Shown piece by piece: positions 1 to 64,000 of a DNA stretch of 64,000 bases. The translations under genes were made by a program, and so were the position numbers. Below the pieces are notes generated by a model. The model saw nothing but the letters and a program-made list of their open reading frames with translations. It was not told the DNA's origin and did no database searches. The stretch is from a sulfur-oxidizing endosymbiont of Gigantopelta aegis (GTDB taxonomy: Bacteria > Pseudomonadota > Gammaproteobacteria > GRL18). Where the stretch lies: assembly GCF_016097415.1 (NCBI RefSeq), contig NZ_JAEHGE010000001.1, positions 1,909,157-1,973,156 on the forward strand, written 5' to 3'. Positions within the stretch are counted from its first letter, which is position 1, and every line of letters starts with the position of its first letter.

Positions 1-2
1 AT

Positions 3-1220
3 AATGCCATTAAGTTTACTGAAAAAGGCGAAGTCACTTTACGTTGCTCTATTCCAGAACTGAATCAAGCGGATTTAATATCACCTCAAGAAAATAGGAC
101 AAAAGAAAATACTGCCCAAGAAAAAATACGTCTATTTTTTGAAATAGATGATAGTGGTATCGGTATTCCTTTCGACAAACAGGATATTATTTTTGATTCT
201 TTTTCACAGGTTGATAGCTCAACCAGTCGAGAATATGGTGGCACCGGCTTAGGGCTTTCTATTTGTCAACAACTCGTCTCTCTCATGGGTGGTGAAATTG
301 GAGTAGTGAGTAATTATGGTTCCGGTGCCTCGTTTTGGTTTACCGTTACTTTAGAGCAAGGCGATTCCGATTTATTACCTGTGTTTAATAGCGGCCATGA
401 ATGCGCTCAGAAAACCCCTCAATACTCAGCAACCGTATTAGTTGCAGAAGATAACTTGGTCAATCAAGAATTAGCAAAAACCATGTTAGAAATTTTAGGC
501 TGTAAGGTACTCCTTGCAGACAATGGTGCTGAAGCCATCGAAGTAGCCGAACAACATTCATTGGACTTGATTTTTATGGACTGCCACATGCCTAAAGTTG
601 ATGGTTTTAAAGCAACCAAAGCCATACGTTCACAAACTTTAAAATCAGGTTCAAAAAATCAACTCAACACAGAGCCTCCCATCATAGCCCTCACTGCTGA
701 CGTGAGAGATGGCATTCAAGAGCATTGCACACAAGCCGGCATGAATGACTATATCAGCAAGCCATTTACTCTTGATGAAATTGCTGACAAACTGACCTTA
801 TGGTTGGATAGCCAGCAGCATCTTGCACCACTGGTCACGTTTAAAGAACAAACCATCATTTCAAACGATACCATTGAACAAAGTTCGTGGCAGGTGATAC
901 GTGATTTACAACGCCCTAATCAGCCTGACATTTTACACAAATTAATCCGTATTTATCTGGACAATACACCTGATTTAATTGAGTTGTTAACTCAGGCTGC
1001 AAAAGAGTTGGATGCTATCTCTTTTGCGGAAACAGCTCATACTATAAAATCCAGTAGCAAGAACCTGGGAGCAATCAAACTGGCTCAACTCTGTGAAAAA
1101 TCTGAGTGTAATTCTAAAGAAAAAAATCAAGCAAAGGCATTTGAGCTCATTTATGAAATAAAAGCTGAATACCAATTAGTTGAGTCAGAACTGCTCAGTG
1201 AGCTTGAAACAAGTGATTGA
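3..1220 (+). CDS. Hybrid sensor histidine kinase, C-terminal part (HATPase-REC-HPt), 5' end outside window
   Basis: The reading frame is open from the window edge, so the sensor and dimerisation parts lie upstream. The first residues are the N-box of a histidine kinase ATPase (NAIKFTEKGEV). They are followed by the G1 box DDSGIGI, the F box and the G2 box GGTGLGLSI. A receiver domain follows (VAEDN acidic pocket, phospho-acceptor Asp in MDCHMPKVDG, Lys in ISKPF). An HPt domain ends the protein, with the phospho-His in AHTIKSSSKNLGA. This order (HK-REC-HPt) is typical of BarA/ArcB-like phosphorelay kinases that pass phosphate to a separate response regulator. Neither the partner nor the signal can be seen. 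The next gene starts about 150 bp downstream, so an operon is uncertain. Confidence 0.93.
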   Translation, partial: NAIKFTEKGEVTLRCSIPELNQADLISPQENRTKENTAQEKIRLFFEIDDSGIGIPFDKQDIIFDSFSQVDSSTSREYGGTGLGLSICQQLVSLMGGEIGVVSNYGSGASFWFTVTLEQGDSDLLPVFNSGHECAQKTPQYSATVLVAEDNLVNQELAKTMLEILGCKVLLADNGAEAIEVAEQHSLDLIFMDCHMPKVDGFKATKAIRSQTLKSGSKNQLNTEPPIIALTADVRDGIQEHCTQAGMNDYISKPFTLDEIADKLTLWLDSQQHLAPLVTFKEQTIISNDTIEQSSWQVIRDLQRPNQPDILHKLIRIYLDNTPDLIELLTQAAKELDAISFAETAHTIKSSSKNLGAIKLAQLCEKSECNSKEKNQAKAFELIYEIKAEYQLVESELLSELETSD

Positions 1221-1367
1221 TAAAAGTCTTTTTATGATCCAAGCTTAAAAATTAGAATATTACGCTAAACAAATATACATACTTTTTATGTAACACTCAT
1301 CACAGATAATACCTTTGTTTATAAAGATAATGGCCTCATATTCATTTTACCTAGAGGAACAAATTCA

Positions 1368-1940
1368 ATGAAAACAATAGCACTTACTGTTGTCCTATCA
1401 TCTCTTTTTTTATTGCCGACTATTGTATTTTCTAGCGATAATCAAACACAACTACTTCAAGAAAGTCGCCAGTCCGTCAAACAATTTGCAAGCAGCCTAA
1501 AAGGTGAGTTAAAAGCAGCAATGAAAAAAGGAGGGCCTGTCAATGCAATACAAGTTTGTAACGAAAGAGCGATCCCCATCACTGATACTGCAAGTCAGAA
1601 AAATGGTGTTACTTTAAGTCGCACCTCTTTAAAAATTCGTAATCCCGCCAATGTTGCCGAAGCTTGGGAGCACAAAATTTTACAAAACTTTGAAGACCGA
1701 AAGAATAATGGTGAATCACCTAAAAAAATGGAATTCAGTGAAATCATTGAAATCGATGGCAAAAAACAATTTCGCTATATGAAAGCCATGGCAATATCTC
1801 AGCCTTGTCTACATTGCCATGGTGAAAAAGCTCTCCCTGATGTCGAGAAAAAACTATCTAGCCTATACCCTCAGGATAAAGCCAGAGGCTATAAATTAGG
1901 TGATATTCGTGGCGCAATTGTTTTGGTCAAAGATTTATAA
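1368..1940 (+). CDS. DUF3365 (Tll0287-like) periplasmic c-type haem protein
   Basis: The 190-residue protein has a clear Sec signal peptide (basic MKT start, hydrophobic core, ending near VFSSD). A single haem-binding motif, CLHCHG, sits near residue 150 with the context QPCLHCHGEKALP. This arrangement, with an N-terminal helical region containing VQVC-like NAIQVCNERA, is characteristic of the DUF3365/Tll0287-like family. These occur as stand-alone periplasmic haem proteins or as sensor domains of kinases. A hybrid kinase ends just upstream in the same direction, which makes a redox-sensing link possible but unproven. The start is supported by an AGAGGAAC-type ribosome site 7-8 bases before the ATG. 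Confidence 0.85.
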   Translation: MKTIALTVVLSSLFLLPTIVFSSDNQTQLLQESRQSVKQFASSLKGELKAAMKKGGPVNAIQVCNERAIPITDTASQKNGVTLSRTSLKIRNPANVAEAWEHKILQNFEDRKNNGESPKKMEFSEIIEIDGKKQFRYMKAMAISQPCLHCHGEKALPDVEKKLSSLYPQDKARGYKLGDIRGAIVLVKDL

Positions 1941-1953
1941 AAACATAAGCCAA

Positions 1954-2003
1954 CCTTATTTGTGTCATATAACACAATTATTAATTCATATGACACAACA
2001 AGG
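1954..2003. promoter_or_regulatory. Inverted repeat between the haem-protein gene and the TonB receptor gene
   Basis: Two arms of about 16 bases (1954-1970 and 1988-2003) are complementary. Their core, TTGTGTCATAT and its reverse complement, is perfect over 11 bp, and the loop is 17 bases. The left arm with adjoining bases also forms its own short dyad, TTGTGT-N6-ACACAA, which resembles a CRP/FNR-type operator half-site spacing. No T-run follows, so it is not a classic terminator. It lies about 140 bp upstream of the receptor start and may be an operator or an RNA hairpin. Confidence 0.5.
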
Positions 2004-2104
2004 TACATGATAATATAGTAATGTTAAAAAAAATATTTAAAAAATAGATTTAAGCCATTGAACTAAAATATAAAACAATAACATGGTGCAAAAATTGCTT
2101 TATT

Positions 2105-2124
2105 GGAGTTAAGACTTAACCTCC
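2105..2124. promoter_or_regulatory. Short dyad in the leader of the TonB receptor gene
   Basis: GGAGTTAAG and CTTAACCTCC form an imperfect dyad about 20 bases before the receptor start codon. It contains a GGAG that could compete with the real ribosome site (AAAGGAAT) just before the ATG. It may be a metal-responsive operator or a translational control hairpin. This is an observation only. Confidence 0.3.
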
Positions 2125-2142
2125 GATTACAAAGGAATTTTT

Positions 2143-4407
2143 ATGATGCACCCTTCATTTCATAAGCGAAGTGCCCTTCTTACAACACTTATTGCAACAC
2201 TGACTCATGGCCTCGCCATTGCTGAGGAGGCGCCGCTTGCAGGTATCAATGTTTCTGCAACAGCGATTAAACAAACACTCGATTCCTCAACCCTTACTGT
2301 GGAAAAATTAAAATCGATAGCACCTTCTACCAGTGATACCGCATCACTATTAAAAAATGTACCTGGCTTAGTCATACAACAATCGGGTGGTGTTTCAGGT
2401 TTACCTGTTATTCGAGGTCTAGCCGATGATCGTTTACGCATTAAAGTTGATGGGATGGATTTAATTTCTGCTTGTGCAAACCACATGAATCCAGCTCTTT
2501 CCTATATCGATCCCAGCAATGTTGCTAGTGCAGAAGTTTTTGCCGGCATATCACCGATTAGTGTCGGTGGCGACAGCATTGGCGGCACAATTTTAATCAA
2601 TTCAGCCCCACCTGAGTTTGCCAAAAATGGCGAAGGTCTATTAAGCAAAGGCGAAGTGGGTGCTTTTTATCGTAGTAATGGTAATGCTCAAGGCGGCAAT
2701 ATTTCTGCCACAGTGGCGGGTGAAAAGTTAAGTATCCGTTACCAAGGTTCAACAACTCAGTCTGATAATTATTCTGCAGGCGATAACTTTAAACCTGCGG
2801 GACAGACTACTCTAGGTGCCAATCGTTTAGATCGTGACGAAGTCGGTTCAAGTAGCTATAAATCCACTAATCAATCCATTTCACTTGCTTTGAAACATGA
2901 AAATCATCAGTTTGAATTTAAATACAGCGAACAGGATATTCCCTACCAAGGGTGGACTAATCAACGGATGGATATGACCGCCAATGATAGCGAACAATAT
3001 AATTTAAATTATCAAGGCGAATTTGATTGGGGTGAACTCGAAGCAAGAGTCTACAAAGAAAGAACTCGTCATAAAATGCAATTTGATGATGACAAGCAAT
3101 ATTGGTATCTGACTGGCCTTCCATGCACCCCCAGTGGAGGCATGATGGGCTGTGCGGCAGGTATGCCAATGGACACACAGGGTAAAAATACCGGGGGCAT
3201 TATAAAAGCAGACATTTTTCTTTCATCACGAGACTTATTAAAAATTGGCGCTGAATTACAGAATTACACGCTTAATGATTGGTGGGATCCATCCGGTAGA
3301 GCTATGTGGCCAGACACATTTGTTAATATTAACGATGGTGAGCGAGACCGTACAGCCCTCTTTGCCGAGTGGGAAGCACAATGGGATCCACAATGGCAAA
3401 CCTTATTAGGCATCCGTGGTGAAAGAGTTGACATGAATGCAGGCGATGTACAGGGTTATAATGCCAGTTATGCATCAGAAGCTGCCACATTTAATGCCTC
3501 TGATCGAGACATTACAGACAACAATATTGATCTGACTGCTCTGGCACGTTATACCGTCGATAATATGACCACCATTGAAGTGGGTTATGCCCAAAAAACC
3601 CGTTCCCCCAACCTCTATGAACGCTATGCTTGGTCAACAGGTGGTATGGCGATGCGTATGGTTAACTGGGCTGGTGATGGTAATGGCTATGTTGGTAACT
3701 TAGATTTAGATCCTGAAATATCCCATACCATTAGTGCAAGTTTCGATTTTCATGATGCCACACAAAGCCAATGGGGCTTACAAGCCACCCCCTATTATAC
3801 CTATGTTGATGGCTATATTGATGCTGCGCGCTGTAACTCAACTGCGGCTTATAGCGCCTGTACCGCAGCTAATCAAACTGCAACCGATCGCTTTGTCTAT
3901 CTGCAATTTGTCAACGAGTCAGCCAAGCTGTACGGTGTAGACATTTCAGGCTTTTATCCTATCGCTAAACAGACATCGTATGGTGCTTTTACTGCCACCG
4001 GTATAATCAATTATGTCCGTGGCAAGAACAAAGATACCAATGATAACTTATATAATATTATGCCTCTGAATGCGAGATTTGCCGTTGTGCAGGATTTTGG
4101 CAAGTGGAGTAATAGTATTGAGCTTGAGCTTGTTGATAAAAAAACGAAGGTTTCTGACACCCGCAATGAAATCAAAACAAGTGGCTATGGTTTGATCAAT
4201 CTACGCAGTAGCTATGAATGGAAAGATGTACGCATTGATGTCGGCGTAGAAAACGTGCTTGATAAATTCTATAACCACCCTCTGGGTGGCACCTATATGG
4301 GTGAAGGGCAAACCATGAGCGATGGAAAACCAGCCAGTGTTGCCTGGGGATTGCCTGTACCGGGCATGGGTCGCTCAGTCTATGCAGGAATAAATTACAA
4401 ATTTTAG
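2143..4407 (+). CDS. TonB-dependent outer-membrane receptor, probably copper or other metal uptake
   Basis: This is a 754-residue outer-membrane receptor. It has a signal peptide ending near AIAEE, a plug domain (LLKNVPGLVIQQSGG, PVIRGLADDRLRIKVDG, GGDSIGGTI) and a C-terminal beta-barrel ending in an aromatic residue (GINYKF). The plug carries CANHMNPALSYIDPSN; a Cys/His/Met cluster at this place is typical of the OprC/NosA copper and ZnuD zinc receptors. Further Met-rich stretches (SGGMMGCAAGMPMD, STGGMAMRMVN) favour copper. The substrate is inferred from these residues, not proved. A remnant of an RND efflux adaptor lies immediately downstream on the other strand, so the locus may once have handled metal transport in both directions. 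Confidence 0.85.
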   Translation: MMHPSFHKRSALLTTLIATLTHGLAIAEEAPLAGINVSATAIKQTLDSSTLTVEKLKSIAPSTSDTASLLKNVPGLVIQQSGGVSGLPVIRGLADDRLRIKVDGMDLISACANHMNPALSYIDPSNVASAEVFAGISPISVGGDSIGGTILINSAPPEFAKNGEGLLSKGEVGAFYRSNGNAQGGNISATVAGEKLSIRYQGSTTQSDNYSAGDNFKPAGQTTLGANRLDRDEVGSSSYKSTNQSISLALKHENHQFEFKYSEQDIPYQGWTNQRMDMTANDSEQYNLNYQGEFDWGELEARVYKERTRHKMQFDDDKQYWYLTGLPCTPSGGMMGCAAGMPMDTQGKNTGGIIKADIFLSSRDLLKIGAELQNYTLNDWWDPSGRAMWPDTFVNINDGERDRTALFAEWEAQWDPQWQTLLGIRGERVDMNAGDVQGYNASYASEAATFNASDRDITDNNIDLTALARYTVDNMTTIEVGYAQKTRSPNLYERYAWSTGGMAMRMVNWAGDGNGYVGNLDLDPEISHTISASFDFHDATQSQWGLQATPYYTYVDGYIDAARCNSTAAYSACTAANQTATDRFVYLQFVNESAKLYGVDISGFYPIAKQTSYGAFTATGIINYVRGKNKDTNDNLYNIMPLNARFAVVQDFGKWSNSIELELVDKKTKVSDTRNEIKTSGYGLINLRSSYEWKDVRIDVGVENVLDKFYNHPLGGTYMGEGQTMSDGKPASVAWGLPVPGMGRSVYAGINYKF

Positions 4408-4486
4408 TAATAGGCATGAAGTAATAAAGATATTTATTTGTTAATAATAATCCTTTCTTACTTATACCATGGTTTGATTTTTAGAT

Positions 4487-4520
4487 GGATGCACCTCTGG
4501 TGCACCCACTAATTTTTTTT
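4487..4520 (+). terminator. Rho-independent terminator after the TonB receptor gene
   Basis: A stem of GGATGCACC and GGTGCACCC (one mismatch, three-base loop) is followed within a few bases by eight T residues. It lies about 80 bp after the receptor stop. It overlaps the 3' end of the convergent adaptor fragment. Confidence 0.7.
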
Positions 4521-4790
4521 CTTTAAATCAACCGTACAACGTATCCCCGCTGGGATTTTATTTTCTGGATTAGCAAGTAACACTCGAATACCAAAGGTAC
4601 CACTTCCTGCATCTACTACTGGGTCAATGACGATAATTTTTCCTGCATATTCACCACCAATCGGCTTTTGTGGGAATACTTTGAGTGTTTGTCCCAGAGT
4701 AAAACGTCCGTAGAATTCGACAGGAACAACTAATTCGACGTGTAATTCATCCATACGCGCCAAAGTAAAAATGGCTTCATTAATGTGTCC
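4509..4790 (-). pseudogene. Fragment of an RND efflux periplasmic adaptor (C-terminal barrel only)
   Basis: Only about 90 residues remain. They match the C-terminal barrel and membrane-proximal part of HlyD/MexA-type adaptors: LARMDELHVELVVPVEFYG, then GEYAGKIIVIDPVVDAGSGTFGIRV and IPAGIRCTVDL. A full adaptor is about 350-400 residues, so the N-terminal three quarters are missing. The break coincides with an IS3-type terminal repeat at 4785-4810, and any start codon upstream of it is IS- or repeat-derived. A complete, different adaptor/pump pair is present at 33.6-37.9 kb. Confidence 0.8.
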
Positions 4791-4810
4791 GGTTAAGTAT
4801 AGCCACATTA
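4785..4810. mobile_element. Solitary terminal inverted repeat of an IS3-family element
   Basis: Read on the minus strand, the 26 bases match the left terminal repeat of the IS3 copy at 25127 in 19 of 26 positions, including a shared CCGGACA block. They also share their outer 19 bases exactly with the right end of that copy (26364-26382). The element body is gone: inside it joins the RND-adaptor fragment, and outside it joins a CRISPR repeat. This is a scar of a deleted IS3. Confidence 0.65.
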
Positions 4811-4841
4811 GTCGCGCCTTCACGGGCGCGTGGATTGAAAC
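4811..4841 (+). CRISPR. Orphan CRISPR repeat (type I-C-like), no array
   Basis: One 31-base unit has the hallmarks of a type I-C-like repeat. A CGCGCC/GGGCGCG stem surrounds a TTCAC loop, and the unit ends with TGGATTGAAAC. No second repeat, spacer series or cas gene is present in the window. It begins directly after the IS3 end and runs directly into the in-frame remains of an antitoxin gene. It is therefore a relic or recombination product, not a working array. Confidence 0.7.
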
Positions 4842-5099
4842 TATACTACTTTTTATCGGTGGAAGAAGGGACTAGTTAAAGAGCTTTCAAAGGATACAAT
4901 TGAACGAATTTCATATTTATTAGGTGTGTATAAATCATTACATATTATTTTTAGTGAACCTAAACAAGCTAATTCTTGGATACAGAGGGATAATCAGGCT
5001 AGTTTATTTGCTGGTCGCAGTGCATTGGATTTCATGCTGCAGGGAAATATGATTAACTTATTTGAAGTGAGGAAATATTTGGATGCCTGGCGTGGATAA
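4842..5099 (+). pseudogene. Xre/MbcA/ParS-type antitoxin, N-terminus missing
   Basis: The open frame lacks any start codon. It encodes the C-terminal toxin-binding region of the DUF2384 antitoxin family: LSKDTIERISYLLGVYKSLHIIF, then PKQANSWIQ, SALDFMLQGNMINLFEV and the end YLDAWRG. The DNA-binding N-terminal half has been replaced by the orphan CRISPR repeat. The stop codon overlaps the start of the RES toxin by 17 bases, the usual coupled arrangement of these toxin-antitoxin pairs. The antitoxin cannot be made from its own start, consistent with the toxin also being broken. Confidence 0.8.
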
Positions 5100-5854
5100 G
5101 AAGCCAAGACAGAAAAATATTAAGGGGCTTAAGCATTATCGTATTATCGCCTCTCGTTATCCTCCAGTTGGTCTATTTGAGAAATTGGTTGATCCCGATG
5201 AATTGGACATACTCTTTGAAATTGAAAGTCTGACCAATGACCGTTTGCGTGAGCAGGTGGGTGACATTTCATTGATTGCTAACGAGGATAGAATGACGGG
5301 TTCAGGTTCATCGCCGGTTATGGCCGCCTTTACTCACATAGGTCATCCCAGTCGATTTACAGAGGGTCAAACGTATGGCGTGTATTATGCTGGGTTAAAT
5401 CATGGGACGGCAATTAAAGAAATCTGTTTTCATCACGAAAGAAATCTATCGTTTACTCATGAGCCTGCTTGTGAACTGCAAATGCGTTGCTATGTTGGAA
5501 CGGTTCGGCTACCGCTTCATGATAAGGGTGTTCGTGATGAAAACGGTGAATGTGTCGCCTTCTTCAAGCCTGTTTCGACAAGTCCAGTAAAACAAAGTAA
5601 GCATTATCCTAGAAACCTCATTTGAACCTACTACGAGCGTCCAATGTACTGAATGTTCAAGACTTTACAAAACATTTCGGCTTCACCCGTAGGGTGACTA
5701 CGAATAAAGCCAAAATAACTTGTAAAGCCTTGAATCTCCAGCACTTTGATCGCTCTCGCTACGATTCAACTGAGGTTTCTAGGATTATGTCTATAAGTGG
5801 AATGGTGAACGTATCACTCATGTGTTAGAAATTAAATCGGTGCTTGAGCGGTGA
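5083..5854 (+). pseudogene. RES-domain toxin split by a foldback element
   Basis: The first part (residues 1 to about 172) is a RES-domain protein of the MbcT/ParT type, which act on NAD+ or transfer ADP-ribose: LKHYRIIASRYPP, GSGSSPVMAAFTHIGHPSRF, GVYYAGLNHGTAIKEICFHHE. After KQSKHY it runs into a 186-bp foldback element (5603-5788). The expected C-terminus resumes beyond it in another frame as YKWNGERITHVLEIKSVLER, with a stop at 5852-5854. Without the insertion the coding sequence would be continuous (SKHYKWNGERI). Both toxin and antitoxin are therefore inactivated. Confidence 0.85.
5603..5788. repeat. Foldback (hairpin) repeat element, copy A
   Basis: The 186-bp element folds along nearly its whole length. 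The ends are almost perfect inverted repeats (ATTATCCTAGAAACCTCA against ATAATCCTAGAAACCTCA). The complementarity continues inward through TTCAAGACTTTACAA against TTCAAGGCTTTACAA to a small apical hairpin, TCACCCGTAGGGTGA. It interrupts the RES toxin gene. A relative of almost equal length lies at 10416-10602 in the opposite orientation. A 68-codon open frame inside is a by-product (see rejected items). It resembles a MITE, but no parent transposase is visible in the window. Confidence 0.85.
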
Positions 5855-5928
5855 TGTTCTCCCCCAGAGGTTCTACGGCAAAAATAGAATATATTGATAC
5901 GCTGCCGTAAATTCCTCTCTTTTCTCCT

Positions 5929-5956
5929 TTGCCAATGCACCAAAATAGACTATAAT
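5929..5956 (+). promoter_or_regulatory. Sigma-70 promoter of guaB-guaA-tadA
   Basis: TTGCCA, a 16-base spacer and a perfect TATAAT lie about 45 bases before the guaB start. A strong ribosome site, CTGGAGGG, precedes the ATG. Confidence 0.75.
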
Positions 5957-5999
5957 TATCTGTTATCTAATTAACTTTCACCTGGAGGGATTTCCCCTT

Positions 6000-7472
6000 A
6001 TGCGAATCGTTGAAGAAGCACTGACCTTTGATGATGTTTTACTCATTCCTGCCTTTTCTGATGTCCTGCCTAAAGAGGTCACTTTGGCGACTAAATTGAC
6101 CAAAGATATTGTGTTAAATATCCCCATGGTTTCTGCGGCAATGGATACAGTGACTGAACATCGTATGGCGATTGCAATGGCGCAACAAGGCGGCATTGGT
6201 ATCGTTCATAAAAACATGACTATCGAAGAACAAGCCAAAGAAGTCACCCGGGTTAAAAAATATGAAAGTGGTGTGGTCGTTGACCCCATTACTGTTTCTC
6301 CAGATACCAGTATTCGAGATGTGATGGAGATGACGCGAAAGAAACGTATTTCCGGTGTGCCTGTCGTGGTGAACAATGGTAGTGGTGATGACCTGGTAGG
6401 CATTGTTACCAGTCGTGATTTACGTTTTGAAACGCATCTTGATGGTAAAATCAGCACGATTATGACGCCTAAAGAGCGTTTAGTGACGGTTTCCGAAGGT
6501 GCTGAAAAGAGCGAAGTCATGGCCTTGTTACATGAATATCGTATTGAGAAAGTTTTAGTTGTTGATGATGCCTTTCAATTACGCGGCATGATTACTGTTA
6601 AAGATATGAAAAAAGCCACCGATTATCCTCTTGCGAGTAAAGATGAACGTGGTCGTTTACGTGTTGGTGCTGCAGTCGGTACCGGTGCAGAAACGGATGA
6701 TCGTGTTGCCGCACTGGCTGCTGCAGGTGTTGATGTGATTGTTGTTGATACTGCACATGGGCATTCAATTGGGGTGATTGAGCGTGTGGCCTGGGTGAAG
6801 AAAAACTTCCCTGAGGTACAAGTGATTGGTGGCAATATTGCCACGGGAGCTGCTGCGAAAGCCTTAGTTGAAGCGGGTGCTGATGCGGTTAAAGTGGGTA
6901 TTGGCCCCGGTTCAATTTGTACGACTCGAATTGTTGCCGGTGTCGGTGTGCCACAGATTACAGCGATTAGCAACGTCGCTAAAGCCCTAGAAGGCACCGG
7001 TGTCCCATTGATTGGTGACGGCGGAATTCGTTTCTCCGGTGACTTTTCTAAAGCCATTGTTGCAGGCGCTTCCTGTTGTATGTTTGGCAGTGTTTTTGCC
7101 GGTACTGAAGAAGCTCCCGGTGAAGTTGAACTGTATCAAGGGCGCTCGTATAAATCCTATCGTGGTATGGGTTCTATGGGTGCAATGTCACAACAGCAGG
7201 GTTCTAGCGACCGTTATTTTCAGGACAGCAGTGATGCAGACAAGTTAGTCCCTGAAGGCATTGAAGGTCGCGTACCCTTTAAAGGGGGCATGCAGCCGGT
7301 GATTCACCAGATGCTAGGTGGTTTGCGTTCATCAATGGGCTATACCGGTTGTGCTGATATTGAAAGCATGCGCAGCAAGCCTGAATTTGTTCGTGTCACC
7401 AGTGCCGGGATGGTTGAAAGTCATGTTCATGATGTCACCATCACCAAAGAAGCGCCTAATTACAGAACATAA
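6000..7472 (+). CDS. guaB: Inosine-5'-monophosphate dehydrogenase
   Basis: This 490-residue cytoplasmic enzyme oxidises IMP to XMP with NAD+, the committed step of GMP synthesis. It starts with the family signature [18 protein letters not shown]. Two CBS domains occupy roughly residues 93-200 ([28 protein letters not shown]). The catalytic Cys lies in [11 protein letters not shown] near residue 305. The flap [25 protein letters not shown] and the C-terminal [23 protein letters not shown] follow. Length and motifs are normal. guaA, the next enzyme of the pathway, follows 145 bp downstream. Confidence 0.98.
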
Positions 7473-7524
7473 CTGCGCTTTTGTATAAGAACGCTTTTGC
7501 AAAAGCTGTTTGCATAAGTAAAAT

Positions 7525-7570
7525 GAAGGTCGGATACTGGCACATAATTGCAGTAATCGGCCTTCTTTCG
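7525..7570 (+). terminator. Hairpin in the guaB-guaA gap, possible attenuating terminator
   Basis: GAAGGTCGGAT and ATCGGCCTTC form an imperfect stem followed by a modest T-rich stretch (CTTTCGTTTCG). A separate perfect 14-bp palindrome, GCTTTTGCAAAAGC, lies at 7493-7506. The hairpin may partly terminate guaB transcription or stabilise the mRNA. The weak T-run keeps this tentative. Confidence 0.4.
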
Positions 7571-7617
7571 TTTCGACTAAAGAATTTATACTCTTAATTT
7601 TAGAGACAGGAAAACAA

Positions 7618-9665
<2,048 letters not shown>

Positions 9666-9712
9666 TCTAAAATGAATAGGCTACGGACGTATCTTGTACT
9701 GACTGACGCTAC

Positions 9713-10345
9713 TTACGCAGCTTTGATTTCTAATAACTCTATTTCAAAAATCAATGTAGCACCAGGGCCAATGACAGGGGCAGAACCTTGATCACCATAA
9801 GCCAGATCAGAAGGAATAGTTAAGCGCCATTTTGAACCGACAGGCATCAATTGTAATGCTTCAATCCAACCCTGAATCACACCATTGACTGGGAATTGTG
9901 CAGGTTCGCCACGATCAACCGAGCTGTCAAAAACAGTCCCATCCGTTAATGAGCCATGATAATGGGTAACAACCATGTCACTTTGGCTTGGTTTAGGACC
10001 CGTGCCTTCAGTGATGATTTCATATTGCAGACCGGAATCTGTAGTGATCACGCCGTCTTTCTTAGCGTTTTCTTCTAAAAATGCCTGACCAGAGGCTTTA
10101 TTGTCGGCGGCGGCACTGGCTGCTGCTTCTTGAACCTGTTGGTTGATTGCGGAAAAAGCTGCTTGCATGACGTCTTCAGGGAAACGTAGTGGTTTGTCGT
10201 TAAACACATCGCTTAAGCCGATGATCAATGAATCCAGGCTAAATCCTGGAAAAGACTGACTTTTAACCTGTTGAGCCAGTTGTAAGCCTATCCCGTAGCT
10301 GACTTTATCAGCATCTGTTTTGATTGTATCACTCATAAGAAGCAT
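9713..10345 (-). CDS. FKBP-type peptidyl-prolyl cis-trans isomerase (FklB/FKBP22-like)
   Basis: The 210-residue protein lacks a signal peptide. It has an N-terminal helical dimerisation region (DKVSYGIGLQLAQQVKSQ, FPEDVMQAAFSAINQQVQE) followed by a C-terminal FKBP domain (GSLTDGTVFDSS, VIQGWIEALQLMPVGSKW, IPSDLAYGDQGSAPVIGPGATLIFEIELL). This is the FklB (FKBP22) layout, a dimeric PPIase that assists protein folding. The start may be this ATG (AAGG upstream) or the one three codons later. It converges on tadA. Confidence 0.9.
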   Translation of the reverse strand: MLLMSDTIKTDADKVSYGIGLQLAQQVKSQSFPGFSLDSLIIGLSDVFNDKPLRFPEDVMQAAFSAINQQVQEAAASAAADNKASGQAFLEENAKKDGVITTDSGLQYEIITEGTGPKPSQSDMVVTHYHGSLTDGTVFDSSVDRGEPAQFPVNGVIQGWIEALQLMPVGSKWRLTIPSDLAYGDQGSAPVIGPGATLIFEIELLEIKAA

Positions 10346-10415
10346 ATTACCTTGTACTGAATTATTGCATTAACTTAGCTATTTTTTATTTCGTTTGCCC
10401 GAATTGGCAAGGTTA

Positions 10416-10602
10416 ATAATCCTAAAATAATCAGTTGAATCGTAGCGAGAGCGACTTAGGTGCTGAAGGTTAAGGGTTTTATAGGTTATTTTGGCTTTAT
10501 TCGTAGTCACCCTACGGGTGAAGTCAAAATGTTCTGGAAAATCCTTAAGATTCAGTGCATAAGGCGGTCGCAGTAGGTTCAACTGATTTTTTTAGGATAA
10601 TA
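10416..10602. repeat. Foldback (hairpin) repeat element, copy B
   Basis: This 187-bp relative of copy A lies in the opposite orientation. The central segment of about 38 bases around TCACCCGTAGGGTGA is identical to copy A, and the outer arms differ at many positions. The arms nevertheless remain complementary to each other: CTAAAAAAATCA pairs with the complement of CTAAAATAATCA, where copy A has CTAGAAACCTCA on both sides. It sits in the gap upstream of the FKBP gene, 8 bp from the IS66 insertion. Confidence 0.85.
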
Positions 10603-10681
10603 GCTAAACTGTAAACGTCAATTAAAACCCACGTTCACAATAAGCTTCAGTTAGCTCAAACTATGATCTTCAATTCGTAAT

Positions 10682-11017
10682 TTGGAGATACAAATGAGCA
10701 ACCATTCAAAAGATGCTTCGATGAAGCAACACATAGAGGCCTGCCAAGCCAGTAACTTAAGCCAGGCAGTTTATTGTCAACAACATAAGATACCCTCTCA
10801 TATTTTTAGCTATTATCGAAAGAAGTTGGGTTATGTTAGCTCATCAAAACAGGTCAACACCAACAATCAACTCATTCCCATTAATTTACTGGCCAATTCC
10901 CCCACAAGCAATGCAATTAAAGTAAGCCATACCAATGGTTTCAGTTTGGAAATCAATTCTGATACGAACCTGAATCAGCTCAAGTCCATTCTGGATTTGC
11001 TCAGGACTGTTTCATGA
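10682..11017 (+). CDS. tnpA: IS66 accessory protein TnpA
   Basis: The 111-residue protein has an N-terminal helix-turn-helix-like stretch (MKQHIEACQASNLSQAVYCQQHKIP) typical of the small first gene of IS66 elements. Its precise job in transposition is unsettled. The ribosome site TTGGAGAT precedes the ATG, and the stop overlaps the tnpB start (ATGA). Confidence 0.85.
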   Translation: MEIQMSNHSKDASMKQHIEACQASNLSQAVYCQQHKIPSHIFSYYRKKLGYVSSSKQVNTNNQLIPINLLANSPTSNAIKVSHTNGFSLEINSDTNLNQLKSILDLLRTVS

Positions 11018-11368
11018 TAACGGGCATCACAGTCAATCAGGTTTATCTGGTTTCTGGTGTTACCGATATGAGAAAAGCAACCAATGGGCTATCACTGATT
11101 GTCTCAGAGCAATTGGAACACAATCCCTTTGATGGCAGTGTCTTTGTTTTTGTAATCGTCAGCGAGATAAACTTAAAATACTGTACTGGGAGCGTAATGG
11201 TTTCTGGCTTTACTATCGTACACTTGAAAAGGGAAATTCCAGTGGCCGATGGAAAAAGAACAACCCACTCTTTCGTTAACACTGAGAGAATTACAGTGGT
11301 TACTGGATGGTTTATCTTGCACACAACACCATGCTCACCCTGAAATTCATGGTCTGGAAAACAACTAA
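11014..11368 (+). pseudogene. tnpB: IS66 Orf2 (TnpB), frameshifted
   Basis: The frame starts correctly (VYLVSGVTDMRKATNGLSLIV, the Orf2 signature). It breaks after DGSVFVFV near position 11151. Adding one T to the T-run restores [20 protein letters not shown] and the rest, up to a stop at 11366-11368. Orf2 is required for IS66 transposition, so this copy needs help in trans, or the base is a sequence error. Confidence 0.85.
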
Positions 11369-11442
11369 AAAAGTCCCTTTAGATGCGCATTAAACAGAAT
11401 AAATACAAGCATTTAACGCTCATTTTTAGTATAATATAACGC

Positions 11443-12971
11443 ATGAGTTCAACAGACAAAATACTACCAGAAGAGATACCAACGCTCAAAAACAGGGTGC
11501 TTGAACTCCAGTCAAAAGTGGACTGGTATGAGGAACAATTTCGTCTGTTGCAACATAAACGGTTTGGTACTTCCAGTGAAAAAGAAGTTCACCCCGACTT
11601 CTTTAATGAGGCAGAAACGTTCGCCGAAGAAGCACCGGAAGTCCGTGAAACCATTACTTATGAGCGTAAAAAGCCCGGTCGTAAGCCTTTACCTAAAGAC
11701 CTACCTCGTAAAGTTGTTCGTCATGAGTTATCTGAAGCAGAACAAGTCTGTGACTGCGGTCATCACTTGCATGAAATTGGTGAAGAGACCTCAGAGCAAC
11801 TGGAAATTGTTCCTGCTCAGGTATATGTTGTAGAACATGTTCAGGTTAAATATGCCTGTCGTGCTTGTGAGGAAGGCGTTAAAACTGCTCCTAAGCCTGC
11901 ACAGCCCATTCCTAGAAGTTTTGCATCACCCAGCCTGCTGGCCTATATCATTGTTTCTAAATTCCTAGACAGCTTGCCTCTCTATCGACAGGAAGCGATA
12001 TTTAAACGCTATAAGATAACACTTTCCAGAGCCAGTATGTCCAACTGGGTGCTTAAATCAGCTGAATTACTCAAACCCTTTTATAATCGGTTGTTGTATT
12101 ATCTCATTAGGCAGAAAATCATCCAGGCCGATGAAACAACGATGCGAGTGATCCATGATGGACGTGAGAATTGCCCTAAATCTTATATGTGGCTCTATCA
12201 AAGTGGCGGCTATCATTCCAAGTGTCCCATTGTTTTGTATGAGTATCAGCCTACTCGTGCAGGCCAACATGCCAAAACCTTTTAACGGGGTTTTCAGGTT
12301 ACCTGCAAACGGATGGCTTTCCCGGTTATCATATATTCGAAAATGAGAACAGTGAAGTCACTTTATTAGGCTGCATGGCACATGCTCGTCGCAAGTTCCA
12401 TGATGCCTTAAAAGCATTACCCAAGAACAGTCAGAAAAAGCCTGGCATGGTACAAATGGCGATCAGTAAAATTGCTAAATTGTATGCGATTGAAAAACAA
12501 ATCAAACCGCTCAATGCTGAACAACGTTACCTGATCCGTCAGGAAAAAAGCAAACCACTACTGGATGACTTTAAAAAGTGGTGTGATGATAAAGTGACTA
12601 AAACAACAAAAGACAGTAAGTTGGGTGTCGCTATTCGTTATGTGATCAATCAATGGAAGTATCTGACTGTCTATCTTGAAGAGGGCAACCTCCAGATTGA
12701 TAATAATATGGCAGAGCGGCGGATCAAACCCTTTGTGATTGGGCGCAAAAACTGGGTCATGAACCAAAATCCTCGTGGTGCTGAGGCCAGTGCTATTTTA
12801 TATTCAATCGTGCAAACAGCGAAAGCAAACAACCTAGAGCCCTTTGCCTTTTTAACACACATTCTGACTGAGTTACCTAAGCTGGGCAGGCATTATGATG
12901 ATGAGGCTTTAGAGCAATTGTTGCCATGGAATTTGACTGAAAAAATTCAGCCTTTAAATAAAGTGGAATGA
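11443..12971 (+). pseudogene. tnpC: IS66 transposase TnpC, frameshifted
   Basis: The N-terminal leucine-rich region (ENRVLELQSKVDWYEEQF type), the zinc-finger CDCGHHLHEIGEE and the start of the DDE domain (QADETTMRV) are present. The frame stops at GQHAKTF near 12285. One extra T in ACCTTTTAACG would continue it as LNGFSGYLQTDGFPGYH into the second frame (12375-12971), which holds CMAHARRKFHDAL and the conserved NNMAERRIKPFVIGRKNW. The two halves together match a full TnpC of about 510 residues. Confidence 0.88.
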
Positions 12972-13666
12972 TACGTCAACGTGGGAAGTTTTGACGTATA
13001 CGCTAAACTGAAAAATCGTGAGATTATAGCATACTCAACAAGCAAGGTATTTATTTTATCTGAAATTGAAAAATGTTGATAAAAAAATTGAGATGTTGGA
13101 ATTAAAGCAAGTTTAAATCGGTTTTCTTGAGATATTTTTCTTGGAATTGAGCGTCTTTTAAGTTATCAATATCACAATACATAACCTGGTTTCTGCCAGC
13201 GAGTTTTGCTTGTTGCAAAGCAAAATCCACACATTGAAGCATTTCAGTGAGCGCTTGGTTTTCTTTGATAATAGAGAAACCGATGCTGACCGTGACGCCA
13301 AATTTATATTGGTTAATTTTGAACACATATTCTGAAATAGAATTACGGATGCGTTCAGCGGTGTTCTTAGCGCCATGGCCTTCAACTTCAGGCAGTATAA
13401 TAACGAACTCATCGCTACCATAGCGTGCCAGAATGTCGGTAGGGCGGATAGCTTCTTCCAACATTGTTGATATTTGAATGAGAGTGAGTTCGCTGACTTG
13501 TTTACCATAATTTTGGCTCACTGAATTCATGTGATCCACGTCTATTAATATCAGACTATAATGGGTGTTATAACGTTGATGGCGATTGTGTTCATCTTGC
13601 AAATGCTTAACGAAACAGCGGCGATTGTTGAGTTGGGTTAGTTCATCTTTTGGGAAAGTTGCTCTA

Positions 13667-14333
<667 letters not shown>

Positions 14334-15334
14334 TCATCTTCAAGTAATTGTAATAAATTATTATAAGTTGCCGCAATGGATTCAAGCTCACGATAAGACT
14401 TTAATTGTAATGGCTGGGTATTTTTATGGGGAGAAAACTTTTCCCCCCATTGTTCTAGTGCATGGATGGGCATCATAATGGAGCGGTTGAGGAATATAAT
14501 TGTGCCCAGTGTACTGATATAAACTAAAATAAAGACAAAGCTGATAAATAATAGAGAGTCTATTTTAAGGGCTTTGGCTTTTTGGAAGCGAATTTTGACC
14601 CGATCCTGCATAGCAAGGTGCAGTTTATCCAAAGCCAGCGTTGTTTCGATCACATAAAGGTAAAAATCCTGGAGTAATTCATGACGAATATGGTCTTCGT
14701 GCTTATCAATATCTGCGAAAATTTTTGTGGCTATGCGATGGGCATTGCGCCAATTTAAATAGGCTGAGCGGTAAATGTCATTAGCAAGGGAATGATCTTG
14801 TTGTTGAAATTGAATGGGGTTGACTAGCGCCTTTTTAATGTTATTGCTGAGAGCTAAAAACTGAGTTTTATTATCGAGTTGGTGATTTTTTAAATATTGA
14901 TTAAAAGGGGTAACGGATTGCTGAATTTTGTCTTTGAGTTCAGTGACAGGAATGACGTCGGAAACAATGTCTTCAATGGCTAAATTGAATGAATTAGTGG
15001 ATTTTTGGAAGAAGAAAAAGCCAATGCCAGCCAATAAAAACAAGGGTAATATGATGACGATAATACTGAGCTGAAGACGATTTTTTAGCGATGGTGCAGT
15101 CCTTAGTTTTTCACGCAAAAAAGCGATGGCAGGTGATTTAAGAATTGTGTCAATCATTGACTCTTCATTGCTTTAGTTTTGTCTTGTAGATACAGTAGGA
15201 TGCTGCTGAGGAACGAAGCGCATCATAAATAGTACAAACTGAATAATTCTGTTAATTATTATTTAGAACACAGGTTAATTATACAGTAGCGACACATAGT
15301 AGCATATTCAGTTAAGTATTTCATACACGGCTTT

Positions 15335-16726
15335 TTACAGTGCAGAAGGGCTGATTTCCAGTGCTTTGGGCTGTTTTTTGGCTTGATTTTCCTGCCAGTC
15401 GCGTGAGACTTCCCATTGTAATACGTCATAATAGCTACGAATGTTTTCCACATATTTTACTGCTTCATCGCCTCGGGCATAACCATAACGTGTTTGCTCA
15501 TGCCATTTTTTTTGTCGCAGCAGGGGTAAGACTTGCTTTAAATTGACCCATTTGGTTTCATCGAGGCCTTTTTTTCGGGTTAGCTTCATGGCATCTCGAA
15601 CATGCCCATAGCCCAAATTATAAGAAGCCAAGGCAAAAAACACCCGATCTCTCGCGGTAATCTTCTCTGGTAATCTTTTTAATAGTTTAGCAAAGTAATA
15701 AGCCCCCCCGAAGATACTTTGATGAGGTTCAACCCGGTTATTGACACCAATGTATTTTGCTGTGGATCGGGTGAGCATCATTAAACCGCGAACACCGGTG
15801 GGTGACTTAGCTTCTTTGTTCCAATGCGATTCTTGATAGGCCATTGATGCCAGTAGTGTCCATTCTATATTATTGTCTTTGCCGGCCTTTTCAAACCATG
15901 GTTGATAGGCAGGTAAACGGCTTAAAATATGTCGTTGATAAACCCGTGTGCCCACATAGTCAAAGGTTTGAATATGACCAAAATGTTGGGCAATCAGTAA
16001 ATCAAGTGCGCCAGATTCAATTTGATTGGTTAAAAATTGATTGGCTGCATCGTAAAGTGATGTGTCTGCTGATTGTGCAAAGACCCAGCCAATTTCTTTT
16101 GCTTTACTGATGTCAAAAGCGACTCTTAATTCGGGGTAAAATTGTCGATTAAGCTTGATTTCATCTGAATTGACAATGGTGAAATCAATGAGTTTTTCAT
16201 TGACCATTACCAGCATATCTTCGGGCGAAGCTTCCAAATTGACCTGCCATTGGAGTGCGGGCCATTGTTTTTTTAAGGCTTGTAAATCGGCATCGAGGCT
16301 GTCATCAGCGGATATTTCAATGCTAAGTTTCTCGATATCAGATAGTTTTTTCGGGCGCCGGGTACTTGAGTGGTAGACCAATTTAGGGGTAACTTCATGA
16401 TAGGCACGGCTAACAAGGTATTGGCTTTGTCTTTCCGGGGTGATGGTCAGTTTGCCCGCAGCCATATAGGCATTGCGGCGTAATAATTTGGTGAGCAATT
16501 CTTTGGCATTGGGCTCAATAGTAATGCTGAGTTTAACACCGAGCGAGTCGCTAAAGCGTTTCAGTAAGTCGTATTCAAAGCCTGTTGGGCCAAACGGGCC
16601 TTCATAGTAGATGCCCGGTGAGTTACGGGTTAAAACTTTCAGTTCACCGCTGTTTTGTACGCGGTCAAGCAAATTGGGCGGTTCAATGCAGGCACTTAAA
16701 AGCAATGTGCTGGATAAAAGCAGCAT
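15335..16726 (-). CDS. mltF: Membrane-bound lytic murein transglycosylase F
   Basis: This 463-residue outer-membrane lipoprotein cleaves peptidoglycan glycan strands to 1,6-anhydro ends. A lipobox (LLSACIEPP) follows a short hydrophobic signal. Residues about 25-265 form a bacterial solute-binding-like regulatory domain (GELKVLTRNSPGIYYEG, GFEYDLLKRFSDSLGVKL, LTITPERQSQYLVS). The SLT domain follows, with the catalytic Glu in LLASMAYQESHWN, GVRGLMMLT, and SYNLGYGHVRDA. This two-domain layout is diagnostic of MltF. A slightly upstream TTG start is possible. Confidence 0.93.
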   Translation of the reverse strand: MLLLSSTLLLSACIEPPNLLDRVQNSGELKVLTRNSPGIYYEGPFGPTGFEYDLLKRFSDSLGVKLSITIEPNAKELLTKLLRRNAYMAAGKLTITPERQSQYLVSRAYHEVTPKLVYHSSTRRPKKLSDIEKLSIEISADDSLDADLQALKKQWPALQWQVNLEASPEDMLVMVNEKLIDFTIVNSDEIKLNRQFYPELRVAFDISKAKEIGWVFAQSADTSLYDAANQFLTNQIESGALDLLIAQHFGHIQTFDYVGTRVYQRHILSRLPAYQPWFEKAGKDNNIEWTLLASMAYQESHWNKEAKSPTGVRGLMMLTRSTAKYIGVNNRVEPHQSIFGGAYYFAKLLKRLPEKITARDRVFFALASYNLGYGHVRDAMKLTRKKGLDETKWVNLKQVLPLLRQKKWHEQTRYGYARGDEAVKYVENIRSYYDVLQWEVSRDWQENQAKKQPKALEISPSAL

Positions 16727-16816
16727 AAAATATAAGCGATTGATAATGCGCGTATTTCCTGTTCTTATTGAAATAAGTATATTTTAATGTTTAAGTTCAA
16801 TGCTTGAATTCAATGC

Positions 16817-17092
16817 TTAAAAATGGGCATCATGTTTAAATTCATTGCTGGTATTGAGGGCTTTTTTCCAGCCAATGCTAATACCTTCTATTAACGCTTG
16901 AATGAAGTCAATAAGTAACATGATCATATCAGAAAATAGCTCAAAAAATGCTGCTATAAGCGAATTTTGGAGTGTTTTAAAAGAATACCGAGTACCACGA
17001 TAGAGTGCTTTGAGGGTTTGATATAAAAGCTCGATAATAAATAAAGTCGCAAAGGAATAGATGATTGCAATTTTTTCCAATATGGCTAACAT
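16817..17092 (-). CDS. Small membrane protein, unknown
   Basis: The protein has about 91 residues from the ATG at 17092, which has a GAGGTAA ribosome site. A longer in-frame ATG at 17119 is less likely. It has two hydrophobic stretches (IAIIYSFATLFIIELLY and AAFFELFSDMIMLLIDFI) and no recognised domain. It lies between mltF and a divergent membrane-protein gene. Coding status rests on the ribosome site and frame length only. Confidence 0.5.
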   Translation of the reverse strand: MLAILEKIAIIYSFATLFIIELLYQTLKALYRGTRYSFKTLQNSLIAAFFELFSDMIMLLIDFIQALIEGISIGWKKALNTSNEFKHDAHF

Positions 17093-17236
17093 GATGATTA
17101 CCTCACAAAATAATGACAATTAATTACATTTTAGCAAAGATTCACCAAAGATCTTGAATAGAGCAAGAATTTATCAAAAACGTACTAAAATGGAGTAGAA
17201 TTGCGGGATGTTTATTATGCCCTCAACGGAATAACA

Positions 17237-17668
17237 ATGACGGAACGGACGTTTAGAATCTTTTTAGGTGCGGGCTTGTTTCTGCTGCTATATGTTACTG
17301 CCAGCAATGATTACACGCATTTATTGCCCTACTATATTGCCCTATTGATTTTTGAAGGGGTGACGAATTGGCGAGTGCCTAAAATTTTAACCTGGCTCGA
17401 TAAGCGTTCAAAACAGAACACCCTAGAGATGAAGACTGTGTCGGGCAGTGAAAAGTCTGTACTTGAACAAAAAAAACTTGGAAACATCCCCTTTGAAGCG
17501 GAACGTGCAATGCGTTTGGTTATTGCCCTTATCCTTATCACGCCCTTATTTTTTTCAATGGAAGAACTTTGGATTATCCCTTGGTTCGTCGCCAGTATGT
17601 TGCTTTTGGCTGGAGTCACAAATATTTGCCCCATGGTGATGTTCTTTCGTTGGCTGGGATTTAGATAA
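17237..17668 (+). CDS. Small integral membrane protein (DUF2892/YgaP-like)
   Basis: The protein has about 143 residues from ATG 17237 (MTERTFRIFLG); a TTG at 17201 would add 12 residues. Two pairs of hydrophobic segments surround a basic loop (ILTWLDKRSKQN). Short hydrophobic pairs with a MTERTFRIFLGAGL-like start resemble DUF2892 proteins. The stop codon overlaps the next start (TAATG), so it is translationally coupled to the sensor kinase and may serve with it in the membrane. Confidence 0.6.
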   Translation: MTERTFRIFLGAGLFLLLYVTASNDYTHLLPYYIALLIFEGVTNWRVPKILTWLDKRSKQNTLEMKTVSGSEKSVLEQKKLGNIPFEAERAMRLVIALILITPLFFSMEELWIIPWFVASMLLLAGVTNICPMVMFFRWLGFR

Positions 17669-19932
17669 TGCCTAAGCAAACGACTCTGAGTGATGACTGG
17701 ACAAAAAACTGGCAAGCGAGTATTGCCGTTAAAATTACTGCGGTAGTGATGTGGGCTATTATTCCCTTTGGCTTTGTTATTGCTTTGCTGGTGGTTAATA
17801 ACATCAAGGAAGATGTGCAAGCAGCGATAGATAATGATGCCGATGTGTTGCTCAATAGTGCGCGGGTTTTATTATGGGAAAATAATGCTTATGACTCTCC
17901 CCGGGTGATTGAGGAATTAAGGCAAACCTTAAAAAAATCCATTTATTGTAAAGTCGTTTTTTCCCGTGTTGATGCTGAACCAGTTTATTTATTTGAAGAT
18001 GATTGTCAAAAATCAAAAGCGGTTACTGATCGTACTTTTTTCTTCTCTACCCTGATTGATAATGAGCCGACTGAGTTGACGCTGACTCTATCCCATCAAT
18101 CGGTCAAAAAAATCATGAGCAAACATCATTCCAATGTCATTGTTGTGATGATTATTTTGGTGATTATTTTGGGATTATTGCTGACCTGGGTCATTCGTTT
18201 GCTGGTGCTAAAACCTTTGCTTAAAATGGTGGACGCTACACAGTTAATCTCTGCAGGCCAACACGACCTGCGTTTGGAATTACATCAGGACGATGAGTTT
18301 GGTCATTTGGCTAGCTTTTTAAATAAGATGTTGGATCAGATCTTTGAGCAACAAGAGCATTTGAAACTGGCTAATATGGAATTGATGAAAGAAGTGGCAG
18401 AACGTAATCGTATTGCTCTGGAATTGAGAGCAAGTCGTGATCAACTCGAAAAATTAGTGGATGAACGTACTGCCGACCTTGCCATTGCACGTGATCAAGC
18501 CTTGGATGCCAATAAAGCCAAAAGTTTGTTCTTGGCTAATATGTCCCATGAAATTCGTACTCCATTAAACTCAATTTTAGGTTGCTCACAATTATTACAC
18601 CGTGAAAGTAGTCTTACAGAGAAGCAATTAAAATCAATCAAAGTGATTGAGCTAAGTGGTAATCATTTACTGGGTCTGCTCAATGACATTTTAGATATTT
18701 CTAAAATTGAAGCTGGGAAAATGGTTTTGCATCAAATTAATTTTGACCTCTATGAGTTATTGCAGGGTGTCGCTAATATTTTTCAGGAACGTTGTTCGGC
18801 TAAGATGATCAATTGGCATGAACAAATCGAATTATCCAGCGCATTGGATGGTTCAGTATCAGAACCAATAATTGTTAATAGTGATGCTCAAAAACTACGT
18901 CAGATTCTAATTAATTTATTGGGTAATGCCGTTAAATTTACCGATAAAGGCAAAGTGTCTCTCAGCGTTAAATATTTACAGAGTGATTTGTATTTGTTTG
19001 AGGTGTCAGATACGGGGCCAGGCATTGCTGGCAATGAAATTGAGCAGATATTCACCGCGTTTCATCAAGAAAAATCAGGCTTAACAAAAGGTGGCACCGG
19101 TTTAGGGTTGGCAATCAGCAAAAAACAATTAGAATTACTCAACTCCGAATTAAAAGTCTCTTCTGTTGTTGATGAAGGCAGTGTTTTCTCTTTTACCCTA
19201 GCGCTTAAAACAATACAAAGTGGCTTTGCTATCAGACAAAAAGGTGGCATGGAGATTGTGCGTCTAGCGGTTGCAGGCTCACTAAAAGTATTGGTCGTTG
19301 ATGATATTGAATTGAGCCGAAATTTACTGGTTGATATGCTAGGTGAAATTGATGCCACGGTGAGTTCAGCGAATGATGGTCTCGAAGCGATTGAATTTTT
19401 GTCATCGTGTTCAGAAAATGCGTTGCCGGATATTATTTTTATGGATATTCGTATGCCGGTTATGGATGGTATTGAGGCGGTAAGACGTATTAAAAAACAA
19501 TACATTGAAAAAATTGTCTGCGTGGCTGTGACGGCATCCGCCATGGATCATTCGGGTGAAAAATATTATCAAGCGGGCTTTGATGACTATATCTCTAAGC
19601 CTTATCGCTTTGAAGCTATTTTTGAATGTATGGAAAGTCATCTGGACATTGATTTTGAACATGAACAGTCTGCACCGCTCAGTCATATTCAAGCCGCTAC
19701 GATTGATTTTTCACTTTGCAAAGTATCGCCCCTATTATGTGCGAGTTTATTAGATGCTTGCAAACAATATGATATTGTTACGGTGCAAAAAATATTATCT
19801 CAGTTGCAAGCAATGGGCACTGAAGAACAAAAAATTGCCCGTCAACTGAGTTTTTATATGGAACAATATAATATTCAGGCCATCATTGAATTTTTAGAAC
19901 CCTTACAACAAAAGATGGAAGCTCAGACGTGA
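17668..19932 (+). CDS. Hybrid sensor histidine kinase (TM-periplasmic-HAMP-HK-REC)
   Basis: The 754-residue inner-membrane kinase has a first transmembrane helix near residues 25-50 and a periplasmic region of about 100 residues. A second helix (VIVVMIILVIILGLLLTWVI), HAMP and a coiled coil (ERNRIALELRASRDQLEKLV) follow. The HisKA box is NMSHEIRTPLNSILG. The ATPase boxes are NLLGNAVKFTDKG, DTGPGIAG and GGTGLGLAI. The receiver has the phospho-Asp in MDIRMPVMDG and Lys in ISKPYRF. The last 80 residues show no clear HPt His. It overlaps the membrane-protein gene upstream and tatD downstream, so the three probably share one mRNA. Confidence 0.93.
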   Translation: MPKQTTLSDDWTKNWQASIAVKITAVVMWAIIPFGFVIALLVVNNIKEDVQAAIDNDADVLLNSARVLLWENNAYDSPRVIEELRQTLKKSIYCKVVFSRVDAEPVYLFEDDCQKSKAVTDRTFFFSTLIDNEPTELTLTLSHQSVKKIMSKHHSNVIVVMIILVIILGLLLTWVIRLLVLKPLLKMVDATQLISAGQHDLRLELHQDDEFGHLASFLNKMLDQIFEQQEHLKLANMELMKEVAERNRIALELRASRDQLEKLVDERTADLAIARDQALDANKAKSLFLANMSHEIRTPLNSILGCSQLLHRESSLTEKQLKSIKVIELSGNHLLGLLNDILDISKIEAGKMVLHQINFDLYELLQGVANIFQERCSAKMINWHEQIELSSALDGSVSEPIIVNSDAQKLRQILINLLGNAVKFTDKGKVSLSVKYLQSDLYLFEVSDTGPGIAGNEIEQIFTAFHQEKSGLTKGGTGLGLAISKKQLELLNSELKVSSVVDEGSVFSFTLALKTIQSGFAIRQKGGMEIVRLAVAGSLKVLVVDDIELSRNLLVDMLGEIDATVSSANDGLEAIEFLSSCSENALPDIIFMDIRMPVMDGIEAVRRIKKQYIEKIVCVAVTASAMDHSGEKYYQAGFDDYISKPYRFEAIFECMESHLDIDFEHEQSAPLSHIQAATIDFSLCKVSPLLCASLLDACKQYDIVTVQKILSQLQAMGTEEQKIARQLSFYMEQYNIQAIIEFLEPLQQKMEAQT

Positions 19933-20741
19933 TTGATATAGGTCTTAACCTGACCAGTAGCCAATTTTCTAATGATATTGAACAAGTGTTGAAAAATGCC
20001 TTGCTTGCCAATGTGACTCAGATGATTGTTACTGGAACAAGCATAGAAAAAAGCCAGCAGGCATTAGTATTATGCCAGCAGTATCCGGATGTTTTGTCTG
20101 CCACTGCGGGCATACATCCACATGATGCCAGTTCGATGACAGAACAAAGCATCAGCCAATTGACCACATTGCTAGCGGATAAAAAAGTAGTGGCAGTGGG
20201 TGAATGTGGATTAGATTTTAACCGTAATTTTTCTACACCGGCAGAGCAATTAAGTTGTTTTGAGCGACAACTAGAGTTGGCGGTTGAATTACAAATGCCA
20301 GTCTTCCTGCATCAACGGGATGCGCAAAGTGATTTTATGCGCTTGATTAATAAATATCGTACTGGGCTTGTTGGTGGTGTGGCACATTGTTTTACCGGAG
20401 GCAGGGCTGAGTTAGAAGCCTACTTAGATGCGGACTTATCAGTAGGCATTACCGGCTGGTTGTGCGATGAACGCCGTGGTAGTGAACTACGTGATTGCGT
20501 GCATTTAATCCCGAAAGATAAGGTAATGGTTGAAACCGATGCCCCGTATTTGTTTCCCCGTGATTATGTTTTTCCGGATGATGCCAATTTAAATAGCAAG
20601 CAAAAGAAAAAACGACGTAGTCGCAATGAACCACAATATTTAGCGCATATTGTGAACACCCTCGCAGGGCTCATGGATTTGGATTATGACAAGTTAGTGA
20701 AATTGACCAGTGCCAATAGTAAACGTTTTTTTCAGCTTTAA
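19929..20741 (+). CDS. tatD: TatD family metal-dependent DNase
   Basis: This 270-residue TIM-barrel metalloenzyme has 3'-5' exonuclease activity used in DNA repair and degradation. It starts with the TatD-specific MIDIGLNLTSSQF (where YcfH/YjjV have a D-x-H-x-H motif). Metal ligands are seen in GIHPHDASS, GECGLDFNR, FLHQRDAQ, AHCFTGG and ETDAPYLFP. The GTG start overlaps the stop of the kinase gene by four bases (GTGA), indicating coupled translation. Confidence 0.93.
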   Translation: MIDIGLNLTSSQFSNDIEQVLKNALLANVTQMIVTGTSIEKSQQALVLCQQYPDVLSATAGIHPHDASSMTEQSISQLTTLLADKKVVAVGECGLDFNRNFSTPAEQLSCFERQLELAVELQMPVFLHQRDAQSDFMRLINKYRTGLVGGVAHCFTGGRAELEAYLDADLSVGITGWLCDERRGSELRDCVHLIPKDKVMVETDAPYLFPRDYVFPDDANLNSKQKKKRRSRNEPQYLAHIVNTLAGLMDLDYDKLVKLTSANSKRFFQL

Positions 20742-20777
20742 ATTAACTCCGGTGTGTTTATCAAATGGTATTGATCG

Positions 20778-20867
20778 TAGGGTGGGCATGGCTTTATCTG
20801 CCCACGCTGACTCAAGCGCTTATTATGTACACTTTCAGCGTGGGCACAAAAAACGTGCCCACCCTAT
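20778..20867. repeat. REP-like palindromic repeat, copy 1
   Basis: The outer arms GTAGGGTGGGCA and GTGCCCACCCTA and the inner arms TGCCCACGCTGA and TCAGCGTGGGCA form a nested palindrome of about 90 bp. Related copies lie at 43780, 45229 (degenerate) and 44931 (half). It sits 3' of tatD, the usual place for REP-type elements. Confidence 0.8.
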
Positions 20868-20946
20868 AGTCACTTTAAATTTGCTTCGGTGCTTATCAAA
20901 TAATTCTAGAATAAACGGATGAAGCCTATTTATGGATGGACACTCA

Positions 20947-21465
20947 TTAGGCCTTATTTTCAACTGCTTGTAAACGAGGAATATACGCCTTGCAGTTCGG
21001 CACTACCTGTTCAATGCTCACCAATATCGCTCGCTGACTCTGGGTGAAATAGTCACTAATACTATCATTTTCATGAATGCTTGCAGTGCCATTGACTCGC
21101 AATCGAGCCCCATCCGTAAAATCAATAAACAAACAACCAACATGCGGATTTTGCATTATATTACCCAGACTCATAAATGCACCATTACCATCGAAATCAG
21201 GAAAAGCAAAATGACTGGCATCGATGACTTTGATTAACCCCGGTCCTCCGCCCTTAAAAGAACAATCACAATGGCCATCAAGATCACTGGTCGCGAGAAA
21301 AAAGAAGGGGGCTTGTTCAATTCGTTGATGATATTCAGTCGGTATTTTCGACCACAGTAATTTTTGCTTGCGTTCACCATCCCATAAGTCTTCCGTCTGC
21401 CATTTTTTTTGTGCATCCAGTTCGCCCTGATGAAATGTGTGTGCTTTAGAGTCAATATCTGACAT
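20947..21465 (-). CDS. Pyridoxamine 5'-phosphate oxidase family (FMN-binding) protein
   Basis: The 172-residue protein contains the split-barrel flavin fold of the PNPOx-like family. Supporting segments are PFFFLATSDLDGHCDCSFKGG, FAFPDFDGNGAFMSLGNI, NPHVGCLFIDF and LRVNGTASI. These proteins bind FMN or F420 and act as reductases or oxidases on unknown substrates. It lacks the C-terminal signature of true PdxH, so it should not be called pyridoxine oxidase. It is transcribed alone, convergent with tatD. Confidence 0.75.
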   Translation of the reverse strand: MSDIDSKAHTFHQGELDAQKKWQTEDLWDGERKQKLLWSKIPTEYHQRIEQAPFFFLATSDLDGHCDCSFKGGGPGLIKVIDASHFAFPDFDGNGAFMSLGNIMQNPHVGCLFIDFTDGARLRVNGTASIHENDSISDYFTQSQRAILVSIEQVVPNCKAYIPRLQAVENKA

Positions 21466-21604
21466 GGCTAAGTCCTTTTTATTTAATCGGTACGGGAATT
21501 ACTCTAATCGGTTACGAATATTCTACCTTATTGTTATTAACAGAGTCTTAATTTGATGTGGATAGATTTAATTTGATGCGGATAGATACAGAAAATTGAA
21601 AAAA

Positions 21605-22270
21605 TTAATTTTCATTAATCGCTTCCCTAGTTTTCCATTGTTCTACTATTTGAATGACGGGTGGTTGGCCAATATCGGTTGGCCAGGAATCGACAGCATA
21701 ATATTGTTCATGGCGTTTGTCTTTTATTTGTGCAGACCAATGCTGGCCCATTAGATAGGGAGAGCGGTAGATGGGGGAATAAAGTTCATGCCGTTGTAAT
21801 AAACCCAGTTGCTTGATAAATTCAAGATAATGGGTGCTATTAACCGTTGAATCAATGCAATCCATACGTCCAGACAAGCCATTATCATTGAAATTTTTGG
21901 CCTTGTCATTGTACACCGGTGTTTGTGAGGCAGCGACCTGTTCAAGCAGTGCAATGGATTGGGCAATTGCCAGACGTTCGCCCTTGGAGGAACTGTCAGC
22001 TTGGGAAAAAACATTTTTAATGGCCTCAATGGTGTGCTTGGGGATGTGAATGATTTTTTTGCTATGACAACCATAGTTAAAACAAATTGAGATTTTCTGT
22101 GGTGCGAGATCAGTCGCTTGTAATAACAATGCCACTTTTTCATGCGTTGAAATTCTAGGCGTAAGAAAATCATCACTGTCATCAGCATAAACCAGGCTTG
22201 AGTTAAGACAGAGCATTAGAGTAAGGGCAATCAGATAGACGATTTTAGAGCAAGCTTGAAAGCAGTGCAT
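21605..22270 (-). CDS. Secreted protein of unknown function with conserved-looking Cys/His/Asp motifs
   Basis: The 221-residue protein has a signal peptide ending near VYADD. The mature part has ICFNYGCHSKK, RMDCIDSTVNSTHYL, GQHWSAQIKDKRHEQYYAVDSW and a Trp-rich end. A Cys next to a helix, then a His-containing strand (QHWSAQI), then Asp in YAVDSW, is the order of catalytic residues in papain/transglutaminase-like folds. A hydrolase is therefore possible. I do not recognise a named family. It is divergent from flhA and transcribed alone. Confidence 0.65.
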   Translation of the reverse strand: MHCFQACSKIVYLIALTLMLCLNSSLVYADDSDDFLTPRISTHEKVALLLQATDLAPQKISICFNYGCHSKKIIHIPKHTIEAIKNVFSQADSSSKGERLAIAQSIALLEQVAASQTPVYNDKAKNFNDNGLSGRMDCIDSTVNSTHYLEFIKQLGLLQRHELYSPIYRSPYLMGQHWSAQIKDKRHEQYYAVDSWPTDIGQPPVIQIVEQWKTREAINEN

Positions 22271-22423
22271 GAGATTAAGCCTGACGTTAAGTTTCTTTGA
22301 GTTTAATCGAAGTTAAAAAAAAATCAAACCTGCGCAGCCATAATTATTGGCACATAATCTGCTTTGAGTACTAATAATACGAAATAAATAAGCATTTCGT
22401 CAAAAATTAGTCACAGGATTTTT

Positions 22424-24250
22424 ATGGCCACCCTAGCAGAAAGTAGTATTAAAACTCGAATTAGTGAGCTGATTCAAGGTGGTCTTGGTGCCCCCATACT
22501 CTTGATGGGTATGTTGGCCATGGTTATTTTACCCATGCCGACTATTTTGCTGGATATGTTTTTCACTTTCAACATTACTCTCGCACTGATTATTCTTCTG
22601 ATCGTTATTTACGCCAAAAAACCGCTTGATTTTGCTATTTTCCCTACCGTTATTTTGATTGCTACCTTATTGCGTTTGTCATTAAATGTGGCTTCAACAC
22701 GGGTGGTTTTATTACATGGTCATGAAGGCCCAGATGCTGCAGGAAAGGTGATTCAGTCTTTTGGTGAGGTGGTCATTGGTGGCAATTTTGCGGTTGGTTT
22801 AGTGGTTTTTATTATCCTGATCATTATCAACTTTATCGTTGTGACCAAGGGTGCTGGACGGGTTGCTGAAGTGAGTGCCCGTTTTACTTTGGATAGTATG
22901 CCCGGTAAACAAATGGCCATTGATGCCGATTTGAATCAAGGCCTGATCGATCAAGATGAAGCAAAAAATCGCCGTGAAGAAGTCACCCGCGAAGCAGATT
23001 TTTATGGTTCTATGGATGGTGCCAGTAAGTTTGTTCGGGGTGATGCCATTGCTGGGATATTGATTACTCTGATTAATGTGGTCGGTGGCTTTGTCATTGG
23101 CATGGTTCAGCATGATATGAGTGCTGCGGATGCAGCGGAAGTTTTTGTGTTACTGACCATTGGTGATGGCCTAGTCGCACAAATACCGGGACTCATTCTT
23201 TCCACTGCTGCTGGTATTATGGTGACGCGTGAAAACCGTGAAGGAGACATGGGCGGTAAGTTCATCGAAGACTTATTCAGCAAGCCTAAAACGCTAGGCG
23301 TTACCGCATTCATTATGGCTGTGATGGGTATTGTGCCCGGTATGCCTCATCTGGCTTTTTTAAGTTTTGCGGGTATGAGTGGATTTGCTGCATGGCGCAT
23401 TCATAACAAGACACAAAATACTGAACTTGAAGTAATTCAAGAGAAAAAAGAGCTACAACAGCAAGCGACTGAAGAATCATCGAGTGATCTTAAAGAATTA
23501 AGTTGGGATGATGTAATGCCCATTGATTCCATTGGTCTTGAAGTGGGCTACCGCCTGATTCCCATGGTGGATAAATCTCAGGGTGGACAGTTAATGAGTC
23601 GTATCAAAGGGGTACGTAAAAAGCTTTCTCAAGATTTAGGCTTCTTAATCCCACCAGTGCATATTCGTGACAATTTAGATCTCGCGCCCAATGTCTATCG
23701 CATTGCTTTGATGGGCGTGTCAGTGGGTGAAGCCGAAGTACACCCCGATCACGATATGGCGATTAACCCCGGTCAGGTGTTTGGTGAAATTAATGGCATC
23801 AAAACAAAAGATCCAGCCTTTGGTTTACCGGCGACCTGGATAGAGCAAAATGAGAAAGAAAATGCACAAACGCTCGGTTATACCGTCGTTGATTCAAATA
23901 CCGTCATTGCCACTCATTTAAGCCAATTGTTGAATGAAAATGCCACGCAATTACTAGGGCATGAAGAAGTGCAGCAATTGCTTGATAGATTGGCTGTGTC
24001 AGCACCTAAACTGGTGGAAGATTTAGTGCCTAAGATTCTGCCATTGAGCACTGTCGTCAAAGTGTTACAGAATTTATTGAGTGAATCAATTCCGGTACGG
24101 GACTTTAAAACTATTATTGAAGCAATGGCAGAATACGCCGGACAAACTCAGGATGCCGGAATTTTGACAGCTCAGGTGCGTGTCGCACTCGGCCGATTTA
24201 TTGTTCAACATATCAATGGCTTAGGCACTGAATTGGTAACTTCTCAATAA
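22424..24250 (+). pseudogene. flhA: Flagellar export gate protein FlhA, C-terminus cut off by an IS
   Basis: The frame encodes 608 residues; FlhA is usually about 690-700. The N-terminal membrane half is intact: ILMGMLAMVILPMPTILLD, LDFAIFPTVILIATLLRLSLNVASTR and the cytosolic FHIPEP-type loop GRVAEVSARFTLDSMPGKQMAID. Most of the cytosolic domain is also present (IPPVHIRDNLDLAPNVY). Translation runs into the IS66-like terminal repeat at 24236, which supplies the last four codons and the stop. About 90 C-terminal residues that help bind chaperone-substrate complexes are lost. No other flagellar gene lies in the window, and export function is very likely lost. Confidence 0.92.
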
Positions 24251-25126
24251 GTCTGTGCATTTAAACAGCACAAACTTTACCTTTCAGCAACTCAGGCAGA
24301 TATGGGATCAAATTTCTCTTGCTGATCCGGTCATTAATAAAATCCCAGAATGAAATTCCTTGTTTCAAACAAGTTTTCTTTAAACTGACAAAGGTATCTC
24401 TGCAAAGTTGCCCATCCTTTGAGCGTGTACTACCACTAATTTTACGCTTAATAACATATTCTCGAATATCATTTTCACTCAAATTATTATGAAGAGGAAT
24501 ATCAGGCCGTTCCAATACCAGCAGTAATTCTGTTTTATTTCTTGCCAATCGTTTCAGTGCCTGATTCAACGTTTCAAAGCTTGTTTTAGTCCGGCACAAT
24601 TCATCAAAATGTTCAGCAATCGCTGACTTCAACGGATCATCTGGCTCAAGTTTATATTGTTTGAGATCATAAAATAGTTCCCAAATCTGAGTATGTACCC
24701 AGTTCAGTTCTTTATCATGTCGCTCATTGAGTGGTAGTATCCGCTGAAACACTCTGTCTGCATGTATCCAACATAATGCGTGCAACAAAATATCAAATTG
24801 TCCTGCATCATCACTCACAATCACCAAATCACTTGGAAAGCCACTGTTAATTAATGCCCCCAGTAAAGCGCCTTCTGTGGCAATGCGAACATGCCGTTGT
24901 GTTATGATACTATTGTTCTGCAGATAGTATTTCCAGGCTTCTTCATTATCAAAGCAAGTCTGATGACTTTGTTCAATAACGCTCAATGGCTTGTGAGGTA
25001 ATTTTTCTGCTCTCATATAATCAAGTGCTGCATCGTTGAGCGTATAATCAACAGCAGCACCTCGTAACAATTGTAGAAAATTAATCCGGCTCTTATATCG
25101 AGTACTTGAAAACCAGGCAAAGGTTT
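24236..25126 (-). mobile_element. IS66-like element (single-gene type), copy 1, 3' part only
   Basis: It begins with the terminal repeat GTAACTTCTCAATAAGTCTG, inserted in flhA, and matches copy 2 (26465-28368) closely over about 890 bp. It is then cut at AAAGGTTT by the IS3 element. The missing promoter-side 1 kb is not found beyond the IS3; an unrelated 82-bp stretch and a new IS copy follow instead. The array is therefore rearranged rather than simply nested. Confidence 0.85.
24261..25126 (-). pseudogene. IS66-like transposase, C-terminal part
   Basis: About 288 residues remain, without the N-terminal half and without a proper start. Visible are VSDDAGQFDILLHALCWIHA (a DDE acidic residue and the CWIHA motif), PDIPLHNNLSENDIREYVIK and the intact tail SLKKTCLKQGISFWDFIND. 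The tail is in frame here but frameshifted in copy 2, so each copy lacks what the other has. Confidence 0.85.
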
Positions 25127-26382
25127 TGATGTGTCAACACTTTTCCGGACAGTTTTCTAAATATTTTTTTGGCTGTTTCAAGTGATTTTTGTCATTTTGT
25201 ATTTCCTATCATTTTAGTTTCTCATGTTAACTTTAAACAGATGAAGAGAAAGGGCTTTGCCCTCTGGAACGATAGAGCCGTTCCATTCACCCAAGGTATT
25301 TTCACAACGGTAATGATCCTGTTACAATATCTTCACGGCACAGGCTGAGGAGCCGATGGCCGTCAACGGTAATGGGCGGCATTTATGTCGCCTTTTACCC
25401 CTCTTCAATCAATCGATTTAAGCTATTTCCTGCTGTATTTCATAATCGACTGGTGACAAATAATCATTAGCCGAATGAAGTCGCTCCCGATTATAAAATA
25501 CCTCAATATATTCAAATATTGCCTGCTTTGCTTCTACTCTGGTTTTGAATCGACAATGGTGCGTCAATTCAGTTTTCAAACTATGAAAGAAGCTCTCTGA
25601 TACAGCATTGTCCCAGCAATTTCCTTTGCGGCTCATAGACTGAATTATGTTATGATCCGACAATATTTTTCTATGACTATCAGAGGCATATTGGCTACCT
25701 CGGTCAGTATGCCAAAGCAATCCATCCATTGGTTTACGCTTCCATATGGCCATCAGTAAAGCATCATTGACTAGCTTGGCTTTCATTCGCTCATCCATCG
25801 ACCAGCCAACAATTTGCCTAGAGAATAAGTCAATGACAACCGCTAAATATAACCAGCCTTCCTTGGTGGCAATATAGGTAATATCACCCACATAGTAGCG
25901 ATCAGGTTGAGAGACAGTAAACTCTCTTTCCAGTAAATTTGGAGATATACGCTTATTATGCTTGGAATTAGTCGTCGCTTTAAAGCGTCTCTTCGTTTTA
26001 CAAAACAAACCGGCTTTTTTCATTAATCGACCAATTCTCCGGCGGCTTATATGAACGCCTTTTTCAGCCAGTTTTCTTTTTAAGACGACGGGTTCCATAA
26101 GTCTTGCGACTGTCTTCAAACAGTTTTTTAGCTGCTCAGTAAGCGCTTCATTTTCTTTCTCTCTATCCGTTTTAGGAGAGCTAACCCAATCATAATAGCA
26201 ACTACGGGAAACATCCATAAAACGGCACAGAATCGTTACCGGGTAATCTTTAGCCTGATCAGTTATCCATGCGTACTTCACAAAGTTTCCCTTGCAAAGT
26301 ACGCTGTGGCCTTTTTAATAAATCACGCTCCTGAATCACTTTTGCCAATTCTTTTTCAGACGTGTTAAGTATAGCCACATTA
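25127..26382 (-). mobile_element. IS3-family element with intact orfB but truncated orfA
   Basis: The 1,256-bp element starts TGATGTGTCAACACTTTTCC and ends (minus strand) TAATGTGGCTATACTTAAC. Only the last 30 or so codons of orfA remain ([17 protein letters not shown]), joined directly to the terminal repeat. The usual first 200 bp are missing. It is inserted in IS66-like copy 1. Without OrfA the OrfAB fusion transposase cannot be made. About 180 bp between the orfB stop and the left end hold no gene. Confidence 0.82.
25418..26281 (-). CDS. IS3-family transposase OrfB
   Basis: The 287-residue protein has an HTH-like N-terminus ([31 protein letters not shown]) and [16 protein letters not shown]. 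The rve integrase core has all three acidic residues: [25 protein letters not shown], and [19 protein letters not shown] with the terminal Glu. It ends DYEIQQEIA. The frame is complete. Normal expression would need a -1 frameshift from orfA, which is truncated here. Confidence 0.92.
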
Positions 26383-26464
26383 CTTCGCTATAGATTGATC
26401 AAAACAAACTCTCAAGAAATACTTAAAAAAACAATCTTTTTTCTTTTTGTAGGATTTAAACCAC
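26383..26464. other. 82-bp orphan segment between two IS copies
   Basis: This AT-rich stretch lies between the end of the IS3 element and the start of IS66-like copy 2. It matches neither element by eye, nor does it continue flhA or the cytochrome gene. It is probably the last scrap of DNA that separated two formerly distant insertions. No gene or clear motif is seen in it. Confidence 0.5.
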
Positions 26465-28368
26465 GTAACTTCTCAATAAGTCTGTGCATTTAAACAGCAC
26501 AAACTTTACCTTTCAGCAACTCAGGCAGATATGGGATCAAATTTCTCTTGCTGATCCGGTCATTAATAAAATCCCAGAATGAAATTCCTTGTTTCAAACA
26601 ATTTTCTTTAAACTGACAAAGGTATCTCTGCAAAGTTGCCCATCCTTTGAGCGTGTACTACCACTAATTTTACGCTTAATAACATATTCTCGAATATCAT
26701 TTTCACTCAAATTATTATGAAGAGGAATATCAGGCCGTTCCAATACCAGCAGTAATTCTGTTTTATTTCTTGCCAATCGTTTCAGTGCCTGATTCAACGT
26801 TTCAAAGCTTGTTTTAGTCCGGCACAATTCATCAAAATGTTCAGCAATCGCTGACTTCAACGGATCATCTGGCTCAAGTTTATATTGTTTGAGATCATAA
26901 AATAGTTCCCAAATCTGAGTATGTACCCAGTTCAGTTCTTTATCATGTCGCTCATTGAGTGGTAGTATCCGCTGAAACACTCTGTCTGCATGTATCCAAC
27001 ATAATGCGTGCAACAAAATATCAAATTGTCCTGCATCATCACTCACAATCACCAAATCACTTGGAAAGCCACTGTTAATTAATGCCCCCAGTAAAGCGCC
27101 TTCTGTGGCAATGCGAACATGCCGTTGTGTTATGATACTATTGTTCTGCAGATAGTATTTCCAGGCTTCTTCATTATCAAAGCAAGTCTGATGACTTTGT
27201 TCAATAACGCTCAATGGCTTGTGAGGTAATTTTTCTGCTCTCATATAATCAAGTGCTGCATCGTTGAGCGTATAATCAACAGCAGCACCTCGTAACAATT
27301 GTAGAAAATTAATCCGGCTCTTATATCGAGTACTTGAAAACCAGGCAAAGGTTTCATTGCCAACGTGAGTACAATAACCATTCTTTCCATCATGACGACT
27401 ACCCGTATCATCAACATGGATATAAGTACTATTGTTGATACCGGCAGTTAGCAATGTATTTTTTTCAGTATGAAAATGGTCTTTGTCATGGATTAAAATC
27501 TCATTGATCTGACCCGTTGAAATATCAAAACCTAATTCTGTTAATTGTTGTATTATCAATGGCTGAGTCACTCTCTGGTGATAATATTGATAAACGATAT
27601 AACTCTGTAATGTATGGCCAAAATGTCCTATATGTGTATCAAAGCTCAATTTTCCTATACAGGTATCACCATCGGGTGTTTTATAGCGAGCCAATCGATA
27701 ACGAGTATTGAAAGGCTTAATCAGCAGCTCCTGAACAAAATAATCCTGATACCCTAAAAAACGTGAATGTTCTGGCAGGTTATCTGGTTTGATAACGGTG
27801 GTTTTATGAATAGCCAATTTCTTCTTTCGTTTACGACTTTTACTAGTCCCATTTCCTGAGTTGTTTTTCTTGCTTCCTGAATGACCTGTCGGATTATCAT
27901 TGTCATCATCCTTTGGCAATTTACTGGCTCTTATTTTAGGCTTTGGAGGTAGCTTTTTAAGCTTAGCAACTTCTGTTTTAAGGGCATCGATTTCAACCTG
28001 TTGGTTTTGAATGATTTCCTGTTGTTGCTCCATGAAAGCAAGGAGTAATCGGACTACCGGTGTCTTTTCTTCTTCAGGTATCTCTGGAATTGGGTAATTT
28101 TTTCACTATAATCAATACAGGTTGTTTTCAATAAAACAATTGTATCATGGCTTTTTAAGGCTCTTTAGTTTGCCCTGTGTTGATCAAACTCCCTCTCAGT
28201 TAAGATAATATTCAAAAATATTCTATTTCGATCTGAGACAGATCGACAGGATCATTTATAGGGATAAATTACATGGGGCAGTGAAAATGCAATTTTTGTC
28301 CTCTAAAATGCTGTCAAGACTTTTTTTGTTTTTATTTCAAGTTTTGCACAGACTTATTGAGAAGTTAC
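26465..28368 (-). mobile_element. IS66-like element (single-gene type), copy 2, full length
   Basis: The 1,904-bp element is bounded by perfect inverted repeats of more than 20 bp beginning GTAACTTCTCAATAAGTCTG. It has one large gene and no tnpA/tnpB, as in the ISBst12-type subgroup of IS66. The flanking 8 bases do not match (AAACCAC side against TGTAGATC), so it lacks a target duplication. The 330 bp upstream of its gene contains only a small GATCTG-AGA-CAGATC hairpin. Its right end truncates a cytochrome gene. Confidence 0.88.
26490..28033 (-). pseudogene. IS66-like transposase, frameshifted near the C-terminus
   Basis: The 479-codon frame has a coiled-coil N-terminus (IQNQQVEIDALKTEVAKLKK), a basic linker and the catalytic region (YIHVDDTGSRHDGKNGYCTH, SDDAGQFDILLHALCWIHAD, NNLSENDIREYVI). 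It ends prematurely at SLKKIV because one G present in copy 1 (CAAGTTTTC) is missing here (CAATTTTC). About 40 C-terminal residues are out of frame. Whether this abolishes activity is unknown. Confidence 0.87.
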
Positions 28369-28736
28369 TGTAGATCATCATAACCTCCTGAAAAGTTACC
28401 TGATTTTGAAAATAATAGAACGGGGGACTGATTAAGCAGTGGCGTATGACATACTGCGCAAGTGGGATCACCCTTGTCCTTTTTTAAATAAGCAGTGAAA
28501 AAAGGGTCAACAAATGCTTTGGCATGCAGTGATGTTTGCCATTCCTGATAGATTTCACTATGGCAGAGACCACAGTCTTTAGCTTTTAATGAAATAGCAC
28601 CTTCAGGCACTTCTTGATAGGGGATATATTGAGTTGTCTTGTCGGAGAGCTGATAGATTCCTTTTGGGTTGAGAAGGTAAACCAGCGCGATCACAATGAG
28701 AATAACGGCACTGATGATAAGCACGATTTTTTTCAT
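28365..28736 (-). pseudogene. Membrane-anchored multihaem cytochrome c, truncated by an IS
   Basis: An N-terminal membrane anchor (IVLIISAVILIVIALVYLL) is followed by two haem motifs, CGLCHSEIYQEWQTSLHAKAF and CAVCHTPLL. The spacing and SEIYQEW...HA context are those of cytochrome c554-like multihaem proteins. The frame ends GYDDLQ because the IS66-like terminal repeat supplies TAA. Further haem sites expected downstream are lost. The start at MKKIVLI is preferred over an ATG five codons earlier; a good AGGAGATTT-type ribosome site precedes it. Confidence 0.82.
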
Positions 28737-28903
28737 TAGAAATCTCCTCAAGCATTAAATTAAATGTTAAATCAAGTATTCAATCAAGTAGTGTAATAAC
28801 GTTATTGTAGCGCAAATTGTACCTAGATGCTTATTTTATTTATAATTTTACAAGACCCTCTACGGGTAATTGATTATGTGCTGCCATTTAAAAGAGGTTT
28901 ACA

Positions 28904-29635
28904 ATGTCTAAGTTCATCGGATTCAGCCATGAAGCCATTCAATTTCTGAATCAAGTGAAGCAAAATAACAATAAGCCTTGGTTTGATGCGCATTATGACT
29001 TTTATCAGCAAGATATTTTAGAAGTTTCTCGAGATCTGGTCGAAGATCTGGGTGAAGCCTTGCAACAGATTGCACCGGGCATTAATGTGGTTCCCAAGGT
29101 GAATGGCTCTATTTATCGTTTTGCAAGAGACGCTAGATTCAGCAAAGACAAAACACCTTATAAAACCCATCTGTCTTATTTGTTCTGGCAGGGGGCTTTG
29201 AAGCGTACTCGGTGTCCGGGGTTTTATTTGTCTATTCGACCAGAGTTTGTGCAAATAGGCGTTGGTATTAATCACTTTACGCCTGAGTACCTACAAGCCT
29301 GGCGACAGCAATGTGCGCATCCTCGTGCGGGCAAAGCAATTAAAAAAATAGTCGCAGCTTTAAAGAAAGCCGGTATTCAAATACATGGCGAACAATTAAA
29401 ACGCATACCGAGAGGTTTTGTGCCATGTGATGAGGCAGAAGGCTTTTTTAATGAAGATTTGATTCGTTATAAAGGCCTAAAATGCTGGTTTCAAGTGCCC
29501 TTGCCCCAGCAGGTTTATGCTGCTGATTTTGTGCCATTTTGTTATGCATATTATCAGCAATTATTACCACTTTTTGAGTGGCTGGTGGGAATTTTAAGTC
29601 ACTTTACAGTTGAGACCGATTTTTCAGATTTTTGA
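28904..29635 (+). CDS. DUF2461 family protein
   Basis: The 243-residue protein carries the complete DUF2461/TIGR02453 signature: FLNQVKQNNNKPWFDAHYD, a long helical section, YRFARDARFSKDKTPYKTH, and GFYLSIRPEFVQIGVGI. The C-terminal KGLKCWFQVPL is also typical. The biochemical function of this family is not established. It is a lone gene with an AAAGAGGTTTAC ribosome site. Confidence 0.88.
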   Translation: MSKFIGFSHEAIQFLNQVKQNNNKPWFDAHYDFYQQDILEVSRDLVEDLGEALQQIAPGINVVPKVNGSIYRFARDARFSKDKTPYKTHLSYLFWQGALKRTRCPGFYLSIRPEFVQIGVGINHFTPEYLQAWRQQCAHPRAGKAIKKIVAALKKAGIQIHGEQLKRIPRGFVPCDEAEGFFNEDLIRYKGLKCWFQVPLPQQVYAADFVPFCYAYYQQLLPLFEWLVGILSHFTVETDFSDF

Positions 29636-29732
29636 TTCTGAGCAATTTGTCACAAAAACAATTGATAAGCTAAATATTTATTAAATTTGATTTGTGGGTA
29701 CAGATTAAAAAGCAGTTTATGTCTATGCTGAA

Positions 29733-29872
29733 TATACCTCTGATACTTGGAAGTGCAGACTTCGTTCTCTTTGTTAAGAGATGTAATTTAAAGCCTCAAT
29801 CATGTAGTGCTTATACAATCAATCGGCTCTAAATCAAAATGCCTTGCTGCATTTCCAAGTATCACGGGTATA
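29733..29872. repeat. MITE-like element, 140 bp
   Basis: Terminal inverted repeats of about 26 bp (TATACCTCTGATACTTGGAA against TATACCCGTGATACTTGGAA, both continuing into an RTGCAG) enclose about 90 bp without coding potential. It lies in the 284-bp gap before a porin-like gene and may supply transcription signals to it. No second copy was noticed in the window. Confidence 0.6.
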
Positions 29873-29919
29873 CAACACTTCGAAAAAGATGTTTTCAATA
29901 AATAGTCAACGGATAGGAT

Positions 29920-30681
29920 ATGAGTAACCAAGAAACAAGCTTGCATAAAGTTTTTTTTCTATCTTTAACAGGGACTATACTCGCCTCTGTAGGGATGCTC
30001 GTGCCTACTCATATCCTAGCTTCGGATGATTTTTCTGCATACGGTATCGGCAAGCCAGCGCTTGTCAGGCCTCCGGAAAAATTGCCCAAGCAAAAAATAT
30101 CTAACGCACCCTTTTTCAAAGATTTTGAAAAAGACTTTCGTGTAAATTTCCTCCAGAGAAAATCAATAACAAGCAAGTCGGCAAAGTCCAAGTCAGCTAA
30201 AACAATCAATGACTCACCTTTGTTAATTGAACTTGATTATAAAGATCAAAATGCTACTTTTGCATCGCCTTATCATGGCATTAACTCCGAACAAAAAAAT
30301 ACCATCAATCATACCAGCAATGAATATCAAACGCGCATGGGCTATCAATTTAAGCATTTAACCCCTGAGGCAAGTCTTAAGTACAGCCCTGATTCTTATG
30401 GCTTTGGCAAATATTATAATTATGAATTAGGTGTTGCAGTGCCCATCAAAGATATTTTTTCACTGGAAACCCGTTATGGCTGGAACAAGTTTGATAAACA
30501 GGCCGAAAAAGGGGGGATGGAAGATTATCAGGACTGGAGTGTTGGCGTTTCTACCACTTATAAGGGCATGAAACTCAAAGTTGATTACATTGATATTAAC
30601 GCGGGTGACAAATCGCCTGAATGTGGACGTCTATTACCCTGCGAAAGTAAAACTGTTTTTAGCATTATCAAGAATTTCTAG
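29920..30681 (+). CDS. Outer-membrane beta-barrel-like protein (TorF/porin-like)
   Basis: The 253-residue protein has a signal peptide ending near ILASDD and a low-complexity Ser/Lys linker (SKSAKSKSAK). The C-terminal half shows alternating strands: QTRMGYQFKH, YYNYELGVAVPIKDIFSLETRYGWNKF, QDWSVGVSTTYKGMKLKVDYID. It ends in CG...CESKTVFSIIKNF with a final Phe. This ending resembles TorF-type putative porins, but the first half is not typical of them. It may be a small outer-membrane barrel. It is a lone gene. Confidence 0.6.
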   Translation: MSNQETSLHKVFFLSLTGTILASVGMLVPTHILASDDFSAYGIGKPALVRPPEKLPKQKISNAPFFKDFEKDFRVNFLQRKSITSKSAKSKSAKTINDSPLLIELDYKDQNATFASPYHGINSEQKNTINHTSNEYQTRMGYQFKHLTPEASLKYSPDSYGFGKYYNYELGVAVPIKDIFSLETRYGWNKFDKQAEKGGMEDYQDWSVGVSTTYKGMKLKVDYIDINAGDKSPECGRLLPCESKTVFSIIKNF

Positions 30682-30697
30682 CAGAGCCATAGAATGA

Positions 30698-32686
30698 TTA
30701 AAACCAGTCATTCAATGGTTTTGGTTTACCTAAATGATAGCCCTGCCCATAAGTGATGCCCATTTTAGTTAGAGTATCTACATCTTCCTGTGTTTCAACA
30801 TATTCAGCTACAGTTTCCTGGTTGTTGAGCTGACATATTTCCTGAGTATGACGGATCATCAACTTATCAAAGTCGTTAGTAAGCATGTCGCGTACAAAGC
30901 TACCATCAATTTTAACCACGTTAAACGGTAGATTTTTTAGATAGTCAAACGAGGCCATCCCCGTACCAAAATCATCCAGAGCAAAACCGATTTTTTTGCT
31001 ATGACAAAAACTAATAAGTTCTGAGGCTTGAGACAGATTGCCAATAGCGGATGTTTCAGTAATTTCTAATTCCAGACATTGCCAGGGAAAATCGACTTGC
31101 TCAATTGTTTTTTTCAGTTCAGTTTGAAAGTCAGGATCATTCAGTGTGCCACCGGCTAGATTAATATGTGCAGAATGTAGTTTTTTTACATGTTCAGGTT
31201 GTTGCATGACACTGGCGAGGAATGTCTTGAGTACAAAAATATCAATATCAACCATCATATTGTAGCGTTCAGCAATGGCGAGAAAACTATCGGGAGGCAT
31301 AAACTCACCCTGGCCGTTCCACATTCGAATGAGTACTTCATAAGATATTTTGTGAGTGTTTGTATCCTGCAAGGGAACAATGGCCTGAGCGTAGAGTTCA
31401 AAGCGTGAAGGACCGTTCTGTAAGGCTTCTTTGATATAGCCTGCGATTGCTAAATCATGATTGTTTTTATTTTGTTCGTTATAAATATGCAGTTTATTAT
31501 GACCGGTGGCCTTGGCATTATAAAATGCAATATCCACTGTTTTTATCAGCTCTTCTAAAGTGTATTCAAAAGGCTCGAATATGACCATGCCGATGGATGC
31601 TGAAAGGGTAATGGTATTCTCTTCATGTTTAAAATGTACGCTTTTGAGTCGTTTAAGTTGTTGTTTGGCAAATTGAATTGCTTCGTCTTCTGAGGTGTTT
31701 TTTATCAGCAGAAAAAAATCATCACCACCTACGCGAGCGATAACAATGTTATCGGGAATATCATTTTGTAATATCAGGGCGATTTTTTTGAGTACTTCAT
31801 CACCCGCAATATGGCCTACGGAGTCATTCACCAGTTTAAACTGATCCAGATCGATACTTAATAATGCATGATGGGAAGGACTCGTGTTTATATCGGGTCG
31901 TAATACTTGCTCGATTTCCTGTTCGATGGCATAACGGTTGAGTAAACCGGTTAAATAATCATGGCGACTGCGGTAGTCAAGCTTGTTTGTTTTTTCTTTG
32001 ATTTGTTCAATCATGTTATTGAAACCGTCAAACAAAGATCGTACTTCATTTTTGGCATCGGTTGAAATATTTTGGTTTTCTTGTTTGTGGACGTCATAAT
32101 GCGTCATTGCATGATCTAATTGACGAAATGGCCGGGTAAAAATAAGGCTGATTTTCCAAGCAAGCAATAAGCCAATGGCTAATAGTGCAGGAAAAATAAA
32201 TAACAATGTATAGAGATGTTCTTTAAGACCGGTTTGGTATTGCTTTGGGTTGATGACAATTAAGGTTTGACCATAGGTGTAATCATCTGCTTGAACAGGA
32301 AGCTTAAGGAATAGTCGATCTTGTTTTGAAAACCAAGATTGTCCCATGAGTAATTTTTTGCCCTGCAACTCCCTAGTATAATCCAGCACACCATGACTTA
32401 AAATCGCTTGGTTGTCCTGATCAAATAAAACCAGCGCATCGACCGATTTAAAGCCGCTGATACGAAAGGCAATGTCAGCATAGATATCCGCTTCGGGTGA
32501 GAGCAGGGCTTTGAGTAAATCATTGTTTAGAGAACGTCCAAGGGTACTAGCTTGAGCAACTGCAATGGAGCGGCGTTCTTGATGGTCGAACCAGGTCAAT
32601 AAGAGAAATATACCCAACTCAATAACGATGAGTAAAATGGCAATCAAAATAATTAATTGACTGCGGATGCTGAATTTTTGCCACAT
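30698..32686 (-). CDS. Membrane GGDEF-EAL protein (c-di-GMP turnover)
   Basis: The 662-residue protein has two transmembrane helices around a periplasmic sensor of about 135 residues, then HAMP. A GGDEF domain follows with active-site variant RVGGDDFFLL. The EAL domain has the signature EVLIRM in place of EALIR. Its other catalytic residues are present (HINLAGG, ELEITET, LDDFGTGMASF, VKIDGSF, AEYVETQ, GQGYHLGKP), so phosphodiesterase activity is plausible, as is dual function. It begins three bases after the rhodanese gene ends, so the two are co-transcribed and possibly work together. Confidence 0.9.
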   Translation of the reverse strand: MWQKFSIRSQLIILIAILLIVIELGIFLLLTWFDHQERRSIAVAQASTLGRSLNNDLLKALLSPEADIYADIAFRISGFKSVDALVLFDQDNQAILSHGVLDYTRELQGKKLLMGQSWFSKQDRLFLKLPVQADDYTYGQTLIVINPKQYQTGLKEHLYTLLFIFPALLAIGLLLAWKISLIFTRPFRQLDHAMTHYDVHKQENQNISTDAKNEVRSLFDGFNNMIEQIKEKTNKLDYRSRHDYLTGLLNRYAIEQEIEQVLRPDINTSPSHHALLSIDLDQFKLVNDSVGHIAGDEVLKKIALILQNDIPDNIVIARVGGDDFFLLIKNTSEDEAIQFAKQQLKRLKSVHFKHEENTITLSASIGMVIFEPFEYTLEELIKTVDIAFYNAKATGHNKLHIYNEQNKNNHDLAIAGYIKEALQNGPSRFELYAQAIVPLQDTNTHKISYEVLIRMWNGQGEFMPPDSFLAIAERYNMMVDIDIFVLKTFLASVMQQPEHVKKLHSAHINLAGGTLNDPDFQTELKKTIEQVDFPWQCLELEITETSAIGNLSQASELISFCHSKKIGFALDDFGTGMASFDYLKNLPFNVVKIDGSFVRDMLTNDFDKLMIRHTQEICQLNNQETVAEYVETQEDVDTLTKMGITYGQGYHLGKPKPLNDWF

Positions 32687-32688
32687 AG

Positions 32689-33546
32689 CTATTTTTCAAT
32701 CGGGAGTTTAAAGTCATTACCCCATTCATTCCATGATGCATCGTAGTTGGATACATCATAGCCTAACTCCCTCAAGGCTAGATAATTTGCTGATGAGACA
32801 CGTCCAATGGCACAATAAATAACCACTTTTTTATTGCGTGGAATATCGCTATAAAGCTTGGTTAATTGATCAATACTCTTCAGGCTGGAAAAACCACCGG
32901 TTTTAGCAATATTATGTGAAGCAGGGAGGTTGATTGCTGTTGGTATGTGGCCAAAACGCTTGGCAGAGGACGTTTTGCCAACATAGTCTGAGGTGTTTCG
33001 TGCATCGATAATGAGTTGGTTTTTATTACGGGTGGCTAATTGAGTGCTAAATTTACTGGCAAGTCGTTTATGGTTTAAGCTGGCAATATATTGACTGGGC
33101 TTTGCTGTATGGTTTTCTAAACTAATGGGATAGTCTTTACTAATCCAGTGGTCATAGCCATGATCCAATACCTTGACCTTGCTGAGCCCATAGACTTCTA
33201 AAATCCAAAATAGGCGAGCGGCATCGACTAAATCACCATTATCATAAATAACAACCTGTGACTTTTTATCGATGCCTCGTAAGCGAAAATTCTTTTGTGT
33301 AACACCTGGGGAGCTGATTTTACCATTCAACTTCTGATTCTTGTATGTTAATGCAATGGGGTAACTTAAAGCACCTTGAATGTGACCGGCTTGATAAGCC
33401 TCAGGATCGCGAGCATCAAGAATAATCAGGGAATTATCGCTTAATTGCTGTTTAAGTTGCTCAGGTGACATGCGTAGACTTTCTGAAAAGGCCACAGTGG
33501 GTAAACAGACAATGATAATGAGCAATATGACCAGCAATTTTTTCAT
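32689..33546 (-). CDS. Periplasmic tandem-rhodanese sulfurtransferase
   Basis: The 285-residue protein has a signal peptide (ending VAFSES) and two rhodanese domains. The N-terminal domain (LIILDARDPEAYQAGHIQGAL, VVIYDNGDLVDAARLFW) has Asp where the catalytic Cys would be. The C-terminal domain has the active loop VIYCAIGRVSSANY. This is the usual inactive-active pair of thiosulfate/3-mercaptopyruvate sulfurtransferases. A periplasmic location suggests handling of sulfane sulfur such as thiosulfate. It is the first gene of a two-gene unit with the GGDEF-EAL protein. Confidence 0.9.
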   Translation of the reverse strand: MKKLLVILLIIIVCLPTVAFSESLRMSPEQLKQQLSDNSLIILDARDPEAYQAGHIQGALSYPIALTYKNQKLNGKISSPGVTQKNFRLRGIDKKSQVVIYDNGDLVDAARLFWILEVYGLSKVKVLDHGYDHWISKDYPISLENHTAKPSQYIASLNHKRLASKFSTQLATRNKNQLIIDARNTSDYVGKTSSAKRFGHIPTAINLPASHNIAKTGGFSSLKSIDQLTKLYSDIPRNKKVVIYCAIGRVSSANYLALRELGYDVSNYDASWNEWGNDFKLPIEK

Positions 33547-33632
33547 AGCGTAGCGAATTCCTAGATATGGTGATTTTGGGTATAGAAAAAGGTTCTAGAA
33601 AAAGTATAGGCTATAATCGATTTAGCGCCAGT

Positions 33633-36600
33633 TTAAAGTGCTTTATTAGAGTGAAAAAGTCGATATAAGATAGGAATGATAATCAAACTGACCAGCATGG
33701 AAAAACTGAGTCCCCAAACAATCACCACTGCCAGTGGTTGTAGCATTTCAGCCCCATCACCTAGACCAATCGACAATGGCAACATACCGACAACGGTGGT
33801 GAGGGTGGTCATAAGAATAGGGCGCAAGCGTAATCGGGCTGCATGACTAATGGCCTGCTCTAATGCCAGACCTGCTTTGCGTTCCAGTTCAATTTGTTCG
33901 ACCAGTACAATAGCGTTGTTGACTACGATACCTGCCAACATAATCAAACCGAGCCAGACGGGCATTGATACGGGCAAGTCTCTGAAATAGAGTCCGGCGG
34001 CAACACCAATGATCATAAAAGGGATTGCCATAAGGATAATTAAGGGATTTTTTAATGATTCATATTGCACGGTCATCACCACAAAGACCAGAAAAATGGC
34101 CAGAACAAAAAGAATCATACTCATATCACGGCCTTCCTGAATAGCCTTGCTGCCACTGCTATTATAGAGAAAATAGCCATCAGGCAAGGGAAAGTCTTTA
34201 ATTTTCTGCTCAATTTTTGCCATGACCGGGAGTAGATCATCATCATCAATTAGGCTTGCAGTAAGCTCGACAATTCTTTGCTGATTATCACGCACAATCA
34301 CTGAGGGGGAGGCGGCAAATTCAAGATTGGCTACCTCATTGAGATAGACGGCTTCACCATTGTGATGTTTGATTAAAATATGGTTTAAATCATCATTGGA
34401 TAAAATGCTAGCGCGTGATAAGCGGATACGTATATTGTATTCACGATCATTTTCAATAAAATCAGAGACGATGACACCATCTAAGGCGACTCTCAGTGCA
34501 TAGCCAATGTCGCTGGCCTTAATGCCTAGGTCGGCTGCTCGTTGACGACGAATTTTTAATTTCAGTTCCTTATTGTTTTCTTCATAGGTTTGCTCAAGAT
34601 TTCTTAGGCCGTCAACCTCACTGAGCTTGGCGACCAATTGATTGCCAATTTGATTGAGTGTTTGCAGATTTTCACCCTGTACACGCAGACTGATTTTTTT
34701 ATCACTCTTGCCCAAACGTACTCCACGAACGCCTCGTACAAAGAGTCGGGTTTTGATGCCGGTTAAATTTAATGCGGCTATTTTAGGCTTGATGGCTGTG
34801 ATCCATGCTTGAGCATCCATAGTACGTTCTGAACTGGATGTCAGTTGAATTTTAATCGAGCTGGAATTACTGCTTTCTCGTTGTGAGCGACCAAAAACAC
34901 TGCCACCAATGGTGCTAAAGACTGTAATAACTTCTTTGTCGGCTAATAATAGGCTTTCAATTTTGTCTACGACCTGATCCATTTCGTTCAGGCGCATACC
35001 CGGCTCACCAGAAATACTGAGGTAAACTCGGCCTTCATCTATTTTAGGCAGAAAGATTTGTTTTTCATTAATAATGAATTGCACGCTCAAAAATAGGGCA
35101 GGCAGTAAAATAATAAAGGGTAGCCAACCATGATGGATAATGAAACCAACTAATCGCTCATAGCCTGATGCAATGGTGGTAAAAATTTTTCGGGGGGGCT
35201 TTTTAACGGGTTGCTTGAGTTGTGCTGCAAGACTCGGTACTACCGTGAGGGAAACCAGCATGGAGGCCACAATGGCAGCAGATATGGTGATGATAAGTTC
35301 TTTAAATAAGAGTCCGACCAGACCACTCATGAATAAAAAGGGCAGTACAGCGGCTAAATTGGTACTGGTGGATGCGACAATGGCGCTATTCACTTCATTG
35401 GCTGCTTGTAAGGCAGGGTGAAGACCTTTTTCTTGTGTGCCATGTTGCTCGGACTGATGGCGGGAAATATTTTCCAACATCACAATGGTGCTATCGACCA
35501 ACATACCAATGCCCAGGGCTAATCCTCCCAGAGTCATAATGTTCAGTGTCAGCCCGGTGATTTCCATAATAATAAAAGTGATCACAATCGCCAATGGTAT
35601 TGCCGTACCAATGATCAAAGTGCGGCGAATATCACCAAGGAAAAAATACACCACTAACATGGCTAGAAATGCACCGGTCAAAGCGGCACGAGAGGCATTG
35701 CTAAGTGCGTGTTTGATGAAAATAGCCTGATCATCAACCGCCGTAATTTGCACATCATCAGGGATCAGATGTTCATCTTTTAATTGCTTAATGCGTTGGT
35801 TTATCGCATCTACAACTGCTACAGTATTTGCCTGAGGTTGTTTTTGTATGGAGAGTTTAACGCCTTCCATGCCATTGAGACGAATGCTTACTCGCTCATC
35901 TTCATGGGTGTCTAAAATCTGTGCGACTTCGTTGAGTTTCACCGCCTCATCGACTTGTTGTGCTTGTTCGTTAAGCAAGGGGAGTTGCGCTAATTCTTCC
36001 AGTGTTTCAAAACGAGCATTGGTGCGAGTGCTGAGTTCGTCAAAGGCGGTATAAATACGTCCGGCGGCAATGTCCCGGTTTTCTTCTTTGATTAACTTAT
36101 CGATGTCAGAAAAATTAAGCTGCTGAGGGACTAGACGTTGTTGATCCAGAATGATTTGAATTTCCCGAACCAAACCGCCACCCAGTTCAGTTGAGGCTAC
36201 GCCGGGAATATTGATAAACCATTTACTTAATTGATAATCGACATAGCTACGCAAGTCGATAGGAGAACGCTGGTTGGAACTCACAATAAACTCGATGATA
36301 GGAATTTGTGAGGGATCGCGCTTATAAATAACGGGTGGGTCAATGGAGTCGGGTAAAAAACGTTTGGCTCGATCCAGACGGTTGCTGGCATCACGTAAAG
36401 CGACATTGATATCCGTGCCATAAGGAAAACTCAGATCCACGGAACTACGACTCTCAGTGGTTCGAGACTGTATTGAAATTGCCCCTTCGGTGATGGCCAA
36501 TTGTTCTTCTAGTTGCCGGGTGATTTTGTCTTCCATAATGGTAGCGGGCACACCGGGATCGACAATACGTACCCGTACATCGGGATAAATAATGTCGGGT

Positions 36601-36731
36601 AATAAATTCACGCCTAGTCGCTCTAGCATGAATAAGCCTAATACCAAAAAGGCCAATGCAATCATATTGACCCCAATAGGATGCTTGATGGCCCAAGCAG
36701 CGATATTATTATTTGCAGCGTGTTTTAGCAT
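33633..36731 (-). CDS. RND-family efflux pump inner-membrane transporter
   Basis: The 1,032-residue protein has the AcrB/HAE-1 layout: twelve transmembrane helices with two large periplasmic loops. Seen are IYPDVRVRIVDPGVPATIMED near the N-terminus, the TM4 proton-relay region GGLALGIGMLVDSTIVMLENI, LSISGEPGMRLNEM, and the TM10-12 block AGIVVNNAIVLVEQIELERKAG...RPILMTTLTTVVGMLPL. It pumps substrates from periplasm or membrane through an outer-membrane channel that is not encoded here. The substrate is unknown; sequence features favour the HAE over the heavy-metal (HME) branch. It lies downstream of its adaptor. Confidence 0.95.
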   Translation of the reverse strand: MLKHAANNNIAAWAIKHPIGVNMIALAFLVLGLFMLERLGVNLLPDIIYPDVRVRIVDPGVPATIMEDKITRQLEEQLAITEGAISIQSRTTESRSSVDLSFPYGTDINVALRDASNRLDRAKRFLPDSIDPPVIYKRDPSQIPIIEFIVSSNQRSPIDLRSYVDYQLSKWFINIPGVASTELGGGLVREIQIILDQQRLVPQQLNFSDIDKLIKEENRDIAAGRIYTAFDELSTRTNARFETLEELAQLPLLNEQAQQVDEAVKLNEVAQILDTHEDERVSIRLNGMEGVKLSIQKQPQANTVAVVDAINQRIKQLKDEHLIPDDVQITAVDDQAIFIKHALSNASRAALTGAFLAMLVVYFFLGDIRRTLIIGTAIPLAIVITFIIMEITGLTLNIMTLGGLALGIGMLVDSTIVMLENISRHQSEQHGTQEKGLHPALQAANEVNSAIVASTSTNLAAVLPFLFMSGLVGLLFKELIITISAAIVASMLVSLTVVPSLAAQLKQPVKKPPRKIFTTIASGYERLVGFIIHHGWLPFIILLPALFLSVQFIINEKQIFLPKIDEGRVYLSISGEPGMRLNEMDQVVDKIESLLLADKEVITVFSTIGGSVFGRSQRESSNSSSIKIQLTSSSERTMDAQAWITAIKPKIAALNLTGIKTRLFVRGVRGVRLGKSDKKISLRVQGENLQTLNQIGNQLVAKLSEVDGLRNLEQTYEENNKELKLKIRRQRAADLGIKASDIGYALRVALDGVIVSDFIENDREYNIRIRLSRASILSNDDLNHILIKHHNGEAVYLNEVANLEFAASPSVIVRDNQQRIVELTASLIDDDDLLPVMAKIEQKIKDFPLPDGYFLYNSSGSKAIQEGRDMSMILFVLAIFLVFVVMTVQYESLKNPLIILMAIPFMIIGVAAGLYFRDLPVSMPVWLGLIMLAGIVVNNAIVLVEQIELERKAGLALEQAISHAARLRLRPILMTTLTTVVGMLPLSIGLGDGAEMLQPLAVVIVWGLSFSMLVSLIIIPILYRLFHSNKAL

Positions 36732-36745
36732 GTTATTTTATGGCA

Positions 36746-36787
36746 CATTTATTCTTGCCCATTTATTCTTGCCCATTTATTCTTGCA
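36746..36787. repeat. Three tandem 14-bp units at the adaptor/pump junction
   Basis: CATTTATTCTTGCC occurs three times head to tail (36746-36759, 36760-36773, 36774-36787, the last with one change). Read on the coding strand, the first-transcribed unit contains the adaptor's last codons and stop (CAAGAATAA). The other two lengthen the spacer to the pump gene. Slippage would change the intergenic distance without touching either protein. Confidence 0.85.
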
Positions 36788-37862
36788 TAGGGGAATTGAT
36801 GATATTAACTTTTTTGCCGTCACGCAATCCGAATAAGCCTTTGCTGACCACTTTATCACCAACATTCAGTCCTGATAATATCTCCATTTTTTGTGGGTAT
36901 TTACGCCCAGTGATAATGTTTTTGCGGGCAATTTTATTCTCAGCATCAATGCTAAAGACATAAGCCCCTAATTGGTCATAACGGATGGCCGATAGGGGGA
37001 CTACCAGCACTGTTTTATTGGCAGTGACCAGTGAAATACGCGCCAGTTGTCCGGGGCGTGCTCCCTTGGGCACGGGGGATAGTTTTACTTCGACTAAGCC
37101 TTTGCGGGTTTTGGCATTAATGTTGGGATAAATTCGATAAATATTACCCTGCCAGATTTTTTTCCCTAAAGCATCGACCTGATAGCTAATCGCATCATGC
37201 AGTTTTATCTGGTTCAAATGTAATTCAGACAAAGGCACTTTGACGATAAGACTGGAGGTATCAATGAGACTCATAAACTGGGTGTGCAAGGGTAATACAT
37301 CACCTGGTTCAGCCAGACGTTCGCTGACAATGCCTGCCCACGGGGCTTTAATCTGTGTATAGCTTAAACGCTTTTTCTGCAAATTGTATTCAGCTTTATC
37401 CAAGGCAACCTTTGTTTTGGCTCGAATCAACAGTTCTTTTGAGGTGAGATTGGATTTAGAGAGTTTTTCTAAGCGTCCATAGTCAATAATTGACTGCTTG
37501 AGGGTGGCATCAGCCTTATTGTATTGGGCACGAAAAATAGTGTCGTCCATACGCGCTAATAAATCGCCTTTGTTGACCTTATCACCCTCATAAAAAGGCA
37601 AGCTTTCCAATATGCCTTGCGCCTGATTAAAAAAGCGTACCGTGCGGAAGGGGTCTAAAGTCCCCGTGACGGTCATTTTATGGTTCATAGATTCATTCAT
37701 GACTTCAGCGACTTCCACCGCAGGCAAGGGGCGGGCAATGCGTTTTTTTGATGCCGAATCAGAGGTATTATCCAAGCCATCACAAGCGGTCAAAAATAAG
37801 CTGAAAATACTGAATAACAGGATGGTAATACTATTTTTTGTAAGGTATTTAATTATTTGCAT
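36777..37862 (-). CDS. RND efflux periplasmic adaptor lipoprotein
   Basis: The 361-residue protein has a lipobox (FSLFLTACDG) after a hydrophobic signal, so it is anchored to the inner membrane. It has the adaptor order of barrel-sandwich halves (FFNQAQGILESLPFYEGDKVNKGDLLARMD and IKAPWAGIVSERLAEPGDVL), a helical hairpin between them, a beta-barrel (VKVPLSELHLNQIKL, GLVEVKLSP) and a membrane-proximal end (GLNVGDKVVSKGLFGLRDG). It links the RND pump to an outer-membrane channel. It is the first gene of the unit with the pump. Confidence 0.93.
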   Translation of the reverse strand: MQIIKYLTKNSITILLFSIFSLFLTACDGLDNTSDSASKKRIARPLPAVEVAEVMNESMNHKMTVTGTLDPFRTVRFFNQAQGILESLPFYEGDKVNKGDLLARMDDTIFRAQYNKADATLKQSIIDYGRLEKLSKSNLTSKELLIRAKTKVALDKAEYNLQKKRLSYTQIKAPWAGIVSERLAEPGDVLPLHTQFMSLIDTSSLIVKVPLSELHLNQIKLHDAISYQVDALGKKIWQGNIYRIYPNINAKTRKGLVEVKLSPVPKGARPGQLARISLVTANKTVLVVPLSAIRYDQLGAYVFSIDAENKIARKNIITGRKYPQKMEILSGLNVGDKVVSKGLFGLRDGKKVNIINSPMQE

Positions 37863-37985
37863 ACAATATAAATTTATTTTAATGTTTTCCAGTAAATAGT
37901 TTAAGTGTCGTTATAAGTATCTTTATAGGTATAGTTTAGCGCGAAAATTGATTAGAATGCATGCTTATTTATTTGCCAGAGGCTA

Positions 37986-39797
37986 TTGCCTGATTTAATT
38001 ATGACTATTCGTACCCATTATACTGCCGCACCCCATAAAGATCGCCATGATTTCTCAAATCTTCGACGTATTGTACCATTTTTGTGGGAATATAAAGGCC
38101 GAGTGCTGGCCGCGTTACTGCTCTTGATTGCCGCCAAGGTTGCCACCGTCGGTGTGCCATTTATCCTGAAAGAAATTGTCGATAATTTGTCTAAAACGGA
38201 TGTCGTTCTGGTTTTACCTGTGGTGCTCTTGTTAGGCTATGGTGCGCTACGCCTTCTCAATGTATTATTCAGTGAATTACGTGATACTGTCTTTGCCCGA
38301 GTTCGCTATCGTGCCATGCGAAATCTTTCCCGTGAAGTCTTATCCCACCTTTATTCCTTATCGCTACAATTTCATTTAGAACGTCGTACGGGGGGCATTT
38401 CCCGTGATTTAGAGCGGGGTACTCGAGCCGTCTCATCGATTATGAATTATCTGGTGTTTAATATCATTCCAACCGTGGCTGAATTTGCGCTGGTGGCGGT
38501 GCTTCTCTTGGGTGATTATGCGGTTGAGTTTTCCATTGTCACCTTTAGTACGGTTTTTATTTATATTACCTTTACACTCTTGCTCACCAATTGGCGTATG
38601 CATATTCGCCACCACATGAACCGCTTGGACTCCAGTGCCAATGCCATGGCGGTGGATGGTTTAATTAATTATGAAACGGTGAAATATTTTAATAATGATC
38701 CTTATGAGATCAATCGTTATGATAATACTCTGGACGAATGGGAAGACTGTGCGGTAAAAAGTCAGGCATCCATGTCGCTACTGAATTTTGGTCAGGGCAG
38801 TATTATTGCCGTCGGTGTGACGACAATGATGTTCTATGCCACTCAGGGTGTTGTTGATGGCAGCATGACGATTGGTGACTTGGTCTTGGTTAATGCACTG
38901 ATGTTGCAACTCTTTATTCCCCTGAATTTTCTGGGCATTATTTATCGCTCCATGATGCATTCACTGGCGGATATTGATCTGATGTTTGAATTGCTGGATA
39001 AAAAAGGCGATGTCAGTGATGCCGAAAAGGCCAATGAGCTACAAGTGTCACAGGGTGTGGTGAAATTTGATAATGTTGATTTTGGCTATCAATCTGAGCG
39101 GCAGATTTTGCATAAGGTCAGCTTTGAAATTCCAGCGGGTAAAAAATTAGCGGTTGTCGGCCCCTCCGGTGCGGGCAAGTCAACATTGTCGCGGCTATTG
39201 TTTCGTTTTTATGATGTTGATAGTGGCAGTGTGAGTATTGATGGGCAGTCGGTGACAGAAGTGACACAATATAGCCTGCGTCAGGCAGTGGGTATTGTGC
39301 CGCAGGATACGGTGCTATTCAATGAAAGTATTTTCCACAATATTATTTATGCCCGTCCGGATGCAACAGAGGAAGAAGTGTTTCAAGCCAGTCGTTTAGC
39401 CAATATTCATGGTTTTATTGCTCAATTGCCTGAAGGCTATGATACCGTGGTAGGCGAACGCGGACTCAAACTCTCTGGCGGAGAAAAACAACGGGTGGCC
39501 ATTGCCCGGGTGATTTTAAAAAATCCGCATATACTGGTTTTTGATGAAGCGACCTCATCACTGGACTCACATTCTGAGCAGATTATTTTAAGTTCTCTGG
39601 CAGATGTGGCACAGCAACGCACCACCCTAGTCATTGCCCATCGACTATCCACTATTGCCGATGCGGATATTATTCTGGTACTGGAAAAAGGCCGGGTTAA
39701 AGAGCAGGGGAGTCATGAAGAATTGCTGGCTTTGAATGGTCTTTATAGCAGCATGTGGAATATACAATTGCAAGAAAAGCAGGATAATAAAAAGTAA
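37986..39797 (+). CDS. ABC exporter, fused permease-ATPase (ATM1/HMT-like)
   Basis: The 603-residue half-transporter has six transmembrane helices (about residues 35-330) and one nucleotide-binding domain. The Walker A is VGPSGAGKSTLSR, the Q-loop lies in VGIVPQDTVLF, the signature is LKLSGGEKQRVAIARV, the Walker B is HILVFDEATSSLD and the switch is IAHRLS. The membrane part (EIVDNLSKTDVV, ERRTGGISRDLERGTRAVSSI, INYETVKYFNNDPYE) matches the ATM1/HMT1 group that exports glutathione-linked sulfur or metal compounds. The likely start is ATG 38001 (MTIRTHY); the longer frame uses TTG. Confidence 0.92.
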   Translation: MPDLIMTIRTHYTAAPHKDRHDFSNLRRIVPFLWEYKGRVLAALLLLIAAKVATVGVPFILKEIVDNLSKTDVVLVLPVVLLLGYGALRLLNVLFSELRDTVFARVRYRAMRNLSREVLSHLYSLSLQFHLERRTGGISRDLERGTRAVSSIMNYLVFNIIPTVAEFALVAVLLLGDYAVEFSIVTFSTVFIYITFTLLLTNWRMHIRHHMNRLDSSANAMAVDGLINYETVKYFNNDPYEINRYDNTLDEWEDCAVKSQASMSLLNFGQGSIIAVGVTTMMFYATQGVVDGSMTIGDLVLVNALMLQLFIPLNFLGIIYRSMMHSLADIDLMFELLDKKGDVSDAEKANELQVSQGVVKFDNVDFGYQSERQILHKVSFEIPAGKKLAVVGPSGAGKSTLSRLLFRFYDVDSGSVSIDGQSVTEVTQYSLRQAVGIVPQDTVLFNESIFHNIIYARPDATEEEVFQASRLANIHGFIAQLPEGYDTVVGERGLKLSGGEKQRVAIARVILKNPHILVFDEATSSLDSHSEQIILSSLADVAQQRTTLVIAHRLSTIADADIILVLEKGRVKEQGSHEELLALNGLYSSMWNIQLQEKQDNKK

Positions 39798-39810
39798 AGG
39801 TAAACAATGC

Positions 39811-40182
39811 ATGGCAGATGATAAGTTATTATTAGCGGTAGTAGAAAAAGGCGGCTATCCGGATTTTACCTCGGTTTATGAAAGCATGGGCTTCACCGTT
39901 GAAATGGTGAGCACACCACGTAAAGCGATCAGCTTTTTGAAAAAAAATGCGGTCACTCTATTGGTTTCAGAATTTAATTTTCAAACTGATTTTCGGGATA
40001 GAACCAGTTCCTTAGAATCGATTATGGCCAGCGTTCAGCACCAGCAGGACATCAAGGTGGTGATCTTTTTAGATAAAGATAATGTCGAACGCTTTGAAAG
40101 AGTCAGTTCACGCTTTCCGATACATAATACCTTGACCTTTCCCTTTGATGAGGCACAATTAAAAAAAGCACTGGTACTTTGA
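39811..40182 (+). CDS. Small receiver-like protein, unknown
   Basis: The protein has about 123 residues from ATG 39811; the frame runs further upstream inside the ABC gene, but this start fits the gap. The pattern of alternating strands and helices resembles a degenerate receiver domain: LLLAVVEKGG, VYESMGFTVEMVSTPRKAISFLKKN, VTLLVSEFNF, IKVVIFLDKDN, LTFPFDEAQLKKAL. The normal phospho-Asp position has SEFNF and the conserved Lys is missing, so phosphotransfer is doubtful. It follows the ABC exporter by about 14 bp and probably shares its mRNA. Confidence 0.65.
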   Translation: MADDKLLLAVVEKGGYPDFTSVYESMGFTVEMVSTPRKAISFLKKNAVTLLVSEFNFQTDFRDRTSSLESIMASVQHQQDIKVVIFLDKDNVERFERVSSRFPIHNTLTFPFDEAQLKKALVL

Positions 40183-40230
40183 AATTGCTAGTGATGAACT
40201 GATTATTCTAGCTTAAAAGGAATTAATAAC

Positions 40231-41748
40231 ATGCTTCACCAACCGTTAGGGATACTGAGTAAACTATTACTTATCTTCTTTGTTTTGCAAAACACTGCGT
40301 TTGCAACTTGCCAATGGAATGCTGAGCTTTCGCCGCAAGTTGAAAAAAAACAAGCAAATCAATTAACACAGGATATTGAAACTTACTATTCTCTTATTGA
40401 AGAGTCACTGCAACATCGTAGCATTAGCCTACAGCTTTTCGGCTCACTACAAAACGAACTAGAAAGCAATGCTCACCTTTCCGCCGCCAGTCTAAATCAC
40501 TTTAAACAAGCGATAAAAACACATCTTAAGTTACGCCAACGTTTATACGATATGGTACAGGCAAGAAAATGTTGGTTGCCGGAAGAGCAAAATAATGACG
40601 AAAACTTCTTTGTAAAGCAGACCTCGCAAGCTATTTCTATTATGCAACTTAAAGGCATTATGCTGTCACTTTCAGCGGCATTAAATCTCTATGATAATTA
40701 TCTTTTAGTGGTGGCAAGCTTTCAGCAAGAACCCCAACTCAGACGGATTATTGATCAGCCCGATAGTGGTTTTGGTTTGTCCAGCAACCACCTTATGGAT
40801 GCTACATTAGCCTTTAATTCAGTCATCAATCGCGCCCAAGCAAAACAGGCCATTCAGTTTTATCAAAGAGAAATTAAAGCTTATTTAACGCAGCAAAAAA
40901 ATGCAGAAAAGACGGTCAAAAATGATAGTGTCGGGTATCTAAAAACACTCATTGAACAAAGTCCTTCGTATCAAATTTTACAAAAAAACGCCAGTCTGTC
41001 TTTTTTACAGAATAAAATAAAATTCTACACGGTGGCGAGCAATGACTCCTTGGTTAAACTAGAAAATGAAGGGGTAAATTTGCTCAGTTTGCTGTTTGGA
41101 AATACCATTGGCTTAGTGGAAGCTCGCAAAGGCAAACTCTATCAACAGAAGGATTTGGAACAGCAAATAAGTCAGCAGCTAAAAGCCGGTGATATTCTCT
41201 TGGAGAAAACCCCTTTTCGTCTAACCGATCAATTTATTCCCGGTTATTGGGGACATGCGGCTATCTGGATTGGTAATGAGCAAGAACTGCGAGCCTTGGA
41301 TTTATGGACGCATCCCATTGTGCAGCCTTGGCAGAAAAAAATTAATCAGGGTCATGCCATTGTCGAAGCTCTACGGTCGGGGGTTGAACTGGATCCCTTG
41401 AGCCATTTTATGAACATTGATGACATGGCTATTTTACGCGATAACAAACTTAGCAAAAGCCAATTACGTCAGGTGATCCTCAATGCTTTTCGACAATTAG
41501 GCAAAGCCTATGATTTCAATTTTGATATCACCACCAGTGATAGAATCGTTTGTTCAGAATTAATTTATGTCAGTTATTTACATATCGACTGGCCGGTTGA
41601 AAAAGCGCTGGGACGTTATACTATCAGTCCCGATCATATTGCTGCCAAAGTGAAAGATGATACACTGAATATTGTTAGCCTCTTTTTACATGGCAAAGAA
41701 ATGACAGACAATAAAAAACAACATTTTATCAATGTACTGGATGAATAA
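40231..41748 (+). CDS. YiiX/YebB-like permuted NlpC/P60 hydrolase, exported
   Basis: The 505-residue protein has a signal peptide ending near AFATCQ and a long helical N-terminal region (about residues 25-320). The C-terminal permuted papain-like domain follows: GDILLEKTPFRLTDQFIPG, catalytic His in YWGHAAIWIG, and nucleophile Cys in SDRIVCSELIYVSYL. YiiX-type enzymes hydrolyse amide or thioester bonds of cell-wall or lipid substrates; the target here is unknown. The stop is 13 bp before frmA, and both may be co-transcribed by chance of spacing. Confidence 0.85.
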   Translation: MLHQPLGILSKLLLIFFVLQNTAFATCQWNAELSPQVEKKQANQLTQDIETYYSLIEESLQHRSISLQLFGSLQNELESNAHLSAASLNHFKQAIKTHLKLRQRLYDMVQARKCWLPEEQNNDENFFVKQTSQAISIMQLKGIMLSLSAALNLYDNYLLVVASFQQEPQLRRIIDQPDSGFGLSSNHLMDATLAFNSVINRAQAKQAIQFYQREIKAYLTQQKNAEKTVKNDSVGYLKTLIEQSPSYQILQKNASLSFLQNKIKFYTVASNDSLVKLENEGVNLLSLLFGNTIGLVEARKGKLYQQKDLEQQISQQLKAGDILLEKTPFRLTDQFIPGYWGHAAIWIGNEQELRALDLWTHPIVQPWQKKINQGHAIVEALRSGVELDPLSHFMNIDDMAILRDNKLSKSQLRQVILNAFRQLGKAYDFNFDITTSDRIVCSELIYVSYLHIDWPVEKALGRYTISPDHIAAKVKDDTLNIVSLFLHGKEMTDNKKQHFINVLDE

Positions 41749-41761
41749 AAAAGGATAAATA

Positions 41762-42871
41762 ATGAAAGCAAGAGCCGCAGTTGCCTGGGAAGTTAAAAAA
41801 CCATTGGTTATCGAAGAAATTGATGTCATGGGCCCCAGAGAAGGAGAAGTGCTACTAAAAACCATCGCTTCAGGCGTGTGCCACACCGATGCCTTTACCC
41901 TTTCCGGTGATGATCCAGAAGGATCATTTCCCTGTGTCTTAGGCCATGAAGGCGGTTGCGAAGTGGTTGAACTTGGCGCAGGTGTCAAAGACCTCAAGGT
42001 CGGCGATCATGTGATACCACTTTATATTCCAGAGTGTGGCACCTGCGAGTATTGCCAATCGGACTTGACCAATTTATGTCAATCCATTGCCGGTACTGTC
42101 TGGACGGGTTATATGCCTGATGGCACGCGCCGTTTTTCTAAAAATGGCAAAGATATTTTTCATTATATGGGCTGTTCTACCTTTTCAGAATATACCGTAG
42201 TGCCCGAAATTGCTCTGGCTAAAATCAATAAGGCCGCACCCTTAGATAAAGTGTGTCTGCTGGGCTGTGGCGTCACAACGGGCATTGGTGCTGTCCTTAA
42301 TACCGCTAAAGTCAGGCCGGGCTCTACGGTGGCTGTTTTTGGTTTGGGTGGCATTGGCTTGTCCTGTGTGCAAGGTGCAGTCATGGCAGGCGCAGAGCGT
42401 ATTATTGCTATCGATATTAACCCCGATAAGTTTGCCTTTGCCAAGCAATTGGGTGCGACTGACTTTGTTAATCCCAATGATATCAATGGCTCTTTTGTGG
42501 AGTATATGCAGGACACTTTTAATGGTGGCCCTGACTATTCCTTTGAGTGTATTGGCAATGTACATGTGATGCGTGATGCCTTGGAATGTACTCACATGGG
42601 CTGGGGAGTCTCTACTGTCATTGGCGTTGCAGGCGGTGGGCAAGTGATCGAAACACGTCCCTTTAATCTGGTTGTGGGACGCACCTGGAAAGGCACGGCC
42701 TTCGGTGGAGTGAAAGGCCGTAGTGAATTACCCGGCTATGTTGACCGTTATATGGATGGAAAAATCGAATTGGATTCATTAGTGACTCACACCATGCCAC
42801 TGGAAGATATTAATAAGGCCTTTGACCTGATGCATAGTGGTGAAAGCATTCGTTCAGTGATTATATTTTAA
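41762..42871 (+). CDS. frmA: S-(hydroxymethyl)glutathione dehydrogenase / class III alcohol dehydrogenase
   Basis: The 369-residue zinc enzyme oxidises S-hydroxymethylglutathione (formaldehyde plus glutathione) to S-formylglutathione with NAD+. It can also reduce S-nitrosoglutathione. Catalytic zinc ligands are in [12 protein letters not shown] and LGHEGGCEV. The structural zinc Cys cluster is [15 protein letters not shown]. The NAD site is [14 protein letters not shown]. The class III features [16 protein letters not shown] and [19 protein letters not shown] are present. frmB follows after four bases, forming the classic detoxification pair. Confidence 0.97.
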
Positions 42872-42875
42872 GCTT

Positions 42876-43736
42876 ATGAAACCAATAGAATCCATAAAAG
42901 AGTTTGGCGGTTACTTAAATCGCTATGAACACCAGTCTGTGACTTGCCAGTGTCAGATGACTTTTTCTGTTTATTTGCCGCCACAAGCTGAGTTGCATCC
43001 GGTGCCTGCCTTGTATTGGCTGTCCGGTCTCACTTGTACTGATGACAATGTACGCACTAAAGCTGGTATGCAACGCTATGCTGCTGAACAGGGGATTGCC
43101 CTGATTTTTCCGGATACCAGTCCTCGTGGTGAAGCGGTTGCCGATGTGGCTGAACGCTATGATTTGGGACACGGAGCAGGGTTTTATGTGAATGCTACGC
43201 AACAGCCCTGGCGTACACATTATCAAATGTTTGCCTATGTGACAGAGGAATTACCCCGTTTAATTGAGGCTGAATTACCTATTATGGCGAATGTTAAGTC
43301 GATCAGCGGCCATTCGATGGGTGGTCATGGGGCATTGATTTGTGCTTTGAAACTGCCGCATGATTATTGCTCTGTGTCTGCTTTTTCACCCATTGCTAAT
43401 CCGGTTGAATGTGACTGGGGCAAGGGCTGTTTTAGTGCTTACTTGGGCGCAGACAAACACGCATGGCAGGCTTATGATGCCACTTTATTGCTTGCTGAGG
43501 GAGCGAAGTTTGCTGATATTCTCATCGATCAAGGTACGGCTGATGAGTTTTATGATGAGGGACAATTGCTACCTGAAAACTTTCAGGCCGCCTGTAAACA
43601 GGCTGGACAAGCTCTGACACTGAGAATGCAAGAAGGCTATGATCATAGCTATCATTTTATTGCCAGTTTTGTGGGTGAACATATAGCCTATCATGCGCGA
43701 GCATTAAAGCTTTGTGCAGTTAGTGATGGTGCGTAA
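42876..43736 (+). CDS. frmB: S-formylglutathione hydrolase
   Basis: The 286-residue alpha/beta hydrolase of the esterase D family hydrolyses S-formylglutathione to formate and glutathione. The nucleophile Ser is in ISGHSMGGHGALI. The family signature LYWLSGLTCTDDN and the oxyanion region are present. The Asp is in IDQGTADEFYDE and the His in GYDHSYHFIASFVGEHI. It completes formaldehyde oxidation with frmA. The last 80 bases of the gene and the following repeat are duplicated at 45106-45319. Confidence 0.96.
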   Translation: MKPIESIKEFGGYLNRYEHQSVTCQCQMTFSVYLPPQAELHPVPALYWLSGLTCTDDNVRTKAGMQRYAAEQGIALIFPDTSPRGEAVADVAERYDLGHGAGFYVNATQQPWRTHYQMFAYVTEELPRLIEAELPIMANVKSISGHSMGGHGALICALKLPHDYCSVSAFSPIANPVECDWGKGCFSAYLGADKHAWQAYDATLLLAEGAKFADILIDQGTADEFYDEGQLLPENFQAACKQAGQALTLRMQEGYDHSYHFIASFVGEHIAYHARALKLCAVSDGA

Positions 43737-43779
43737 TTAACCTGAGTTCTGGGTAATAATTAATGGTATTATTCCAGGT

Positions 43780-43868
43780 GTAGGTGGGCATGGCTTTATC
43801 TGCCCACGCTGATTGAGTACCTTATCTGTACACTTTCAGCGTGGGCACAAAAAACGTGCCCACCCTAC
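43780..43868. repeat. REP-like palindromic repeat, copy 2
   Basis: It has the same nested palindrome as at 20778 (GTAGGTGGGCATGGCTTTAT, TCAGCGTGGGCACAAAAAAC, GTGCCCACCCTAC). It lies between the convergent frmB and PEP-CTERM genes, where it could act as a bidirectional 3' stabiliser or terminator. Confidence 0.8.
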
Positions 43869-43894
43869 GGCACTGCTAATTTTAGCAATAGAAA

Positions 43895-44694
43895 TTATTT
43901 ACGACGACGTACAAAACCGATGGCAACAAGACCAAGAGCAAGTAATGCTAATGGTGCTGGCTCAGGAACAGCAATGGTATTAACCGTAATATCTGTTCTG
44001 GTGATTGAGTTACCTTGGCCATCAAGTACTTCAAGCCAAAGATTATAAGTGGCCACTTTGTTGGGGTCGAATGATGAGCCAACAAGATTCAGTAAACCTG
44101 GATTCCATGAGTTCTGAATGACAGTGTTTGCGGATAAAAGGTTATTGTAATTGGGTATGGCACTGGTACTGGCTATGGCAGGGAGGGTTGAACAATCCAC
44201 TTCAATACCACCGCCTGCAACAGTCGAATTATTACCAAATGAATTGCCTGCACAGGCTAAAGCGCCCTGTTGTACAAGACCGCCTGTTAATATGATCGGA
44301 TCAAATACAGTGCTTCCACCGACACCCACTTCTTCACCACCAATAAGATAAGTAAAGTCATCTAGGTCGTTGTTGGTATTGTCATCAAAGTTGACATTGA
44401 CAGACCAGTCAATATTCCAAAGTGCCCAATTTGGGTTGCTTGCATCTGTACCTGTGTTGAAGGTGAAGACACCATTAGCACTAGCGACAGGATTAACAAA
44501 GCGCTCACGTGCTCGTAATCCTACTTCGATGGAATTTTTTTGATTGACAGAAAAAGAGTCATTAGGAATGCCGCTTCCCATTATGACGTTTGGAGTTACA
44601 TCTGTGTTGTGGATTACCACAGCATGCCCAGTCAAAGGCAACATCCCTATAGTTAACAAAGCCATACAGCTAAACGACTTATAAATTTTTTCAT
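43895..44694 (-). CDS. PEP-CTERM sorted exported protein, start region frameshifted
   Basis: The C-terminus is a textbook PEP-CTERM signal: VPEPAPLALLALGLVAIGFVRRRK, with PEP motif, hydrophobic segment and Arg-rich tail. Such proteins are processed by an exosortase and placed on the surface or in extracellular polymer. The body is beta-rich, with several Asn/Asp-rich segments (NVNFDDNTNNDLDDFTYLIG) and two cysteines. The best ribosome site (TAGGAG) serves the ATG at 44694, whose frame breaks after about 13 codons. One more A in its A7 run gives MKKIYKSFSCMALLTIGML, a proper signal peptide. As written, only the internal ATG at 44665 is in frame. Confidence 0.8.
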
Positions 44695-44930
44695 TGATGA
44701 CGAACTCCTAAAATTAAAAAGTGTGATATATTTCACAGTTTATGCAATAGGCATATAACATGCCATAACGTTGTTTATGATAAGCGGTATGGTTCTTGCT
44801 TGGTGTAGAATTTGTATTTGAAGTTATGACTTGGATTCAGAATGTGTAAAGAAAGCTGACAGATTTTCTATTGTTGCTTAATGGGGGACTGACTAACCCG
44901 CTTTACACTTTGTAGTAAAAAATGAATAAA

Positions 44931-44963
44931 AAGGTGGGCACAAAAAGCGTGCCCACCCTACAG
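44931..44963. repeat. REP-like repeat, half copy
   Basis: GGTGGGCACAAAAAGCGTGC followed by CCACCCTACAG is the outer part of the palindrome at 20778 and 43780. It lies in the 700-bp gap upstream of the PEP-CTERM gene. Confidence 0.7.
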
Positions 44964-45105
44964 TTTTATACTGATAAAGAACGGAGTCGTCTTTCAAAAA
45001 AACATCAATAAGTACGCAATAATTTGAAGAATTAAAAATAATCCAGATGCTATTGTTCATGCACATGACTGCTATGCGGAATTATTTGTCTCAGGCAGGC
45101 GTGCC

Positions 45106-45319
45106 TTATTGCCAGTTTTGTGGGTGAACACATTGCCTATCATGCGCGAGCATTAAAGCTTTGTGCGGATAGTGATGGTGCGTAATTAACCTGAGTTCTG
45201 GATAATAATTAACAATATTGTTCCGGATGTAGGGTGGGAATGGCTTTATTTGCCCGCGCTGACTCAGCACCATACATTCACACTTTCAACGTGGGCAAAA
45301 ATATTATTTCACCCCGTAG
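45106..45319 (+). repeat. Duplicated tail of frmB with its downstream REP-like repeat
   Basis: Positions 45106-45319 match 43657-43868: the last 80 bases of frmB including the stop (TTATTGCCAGTTTTGTGGGT, ATGCGCGAGCATTAAAGC), the spacer (TTAACCTGAGTTCTGG) and a degenerate REP copy (45229-45319). The two copies flank the PEP-CTERM gene as direct repeats. The coding scrap has no start and is not expressed as such. Confidence 0.85.
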
Positions 45320-45444
45320 ATACACGCTTTAATTGATAAAAGTCTATATAAAGACCCTATAAGCCACACATTTTATCACTATACTGGCATCTGAATAATT
45401 GTTAGCTATAATTAATTTAATAACGATAATTTGTGGTATTGATA

Positions 45445-47091
45445 ATGATAATAAAAAATTCTACTCGCGTGTTAATTTTGGGTGTCTTGGGATTATTGCT
45501 GCAACCGGCAGTCGTATTAGCTCAGGACTGGATTTACACCACTGTCCCCGGTGACAATATTTGGGATATTAGTGAAAAACACCTCGATACTGTTTTGCGT
45601 TATAACAAGATAAAAACAATTAACGGGGTCAAAGCGCCTAAGCGAATGCAGCCTGGTACAAAATTGCGTATTCCGATGAAATGGGTTCGCAGTAATCCAA
45701 CTTCTGCTGAAATCATGGAGGTGCGGGGTAGTGGCGAACTTATTCGCAATAATGGCGATATTGAGAAAGCGCTGAGTCCCGGCACCAAAATCAATTTAGG
45801 TGATCAACTTAAAACGGCAGCCGATAGCAGTATTGCTATAAAATTTGCTGATAAAAGTGTCCTGACCTTGCATGAAGACAGTCTGATACGCTTTGATCAC
45901 CTCTCCGCTCATGGTACGACGGGGATGGTGGATACGCGTATGAAGTTGATAAAAGGACGCATGGATACCCGGGTGACACCCGCATCAGGTCCCGGTTCAC
46001 GTTTTGAAATTAAAACCCCTTCAGCCATTAGTGCGGTACGTGGAACAGAATACCGTGCAGCCATTTTAAATGCCGAAAACACCTCAAATATCGAAGTGTT
46101 AAAGGGTAAAGTGGCAGTGAGTGGCGCGAAAAAGAAAAAACTGATAAAAGCTGGTTTTGGTACTCAGGTGGCTCAAGGCAAAGCACCCATTGCTGCGCGT
46201 AAACTATTACCACCACCCGTGCTTAAACCCTTACCCGAACGAATCCGCCGTATTAACTGGATGATTCAGTGGGATGCCATTGAAGGTGCTGAAAAATATC
46301 GTATTGAAGTGGCCAATGAAGCTAAATTTAATACCCTTATTTGGCATGAATTTAGCGCCTATACTCGGGCGGCCTTTCCAAACCTAGTTGATGGTCATTA
46401 TTTTGTGCGCATACGCGGGGTTGATAAACTTGCACTTGAAGGTAAAAGCGTGGTTAAGGAAATCGTTTTAGATGCCCATCCACAGCCACCGGTACAATTA
46501 AAACCGGATGAAGACCATGTTTTCCGTGGCAAATCCCCTGAACTGCAATGGACTTCTTCTGCTGATGCGGCCAAATATCGCTTAGAAATTGCCTCGGATA
46601 AAGACTTCAAGCAGGTGCTATTGGATAGTAGTGAGATAATGAAAAATAGTTATGATACGGCCAAGCTTTCTGCTGTGGGGCATTATTACTGGCGTTTAAC
46701 CAGTATTGCACCTGATGGTGAAGTGGGTCCAGTGGGTCGGCTTCGTGGTTATGAAATTAAGCCCATGCCGAAAAAAGTGTCGGCTGAGTTACAGGCCGCC
46801 GATGATGGCCAGCTTGTAGCAACCTGGGAAAAAGGCACTCGCAATCAGACTTATCAGATCCAAATGGCCTATGATGAACAATTCATAGAGCAGGAGTTTG
46901 ATAAGAAAACCAATGAAGCCAAAATTAGTTTTGAACCTGTTAGTGGAATGGTACGCTATTTGAGAATACGCAGCATTGAGGAAGACGGCTATCAAGGTCC
47001 ATGGGGTACGACACAGCGGGTTGACCCATTGCCTGACGATACCCTATGGTGGGTGCCAGCCATTGGCCTGCTAGGGATATTCCTGCTGTAA
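45445..47091 (+). CDS. Exported LysM-FecR protein with fibronectin-like repeats
   Basis: The protein has about 548 residues from ATG 45445. It has a signal peptide ending near VVLAQD, a LysM domain (TTVPGDNIWDISEKHLD...PGTKLRIP) that binds peptidoglycan, then a FecR-like beta domain (GDQLKTAADSSIAIKFADKSVLTL, TPSAISAVRGTEYRAAI). Two or more beta-sandwich repeats follow, with the pattern LQWTSSADAAKYRLEIASD and IQWDAIEGAEKYRIEVANE. Such LysM-FecR proteins are commonly found next to CHASE2-domain signalling proteins, as here. It is probably a periplasmic partner of the next gene, which starts four bases later. Confidence 0.85.
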   Translation: MIIKNSTRVLILGVLGLLLQPAVVLAQDWIYTTVPGDNIWDISEKHLDTVLRYNKIKTINGVKAPKRMQPGTKLRIPMKWVRSNPTSAEIMEVRGSGELIRNNGDIEKALSPGTKINLGDQLKTAADSSIAIKFADKSVLTLHEDSLIRFDHLSAHGTTGMVDTRMKLIKGRMDTRVTPASGPGSRFEIKTPSAISAVRGTEYRAAILNAENTSNIEVLKGKVAVSGAKKKKLIKAGFGTQVAQGKAPIAARKLLPPPVLKPLPERIRRINWMIQWDAIEGAEKYRIEVANEAKFNTLIWHEFSAYTRAAFPNLVDGHYFVRIRGVDKLALEGKSVVKEIVLDAHPQPPVQLKPDEDHVFRGKSPELQWTSSADAAKYRLEIASDKDFKQVLLDSSEIMKNSYDTAKLSAVGHYYWRLTSIAPDGEVGPVGRLRGYEIKPMPKKVSAELQAADDGQLVATWEKGTRNQTYQIQMAYDEQFIEQEFDKKTNEAKISFEPVSGMVRYLRIRSIEEDGYQGPWGTTQRVDPLPDDTLWWVPAIGLLGIFLL

Positions 47092-47094
47092 GTC

Positions 47095-49566
47095 GTGATA
47101 TTTTCAGAACGACAAAAGTCACTGTTTTTTCGGGGCTTACTGACGACTATTTTAGTATTAATTGGGGTCTTTCTGACCCATGAAAAGCAACTAGAACGTC
47201 TTGAGTTAGTGACCTATGACACTTTATTGCCTCTGCAAGCCAGCGTTTTTAATCCTCAAATTGTAGTCATTGCCATTGATGATGCCAGTCTGTTGAGGCT
47301 GGGGCGCTGGCCTTGGTCACGGCGTCGTCATGCCGAGTTGATTGATAGGCTGACCGATATGGGCGCACGTTCAATTGGCATTGATATTATTTTTTCAGAA
47401 TATCAAAAAGACGATCCTCAGGCTGATGTAATGTTGGCAAAAGCTTTGGCAAAAAATAAGCATGTTGTCCTCGTTGTCGCGCCTATTCAATCAACGCCTG
47501 AAGCGTCTGTTTCTGAATTGTTACCGGTGCCGGATCTGGCTTTAGCGTCCAGTGTACTTGGCCATGTTGATGTTGAATTGGACAAGGATGGTTTATGCCG
47601 TCGGTATTTTTTATATGCTGGCATGTCAGACCCTCACTGGCCTGCATTGGCTCAGGCGATGCTGATTGCAGCGGGTGATATCAAGTCTGAAAATCATGAA
47701 AAGCCTTCTCAAATGTCTGCGGATAGTTGGGTTCGTCAAAAAGTGACCCTAATTCCTTATGCTAAAAAAGGTCTGCGGCCTACTATCATATCTTATACCG
47801 ACATGCTCTCAGGGCAGGTGCCAGCATCCGCGATAAAAAATAAATATGTTTTGATCGGTGCAACGGCAACGGGCTTGGGAGATGCCATATCCACCCCGGC
47901 ATCGCTATCACATGAGCGTATGCCTGGCGTGGAACTCAATGCACATATTTTAAATGGTTTGTTAGAAGGTAAAAATATTTATCCTTTGCCAGAAAAACAA
48001 GGCCTGATGATGACGGCGATATTAATCTTGCTCAGCAGTATTATCGTGTTTATGTTGCAATTGCGTTCTGGCTTTATTGCTATGCTGGCAGGTATTCTTG
48101 TTACCCTGGGTATATCAGCCTTTTTATTGGCTGGTATGCAATTATGGTTCCCTCCTGTTGCTGCAATGTTAATGATAGCCTTGTCATGGCCATTGTGGAG
48201 CATCTGGCAAATGGGCGTTGAGACGCGGTTAAGACAAAATTTATTGAAGCGATTAGAACATCAGTCACTACATCACTCGGCAACTGGCTTACCTAATATG
48301 GGCATGTTGGAAGAAAAATTACGTTTGATTAACGATAATGACGATAATTTTTCTAAGCTGGCTTCGTTAATGGTTGTACATATTAATTGGTCAGGCTCAG
48401 CAAGCATTACCCTGGGTCGCCCAAGAGGGGATTTATTACTTAAAAAAATTGGCGAACGGCTACAGAAAGTTGTTATAGGCAACCGCTTTATTGCCCATTT
48501 GAATGGTGATGACTTTGCCATTTTGTTAAGTGGCCTGGACAATATGCAGGACGTTGAGTTTGCTGCTGTAGCGTTGTTAAAAAAATTACAGGAACCACTG
48601 ATACAAAATAATCAGGAAATTTTATTAACGCCACAAATCGGTGTGAGTGTCTGGCCTGATGATGGCTTTGACGGCACAACTCTGTTGCGCAATGCTTATA
48701 CGGCCATGTTTAAATCACGCATTGATGATACCGAGTCACTCTGTATTTACTCGGCGGATATTGGCCAAAAGTTACAGGTGCGTTCTCGTCTGGAACAAGC
48801 TCTGGTTCATGCTCTTGAGCGAGGTGAATTTATGGTTTTTTATCAGCCCCAGGTCAATGCACGTGATGGCAGTATTGTCGGTGTAGAGGCCTTGCTTAGA
48901 TGGCAAAACCCTAGTCTTGGTTGGGTGGGGCCGGATGCTTTTATCCCGGTTGCTGAACATGTAGGACTCATTAATGTCATTGGAAAATGGGTACTAGAAA
49001 CGGCCTGTCAGCAACTTAAATGTTGGGTTGATGAAGGCTTTGACTCTTTGCGTCTGGCGGTTAATGTTTCACCCTTACAGTTTATTGTGCCTGGATTGGC
49101 GAGTAATGTAATGCGTATTGTCGAACAAACTGGTATCAATCCTGCTCAGTTGGAATTGGAGATTACCGAAAGTTCATTAATGCATGATATGGATAATGCC
49201 ATACAGGTGATGCAGGAAATTCAGCAACAGGGCATGGAGTTGGCAATCGATGACTTTGGAACGGGGTATTCATCACTGAGTAGTTTGCGAAAATTCCCTT
49301 TGAATCGGCTGAAAATCGATCAATCATTTACCCGTGAAATTGGCGAAGATGTCGATGCCACAGAAATCACCCTGACCATTCTGGCGATGGGAAAACAACT
49401 GGGCTTGAGTGTGATTGCAGAAGGGATTGAAACAGTTGAGCAAGCTGACTTTTTACGCCAGCACGGCTGTGATGAGTTTCAAGGATATTTATATAGTCGG
49501 CCTTTACCAGCAGAACAAATATTACCTTTATTACAAAATGGTATTAATATTCAGGATAATGATTAG
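47095..49566 (+). CDS. CHASE2-GGDEF-EAL membrane protein (probable c-di-GMP phosphodiesterase)
   Basis: The 823-residue protein starts at a GTG. An N-terminal helix and extracytoplasmic CHASE2 sensor (VVIAIDDASLLRLGRWPWSR, GIDIIFSEY, GVELNAHILNGLL) are followed by three transmembrane helices. The GGDEF domain is degenerate: LNGDDFAIL in place of GGDEF. The EAL domain has all main residues (GVEALLRWQ, LAVNVSPLQF, ELEITESSL, IDDFGTGYSSLSSL, LKIDQSF, IAEGIET, EFQGYLYSRPLP). It is therefore more likely to degrade than to make c-di-GMP. The signal is probably received with the upstream FecR protein. Confidence 0.92.
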   Translation: MIFSERQKSLFFRGLLTTILVLIGVFLTHEKQLERLELVTYDTLLPLQASVFNPQIVVIAIDDASLLRLGRWPWSRRRHAELIDRLTDMGARSIGIDIIFSEYQKDDPQADVMLAKALAKNKHVVLVVAPIQSTPEASVSELLPVPDLALASSVLGHVDVELDKDGLCRRYFLYAGMSDPHWPALAQAMLIAAGDIKSENHEKPSQMSADSWVRQKVTLIPYAKKGLRPTIISYTDMLSGQVPASAIKNKYVLIGATATGLGDAISTPASLSHERMPGVELNAHILNGLLEGKNIYPLPEKQGLMMTAILILLSSIIVFMLQLRSGFIAMLAGILVTLGISAFLLAGMQLWFPPVAAMLMIALSWPLWSIWQMGVETRLRQNLLKRLEHQSLHHSATGLPNMGMLEEKLRLINDNDDNFSKLASLMVVHINWSGSASITLGRPRGDLLLKKIGERLQKVVIGNRFIAHLNGDDFAILLSGLDNMQDVEFAAVALLKKLQEPLIQNNQEILLTPQIGVSVWPDDGFDGTTLLRNAYTAMFKSRIDDTESLCIYSADIGQKLQVRSRLEQALVHALERGEFMVFYQPQVNARDGSIVGVEALLRWQNPSLGWVGPDAFIPVAEHVGLINVIGKWVLETACQQLKCWVDEGFDSLRLAVNVSPLQFIVPGLASNVMRIVEQTGINPAQLELEITESSLMHDMDNAIQVMQEIQQQGMELAIDDFGTGYSSLSSLRKFPLNRLKIDQSFTREIGEDVDATEITLTILAMGKQLGLSVIAEGIETVEQADFLRQHGCDEFQGYLYSRPLPAEQILPLLQNGINIQDND

Positions 49567-49582
49567 AGATAGATTTGGCAGT

Positions 49583-51223
49583 TTATTCTGTTAAGCGATG
49601 TCTTGAACTCATAAACTGTATAAACCATTTGACTGTTTGTGGAGTTATTTCATCATTGCCACCATTGCCACCATTAGCTTCACTGCTGATAATTTCATGG
49701 CCATGCGTACCAATATACTGTATCCCGCCTGCTATCAGCTCACCATTGCTATTGATGATTGTCGTCCTGGTGTCTTCCACAATATTATCATTTTTAATGA
49801 TGCTTCGATTGGCAGTTGATGCATTTAAACCCGCTGCTGATAAAACCACATTATTTTCTAGGAACACTGTGTATGGAAATGACTTTAAACCGGTTATTCC
49901 ACCTAATATTGTATTTCTATAAACATAGATTTGTGGATTGGTATTTTTGCCATTGGCTGTTTGCCAGTTATAAACAAGTGCTCTAGTGCTTTTTGTTGAA
50001 TTTAAGGGATCAATTAATCGATTATAACTTATCTCTATTTCACTATTGGTGAATAATTGTGACTGCATTAAAATTTCAATCGCACCATAACTAAAGGAAC
50101 TGAGTGTTGAGGTATTACGTCTAACGGAAAAAGATTGAATGTCAGATTTCAGGAGAATACCTTGATATTTACCACTGGCATCCAAATTATTATTTAAAAG
50201 AATATTGTTTTCAATTACACCATATTTAATCGCATAGGCATCGACCAGTGGTGCAGAAAAATTCTTAATATTACAAGCCACTAAAGAAAAATAATATCTT
50301 AATTGACCGGGATTAAAAAATGTAATCGCTGCCGGGTTATCTCTACCGGTCAAGCCTCTGGATATTCCATCAAATTCAGTTTCAAAAAAAGTCATCCTTT
50401 TTTGTGGTGAATTTTGATTGAAAAACCAAAAATGTGCATTGTTAACATCATTTCTTGCATTGATAAATTTAAGCTTGGCGATGAAAATATCATCCTGATT
50501 ACCCACAAGCACTTTGGATGATTGATAATCAATGACAACCTTTTCGTTAGTATAGCCTAGCCAGACGGCGGGCTTTCTATTAGCATTTAATTCCAAATTA
50601 CCTTTTGCCGCCGGCCCTGTCAGTAAATGTGTGCCAGCTCGAAAATACACGATATAACCTGAATATTGAGTATCCGTGTCGCTATTATTATGCAGATCAG
50701 AAAACAATTTTAATGGACTGGCAATTGAACCATCGCCTGAAATAGGGGTAGTGGCATCAACAAAGATGAAGCCTGCTGTGGTTGCAGACACTGACCAACT
50801 GACTAAAATAGAGTTTCGTTCCTGATCGCTTACTCGTATAGTGACATTTTTGTCAGCACTGGGTGAACTGGGACGCCATGACAAGATACCATAGTCCTTG
50901 TCTGCAATGGTCGAACCGATAGTCATTCCAGTGGGAGCATCGAGTATTTCATACTTAAAAGGATAGGCCCCACCTTGTATCACGATAGGGATTCTATATT
51001 CAGCAATACCATTGGGATAGGCTTTTCGATGTCTGGCCCAGGAGTTGGTTTCATTGTCGGGGCGGGGATAAACTGCCGTCATTGGCATTTTAGATGCAAT
51101 GAAATGGCTGCTGGGTAATAACCAGTTATTTACTGCGCTATTTGTCGCGCTATTAAGTGCAGAATAAGCAGAATTGAGAGAACTGAGAAATAAAATGAGA
51201 CAGGCTATTAGTTTAGATGACAT
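49583..51223 (-). CDS. Secreted right-handed beta-helix (pectate-lyase-like) protein
   Basis: The 546-residue protein has a signal peptide (ending NSAYSA). An N-terminal Ig-like segment follows (YRIPIVIQGGAYPFKYEILDAPTG, ILSWRPSSPSADKNVTIRV). The long C-terminal region has the Asn-rich repeats of a parallel beta-helix (GVIENNILLNNNLD, SFSVRRNTSTLSS, EIEISYNRLIDP, IYVYRNTILGG, VFLENNVVLS). It probably binds or cleaves polysaccharide on the surface or outside the cell, but no catalytic set is recognisable. It is convergent with the CHASE2 gene. Confidence 0.75.
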   Translation of the reverse strand: MSSKLIACLILFLSSLNSAYSALNSATNSAVNNWLLPSSHFIASKMPMTAVYPRPDNETNSWARHRKAYPNGIAEYRIPIVIQGGAYPFKYEILDAPTGMTIGSTIADKDYGILSWRPSSPSADKNVTIRVSDQERNSILVSWSVSATTAGFIFVDATTPISGDGSIASPLKLFSDLHNNSDTDTQYSGYIVYFRAGTHLLTGPAAKGNLELNANRKPAVWLGYTNEKVVIDYQSSKVLVGNQDDIFIAKLKFINARNDVNNAHFWFFNQNSPQKRMTFFETEFDGISRGLTGRDNPAAITFFNPGQLRYYFSLVACNIKNFSAPLVDAYAIKYGVIENNILLNNNLDASGKYQGILLKSDIQSFSVRRNTSTLSSFSYGAIEILMQSQLFTNSEIEISYNRLIDPLNSTKSTRALVYNWQTANGKNTNPQIYVYRNTILGGITGLKSFPYTVFLENNVVLSAAGLNASTANRSIIKNDNIVEDTRTTIINSNGELIAGGIQYIGTHGHEIISSEANGGNGGNDEITPQTVKWFIQFMSSRHRLTE

Positions 51224-51414
51224 TTAAATCTCGGATTGTTAATGAATATCCCCAATATAACCTTTCGTCCTATCATTATTTGTGATAAAAACCGCAGTTT
51301 ATGTGACAGCGGTCTCGTGAATTTGTAAAGAGTTGGCCATTTGAAATTGTTTCGGCCAGATCACCTCAATGACTCCCAGATCAAGTCATGATCTGGGATT
51401 TGAATGACTTCCCT

Positions 51415-52179
51415 TTAACTTTCAATCTGATCTTTCATACGATAGCTTTTTCCTTCAATAACCACTGTCTGAGCATGATGCAGTAATCTATCCAGCAATG
51501 CTGAGGTCAATGTGCTGTCATTGTTAAAGATCTCTGGCCAGTCCTTAAAGGCACGATTGGTGGTGATCACCGTTGAGCCCACTTCATAACGACCAGAGAT
51601 GATTTGAAACAGCATATCGGCTCCATTCTTATCAATGGGTAAGTAGCCCAGTTCATCTAAAATGAGGATTTCAGGTTTAATGTATTTGCGCATTTCCAGT
51701 TTCAAACGACCCGATTTCTGTGCCACAATGAGTGAGTTAATGGCATCCACCGTATTTGTAAACAAGACCCGTTTTCCATTGAGACAGGCATGATGACCTA
51801 AGGCGGTGGCCAGATGCGTTTTTCCTAAGCCAACGCCACCCAGTAAAATAATATTAGTGTGTTGCTTTAAAAACTGTAGCCGAAAGAGATCCTTGATCTG
51901 CAGTTGATTAATTTTCTTTGGCCAGTTCCAACTGAACTGCTGTAGTGTTTTCACAAATGGGAATCGAGCCGTTTTCACTTTACGTTCAATTGCTCTTTCC
52001 TGTCGCCTATTATTTTCCAACTCAATTAACTGAGTCAGGTAATTAACATGAGACCAACTGTCTTTATTAGCCTTTAAAGCCGTCTCTTCATAATGCTCGG
52101 CAATACCAGGCAACTTAAGGTATTTCAACTGTTCAAGTAGTCTTTCGACTTCTTTATCAGTGGGCATATCAAGCGTCAT
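51415..52179 (-). CDS. istB: IS21 helper ATPase IstB
   Basis: The 254-residue AAA+ ATPase is of the DnaC/IstB type: Walker A LLGGVGLGKTHLATALGHHA, Walker B EILILDELGYLPI, and sensor TVITTNRAFKDWPEIF. IstB remodels target DNA and recruits the IstA transposase. The frame is intact. The ATG overlaps the istA stop, as usual for IS21. Confidence 0.93.
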   Translation of the reverse strand: MTLDMPTDKEVERLLEQLKYLKLPGIAEHYEETALKANKDSWSHVNYLTQLIELENNRRQERAIERKVKTARFPFVKTLQQFSWNWPKKINQLQIKDLFRLQFLKQHTNIILLGGVGLGKTHLATALGHHACLNGKRVLFTNTVDAINSLIVAQKSGRLKLEMRKYIKPEILILDELGYLPIDKNGADMLFQIISGRYEVGSTVITTNRAFKDWPEIFNNDSTLTSALLDRLLHHAQTVVIEGKSYRMKDQIES

Positions 52180-53165
52180 TTGTTTTCAACCCGACCTTTT
52201 TCATTGCCCTTACGAACGCCACAGGCTTTAATTCTAAAACCATAATGATGTGCAAAGTCTAAGTATTTAGGGTTAAAAACAATATCTTCTCCTGCAGGGC
52301 GAGAGAGGACACCCGTCTTCAAATTATCAATCATGACTTTTTCCGGCACGGCACCAAAGAACTCAAAAGCATGTTGATGACAGGCCAGAAAGTGTTCCAT
52401 GCTTTGTGATAAAGTGAATTCTACGTACATCATTCTGGAATGGCATAACACCATCACAAAGAAGTTCAGCTTGCGAGTGGTTTCACCCACTTGAATGGTT
52501 TTGTACAGGCCCCAGTCAACCTGAGCAGCTTCACCTGGTGCAAAGGCTAAGGTTAAAAAGCGGGCTTTCGTTTGGGTCGAACCTGATGAACATAACGTTT
52601 GACCACAGAGTAGCTCCCGTCATAACCCTCCTCCTGTACTCGTTGAAAGAGCTGAGTCGCCGTATAAGCATGCTTTTCCAGCAAACTGACAATATCATCC
52701 TTATAGGGATCGAGTTTGCTGTCTGGAATGGCATAACACCATCACAAAGAAGTTCAGCTTGCGAGTGGTTTCACCCACTTGAATGGTTTTGTACAGGCCC
52801 CAGTCAACCTGAGCAGCTTCACCTGGTGCAAAGGCTAAGGTTAAAAAGCGGGCTTTCGTTTGGGTCGAACCTGATGAACATAACGTTTGACCACAGAGTA
52901 GCTCCCGTCATAACCCTCCTCCTGTACTCGTTGAAAGAGCTGAGTCGCCGTATAAGCATGCTTTTCCAGCAAACTGACAATATCATCCTTATAGGGATCG
53001 AGTTTGCTGTTTTGTGCTGCCGGTTTCCGTGGTCGATAATGTTTTTCCTGTAGCCAGCTCTCTACTGTGCGGTGATCTCAGATCCATCTTTTGTGCAATC
53101 TGACCTACGTTCAGCTTATCCTGTTGATACTGTTTTATACGGCACCAGGCTTCATAATCAATCAT
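52176..53165 (-). pseudogene. istA: IS21 transposase IstA, frameshifted and internally duplicated
   Basis: Three pieces in different frames make up IstA. The N-terminus is MIDYEAWCRIKQYQQDKLNV. After an extra base near 53074 comes HRTVESWLQEKH through QLFQRVQEEGY. After a one-T loss (GCTTTTTAACC, 52842-52846 and again 52554-52558) comes AFAPGEAAQVDWG (catalytic Asp) and LNFFVMVLCHSRMMYVEF to NEKGRVENK. A perfect 288-bp tandem duplication lies inside. The C-terminal end after GRVE is also very short (IstA is normally 400-500 residues). It is not functional as written. Confidence 0.85.
52435..53010. repeat. Perfect 288-bp tandem duplication inside istA
   Basis: Positions 52435-52722 and 52723-53010 are identical in every base I compared, each beginning CTGGAATGGCATAACACC. 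The unit length is 96 codons. The identity indicates a very recent event, or a join made during assembly. There is no evident longer microhomology at the junction. Confidence 0.92.
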
Positions 53166-53184
53166 GATGGCCTCCAGCATTTAA

Positions 53185-53568
53185 TTATTTGAGTATTTGT
53201 TTTATGTGGACAGGTGAAGATGAGGTTTGTCTAACGGGGTCAGATTTGGCTGATGGGGATAAAGATAGGACTTGATACAAAGGATGTTTATAAGTGATTA
53301 GTTTGGCCTGAATGAGTTCTGTTCGTGCCTGAGTGAACTTTAATGTCCCTATATTCAACTGTTTCATTAAGCTCGGTTGTGAGTAATAACTCAGCCCATT
53401 TTGATCGGCAACGGTAAGTAAAAATAAATAAAATGCCATTGATTCACAAGAGCAAGACTCAAAGTGGCCATCACGAACCAGGCGGTGATCGATCCAACTG
53501 AACTGAGAGGGGATTTGACGTAATTGCCCTGGATTGGGCATAGGATGCTCGGTCATTGTTTTCTCCAT
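53185..53568 (-). CDS. IS21-associated accessory protein (helix-turn-helix-like)
   Basis: The 127-residue protein begins with two possible ATGs (MEKTM or MTEHP). The conserved-looking part is LRQIPSQFSWIDHRLVRDGHFESC, CESMAFYLFLLTVADQNGLSYYSQPSLMKQLNIG and ELIQAKLITYKHPLYQVLSL. This has the look of a winged-helix replication or partition protein (presence of YLFLLTVADxxGLSYYS before a recognition helix). I recall similar proteins next to IS21 transposase genes. Its role is unknown; it could regulate or assist IstA/IstB. Confidence 0.65.
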   Translation of the reverse strand: MEKTMTEHPMPNPGQLRQIPSQFSWIDHRLVRDGHFESCSCESMAFYLFLLTVADQNGLSYYSQPSLMKQLNIGTLKFTQARTELIQAKLITYKHPLYQVLSLSPSAKSDPVRQTSSSPVHIKQILK

Positions 53569-53734
53569 GTTTTAGGTGAGTGTTGAGTAAAAGAGCCTCG
53601 CCTAATTCTCGCAGTTTCAGACCACTCTCGACTATGTCATCTTGTAACGTACTACCGATAAGATGTGCAATTAATCCTATTAAAACAGTGGGTTGGGACT
53701 TTAAGATCTCTTGTAACGCATTGGCGTTAAGATC

Positions 53735-55090
53735 GGCTCTTCTCCGCTTTGATGAGTGAGGGTTTACCCAAAATAGAACATACTCTGCTCATCAGGAATG
53801 GAGGTTTGCCTGATTTTAAGTTTAAAATATTCGGTATCCCGAATCCCTCTGGCCCTTTTTCTTATTAAGCCAATACTGACATTGCCTGCTTCAATTCTAG
53901 CGGATGTCAGCTGATGTTTTGCATAGTTGCAAATACCATCTTTATTCTTTCTCATTGAGCGAGCAAATGTTTTTAAGTAGCTCATATTGCTTTGATCAGC
54001 CATGACACACCATTGCTCTAATTCATCTTTCATTTCAGTCACGTCATTGTTATTCCATAGTGCTTGTAACTGTTCTTTCATCAGATATAAAATATTTAAA
54101 TTCTGATTTTCTGATAACAGGTTATTCAATCGGTCAGATTGTTTCTCAGTGAGCTTGTCTTCATTTTTTAGTAGCAAGTAATAGCATCCCTTGAGTAAAT
54201 CTTTTCCAGGCTTGCTGGCTCGTCTGAATTCAATCCTACGTTGATTTTTTATCACGTTAGAGAAATTCTTCATGACATGAAATCGATCAAAAACAATATC
54301 TGCATTGGGCAATATTTCTCTCACTGATTTTTGATACGCGGGCCCCATGTCCATGGCCACCGCCTCTATTTTTTCAGTGGTTTCCTTCGGTATTCGTTTT
54401 AAAAACTTTGTAAATACATCTGAAGTTCGACCTGTTTCTACCCCGATTAAATGTCCTTCAACCATATCATAAATGACCGTCATATAATCATGGCCTTTTG
54501 CTCTGGCCACTTCATCAACACCGATATATTTTAAGTCCTTTAATTTTTCGGGCTCTAATGCAGGCAATGTTTTTTCAAGATAAGCTTTGTCAATATTCTT
54601 AACGGTTTCCCAACGTATATTGAGATGCCTGGAAACAGCCTGAATGCTGATATGACGACAAAGACCACTAATCATATGACAAAATCGTTGTGTAAAACGA
54701 CAGCCTTTATCAACAAAGTCACATCGCTCTATTCGGCGTTCATTTTTACTGATACAAACCTGAGCTAACTCAATTTCCAGATAGCATGGATAGCCCATAA
54801 ATGGCACATCACGTACTTGTCTTTTTATGTATCGATTTATCGTCCCTTGCTGACCGGTTAAGGGATCAATTACCTTCCTTCGCTTGTCTCTTTGACAGAT
54901 TATATGAACTGTCTCATGGTGTTTATTTAACGTTATTTCATTGACTCTTTGGCCAGTCAGTCCCAAAATGGTGGGTGAGATGTTGATACTCATATTACCT
55001 ATTGCTTATAAAACCTTCAGAAGCTTTATATTTCAACAGGTTTCTTGAATATTAGCATCTTTCTTCACTCATCAAAGCGGAGAAGAGCCT
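53735..55090 (-). mobile_element. ISL3-family insertion sequence, intact
   Basis: The 1,356-bp element has perfect 25-bp terminal inverted repeats beginning GGCTCTTCTCCGCTTTGATG. An exact 8-bp target duplication, TTAAGATC, flanks it (53727-53734 and 55091-55098). The transposase frame is complete. It is the most recently active-looking element of the window and sits in the zinc-ribbon gene of the IS21 element. Confidence 0.95.
53764..54993 (-). CDS. ISL3-family transposase
   Basis: The 409-residue DDE transposase has the family pattern. The N-terminal ribbon/HTH part includes SGLCRHISIQAVSRHLNIRW. The catalytic domain has YIGVDEVARAKGHDYMTVIY (first Asp), VAMDMGPAYQKSVREILPNA (second Asp) and FDRFHVMKNFSNVI. 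The C-terminal catalytic Glu is within ARIEAGNVSIGLIRKRARG-type sequence. Ribosome site and length are normal. Confidence 0.93.
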   Translation of the reverse strand: MSINISPTILGLTGQRVNEITLNKHHETVHIICQRDKRRKVIDPLTGQQGTINRYIKRQVRDVPFMGYPCYLEIELAQVCISKNERRIERCDFVDKGCRFTQRFCHMISGLCRHISIQAVSRHLNIRWETVKNIDKAYLEKTLPALEPEKLKDLKYIGVDEVARAKGHDYMTVIYDMVEGHLIGVETGRTSDVFTKFLKRIPKETTEKIEAVAMDMGPAYQKSVREILPNADIVFDRFHVMKNFSNVIKNQRRIEFRRASKPGKDLLKGCYYLLLKNEDKLTEKQSDRLNNLLSENQNLNILYLMKEQLQALWNNNDVTEMKDELEQWCVMADQSNMSYLKTFARSMRKNKDGICNYAKHQLTSARIEAGNVSIGLIRKRARGIRDTEYFKLKIRQTSIPDEQSMFYFG

Positions 55091-55724
55091 TAAGATCGTC
55101 TGTTTTCTCTTTTTTATATCAATCGCTTGCGTGATTAAGGTATCTTGTAACGGTAATGGGTTATCCAATGATTGTTGTACAATTTTCCAGTATTTTGGAT
55201 TTTGGGAACGCCATTGCTGAACACGCTGGACATTGACAGTGCCACAGAAGTAGTTTTTATTTTGAGGTTTTTGCAGCCATTTTTTTTTTTGACTGGCGGC
55301 CTTACTGGCTTGTCGACACTCAGGTGCTGAGCAGAATTTCTGACGACCTTTAGAGCGGGGGTTGGGTTTGAAAAAAGTGTGGCAGTGCAAGCACTTGCAA
55401 GTTCCTGAACGTGGCATTGAGTATTTCCTCTACCTGAGATAGTTGAGGAAAAGCAAGAAAAAGTACAGCAAAGAAAAGAACGGAAGAAGACAGAAGAAAA
55501 TCCAAGTAGAACAAAAGATTTTTTTTAAAAATTGGGAAGAAAAAGCAGAAGAAGAAATGACATTTTCAAATGGCCAAGATTAGGACACTTTCAGGAGACC
55601 CCTGACAGTCCATAATGCTTTTGCAGTTTGGGATTTAAAGATTTCCATTGTTCAGATAAGATATCTTAGATTCAACTCATAAGTGCAACACTATTTGGTT
55701 GTATTTGTGATATTTGCTGGTTTA

Positions 55725-55796
55725 TCGCTGGCTCATGAAATTCCCGGGGTGGCCGAGCGTAGCGATGGCCACCCCGGGAATTTCATGAGCCAGCGA
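55725..55796. promoter_or_regulatory. Perfect 30-bp hairpin in the IS30 leader
   Basis: Arms 55725-55754 and 55767-55796 are exact reverse complements over 30 bp (core CATGAAATTCCCGGGGTGGC), with a 12-base loop GAGCGTAGCGAT. It is much more GC-rich than its surroundings. About 15 bases later comes an A-rich stretch (T-rich on the other strand), so on the minus strand it could terminate transcription. On the plus strand it could block read-through into the transposase gene. It might also be an independent palindrome inserted in the IS. Confidence 0.85.
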
Positions 55797-55912
55797 CGTG
55801 CCTGACGGCGCTACTAAAAAAAAATCATCATAAGTACAGTAATGATTTGCTCGAAAAAATGGCCAATTGCTTGTAAAATCGGCCATTTTCTCCTGCAAGA
55901 GTAAAGTGACTT

Positions 55913-56857
55913 ATGAGAACTTACAAGCAATTGACACAAGAACAAAGATACTACATTTCGACTGAGATTAAAAATGGCATTTCCCAGTCTAAAATTGCTC
56001 AGGCGATTGAGGTGAGTAAATCTACTATATGCCGTGAAATTAAACGCAACGCTGGTTTACGTGGCTATCGATTTAAGCAAGCTCAAGAAAAAGCCGTTAA
56101 GCGTCGCTACAATGCTTCTAAAGCAATTAAAATGACGGATGACATGATTGCCCTTATTGATGAAAAGCTTTCACAGCACCAGTGGAGTCCTGAACAGATA
56201 TCAGGTTGGTTACTGAATGACAAAATGCTACTTCTTAGCCATGAACGTATTTATCAACACATATGGGATGATAAGAAGCAAGGTGGTGATTTACATCAGT
56301 ATTTAAGGCGTCAGGGAAAGAAATACCAAAAGCGTGGTAGTAACGGTAAAAGCAGTCGAGGACAAATAATTAATCGAATTTCCATTGATGACCGTCCTAA
56401 GATTGTTGATGATAAACGTCGTGTTGGTGACTGGGAAATTGATACAGTGATCGGTAAAGGACACAGTGGTGCTCTGGTCACGATTGTAGAAAGAAAAACG
56501 CTTTACACATTAGTAGCAAGAGTGAATGGCAAACAGGCTGATTGGGTGACACAAGCAACAATACAATTGCTTAAACCCTTTAAAGACAGGCTTCATAGTA
56601 TTACCGCAGACAATGGCAAAGAGTTTGCTTATCATGAGCAGGTAAGCAAAGCTCTTGATACAGCATTTTATTTTGCCCACCCTTATTCTTCATGGGAGCG
56701 AGGGTTAAATGAAAATACTAATGGACTGATTAGACAATATTTTCCTAAAGATACAGACTTTAAAGAAGTGACTGATAAAGAGGTTTACAACATGATGGAA
56801 AACTTAATAATAGACCTAGAAAGGCACTCGGCTTTCAAACACCATTCCAGGCAATGA
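55913..56857 (+). CDS. IS30-family transposase
   Basis: The 314-residue protein has an N-terminal HTH (YKQLTQEQRYYISTEIKNGI, SQSKIAQAIEVSKSTICREI) and the IS30 catalytic domain. The domain includes SPEQISGWL, HERIYQHIW and GRGQIINRISI-type sequence. The acidic triad is in GDWEIDTVIGKGHSG, SITADNGKEFAYHE, and WERGLNENTNGLIRQYFPK. The frame is complete with a normal start. Confidence 0.95.
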   Translation: MRTYKQLTQEQRYYISTEIKNGISQSKIAQAIEVSKSTICREIKRNAGLRGYRFKQAQEKAVKRRYNASKAIKMTDDMIALIDEKLSQHQWSPEQISGWLLNDKMLLLSHERIYQHIWDDKKQGGDLHQYLRRQGKKYQKRGSNGKSSRGQIINRISIDDRPKIVDDKRRVGDWEIDTVIGKGHSGALVTIVERKTLYTLVARVNGKQADWVTQATIQLLKPFKDRLHSITADNGKEFAYHEQVSKALDTAFYFAHPYSSWERGLNENTNGLIRQYFPKDTDFKEVTDKEVYNMMENLIIDLERHSAFKHHSRQ

Positions 56858-56919
56858 AAAAATCATTTGCAAGAACTGGAATTTCCTGCGTTGCACTTCA
56901 GAGTTGAATCCGCGTATTT

Positions 56920-58224
56920 TTAAACATGATAGCTTTCCTCTTTTACTGTATTAGGCGTCTTTTTTATTTCTTCAAGCAGATATATTGCCAGCACTAATAT
57001 TGCTAGATTTTTTACTATAGGTGCAAAGGGGTGTAACCAGAACATTGGGATTGTGATGGTCAAAATAATACTATAAATGAGCATCACAGTAATTTGTCCA
57101 TAGAGACTCCATTGCATTAGGCGTGCATTCCATAAACCCAGCCATAACAATATACCCAGCACCATGTCAGCCAGAGCGGCTATAATGATGATGCTATCCC
57201 CCCAATTTCCTTTGATGCCCATGAGTAACATTAATTCACGGCTAAGCTCAATATTTATGATTGAACTCAGTCCAGAAATTATCCATATAATTCCTAGCAC
57301 TAGACTATTGATATAAAATAATTTTTTTAATTGTATACGCTTGCTAAAGCAGGGGGTGGCTTTGTGTGCCAGCAATGATTCTGATGCGCTCTGGGGCAGA
57401 GAATTTTTTAGTGTACTTAATTTTTTATTTGAATAATCAGCCAGCATTGCGGTTCTGGATTGATTAAATGCACCAATGGATAATGTTGGAAAATAATAAA
57501 ATAAGGTATTAATTAATTGGCGTGGTATGATAAAAAAATGACCCTTATTTAAGCCCATCCAATGGCGAAGTTTATTAAGTAGTTCCTCCATCGTTTCAGG
57601 TTTAGCAATTAATATTGCGGTTAAACTCTTTTCTGGCCAATGACCAATTTTTTGTTCTATGAACTCGGTTAATTGATAAATACTGATAAGAGGGATTTTT
57701 TCTTGTCGATCAAATACCAGTGGAATGATGTATAAGCTGGCAAGTAAGCTGAGTTGCTGTGTGGTTCTTCCTTGTTCGCCAAGCACAATACCGGGATATA
57801 AAACAATGTTGGGCAATTCATGTGAGAGTAAATATTGATCCGCATTGCGTTTGCTTTGTAAAAATTCGCTGACAGGGCTCTCTTGCTCTGCACCAATGGC
57901 AGAAATTTGAATGACTTTAATTTTACATTCTCTGCAAGCCTCGAAGAGTCGCTTGGGACCAAGATCATGGACTTGGGAAAAGCTATCTTTATTGGCTGGG
58001 TTCTGACTCACCTGCTGGTAAATCCCCACGGTGTTGATCACCAGATCGATATTCTGTAATTGCTGCAACCATACTGCTTGGCTTTGTTGGAAGCTAAATT
58101 GTTGCCAGTTTATGCCAGAGATTTTATGCCGACTACTGCCAATGAGATGGTGGCCTGATTGACGTAGAGCTTGATAGAGGTGTTGGCCAATAAAGCCACT
58201 TACACCAACGATTAATATATTCAT
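56920..58224 (-). CDS. NAD(P)-binding SDR-like protein fused to a DoxX-like membrane domain
   Basis: The protein has about 434 residues from ATG 58224 (MNILIVGVSGFIGQHLYQAL). Residues 1-290 form an atypical SDR: Rossmann GVSGFIGQ, LVINTVGIYQQ, VIQISAIGAE, and NIVLYPGIVLGEQG. The C-terminal 130 residues have four hydrophobic segments (INSLVLGIIWIISGLSSIIN, GDSIIIIAALADMVLGILLW, TVMLIYSIILTI, VKNLAILVLAIYLLEE) like DoxX/DUF4499 proteins. It probably acts on a lipid or quinone-like substrate at the membrane. The next gene upstream (DUF2269) is 10 bp away and membrane-bound, so the two likely form one complex. Confidence 0.85.
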   Translation of the reverse strand: MNILIVGVSGFIGQHLYQALRQSGHHLIGSSRHKISGINWQQFSFQQSQAVWLQQLQNIDLVINTVGIYQQVSQNPANKDSFSQVHDLGPKRLFEACRECKIKVIQISAIGAEQESPVSEFLQSKRNADQYLLSHELPNIVLYPGIVLGEQGRTTQQLSLLASLYIIPLVFDRQEKIPLISIYQLTEFIEQKIGHWPEKSLTAILIAKPETMEELLNKLRHWMGLNKGHFFIIPRQLINTLFYYFPTLSIGAFNQSRTAMLADYSNKKLSTLKNSLPQSASESLLAHKATPCFSKRIQLKKLFYINSLVLGIIWIISGLSSIINIELSRELMLLMGIKGNWGDSIIIIAALADMVLGILLWLGLWNARLMQWSLYGQITVMLIYSIILTITIPMFWLHPFAPIVKNLAILVLAIYLLEEIKKTPNTVKEESYHV

Positions 58225-58234
58225 TGTATTGCCC

Positions 58235-58693
58235 TTATAGGTTAAAAAATGGTTTATACACCATGAAGGCATAAAGAATAATGACGCTCGGAAATGCCAT
58301 AATGCCTAATATCAGCCAAATTTTCATACGCAGTTTATACTGGGTATCGGGAGTTTTCAGTTGCAGGGCTCTATCTCGTAACCAAATTTGCAACCAGACC
58401 ACAGGGAGCCAGCAAAGACCAACAAAAAGGTACAGTCCTAATACGGATAAACTCCAAGGGGAAGTCCATTCAATGCCTAAGGCATTTAATAAGTACAAGC
58501 CCGTGACTAATTGAATAATGACCGTGGGTGTCGTAAAGCAAAAATCTGCCAGTACAACAATACGGTTAGTTTCAGCCATAGCAATCATATTGCCACTTCG
58601 ATAGGCCATAAACATGTAAAAGGCACTACCAAGGCCGGTGCCAAATAATAATGTTGCACTGATGATGTGAATTAATTTTATACTGAGGTACAT
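58235..58693 (-). CDS. DUF2269 family integral membrane protein
   Basis: The protein has about 152 residues from MYLSIKLIHIISATLLFGTG (58693), with four transmembrane helices. The family pattern includes GLGSAFYMF, TNRIVVLADFCFTTPTVIIQLVTG and PVVWLQIWLRDRA. DUF2269 genes are often paired with SDR-DoxX fusion genes, as seen here. The function is unknown. A start eight codons earlier is possible but lacks a good ribosome site. Confidence 0.85.
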   Translation of the reverse strand: MYLSIKLIHIISATLLFGTGLGSAFYMFMAYRSGNMIAMAETNRIVVLADFCFTTPTVIIQLVTGLYLLNALGIEWTSPWSLSVLGLYLFVGLCWLPVVWLQIWLRDRALQLKTPDTQYKLRMKIWLILGIMAFPSVIILYAFMVYKPFFNL

Positions 58694-58839
58694 GGGTTGA
58701 CTCCTACACAGCTTCATAATTGAAATAATGTGAGTAGGATTAAAGCAAAATAGATGGGATAAGACTTTCTGATTGCCAAATCAGGAATATAAAAAAATAA
58801 GTTACTTTTATTTCAATGGCTTATGGTGTTGCACTATTA

Positions 58840-59853
58840 TCATTTAGTATGTATTTGTCGTCGATACTGGCCTGGAGCAATGTGGTGAATCTCTTTAAAA
58901 GCAGAATAAAAGGCTGATTGTGAGCTAAATCCAACGCTCAATCCAATAGCTAGTACGGATACAGCGGGTTCATTTTTCAGTAATACTTCTGAGGCTTTAA
59001 TGCGTTGTTGACGTAAATAGGCAGAAAAATTCATCGCTAGATGAATGTTGATTAATTCTGATAATTGATGAGGTTTAAGTGATAACATTTCGGCACAAGA
59101 GCTTAGTGATAGTTCGCTGTCCTGATAAGCCTGATCAATGGTCATTAGTTTTTCTAACTGAGATTTTTTTGTATCACAATCCACACTTACTAAGGTCGAA
59201 GTTTGATATTGTCGGCTGGCAATTTCTTCCAGTGAGCTCAATAGGTGTGGGTAATTAAGTTGAATGTGAATGGCTGCTGCAAGTAAAAATGCTAACATAA
59301 TCGTTTGTACCGGTAGCAAAATATCAATAATCTGTGAGTTAAAAAGGCCTAATAAGACCACAGCAATTGTCCAAGATAAAAATAGGGCTGTGAACAAAAA
59401 TTCCATTTTAAATAAGCTTCGTTTTGCTCGAAGTAAATATAAAGACCAGGCTAGACGGCTCATGTAAATGCCACCGAGTAAAAACATTAAGGCATAGAGT
59501 TGATTAAAATGTTCGGGAAATAATAGTACGACTAGCGAACCAGCGATGACGGGTAAAAAATGCCGGTATTCCTTTAGTGTCCACTCTTCACTACTTTGAA
59601 TGATGTGCTGACTATAGAGATAGAATAAGGGACCAACTAAGCCTAAGGATAGTAAATAAACTAAAGCATTGATGCGATCAAAGGACAGATAATCACCGAT
59701 ATACAGCGCTTGCAATAATTGAATAATAATTAAAACACCGAGTAATATTTGGGCAAGTTTTTTTGCAGTTTGAGTTTCGGTGCGTTTTTGAAATAGAAGT
59801 AAAATTGAGGCGATAATGGAAAATCCTGCCATAGCAATTGATATCTGGTTCAT
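58840..59853 (-). CDS. AraC-family regulator with a multi-helix membrane N-terminus
   Basis: The 337-residue protein has seven hydrophobic segments in residues 1-215 (for example IAMAGFSIIASILLLF, LVVLLFPEHFNQLYALMFLLGG). The C-terminal AraC/XylS DNA-binding domain has a first HTH near LSSCAEMLSLKPHQLSELIN and a second at VLAIGLSVGFSSQSAFYSAFKEIHHIAPGQYRR. Such proteins bind DNA from the membrane in response to unknown signals. It lies upstream of the DUF2269/SDR pair, in the same direction, about 120 bp away, and could control it. Confidence 0.88.
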   Translation of the reverse strand: MNQISIAMAGFSIIASILLLFQKRTETQTAKKLAQILLGVLIIIQLLQALYIGDYLSFDRINALVYLLSLGLVGPLFYLYSQHIIQSSEEWTLKEYRHFLPVIAGSLVVLLFPEHFNQLYALMFLLGGIYMSRLAWSLYLLRAKRSLFKMEFLFTALFLSWTIAVVLLGLFNSQIIDILLPVQTIMLAFLLAAAIHIQLNYPHLLSSLEEIASRQYQTSTLVSVDCDTKKSQLEKLMTIDQAYQDSELSLSSCAEMLSLKPHQLSELINIHLAMNFSAYLRQQRIKASEVLLKNEPAVSVLAIGLSVGFSSQSAFYSAFKEIHHIAPGQYRRQIHTK

Positions 59854-59890
59854 CTAGTGACTTCCTATTCTTTTCTCAAGTAACATTATT

Positions 59891-62875
59891 TCAGGTGATG
59901 ATAATTACCCGTAAAGCATCCAAACGTGGTTTGAGTGTGCTGAAAATGCTTTTTAGAGAGGTTAATTGTTGTTGGTAAAACTCAATTTCTTCCTGGCGGA
60001 TATTGGGATTCACTTGTGCTAAAGCACTGAGTCGTTTAACTTCATCGAGCAAGGTTTGTTGGCTAGCTGTTTTTGCGCTAGCAATGAGTTCGGGGACTTG
60101 TTGCTGGCATTGTGCTTCGGCCTGAGTAATCATTTGTCTTAACTCAGGATCTTTGGCTTTAATGATTTGCTGGGCAATTTGTTTTTTGATTTTATCGGTC
60201 ATAATGATGTCATCATGCTTGATTAAGTGAGCGATATTTTGACCACGTTCATCCAATAATATCCGTATGCTGCTCGATGGTAAATAGCGATCAGCCTGCA
60301 AGCTTTTATGTGCTGTTGTGGCTAAAATAAAGATACATTCTAAGATCATACTGCCCGGTGTTATATTAACCCTAAGCAGTTGACTGTCCAATGTAGTGAT
60401 TGCCGTGTTACCCATCTCACTGCTATTGATCATATCCATTGCGGTTTTAACCATGGGGTGCTCCCAGGTGAAGAAATGAATGTCTTCGTTGGCGAGTGCT
60501 GTCGCGCGATCATAAGTGAGGGTCATGCCATCTTCAGGCAAACCGGGGAAAGGGTGTAACATGTGTTCGCCCGGGGCAATGATATAACAATGTTCACTGT
60601 GATCACTATGTTCGATACCTAAGGTGTCAAAGAGTGCTTCCATATAGAGGCGTAAAGCATCATTGTGATCAGCCTGCTCGGCCAAAGTGGTGAGTTGGTT
60701 TGCCTGTGGCTGGCGACAGGAGTTGTATTCTAATAGGCGATCACGACCATTATGTAATGACTCATTGAGTGCTTGATGTAAGGATTGGGTTTTTTCAATG
60801 ATCGAGAGTTGCTCGCTAAAAATGTCTTCATTGAGACTGGCTGCAATCAAATCTGTTTTCAATTGTTGTTGTACTTGCTCAAATACATTATGTCCGGCAG
60901 GGCAGGTTTGTTCAAAGGCATTCAAACCTTCGTTAAACCAATGAAAGAGATTCTCCTGGGCGCTGTGTTCAAGATAAGGCACATGAATTTGAATATTTTG
61001 GCTTTGCCCAATACGATCCAGCCGTCCGATGCGTTGCTCTAATAAATCAGGATTAAGAGGCAGATCGAATAGTACCATCTTATGAGCAAATTGAAAGTTT
61101 CGACCTTCACTGCCGATTTCAGAACAAATAAGTACCGGACTACCATTTTCAGCATCAGCAAAAAATGCCGCAGCCTTATCTCTTTCGATAAGACTCATGC
61201 CCTCATGAAAAACGGCGGCATAGAGACCAAAGCGTTGTTTTAAAGTATTGGCAAGCGCAATCGCTGTGGTGGCATTGGCTGCAATGACTAGGGTTTTATT
61301 ATCATATACTGGTAAATTATTGCTGAAGTTTTCCTGTTTGAGATCCAATAACCAATCACCTAACCATTGAACGCGTGGGTCGATGTGCGTCCAGTCGTCT
61401 GGTGTGGCAGATTCTTTGTCTTGTAATTGATAAAGCAATTCGGGAAAAAGTAATAAATTTGAAAAACTTTCCTCTATTGAGTCGGGAGCCTGTGCTACCA
61501 TTTGTTGGCAAAATATTTGTAAACTTTGTTCATATTTTTTGGGCATCACTTGCGGATGAGCAATGACTTGTCGCTGAGGAAAGCCTTTTACTGTAGCACG
61601 GGTGTTACGAAACAAAACGCGTCCGGTGCCGTGTCTATCTAACATCTGTGTAATTGCAGCTTGTCGATGGGCATCGCTTTCTGCTTCATCCTGCGCTTTA
61701 TTTTTATCTAAAACATCGCTAATGATAGCCTGAGAGTCGGAATCAAGGGTATTAAATAAGCTTGGGTCAATAGGCTCACCGGAGATTAAGGCCGACATGA
61801 CTTGTGCAACGGGCTGATAACTTTCTTCTTCGGCAATAAATGATTGCAGATCAGGGAAACGATCAGGGTCAAGTAGGCGCAAGCGAGCAAAGTGGCTTGC
61901 AACACCGAGTTGTTCGGGCGTTGCAGTGAGCAATAATATGCCGCGAATTTTTTCTGCCAGTTGTTCAATGATCTGGTATTCGTGGCTGGATTTTTCCGGT
62001 GTCCATTGTAAATGATGGGCTTCATCGACAACAATTAAATCCCATTCACCTGCTAATGCATCGTTGAGTGAGGTTTCATTATTGGCCAAAAATTCTAAGC
62101 TACAAAGCACTAATTGCTCACTGAGAAAAGGATTGCTGACAGACTCATCTTCAGATTCATTTTGCATGGCCTGAATACGTTGTGTATCAAAAATGCTAAA
62201 CATTAAGTTAAAACGGCGCAACATTTCCACCAGCCATTGATGCACGAGGCTTTCAGGCACGATGATCAACACTCTTTGTGCCCGTTCATTGAGCAATTGA
62301 TGATGCAGAATCAATCCCGCTTCAATGGTTTTACCCAGGCCCACTTCATCGGCTAATAACACGCGAGGGGCATATCGATTGGCAACCTCATGAGCAATAT
62401 ATAATTGGTGAGCAATTAAACTTGTACGCACACCAGTGAGGCCGGATAATTGTGAATGAGCCAATTGGTTATTATGCTTTAAGGTTTGATAACGTAAATT
62501 AAACCAGTTGTTTTTATCTATTTGCCCAGTGAATAAACGCTCGGCAGGGCGGTTCAGTTGAATAAAGTGATCCAAGTCTGCTTCAGGCAAAGCCAATGCC
62601 TCACCCTGATCATTAATGCCGACATAGGTGATAAGACCGTTATCATTAGAAATTGACTGAATGTTGAGGCTGTCACCAGCAACTGATTTAACCTGTTCAC
62701 CCTTATCATAAATAACCCGTGTAAGCGGCGCATTTTGTTTGGCATAAGTGCGGGTTTCATCGCTGGCTTTAAAGACAATGGTAACGGTTCGGTGTTCTGT
62801 TGCGACAATGGTACCAAGACCAAGTTGTAATTCTGCGTGGCTGATCCAACGCTGACCTGAGATAAATTCTTCCAC
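59891..62875 (-). CDS. rapA: RNA polymerase-associated ATPase RapA (HepA)
   Basis: The 994-residue Swi2/Snf2 ATPase recycles RNA polymerase after transcription. The N-terminal Tudor-like part starts FISGQRWISHAELQLGLGTI. Helicase motifs are I (LLADEVGLGKTIEAGLILHH), Ia (VLIIVPESLVHQWL), II (VVDEAHHLQW), III (LLLTATPEQLG), V/VI (CSEIGSEGRNFQFAHKMVLF, LLEQRIGRLDRIGQ). The RapA-specific C-terminal region has HPFPGLPEDGMTLTYDRATAL. Length is close to the 968 residues of E. coli RapA. It is transcribed alone. Confidence 0.96.
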   Translation of the reverse strand: MEEFISGQRWISHAELQLGLGTIVATEHRTVTIVFKASDETRTYAKQNAPLTRVIYDKGEQVKSVAGDSLNIQSISNDNGLITYVGINDQGEALALPEADLDHFIQLNRPAERLFTGQIDKNNWFNLRYQTLKHNNQLAHSQLSGLTGVRTSLIAHQLYIAHEVANRYAPRVLLADEVGLGKTIEAGLILHHQLLNERAQRVLIIVPESLVHQWLVEMLRRFNLMFSIFDTQRIQAMQNESEDESVSNPFLSEQLVLCSLEFLANNETSLNDALAGEWDLIVVDEAHHLQWTPEKSSHEYQIIEQLAEKIRGILLLTATPEQLGVASHFARLRLLDPDRFPDLQSFIAEEESYQPVAQVMSALISGEPIDPSLFNTLDSDSQAIISDVLDKNKAQDEAESDAHRQAAITQMLDRHGTGRVLFRNTRATVKGFPQRQVIAHPQVMPKKYEQSLQIFCQQMVAQAPDSIEESFSNLLLFPELLYQLQDKESATPDDWTHIDPRVQWLGDWLLDLKQENFSNNLPVYDNKTLVIAANATTAIALANTLKQRFGLYAAVFHEGMSLIERDKAAAFFADAENGSPVLICSEIGSEGRNFQFAHKMVLFDLPLNPDLLEQRIGRLDRIGQSQNIQIHVPYLEHSAQENLFHWFNEGLNAFEQTCPAGHNVFEQVQQQLKTDLIAASLNEDIFSEQLSIIEKTQSLHQALNESLHNGRDRLLEYNSCRQPQANQLTTLAEQADHNDALRLYMEALFDTLGIEHSDHSEHCYIIAPGEHMLHPFPGLPEDGMTLTYDRATALANEDIHFFTWEHPMVKTAMDMINSSEMGNTAITTLDSQLLRVNITPGSMILECIFILATTAHKSLQADRYLPSSSIRILLDERGQNIAHLIKHDDIIMTDKIKKQIAQQIIKAKDPELRQMITQAEAQCQQQVPELIASAKTASQQTLLDEVKRLSALAQVNPNIRQEEIEFYQQQLTSLKSIFSTLKPRLDALRVIIIT

Positions 62876-62958
62876 AAAAAACCTTTCAAATAGTGACTAA
62901 AATAAGTGAGCTATTATAATGGAATTTTGCTGAAATTTCTTGTGAATTTAATGCTGAA

Positions 62959-63003
62959 AAGGTGGGCAGTGCCCGGCCTACATAAAGAGGTACTATGTAG
63001 GCT
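62959..63003. repeat. Degenerate REP-like/terminator hairpins between rapA and the next gene
   Basis: AAGGTGGGCAGTGCCCGGCC resembles the outer arm of the REP-like repeats. It is followed by a perfect 8-bp stem CCTACATA-N9-TATGTAGG. It lies just after the stop of the 63015 gene on the minus strand and may serve as its 3' hairpin. Confidence 0.5.
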
Positions 63004-63014
63004 AGAGGGTGTGT

Positions 63015-63836
63015 TTAATCGCTATAGACGCGGATTAGACTCGGTACTTCTTTACTGGCTTTTTCTAGTTGGTCTTCAAGATCAACCGGATTTGGCACGC
63101 TGATGGAGGGGACATTCCAGCCGCCGGGCATTGTGCCAATATCATCCGGCGCCGCAATTAAATCGTCCCACATGATGGCCATGCCTTCTTTAGGATCGCC
63201 GGGTTGGAACCAGTCAGTTGGGTTTTGAGTTTTAAAAGGCATTTCTTTACGGTTCCAGAAGCTATCACGTGCGCCAAAGGGCCAGCTTTCCCAAGGTGCT
63301 GAATTGCCACCAAAAGGGCTACCACCGAAGGGGGTATTTTGTGATGGGCCATAAGGTCCACGATTATAGGGATTGCCATAAGGACCCTGTGCATAAGGAT
63401 TGCCGTTATAGGGTCTGTTATAAGGATTATTGTTGTACGGATTACCACGATATGGGCCTTGGTTCGGCATGCCATAAGGGCGAGGTGCGCCATAATTAGG
63501 TGCCATATTAGGGTATCTATTTTGTGGCATTGGTCTTTGTTGTATCGCACCTTGTGCAGGGTAAGGCCTTGGGAATCTGGGCGCTTGATTGTTTGGCCTA
63601 GCCATTGGTTGCGCATTGGCAACAGGTCTGGTAACTTGGTTATGAGCTGGTGCTTGTTTTCTTTGTTGCAAAACATCTGCAGGAGGAAAACGGTATTGCT
63701 GTTGCTTGTTATTGCTGTCTTGACCGCGAATGATGACATTGCTTTCTTCAGCGCTGACGGATCCCCCAAGGATAGAACTAGCAATCACAAAAGAGGTGAT
63801 AGCGATTATATTTGTTGTTTTATTTAGAAAGAGCAT
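63015..63836 (-). CDS. Secreted Pro/Asn/Gly/Tyr-rich protein, unknown
   Basis: The protein has about 273 residues from ATG 63836, which has a CAGGAGAACC ribosome site; longer frames lack one. The signal peptide (NIIAITSFVIASSILGGSVS) is followed by a Gln/Arg linker. A low-complexity stretch of about 100 residues is built from NPYN, GPYG, NRPYNGNPY and related units. The compact C-terminal region has many Trp and acidic residues (WESWPFGARDSFWNRKEMPF, PTDWFQPGDPKEGMAIMWDD, SVPNPVDLEDQLEKASKEVP). I do not recognise a family. The layout suggests an extracellular or envelope matrix protein. Confidence 0.75.
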   Translation of the reverse strand: MLFLNKTTNIIAITSFVIASSILGGSVSAEESNVIIRGQDSNNKQQQYRFPPADVLQQRKQAPAHNQVTRPVANAQPMARPNNQAPRFPRPYPAQGAIQQRPMPQNRYPNMAPNYGAPRPYGMPNQGPYRGNPYNNNPYNRPYNGNPYAQGPYGNPYNRGPYGPSQNTPFGGSPFGGNSAPWESWPFGARDSFWNRKEMPFKTQNPTDWFQPGDPKEGMAIMWDDLIAAPDDIGTMPGGWNVPSISVPNPVDLEDQLEKASKEVPSLIRVYSD

Positions 63837-64000
63837 TAGGTTCTCCTGCGTCTGCTCATTTATAATGATTGACATAGTATAGTCTGATTTTGAAAATTCA
63901 TCCATCATTAAATGCTAATATAGTAAAGTGTAGGGAAAATACCTAGTAATCTAGGTGGTTATTTTGTCGGGTAAGGGATTACACCGAATAGTTAAATAAA

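Follow-up and report, generated by a model that had tools for sequence, protein, structure and literature searches.

An IS30-family element and its hairpin

Within the window, as we call the whole 64-kb stretch of endosymbiont DNA that was analysed, lies an insertion sequence (IS) that carries a long perfect hairpin between its left end and its transposase gene (Table 1). The element belongs to the IS30 family, with an IS30-type DDE transposase, terminal inverted repeats and 3-bp target repeats. In this family the terminal inverted repeats are about 20-30 bp long and the target repeats 2-3 bp. Here the terminal repeats have a 21-bp core that matches at 90%, and reach 25 bp once the outer 4 bases, recognised by copy comparison, are included. 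The transposase matches the NCBIfam profile NF033563 (transpos_IS30) with 298 bits against a cut-off of 80; in Pfam it lies above the gathering score for HTH_38 and below it for rve. The transposase family, the terminal inverted repeats and the short target repeats are all shared with IS30 of E. coli, in which the target repeat is 2 bp (PMC9333248).

The limits of the window copy were set by comparison with the other complete copies in the same genome, because the 16 complete copies share their ends while the bases outside these ends vary. The element is accordingly slightly longer than the inverted repeat that was detected. Matching 3-bp target repeats flank 14 of the 16, L002 and L010 being without one. 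The open frame of the transposase has 315 codons in the window copy against 332 in the five other own-genome copies listed, and is shorter because of a frameshift near its 3′ end. Small deletions in the transposase gene occur in several copies, e.g. the window copy, L003, L012 and L016, and others keep the longer frame.

The initial annotation described a 72-bp palindrome with mismatch-free 30-bp arms in the leader of an IS30. Its coordinates proved exact, the arms are 100% complementary over 30 nt each on either side of a 12-nt loop, and the transposase match bears out the placement in an IS30-family element. This is the longest perfect stem with a loop of 3-20 nt in the window, the runner-up reaching 11 bp; in 20 dinucleotide-shuffled versions of the window the maximum was 13 bp. 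As RNA, positions 55700-55820 have a predicted fold of -76.8 kcal/mol (z -11.3), which none of 200 shuffles equalled. In 55600-57000 no match to an Rfam family attains the gathering score. The eight matches with E-values up to 1 in that interval are all microRNA models lying on the hairpin, below their gathering scores, and were set aside as chance matches to a long perfect stem.

Table 1. Features of the IS30-family element and its left end (positions in the window)
Feature	Position	Strand	Remarks
IS30-family insertion sequence, 1250 bp	55665-56914	+	ends CTTAGATTCAAC...GTTGAATCCGCG, common to 16 complete own-genome copies
Target repeats TAT, 3 bp	55662-55664 and 56915-56917		flank the window copy on both sides
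Left terminal inverted repeat (IRL)	55665-55689	+	pairs with 56890-56914
Right terminal inverted repeat (IRR)	56890-56914	-	inverted-repeat search and copy comparison
Left-end extension with fresh IRL and hairpin	55665-55826	+	absent from canonical relatives; inner border approximate
Inverted partial IR copy just inside IRL	55698-55710	-	part of subterminal stem 55677-55710
Perfect hairpin, 72 bp	55725-55796	none	arms 55725-55754 and 55767-55796; loop 55755-55766, GAGCGTAGCGAT
Small stem GTGCC-TGAC-GGCGC	55798-55811	none	directly 3′ of the hairpin; RNA fold
Ancestral IRL relic, ATCATAAGTACAG	55827-55839	+	aligns with CTCATAAGTACAG of canonical G002 copies; canonical distance from start codon
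Local leader hairpin before start codon	55847-55898	none	82% complementary
Leader-ORF stem, leader arm	55861-55869	-	13-bp form here 55864-55876
Leader-ORF stem, ORF arm (codons 6-8)	55928-55936	-	13-bp form 55921-55933
IS30-family transposase gene	55913-56857	+	profile match; frameshifted near 3′ end in the window copy

Left ends in the genome and among relatives

A DNA search of the organism's own genome (11 contigs) returned 43 matches, which include the 16 complete copies, several partial ones and hairpin arms that match each other. Nineteen copies hold the left end (L001-L016, L018, L019 and L021), and every one of them has the hairpin; L017, which is cut inside the hairpin and is without the left end, is not counted among them. 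The initial annotation had raised two prospects, that the hairpin might be absent from the other copies of this IS, or that it might recur outside IS30 as an independent repeat. Neither was borne out in the own genome, where both DNA and motif searches found no hairpin outside the IS. The top of the hairpin, GAGCGNAGCGATGGCC, has 19 mismatch-free occurrences there, all in those same copies, and TCGCTGGCTCATGA occurs without mismatch in IS copies only.

The arms are perfect over 30 bp in 11 of the 19 copies. Four others, at four sites, share a form with the same mismatch in one arm, one has two substitutions, two have deletions, and one has a substitution plus a one-base insertion close to the foot of the stem. 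Counted as columns and not as events, variation across the 19 copies affects 15 positions of the 72-bp hairpin, 14 of the 34 nt that follow and 21 of the other 1144 (a single deletion makes up 11 of the 21), which places 29 of the 50 variable columns in the hairpin and the adjoining 34 nt. The hairpin is a mutation hot spot.

When 24 genomes of the order were searched for the left end, six matched, the own genome included, and three states of the left end can be told apart within the genus. The canonical state is that of G002 (contig C34), in which IRL lies 97 nt ahead of the start codon; the layout of C152 is the same. An extended state without the long hairpin is found in G010 (C104) and twice in G008 (C22 and C189), the latter two being short forms that end with their contigs in a draft assembly, with the rest of each element out of view. 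The extended state with the long hairpin is that of the own genome and of G008 C176. The locus on C12 of G002 retains a stretch resembling the left arm ahead of an internal deletion, and the collapsed left end of G008 is present at two sites whose flanks are different.

The G008 C176 hairpin allows a comparison of the arms between species. Relative to the window there are four changes in the left arm and five in the right, and five pairs differ. Four of these pairs have changed on both sides, each to a new Watson-Crick pair (one is a flip from A-T to T-A), and the fifth is left as G.U. With four changes in one arm and five in the other, four coinciding pair changes have a chance of 1.8e-4 before the identity of the bases is counted.

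More distant relatives with a placed IRL differ in having neither the left-end extension of about 150 bp nor the 72-bp palindrome. Their IRL was placed 91-107 nt before the start codon at 17 of 23 loci (one of the 17, L165, repeats L066), against 248 nt in the window element; the loci outside the 17 are L067, L099 and L117, which match elsewhere, L074 and L077, where part of the repeat was caught, and L166. For the scoring of upstream stems 58 of 80 relative loci were taken, some with less than 280 nt available, and none of the 57 that could be scored has a stem comparable to the 30-bp hairpin, the longest being a perfect one of 18 bp in L092. In a plasmid collection 124 records match the IS, none covering 80% of it, and among the 20 matches listed none starts before query base 381 or reaches the left end. 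The left-arm pattern has no match in viral contigs. Among the papers listed by a literature search none treats such hairpins, judged by title and the start of the abstract (one, PMC10117815, concerns rep-PCR repeats of mycobacteria), and no paper combines the terms 'IS30 family', hairpin, transposase, inverted repeat and leader.

A stem between the leader and the transposase start

Closer to the gene, 13 nt of the leader can pair with transposase codons 3-7, and a core of nine pairs recurs in relatives, joining leader positions of about -55 to -45 with the Q-L-T codons (6-8 here). We examined this core in an alignment of 31 sequences, with 30 relatives picked by hand, i.e. 279 cells of sequence and pair. 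On the + strand 250 of the 279 cells are paired (89.6%), and on the - strand 276 (98.9%). G.U accounts for 26 cells on the - strand and for none on the + strand; of the 29 cells unpaired on the + strand, 26 are C.A or A.C and read as G.U on the - strand, and three are of other kinds. Five of the nine pairs have changed on both sides, a number reached by 2 of 500 shuffles, and neither the paired percentage nor the covariation score was reached by any of the 500. Further pair types are above the shuffles on the - strand (0/500 reach the value) and not on the + strand (434/500). When the partner is slid by 1-3 columns pairing falls to at most 42% on the + strand and at most 51% on the - strand, a control that favours the stem, which was chosen from the same sequences. 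Counted by 14 clusters at 75% identity, the wobble kind goes to the - strand by 14 to 0. RNAalifold recovered six of the nine pairs when the stem was not supplied.

A wider test took in 109 loci, of which 85 had a match to the start region and 16 were dropped (5 duplicates, 4 with short leaders and 7 without the motif). At least seven of the nine pairs are Watson-Crick in 27 of 29 alignment rows and in 30 of 40 other rows, the latter with some overlap (L192 comes from the own genome, L165 repeats the aligned L066 and several are near copies of each other); reversed leaders reach this in 3 and 2 rows, respectively. The other ten of the 40 relatives outside the alignment fall below seven. In these 40 rows the wobbles are 37 of the - kind and 3 of the + kind, alongside 27 plain mismatches. 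At 63 loci, scoring each leader with its own ORF gave a higher value than shuffled partners in every one of 20000 trials, whichever strand was used; the margin is clearer on the - strand (21.6 against 14.3) than on the + strand (17.6 against 12.3). Five copies from the genus, compared over 14 pairs, add seven cells of the - wobble kind, two plain mismatches and none of the + kind.

A leader-ORF stem that acts in the mRNA was considered and dropped, since each of the 26 C.A cells reads as G.U on the opposite strand. Because the wobble pairs of this covarying stem fit the antisense strand, they suggest an antisense RNA at the transposase start in IS30 relatives. Antisense control has been reported for IS10, IS30 and IS200 (PMC8450116, PMC9330008), and a structure or an antisense RNA at the transposase gene is a feature common to IS10, IS30, IS200, ISPpu9 and, by this reading, the present element. 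The putative antisense RNA would cover the start of the gene, as is reported for IS10 (PMC9330008). In IS30, by contrast, the antisense promoter is described at the centre of the element, at bases 730-760 of 1200, and its antisense RNA lies mid-element, whereas the antisense-strand stem proposed here lies at the 5′ start of the gene (PMC9330008).

The leader also hosts a local hairpin that shares bases with the leader-ORF stem. Here and in relatives it lies just ahead of the start codon, and its left arm is often A-rich and its right arm T-rich. A best-stem search, run without a control, found local leader stems in 31 of 31 rows; they have no strand preference, with 70 G.U against 49 C.A in that uncontrolled run. 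This hairpin could be a terminator or an attenuator.

Origin, upkeep and possible roles of the hairpin

The long hairpin belongs to a left-end extension of about 150 bp, as shown by comparison with the canonical IRL, which stands about 100 nt from the start codon, against 248 nt here, and by a relic of it at the inner border of the added DNA. The extension brought both the hairpin and a new IRL, added outside the old one, which was left behind as an internal relic. IS30 reportedly inserts beside its own IRs or at hot spots that are nearly palindromic (PMC9333248), and by analogy insertion of this type is a plausible explanation for a second end that adjoins a palindrome. Two fused IS ends form free-standing palindromes of about 55 bp in G021 (L054, L228) and G008 (L160). 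They resemble the outermost 45 bp of the window element, and are apparently tiny non-autonomous relatives of this IS. As for the order of the long hairpin and the short form, which we infer from three or four species, deletion from the long hairpin would be the simpler route to the short form. The creation of the hairpin from the short form by template switching, with the left arm as a reverse-complement copy of ATGAGCCAGCGA, was rejected, as the short form offers no source for about 45 nt of the stem.

Once in place, the palindrome is probably kept matched by the transfer of changes from one arm to its partner. Template switching at a hairpin formed in the course of replication is the most probable mechanism, to judge from the paired changes and the local hypermutability. 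Perfect stems have been reported to arise through template switching, in which one arm serves as template for its partner, and perhaps to be repaired in this way, although the authors call the evidence for upkeep circumstantial (PMC8794818). The cases described there were deduced for RNA genes by ancestral reconstruction, whereas the present one concerns a palindrome in an IS, compared between two species. A single event or a few events might account for the four paired changes, as might stepwise selection, only G008, with one copy, offering a full hairpin for comparison. Pairing that is kept across a species split is also expected from selection for a structure, and a recent burst alone may account for the 11 perfect own copies. 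The proposal of the initial annotation that the palindrome is young fits the complete own-genome copies, which are 98-99% alike, and fits poorly with G008, which has the same hairpin with compensated changes.

The IS seems not to need its hairpin, because mismatched forms exist at four sites and the collapsed left end at two; the simplest inference is that these forms have themselves transposed. Our reading is that the hairpin is self-correcting but expendable. We give a probability of roughly 0.55 to the explanation as a whole, namely that in one IS30-family lineage the hairpin forms an integral part of the left end and moves with the element, as a captured palindrome that is kept matched mainly by template switching, is non-essential and is at most a weak transcription shield.

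What such a hairpin might do can be outlined from its sequence and position. A transcript that enters the IS from the left would fold into a 30-bp duplex before it reaches the transposase gene, and so long a duplex in read-through RNA would be expected to serve as an RNase III substrate. The duplex could thus be cut, or could slow the polymerase, and either would damp read-through expression. Passive damping of this kind is probably the likeliest physical effect, and weak shielding against outside transcription is possible.

A stronger version makes the hairpin a selected regulatory element, with the duplex forming in the 5′ read-through mRNA or in an outward antisense transcript and protecting the transposase gene as an RNase III site or a roadblock. 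It agrees with the position of the hairpin between IRL and the gene in all 19 copies and with the compensated arm changes between the own genome (G000) and G008, and there is a parallel in ISPpu9, where structure in the 5′-UTR is reported to limit translation of the transposase (PMC8450116). The mismatched form in four copies and the collapsed form at two sites, each at separate places, argue against it, as do the 57 scored relatives, with no longer stem than that of L092, and we regard it as doubtful. An equally tentative view would unite the two structures: the left end might be an RNA-control cassette, in which an undescribed antisense RNA, with a conserved stem over the transposase start codon and the ribosome site, is common to distant IS30 relatives, and this lineage has added outward a self-repairing 30-bp hairpin, in the path of outward antisense and inward read-through transcripts.

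We think it unlikely that the hairpin is a host palindromic repeat, REP-like and with GAGCGNAGCGA in its loop, that the IS captured as a passenger without a role. The 11-mer GAGCGNAGCGA does have 32 matches in the genome, against 4 for a reversed control; 19 of them are the IS copies and 13 lie elsewhere. Among 12 of these 13 that were viewed, four (L194, L195, L201 and L203) lie in or beside other stem-loops, and GTAG precedes the stem at L194 and L195. Palindromes tagged with GTAG have been described in every division of the proteobacteria (PMC3733652), and GTAG/CGTC REPs resemble the hairpin in being palindromic, and dispersed in so far as a few own-genome hairpins have the same loop core. 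Known REP stems, however, are given as 5-13 bp (PMC3733652), against 30 bp here, and the own genome holds the hairpin inside IS copies only and not as free-standing dispersed copies. No solo copy of an arm was found; across 16 genomes of the genus TCGCTGGCTCATGA occurs once without mismatch outside the IS, in G015, where the second arm is absent from the 160 nt inspected. Among 369 genomes of the class, a set with few members of the genus, the hairpin top turned up outside the own genome in three, each time with two mismatches, which we take as chance. The suggestion in the initial annotation that a palindromic repeat of separate origin had taken the IS as its site is unsupported here as regards a dispersed family, although a few other own-genome hairpins share the loop motif GAGCGTAGCGA. 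Two stretches on contig C1 of the own genome (L209 and L219, at about 2329549 and 3824887), identical where displayed, have CRISPR-like repeats (TGTCGCGCCTTCACGGGCGCGTGGATTGAAAC) around a spacer that holds GAGCGTAGCGA.

An intrinsic transcription terminator, also put forward at the outset, is highly improbable, stable and GC-rich though the stem is. It is followed by CGTGCCTGACGGCGCTACTAAAAAAAA on the + strand and by TAAACCAGCAAATATC on the - strand, with a T-run in neither, and a terminator scan lists none at this place (the scan allows loops of 3-8 nt only, and the hairpin loop has 12).

The element illustrates how an IS can come by a new functional end while its former end persists as a relic. 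The start-site stem, whose wobbles fit the antisense strand, points to possible antisense control of IS30-type transposases. The hairpin itself offers a natural example of a long, perfect palindrome which, though prone to mutation and apparently expendable, stays matched across two species, and it is useful for separating template-switch repair from selection.
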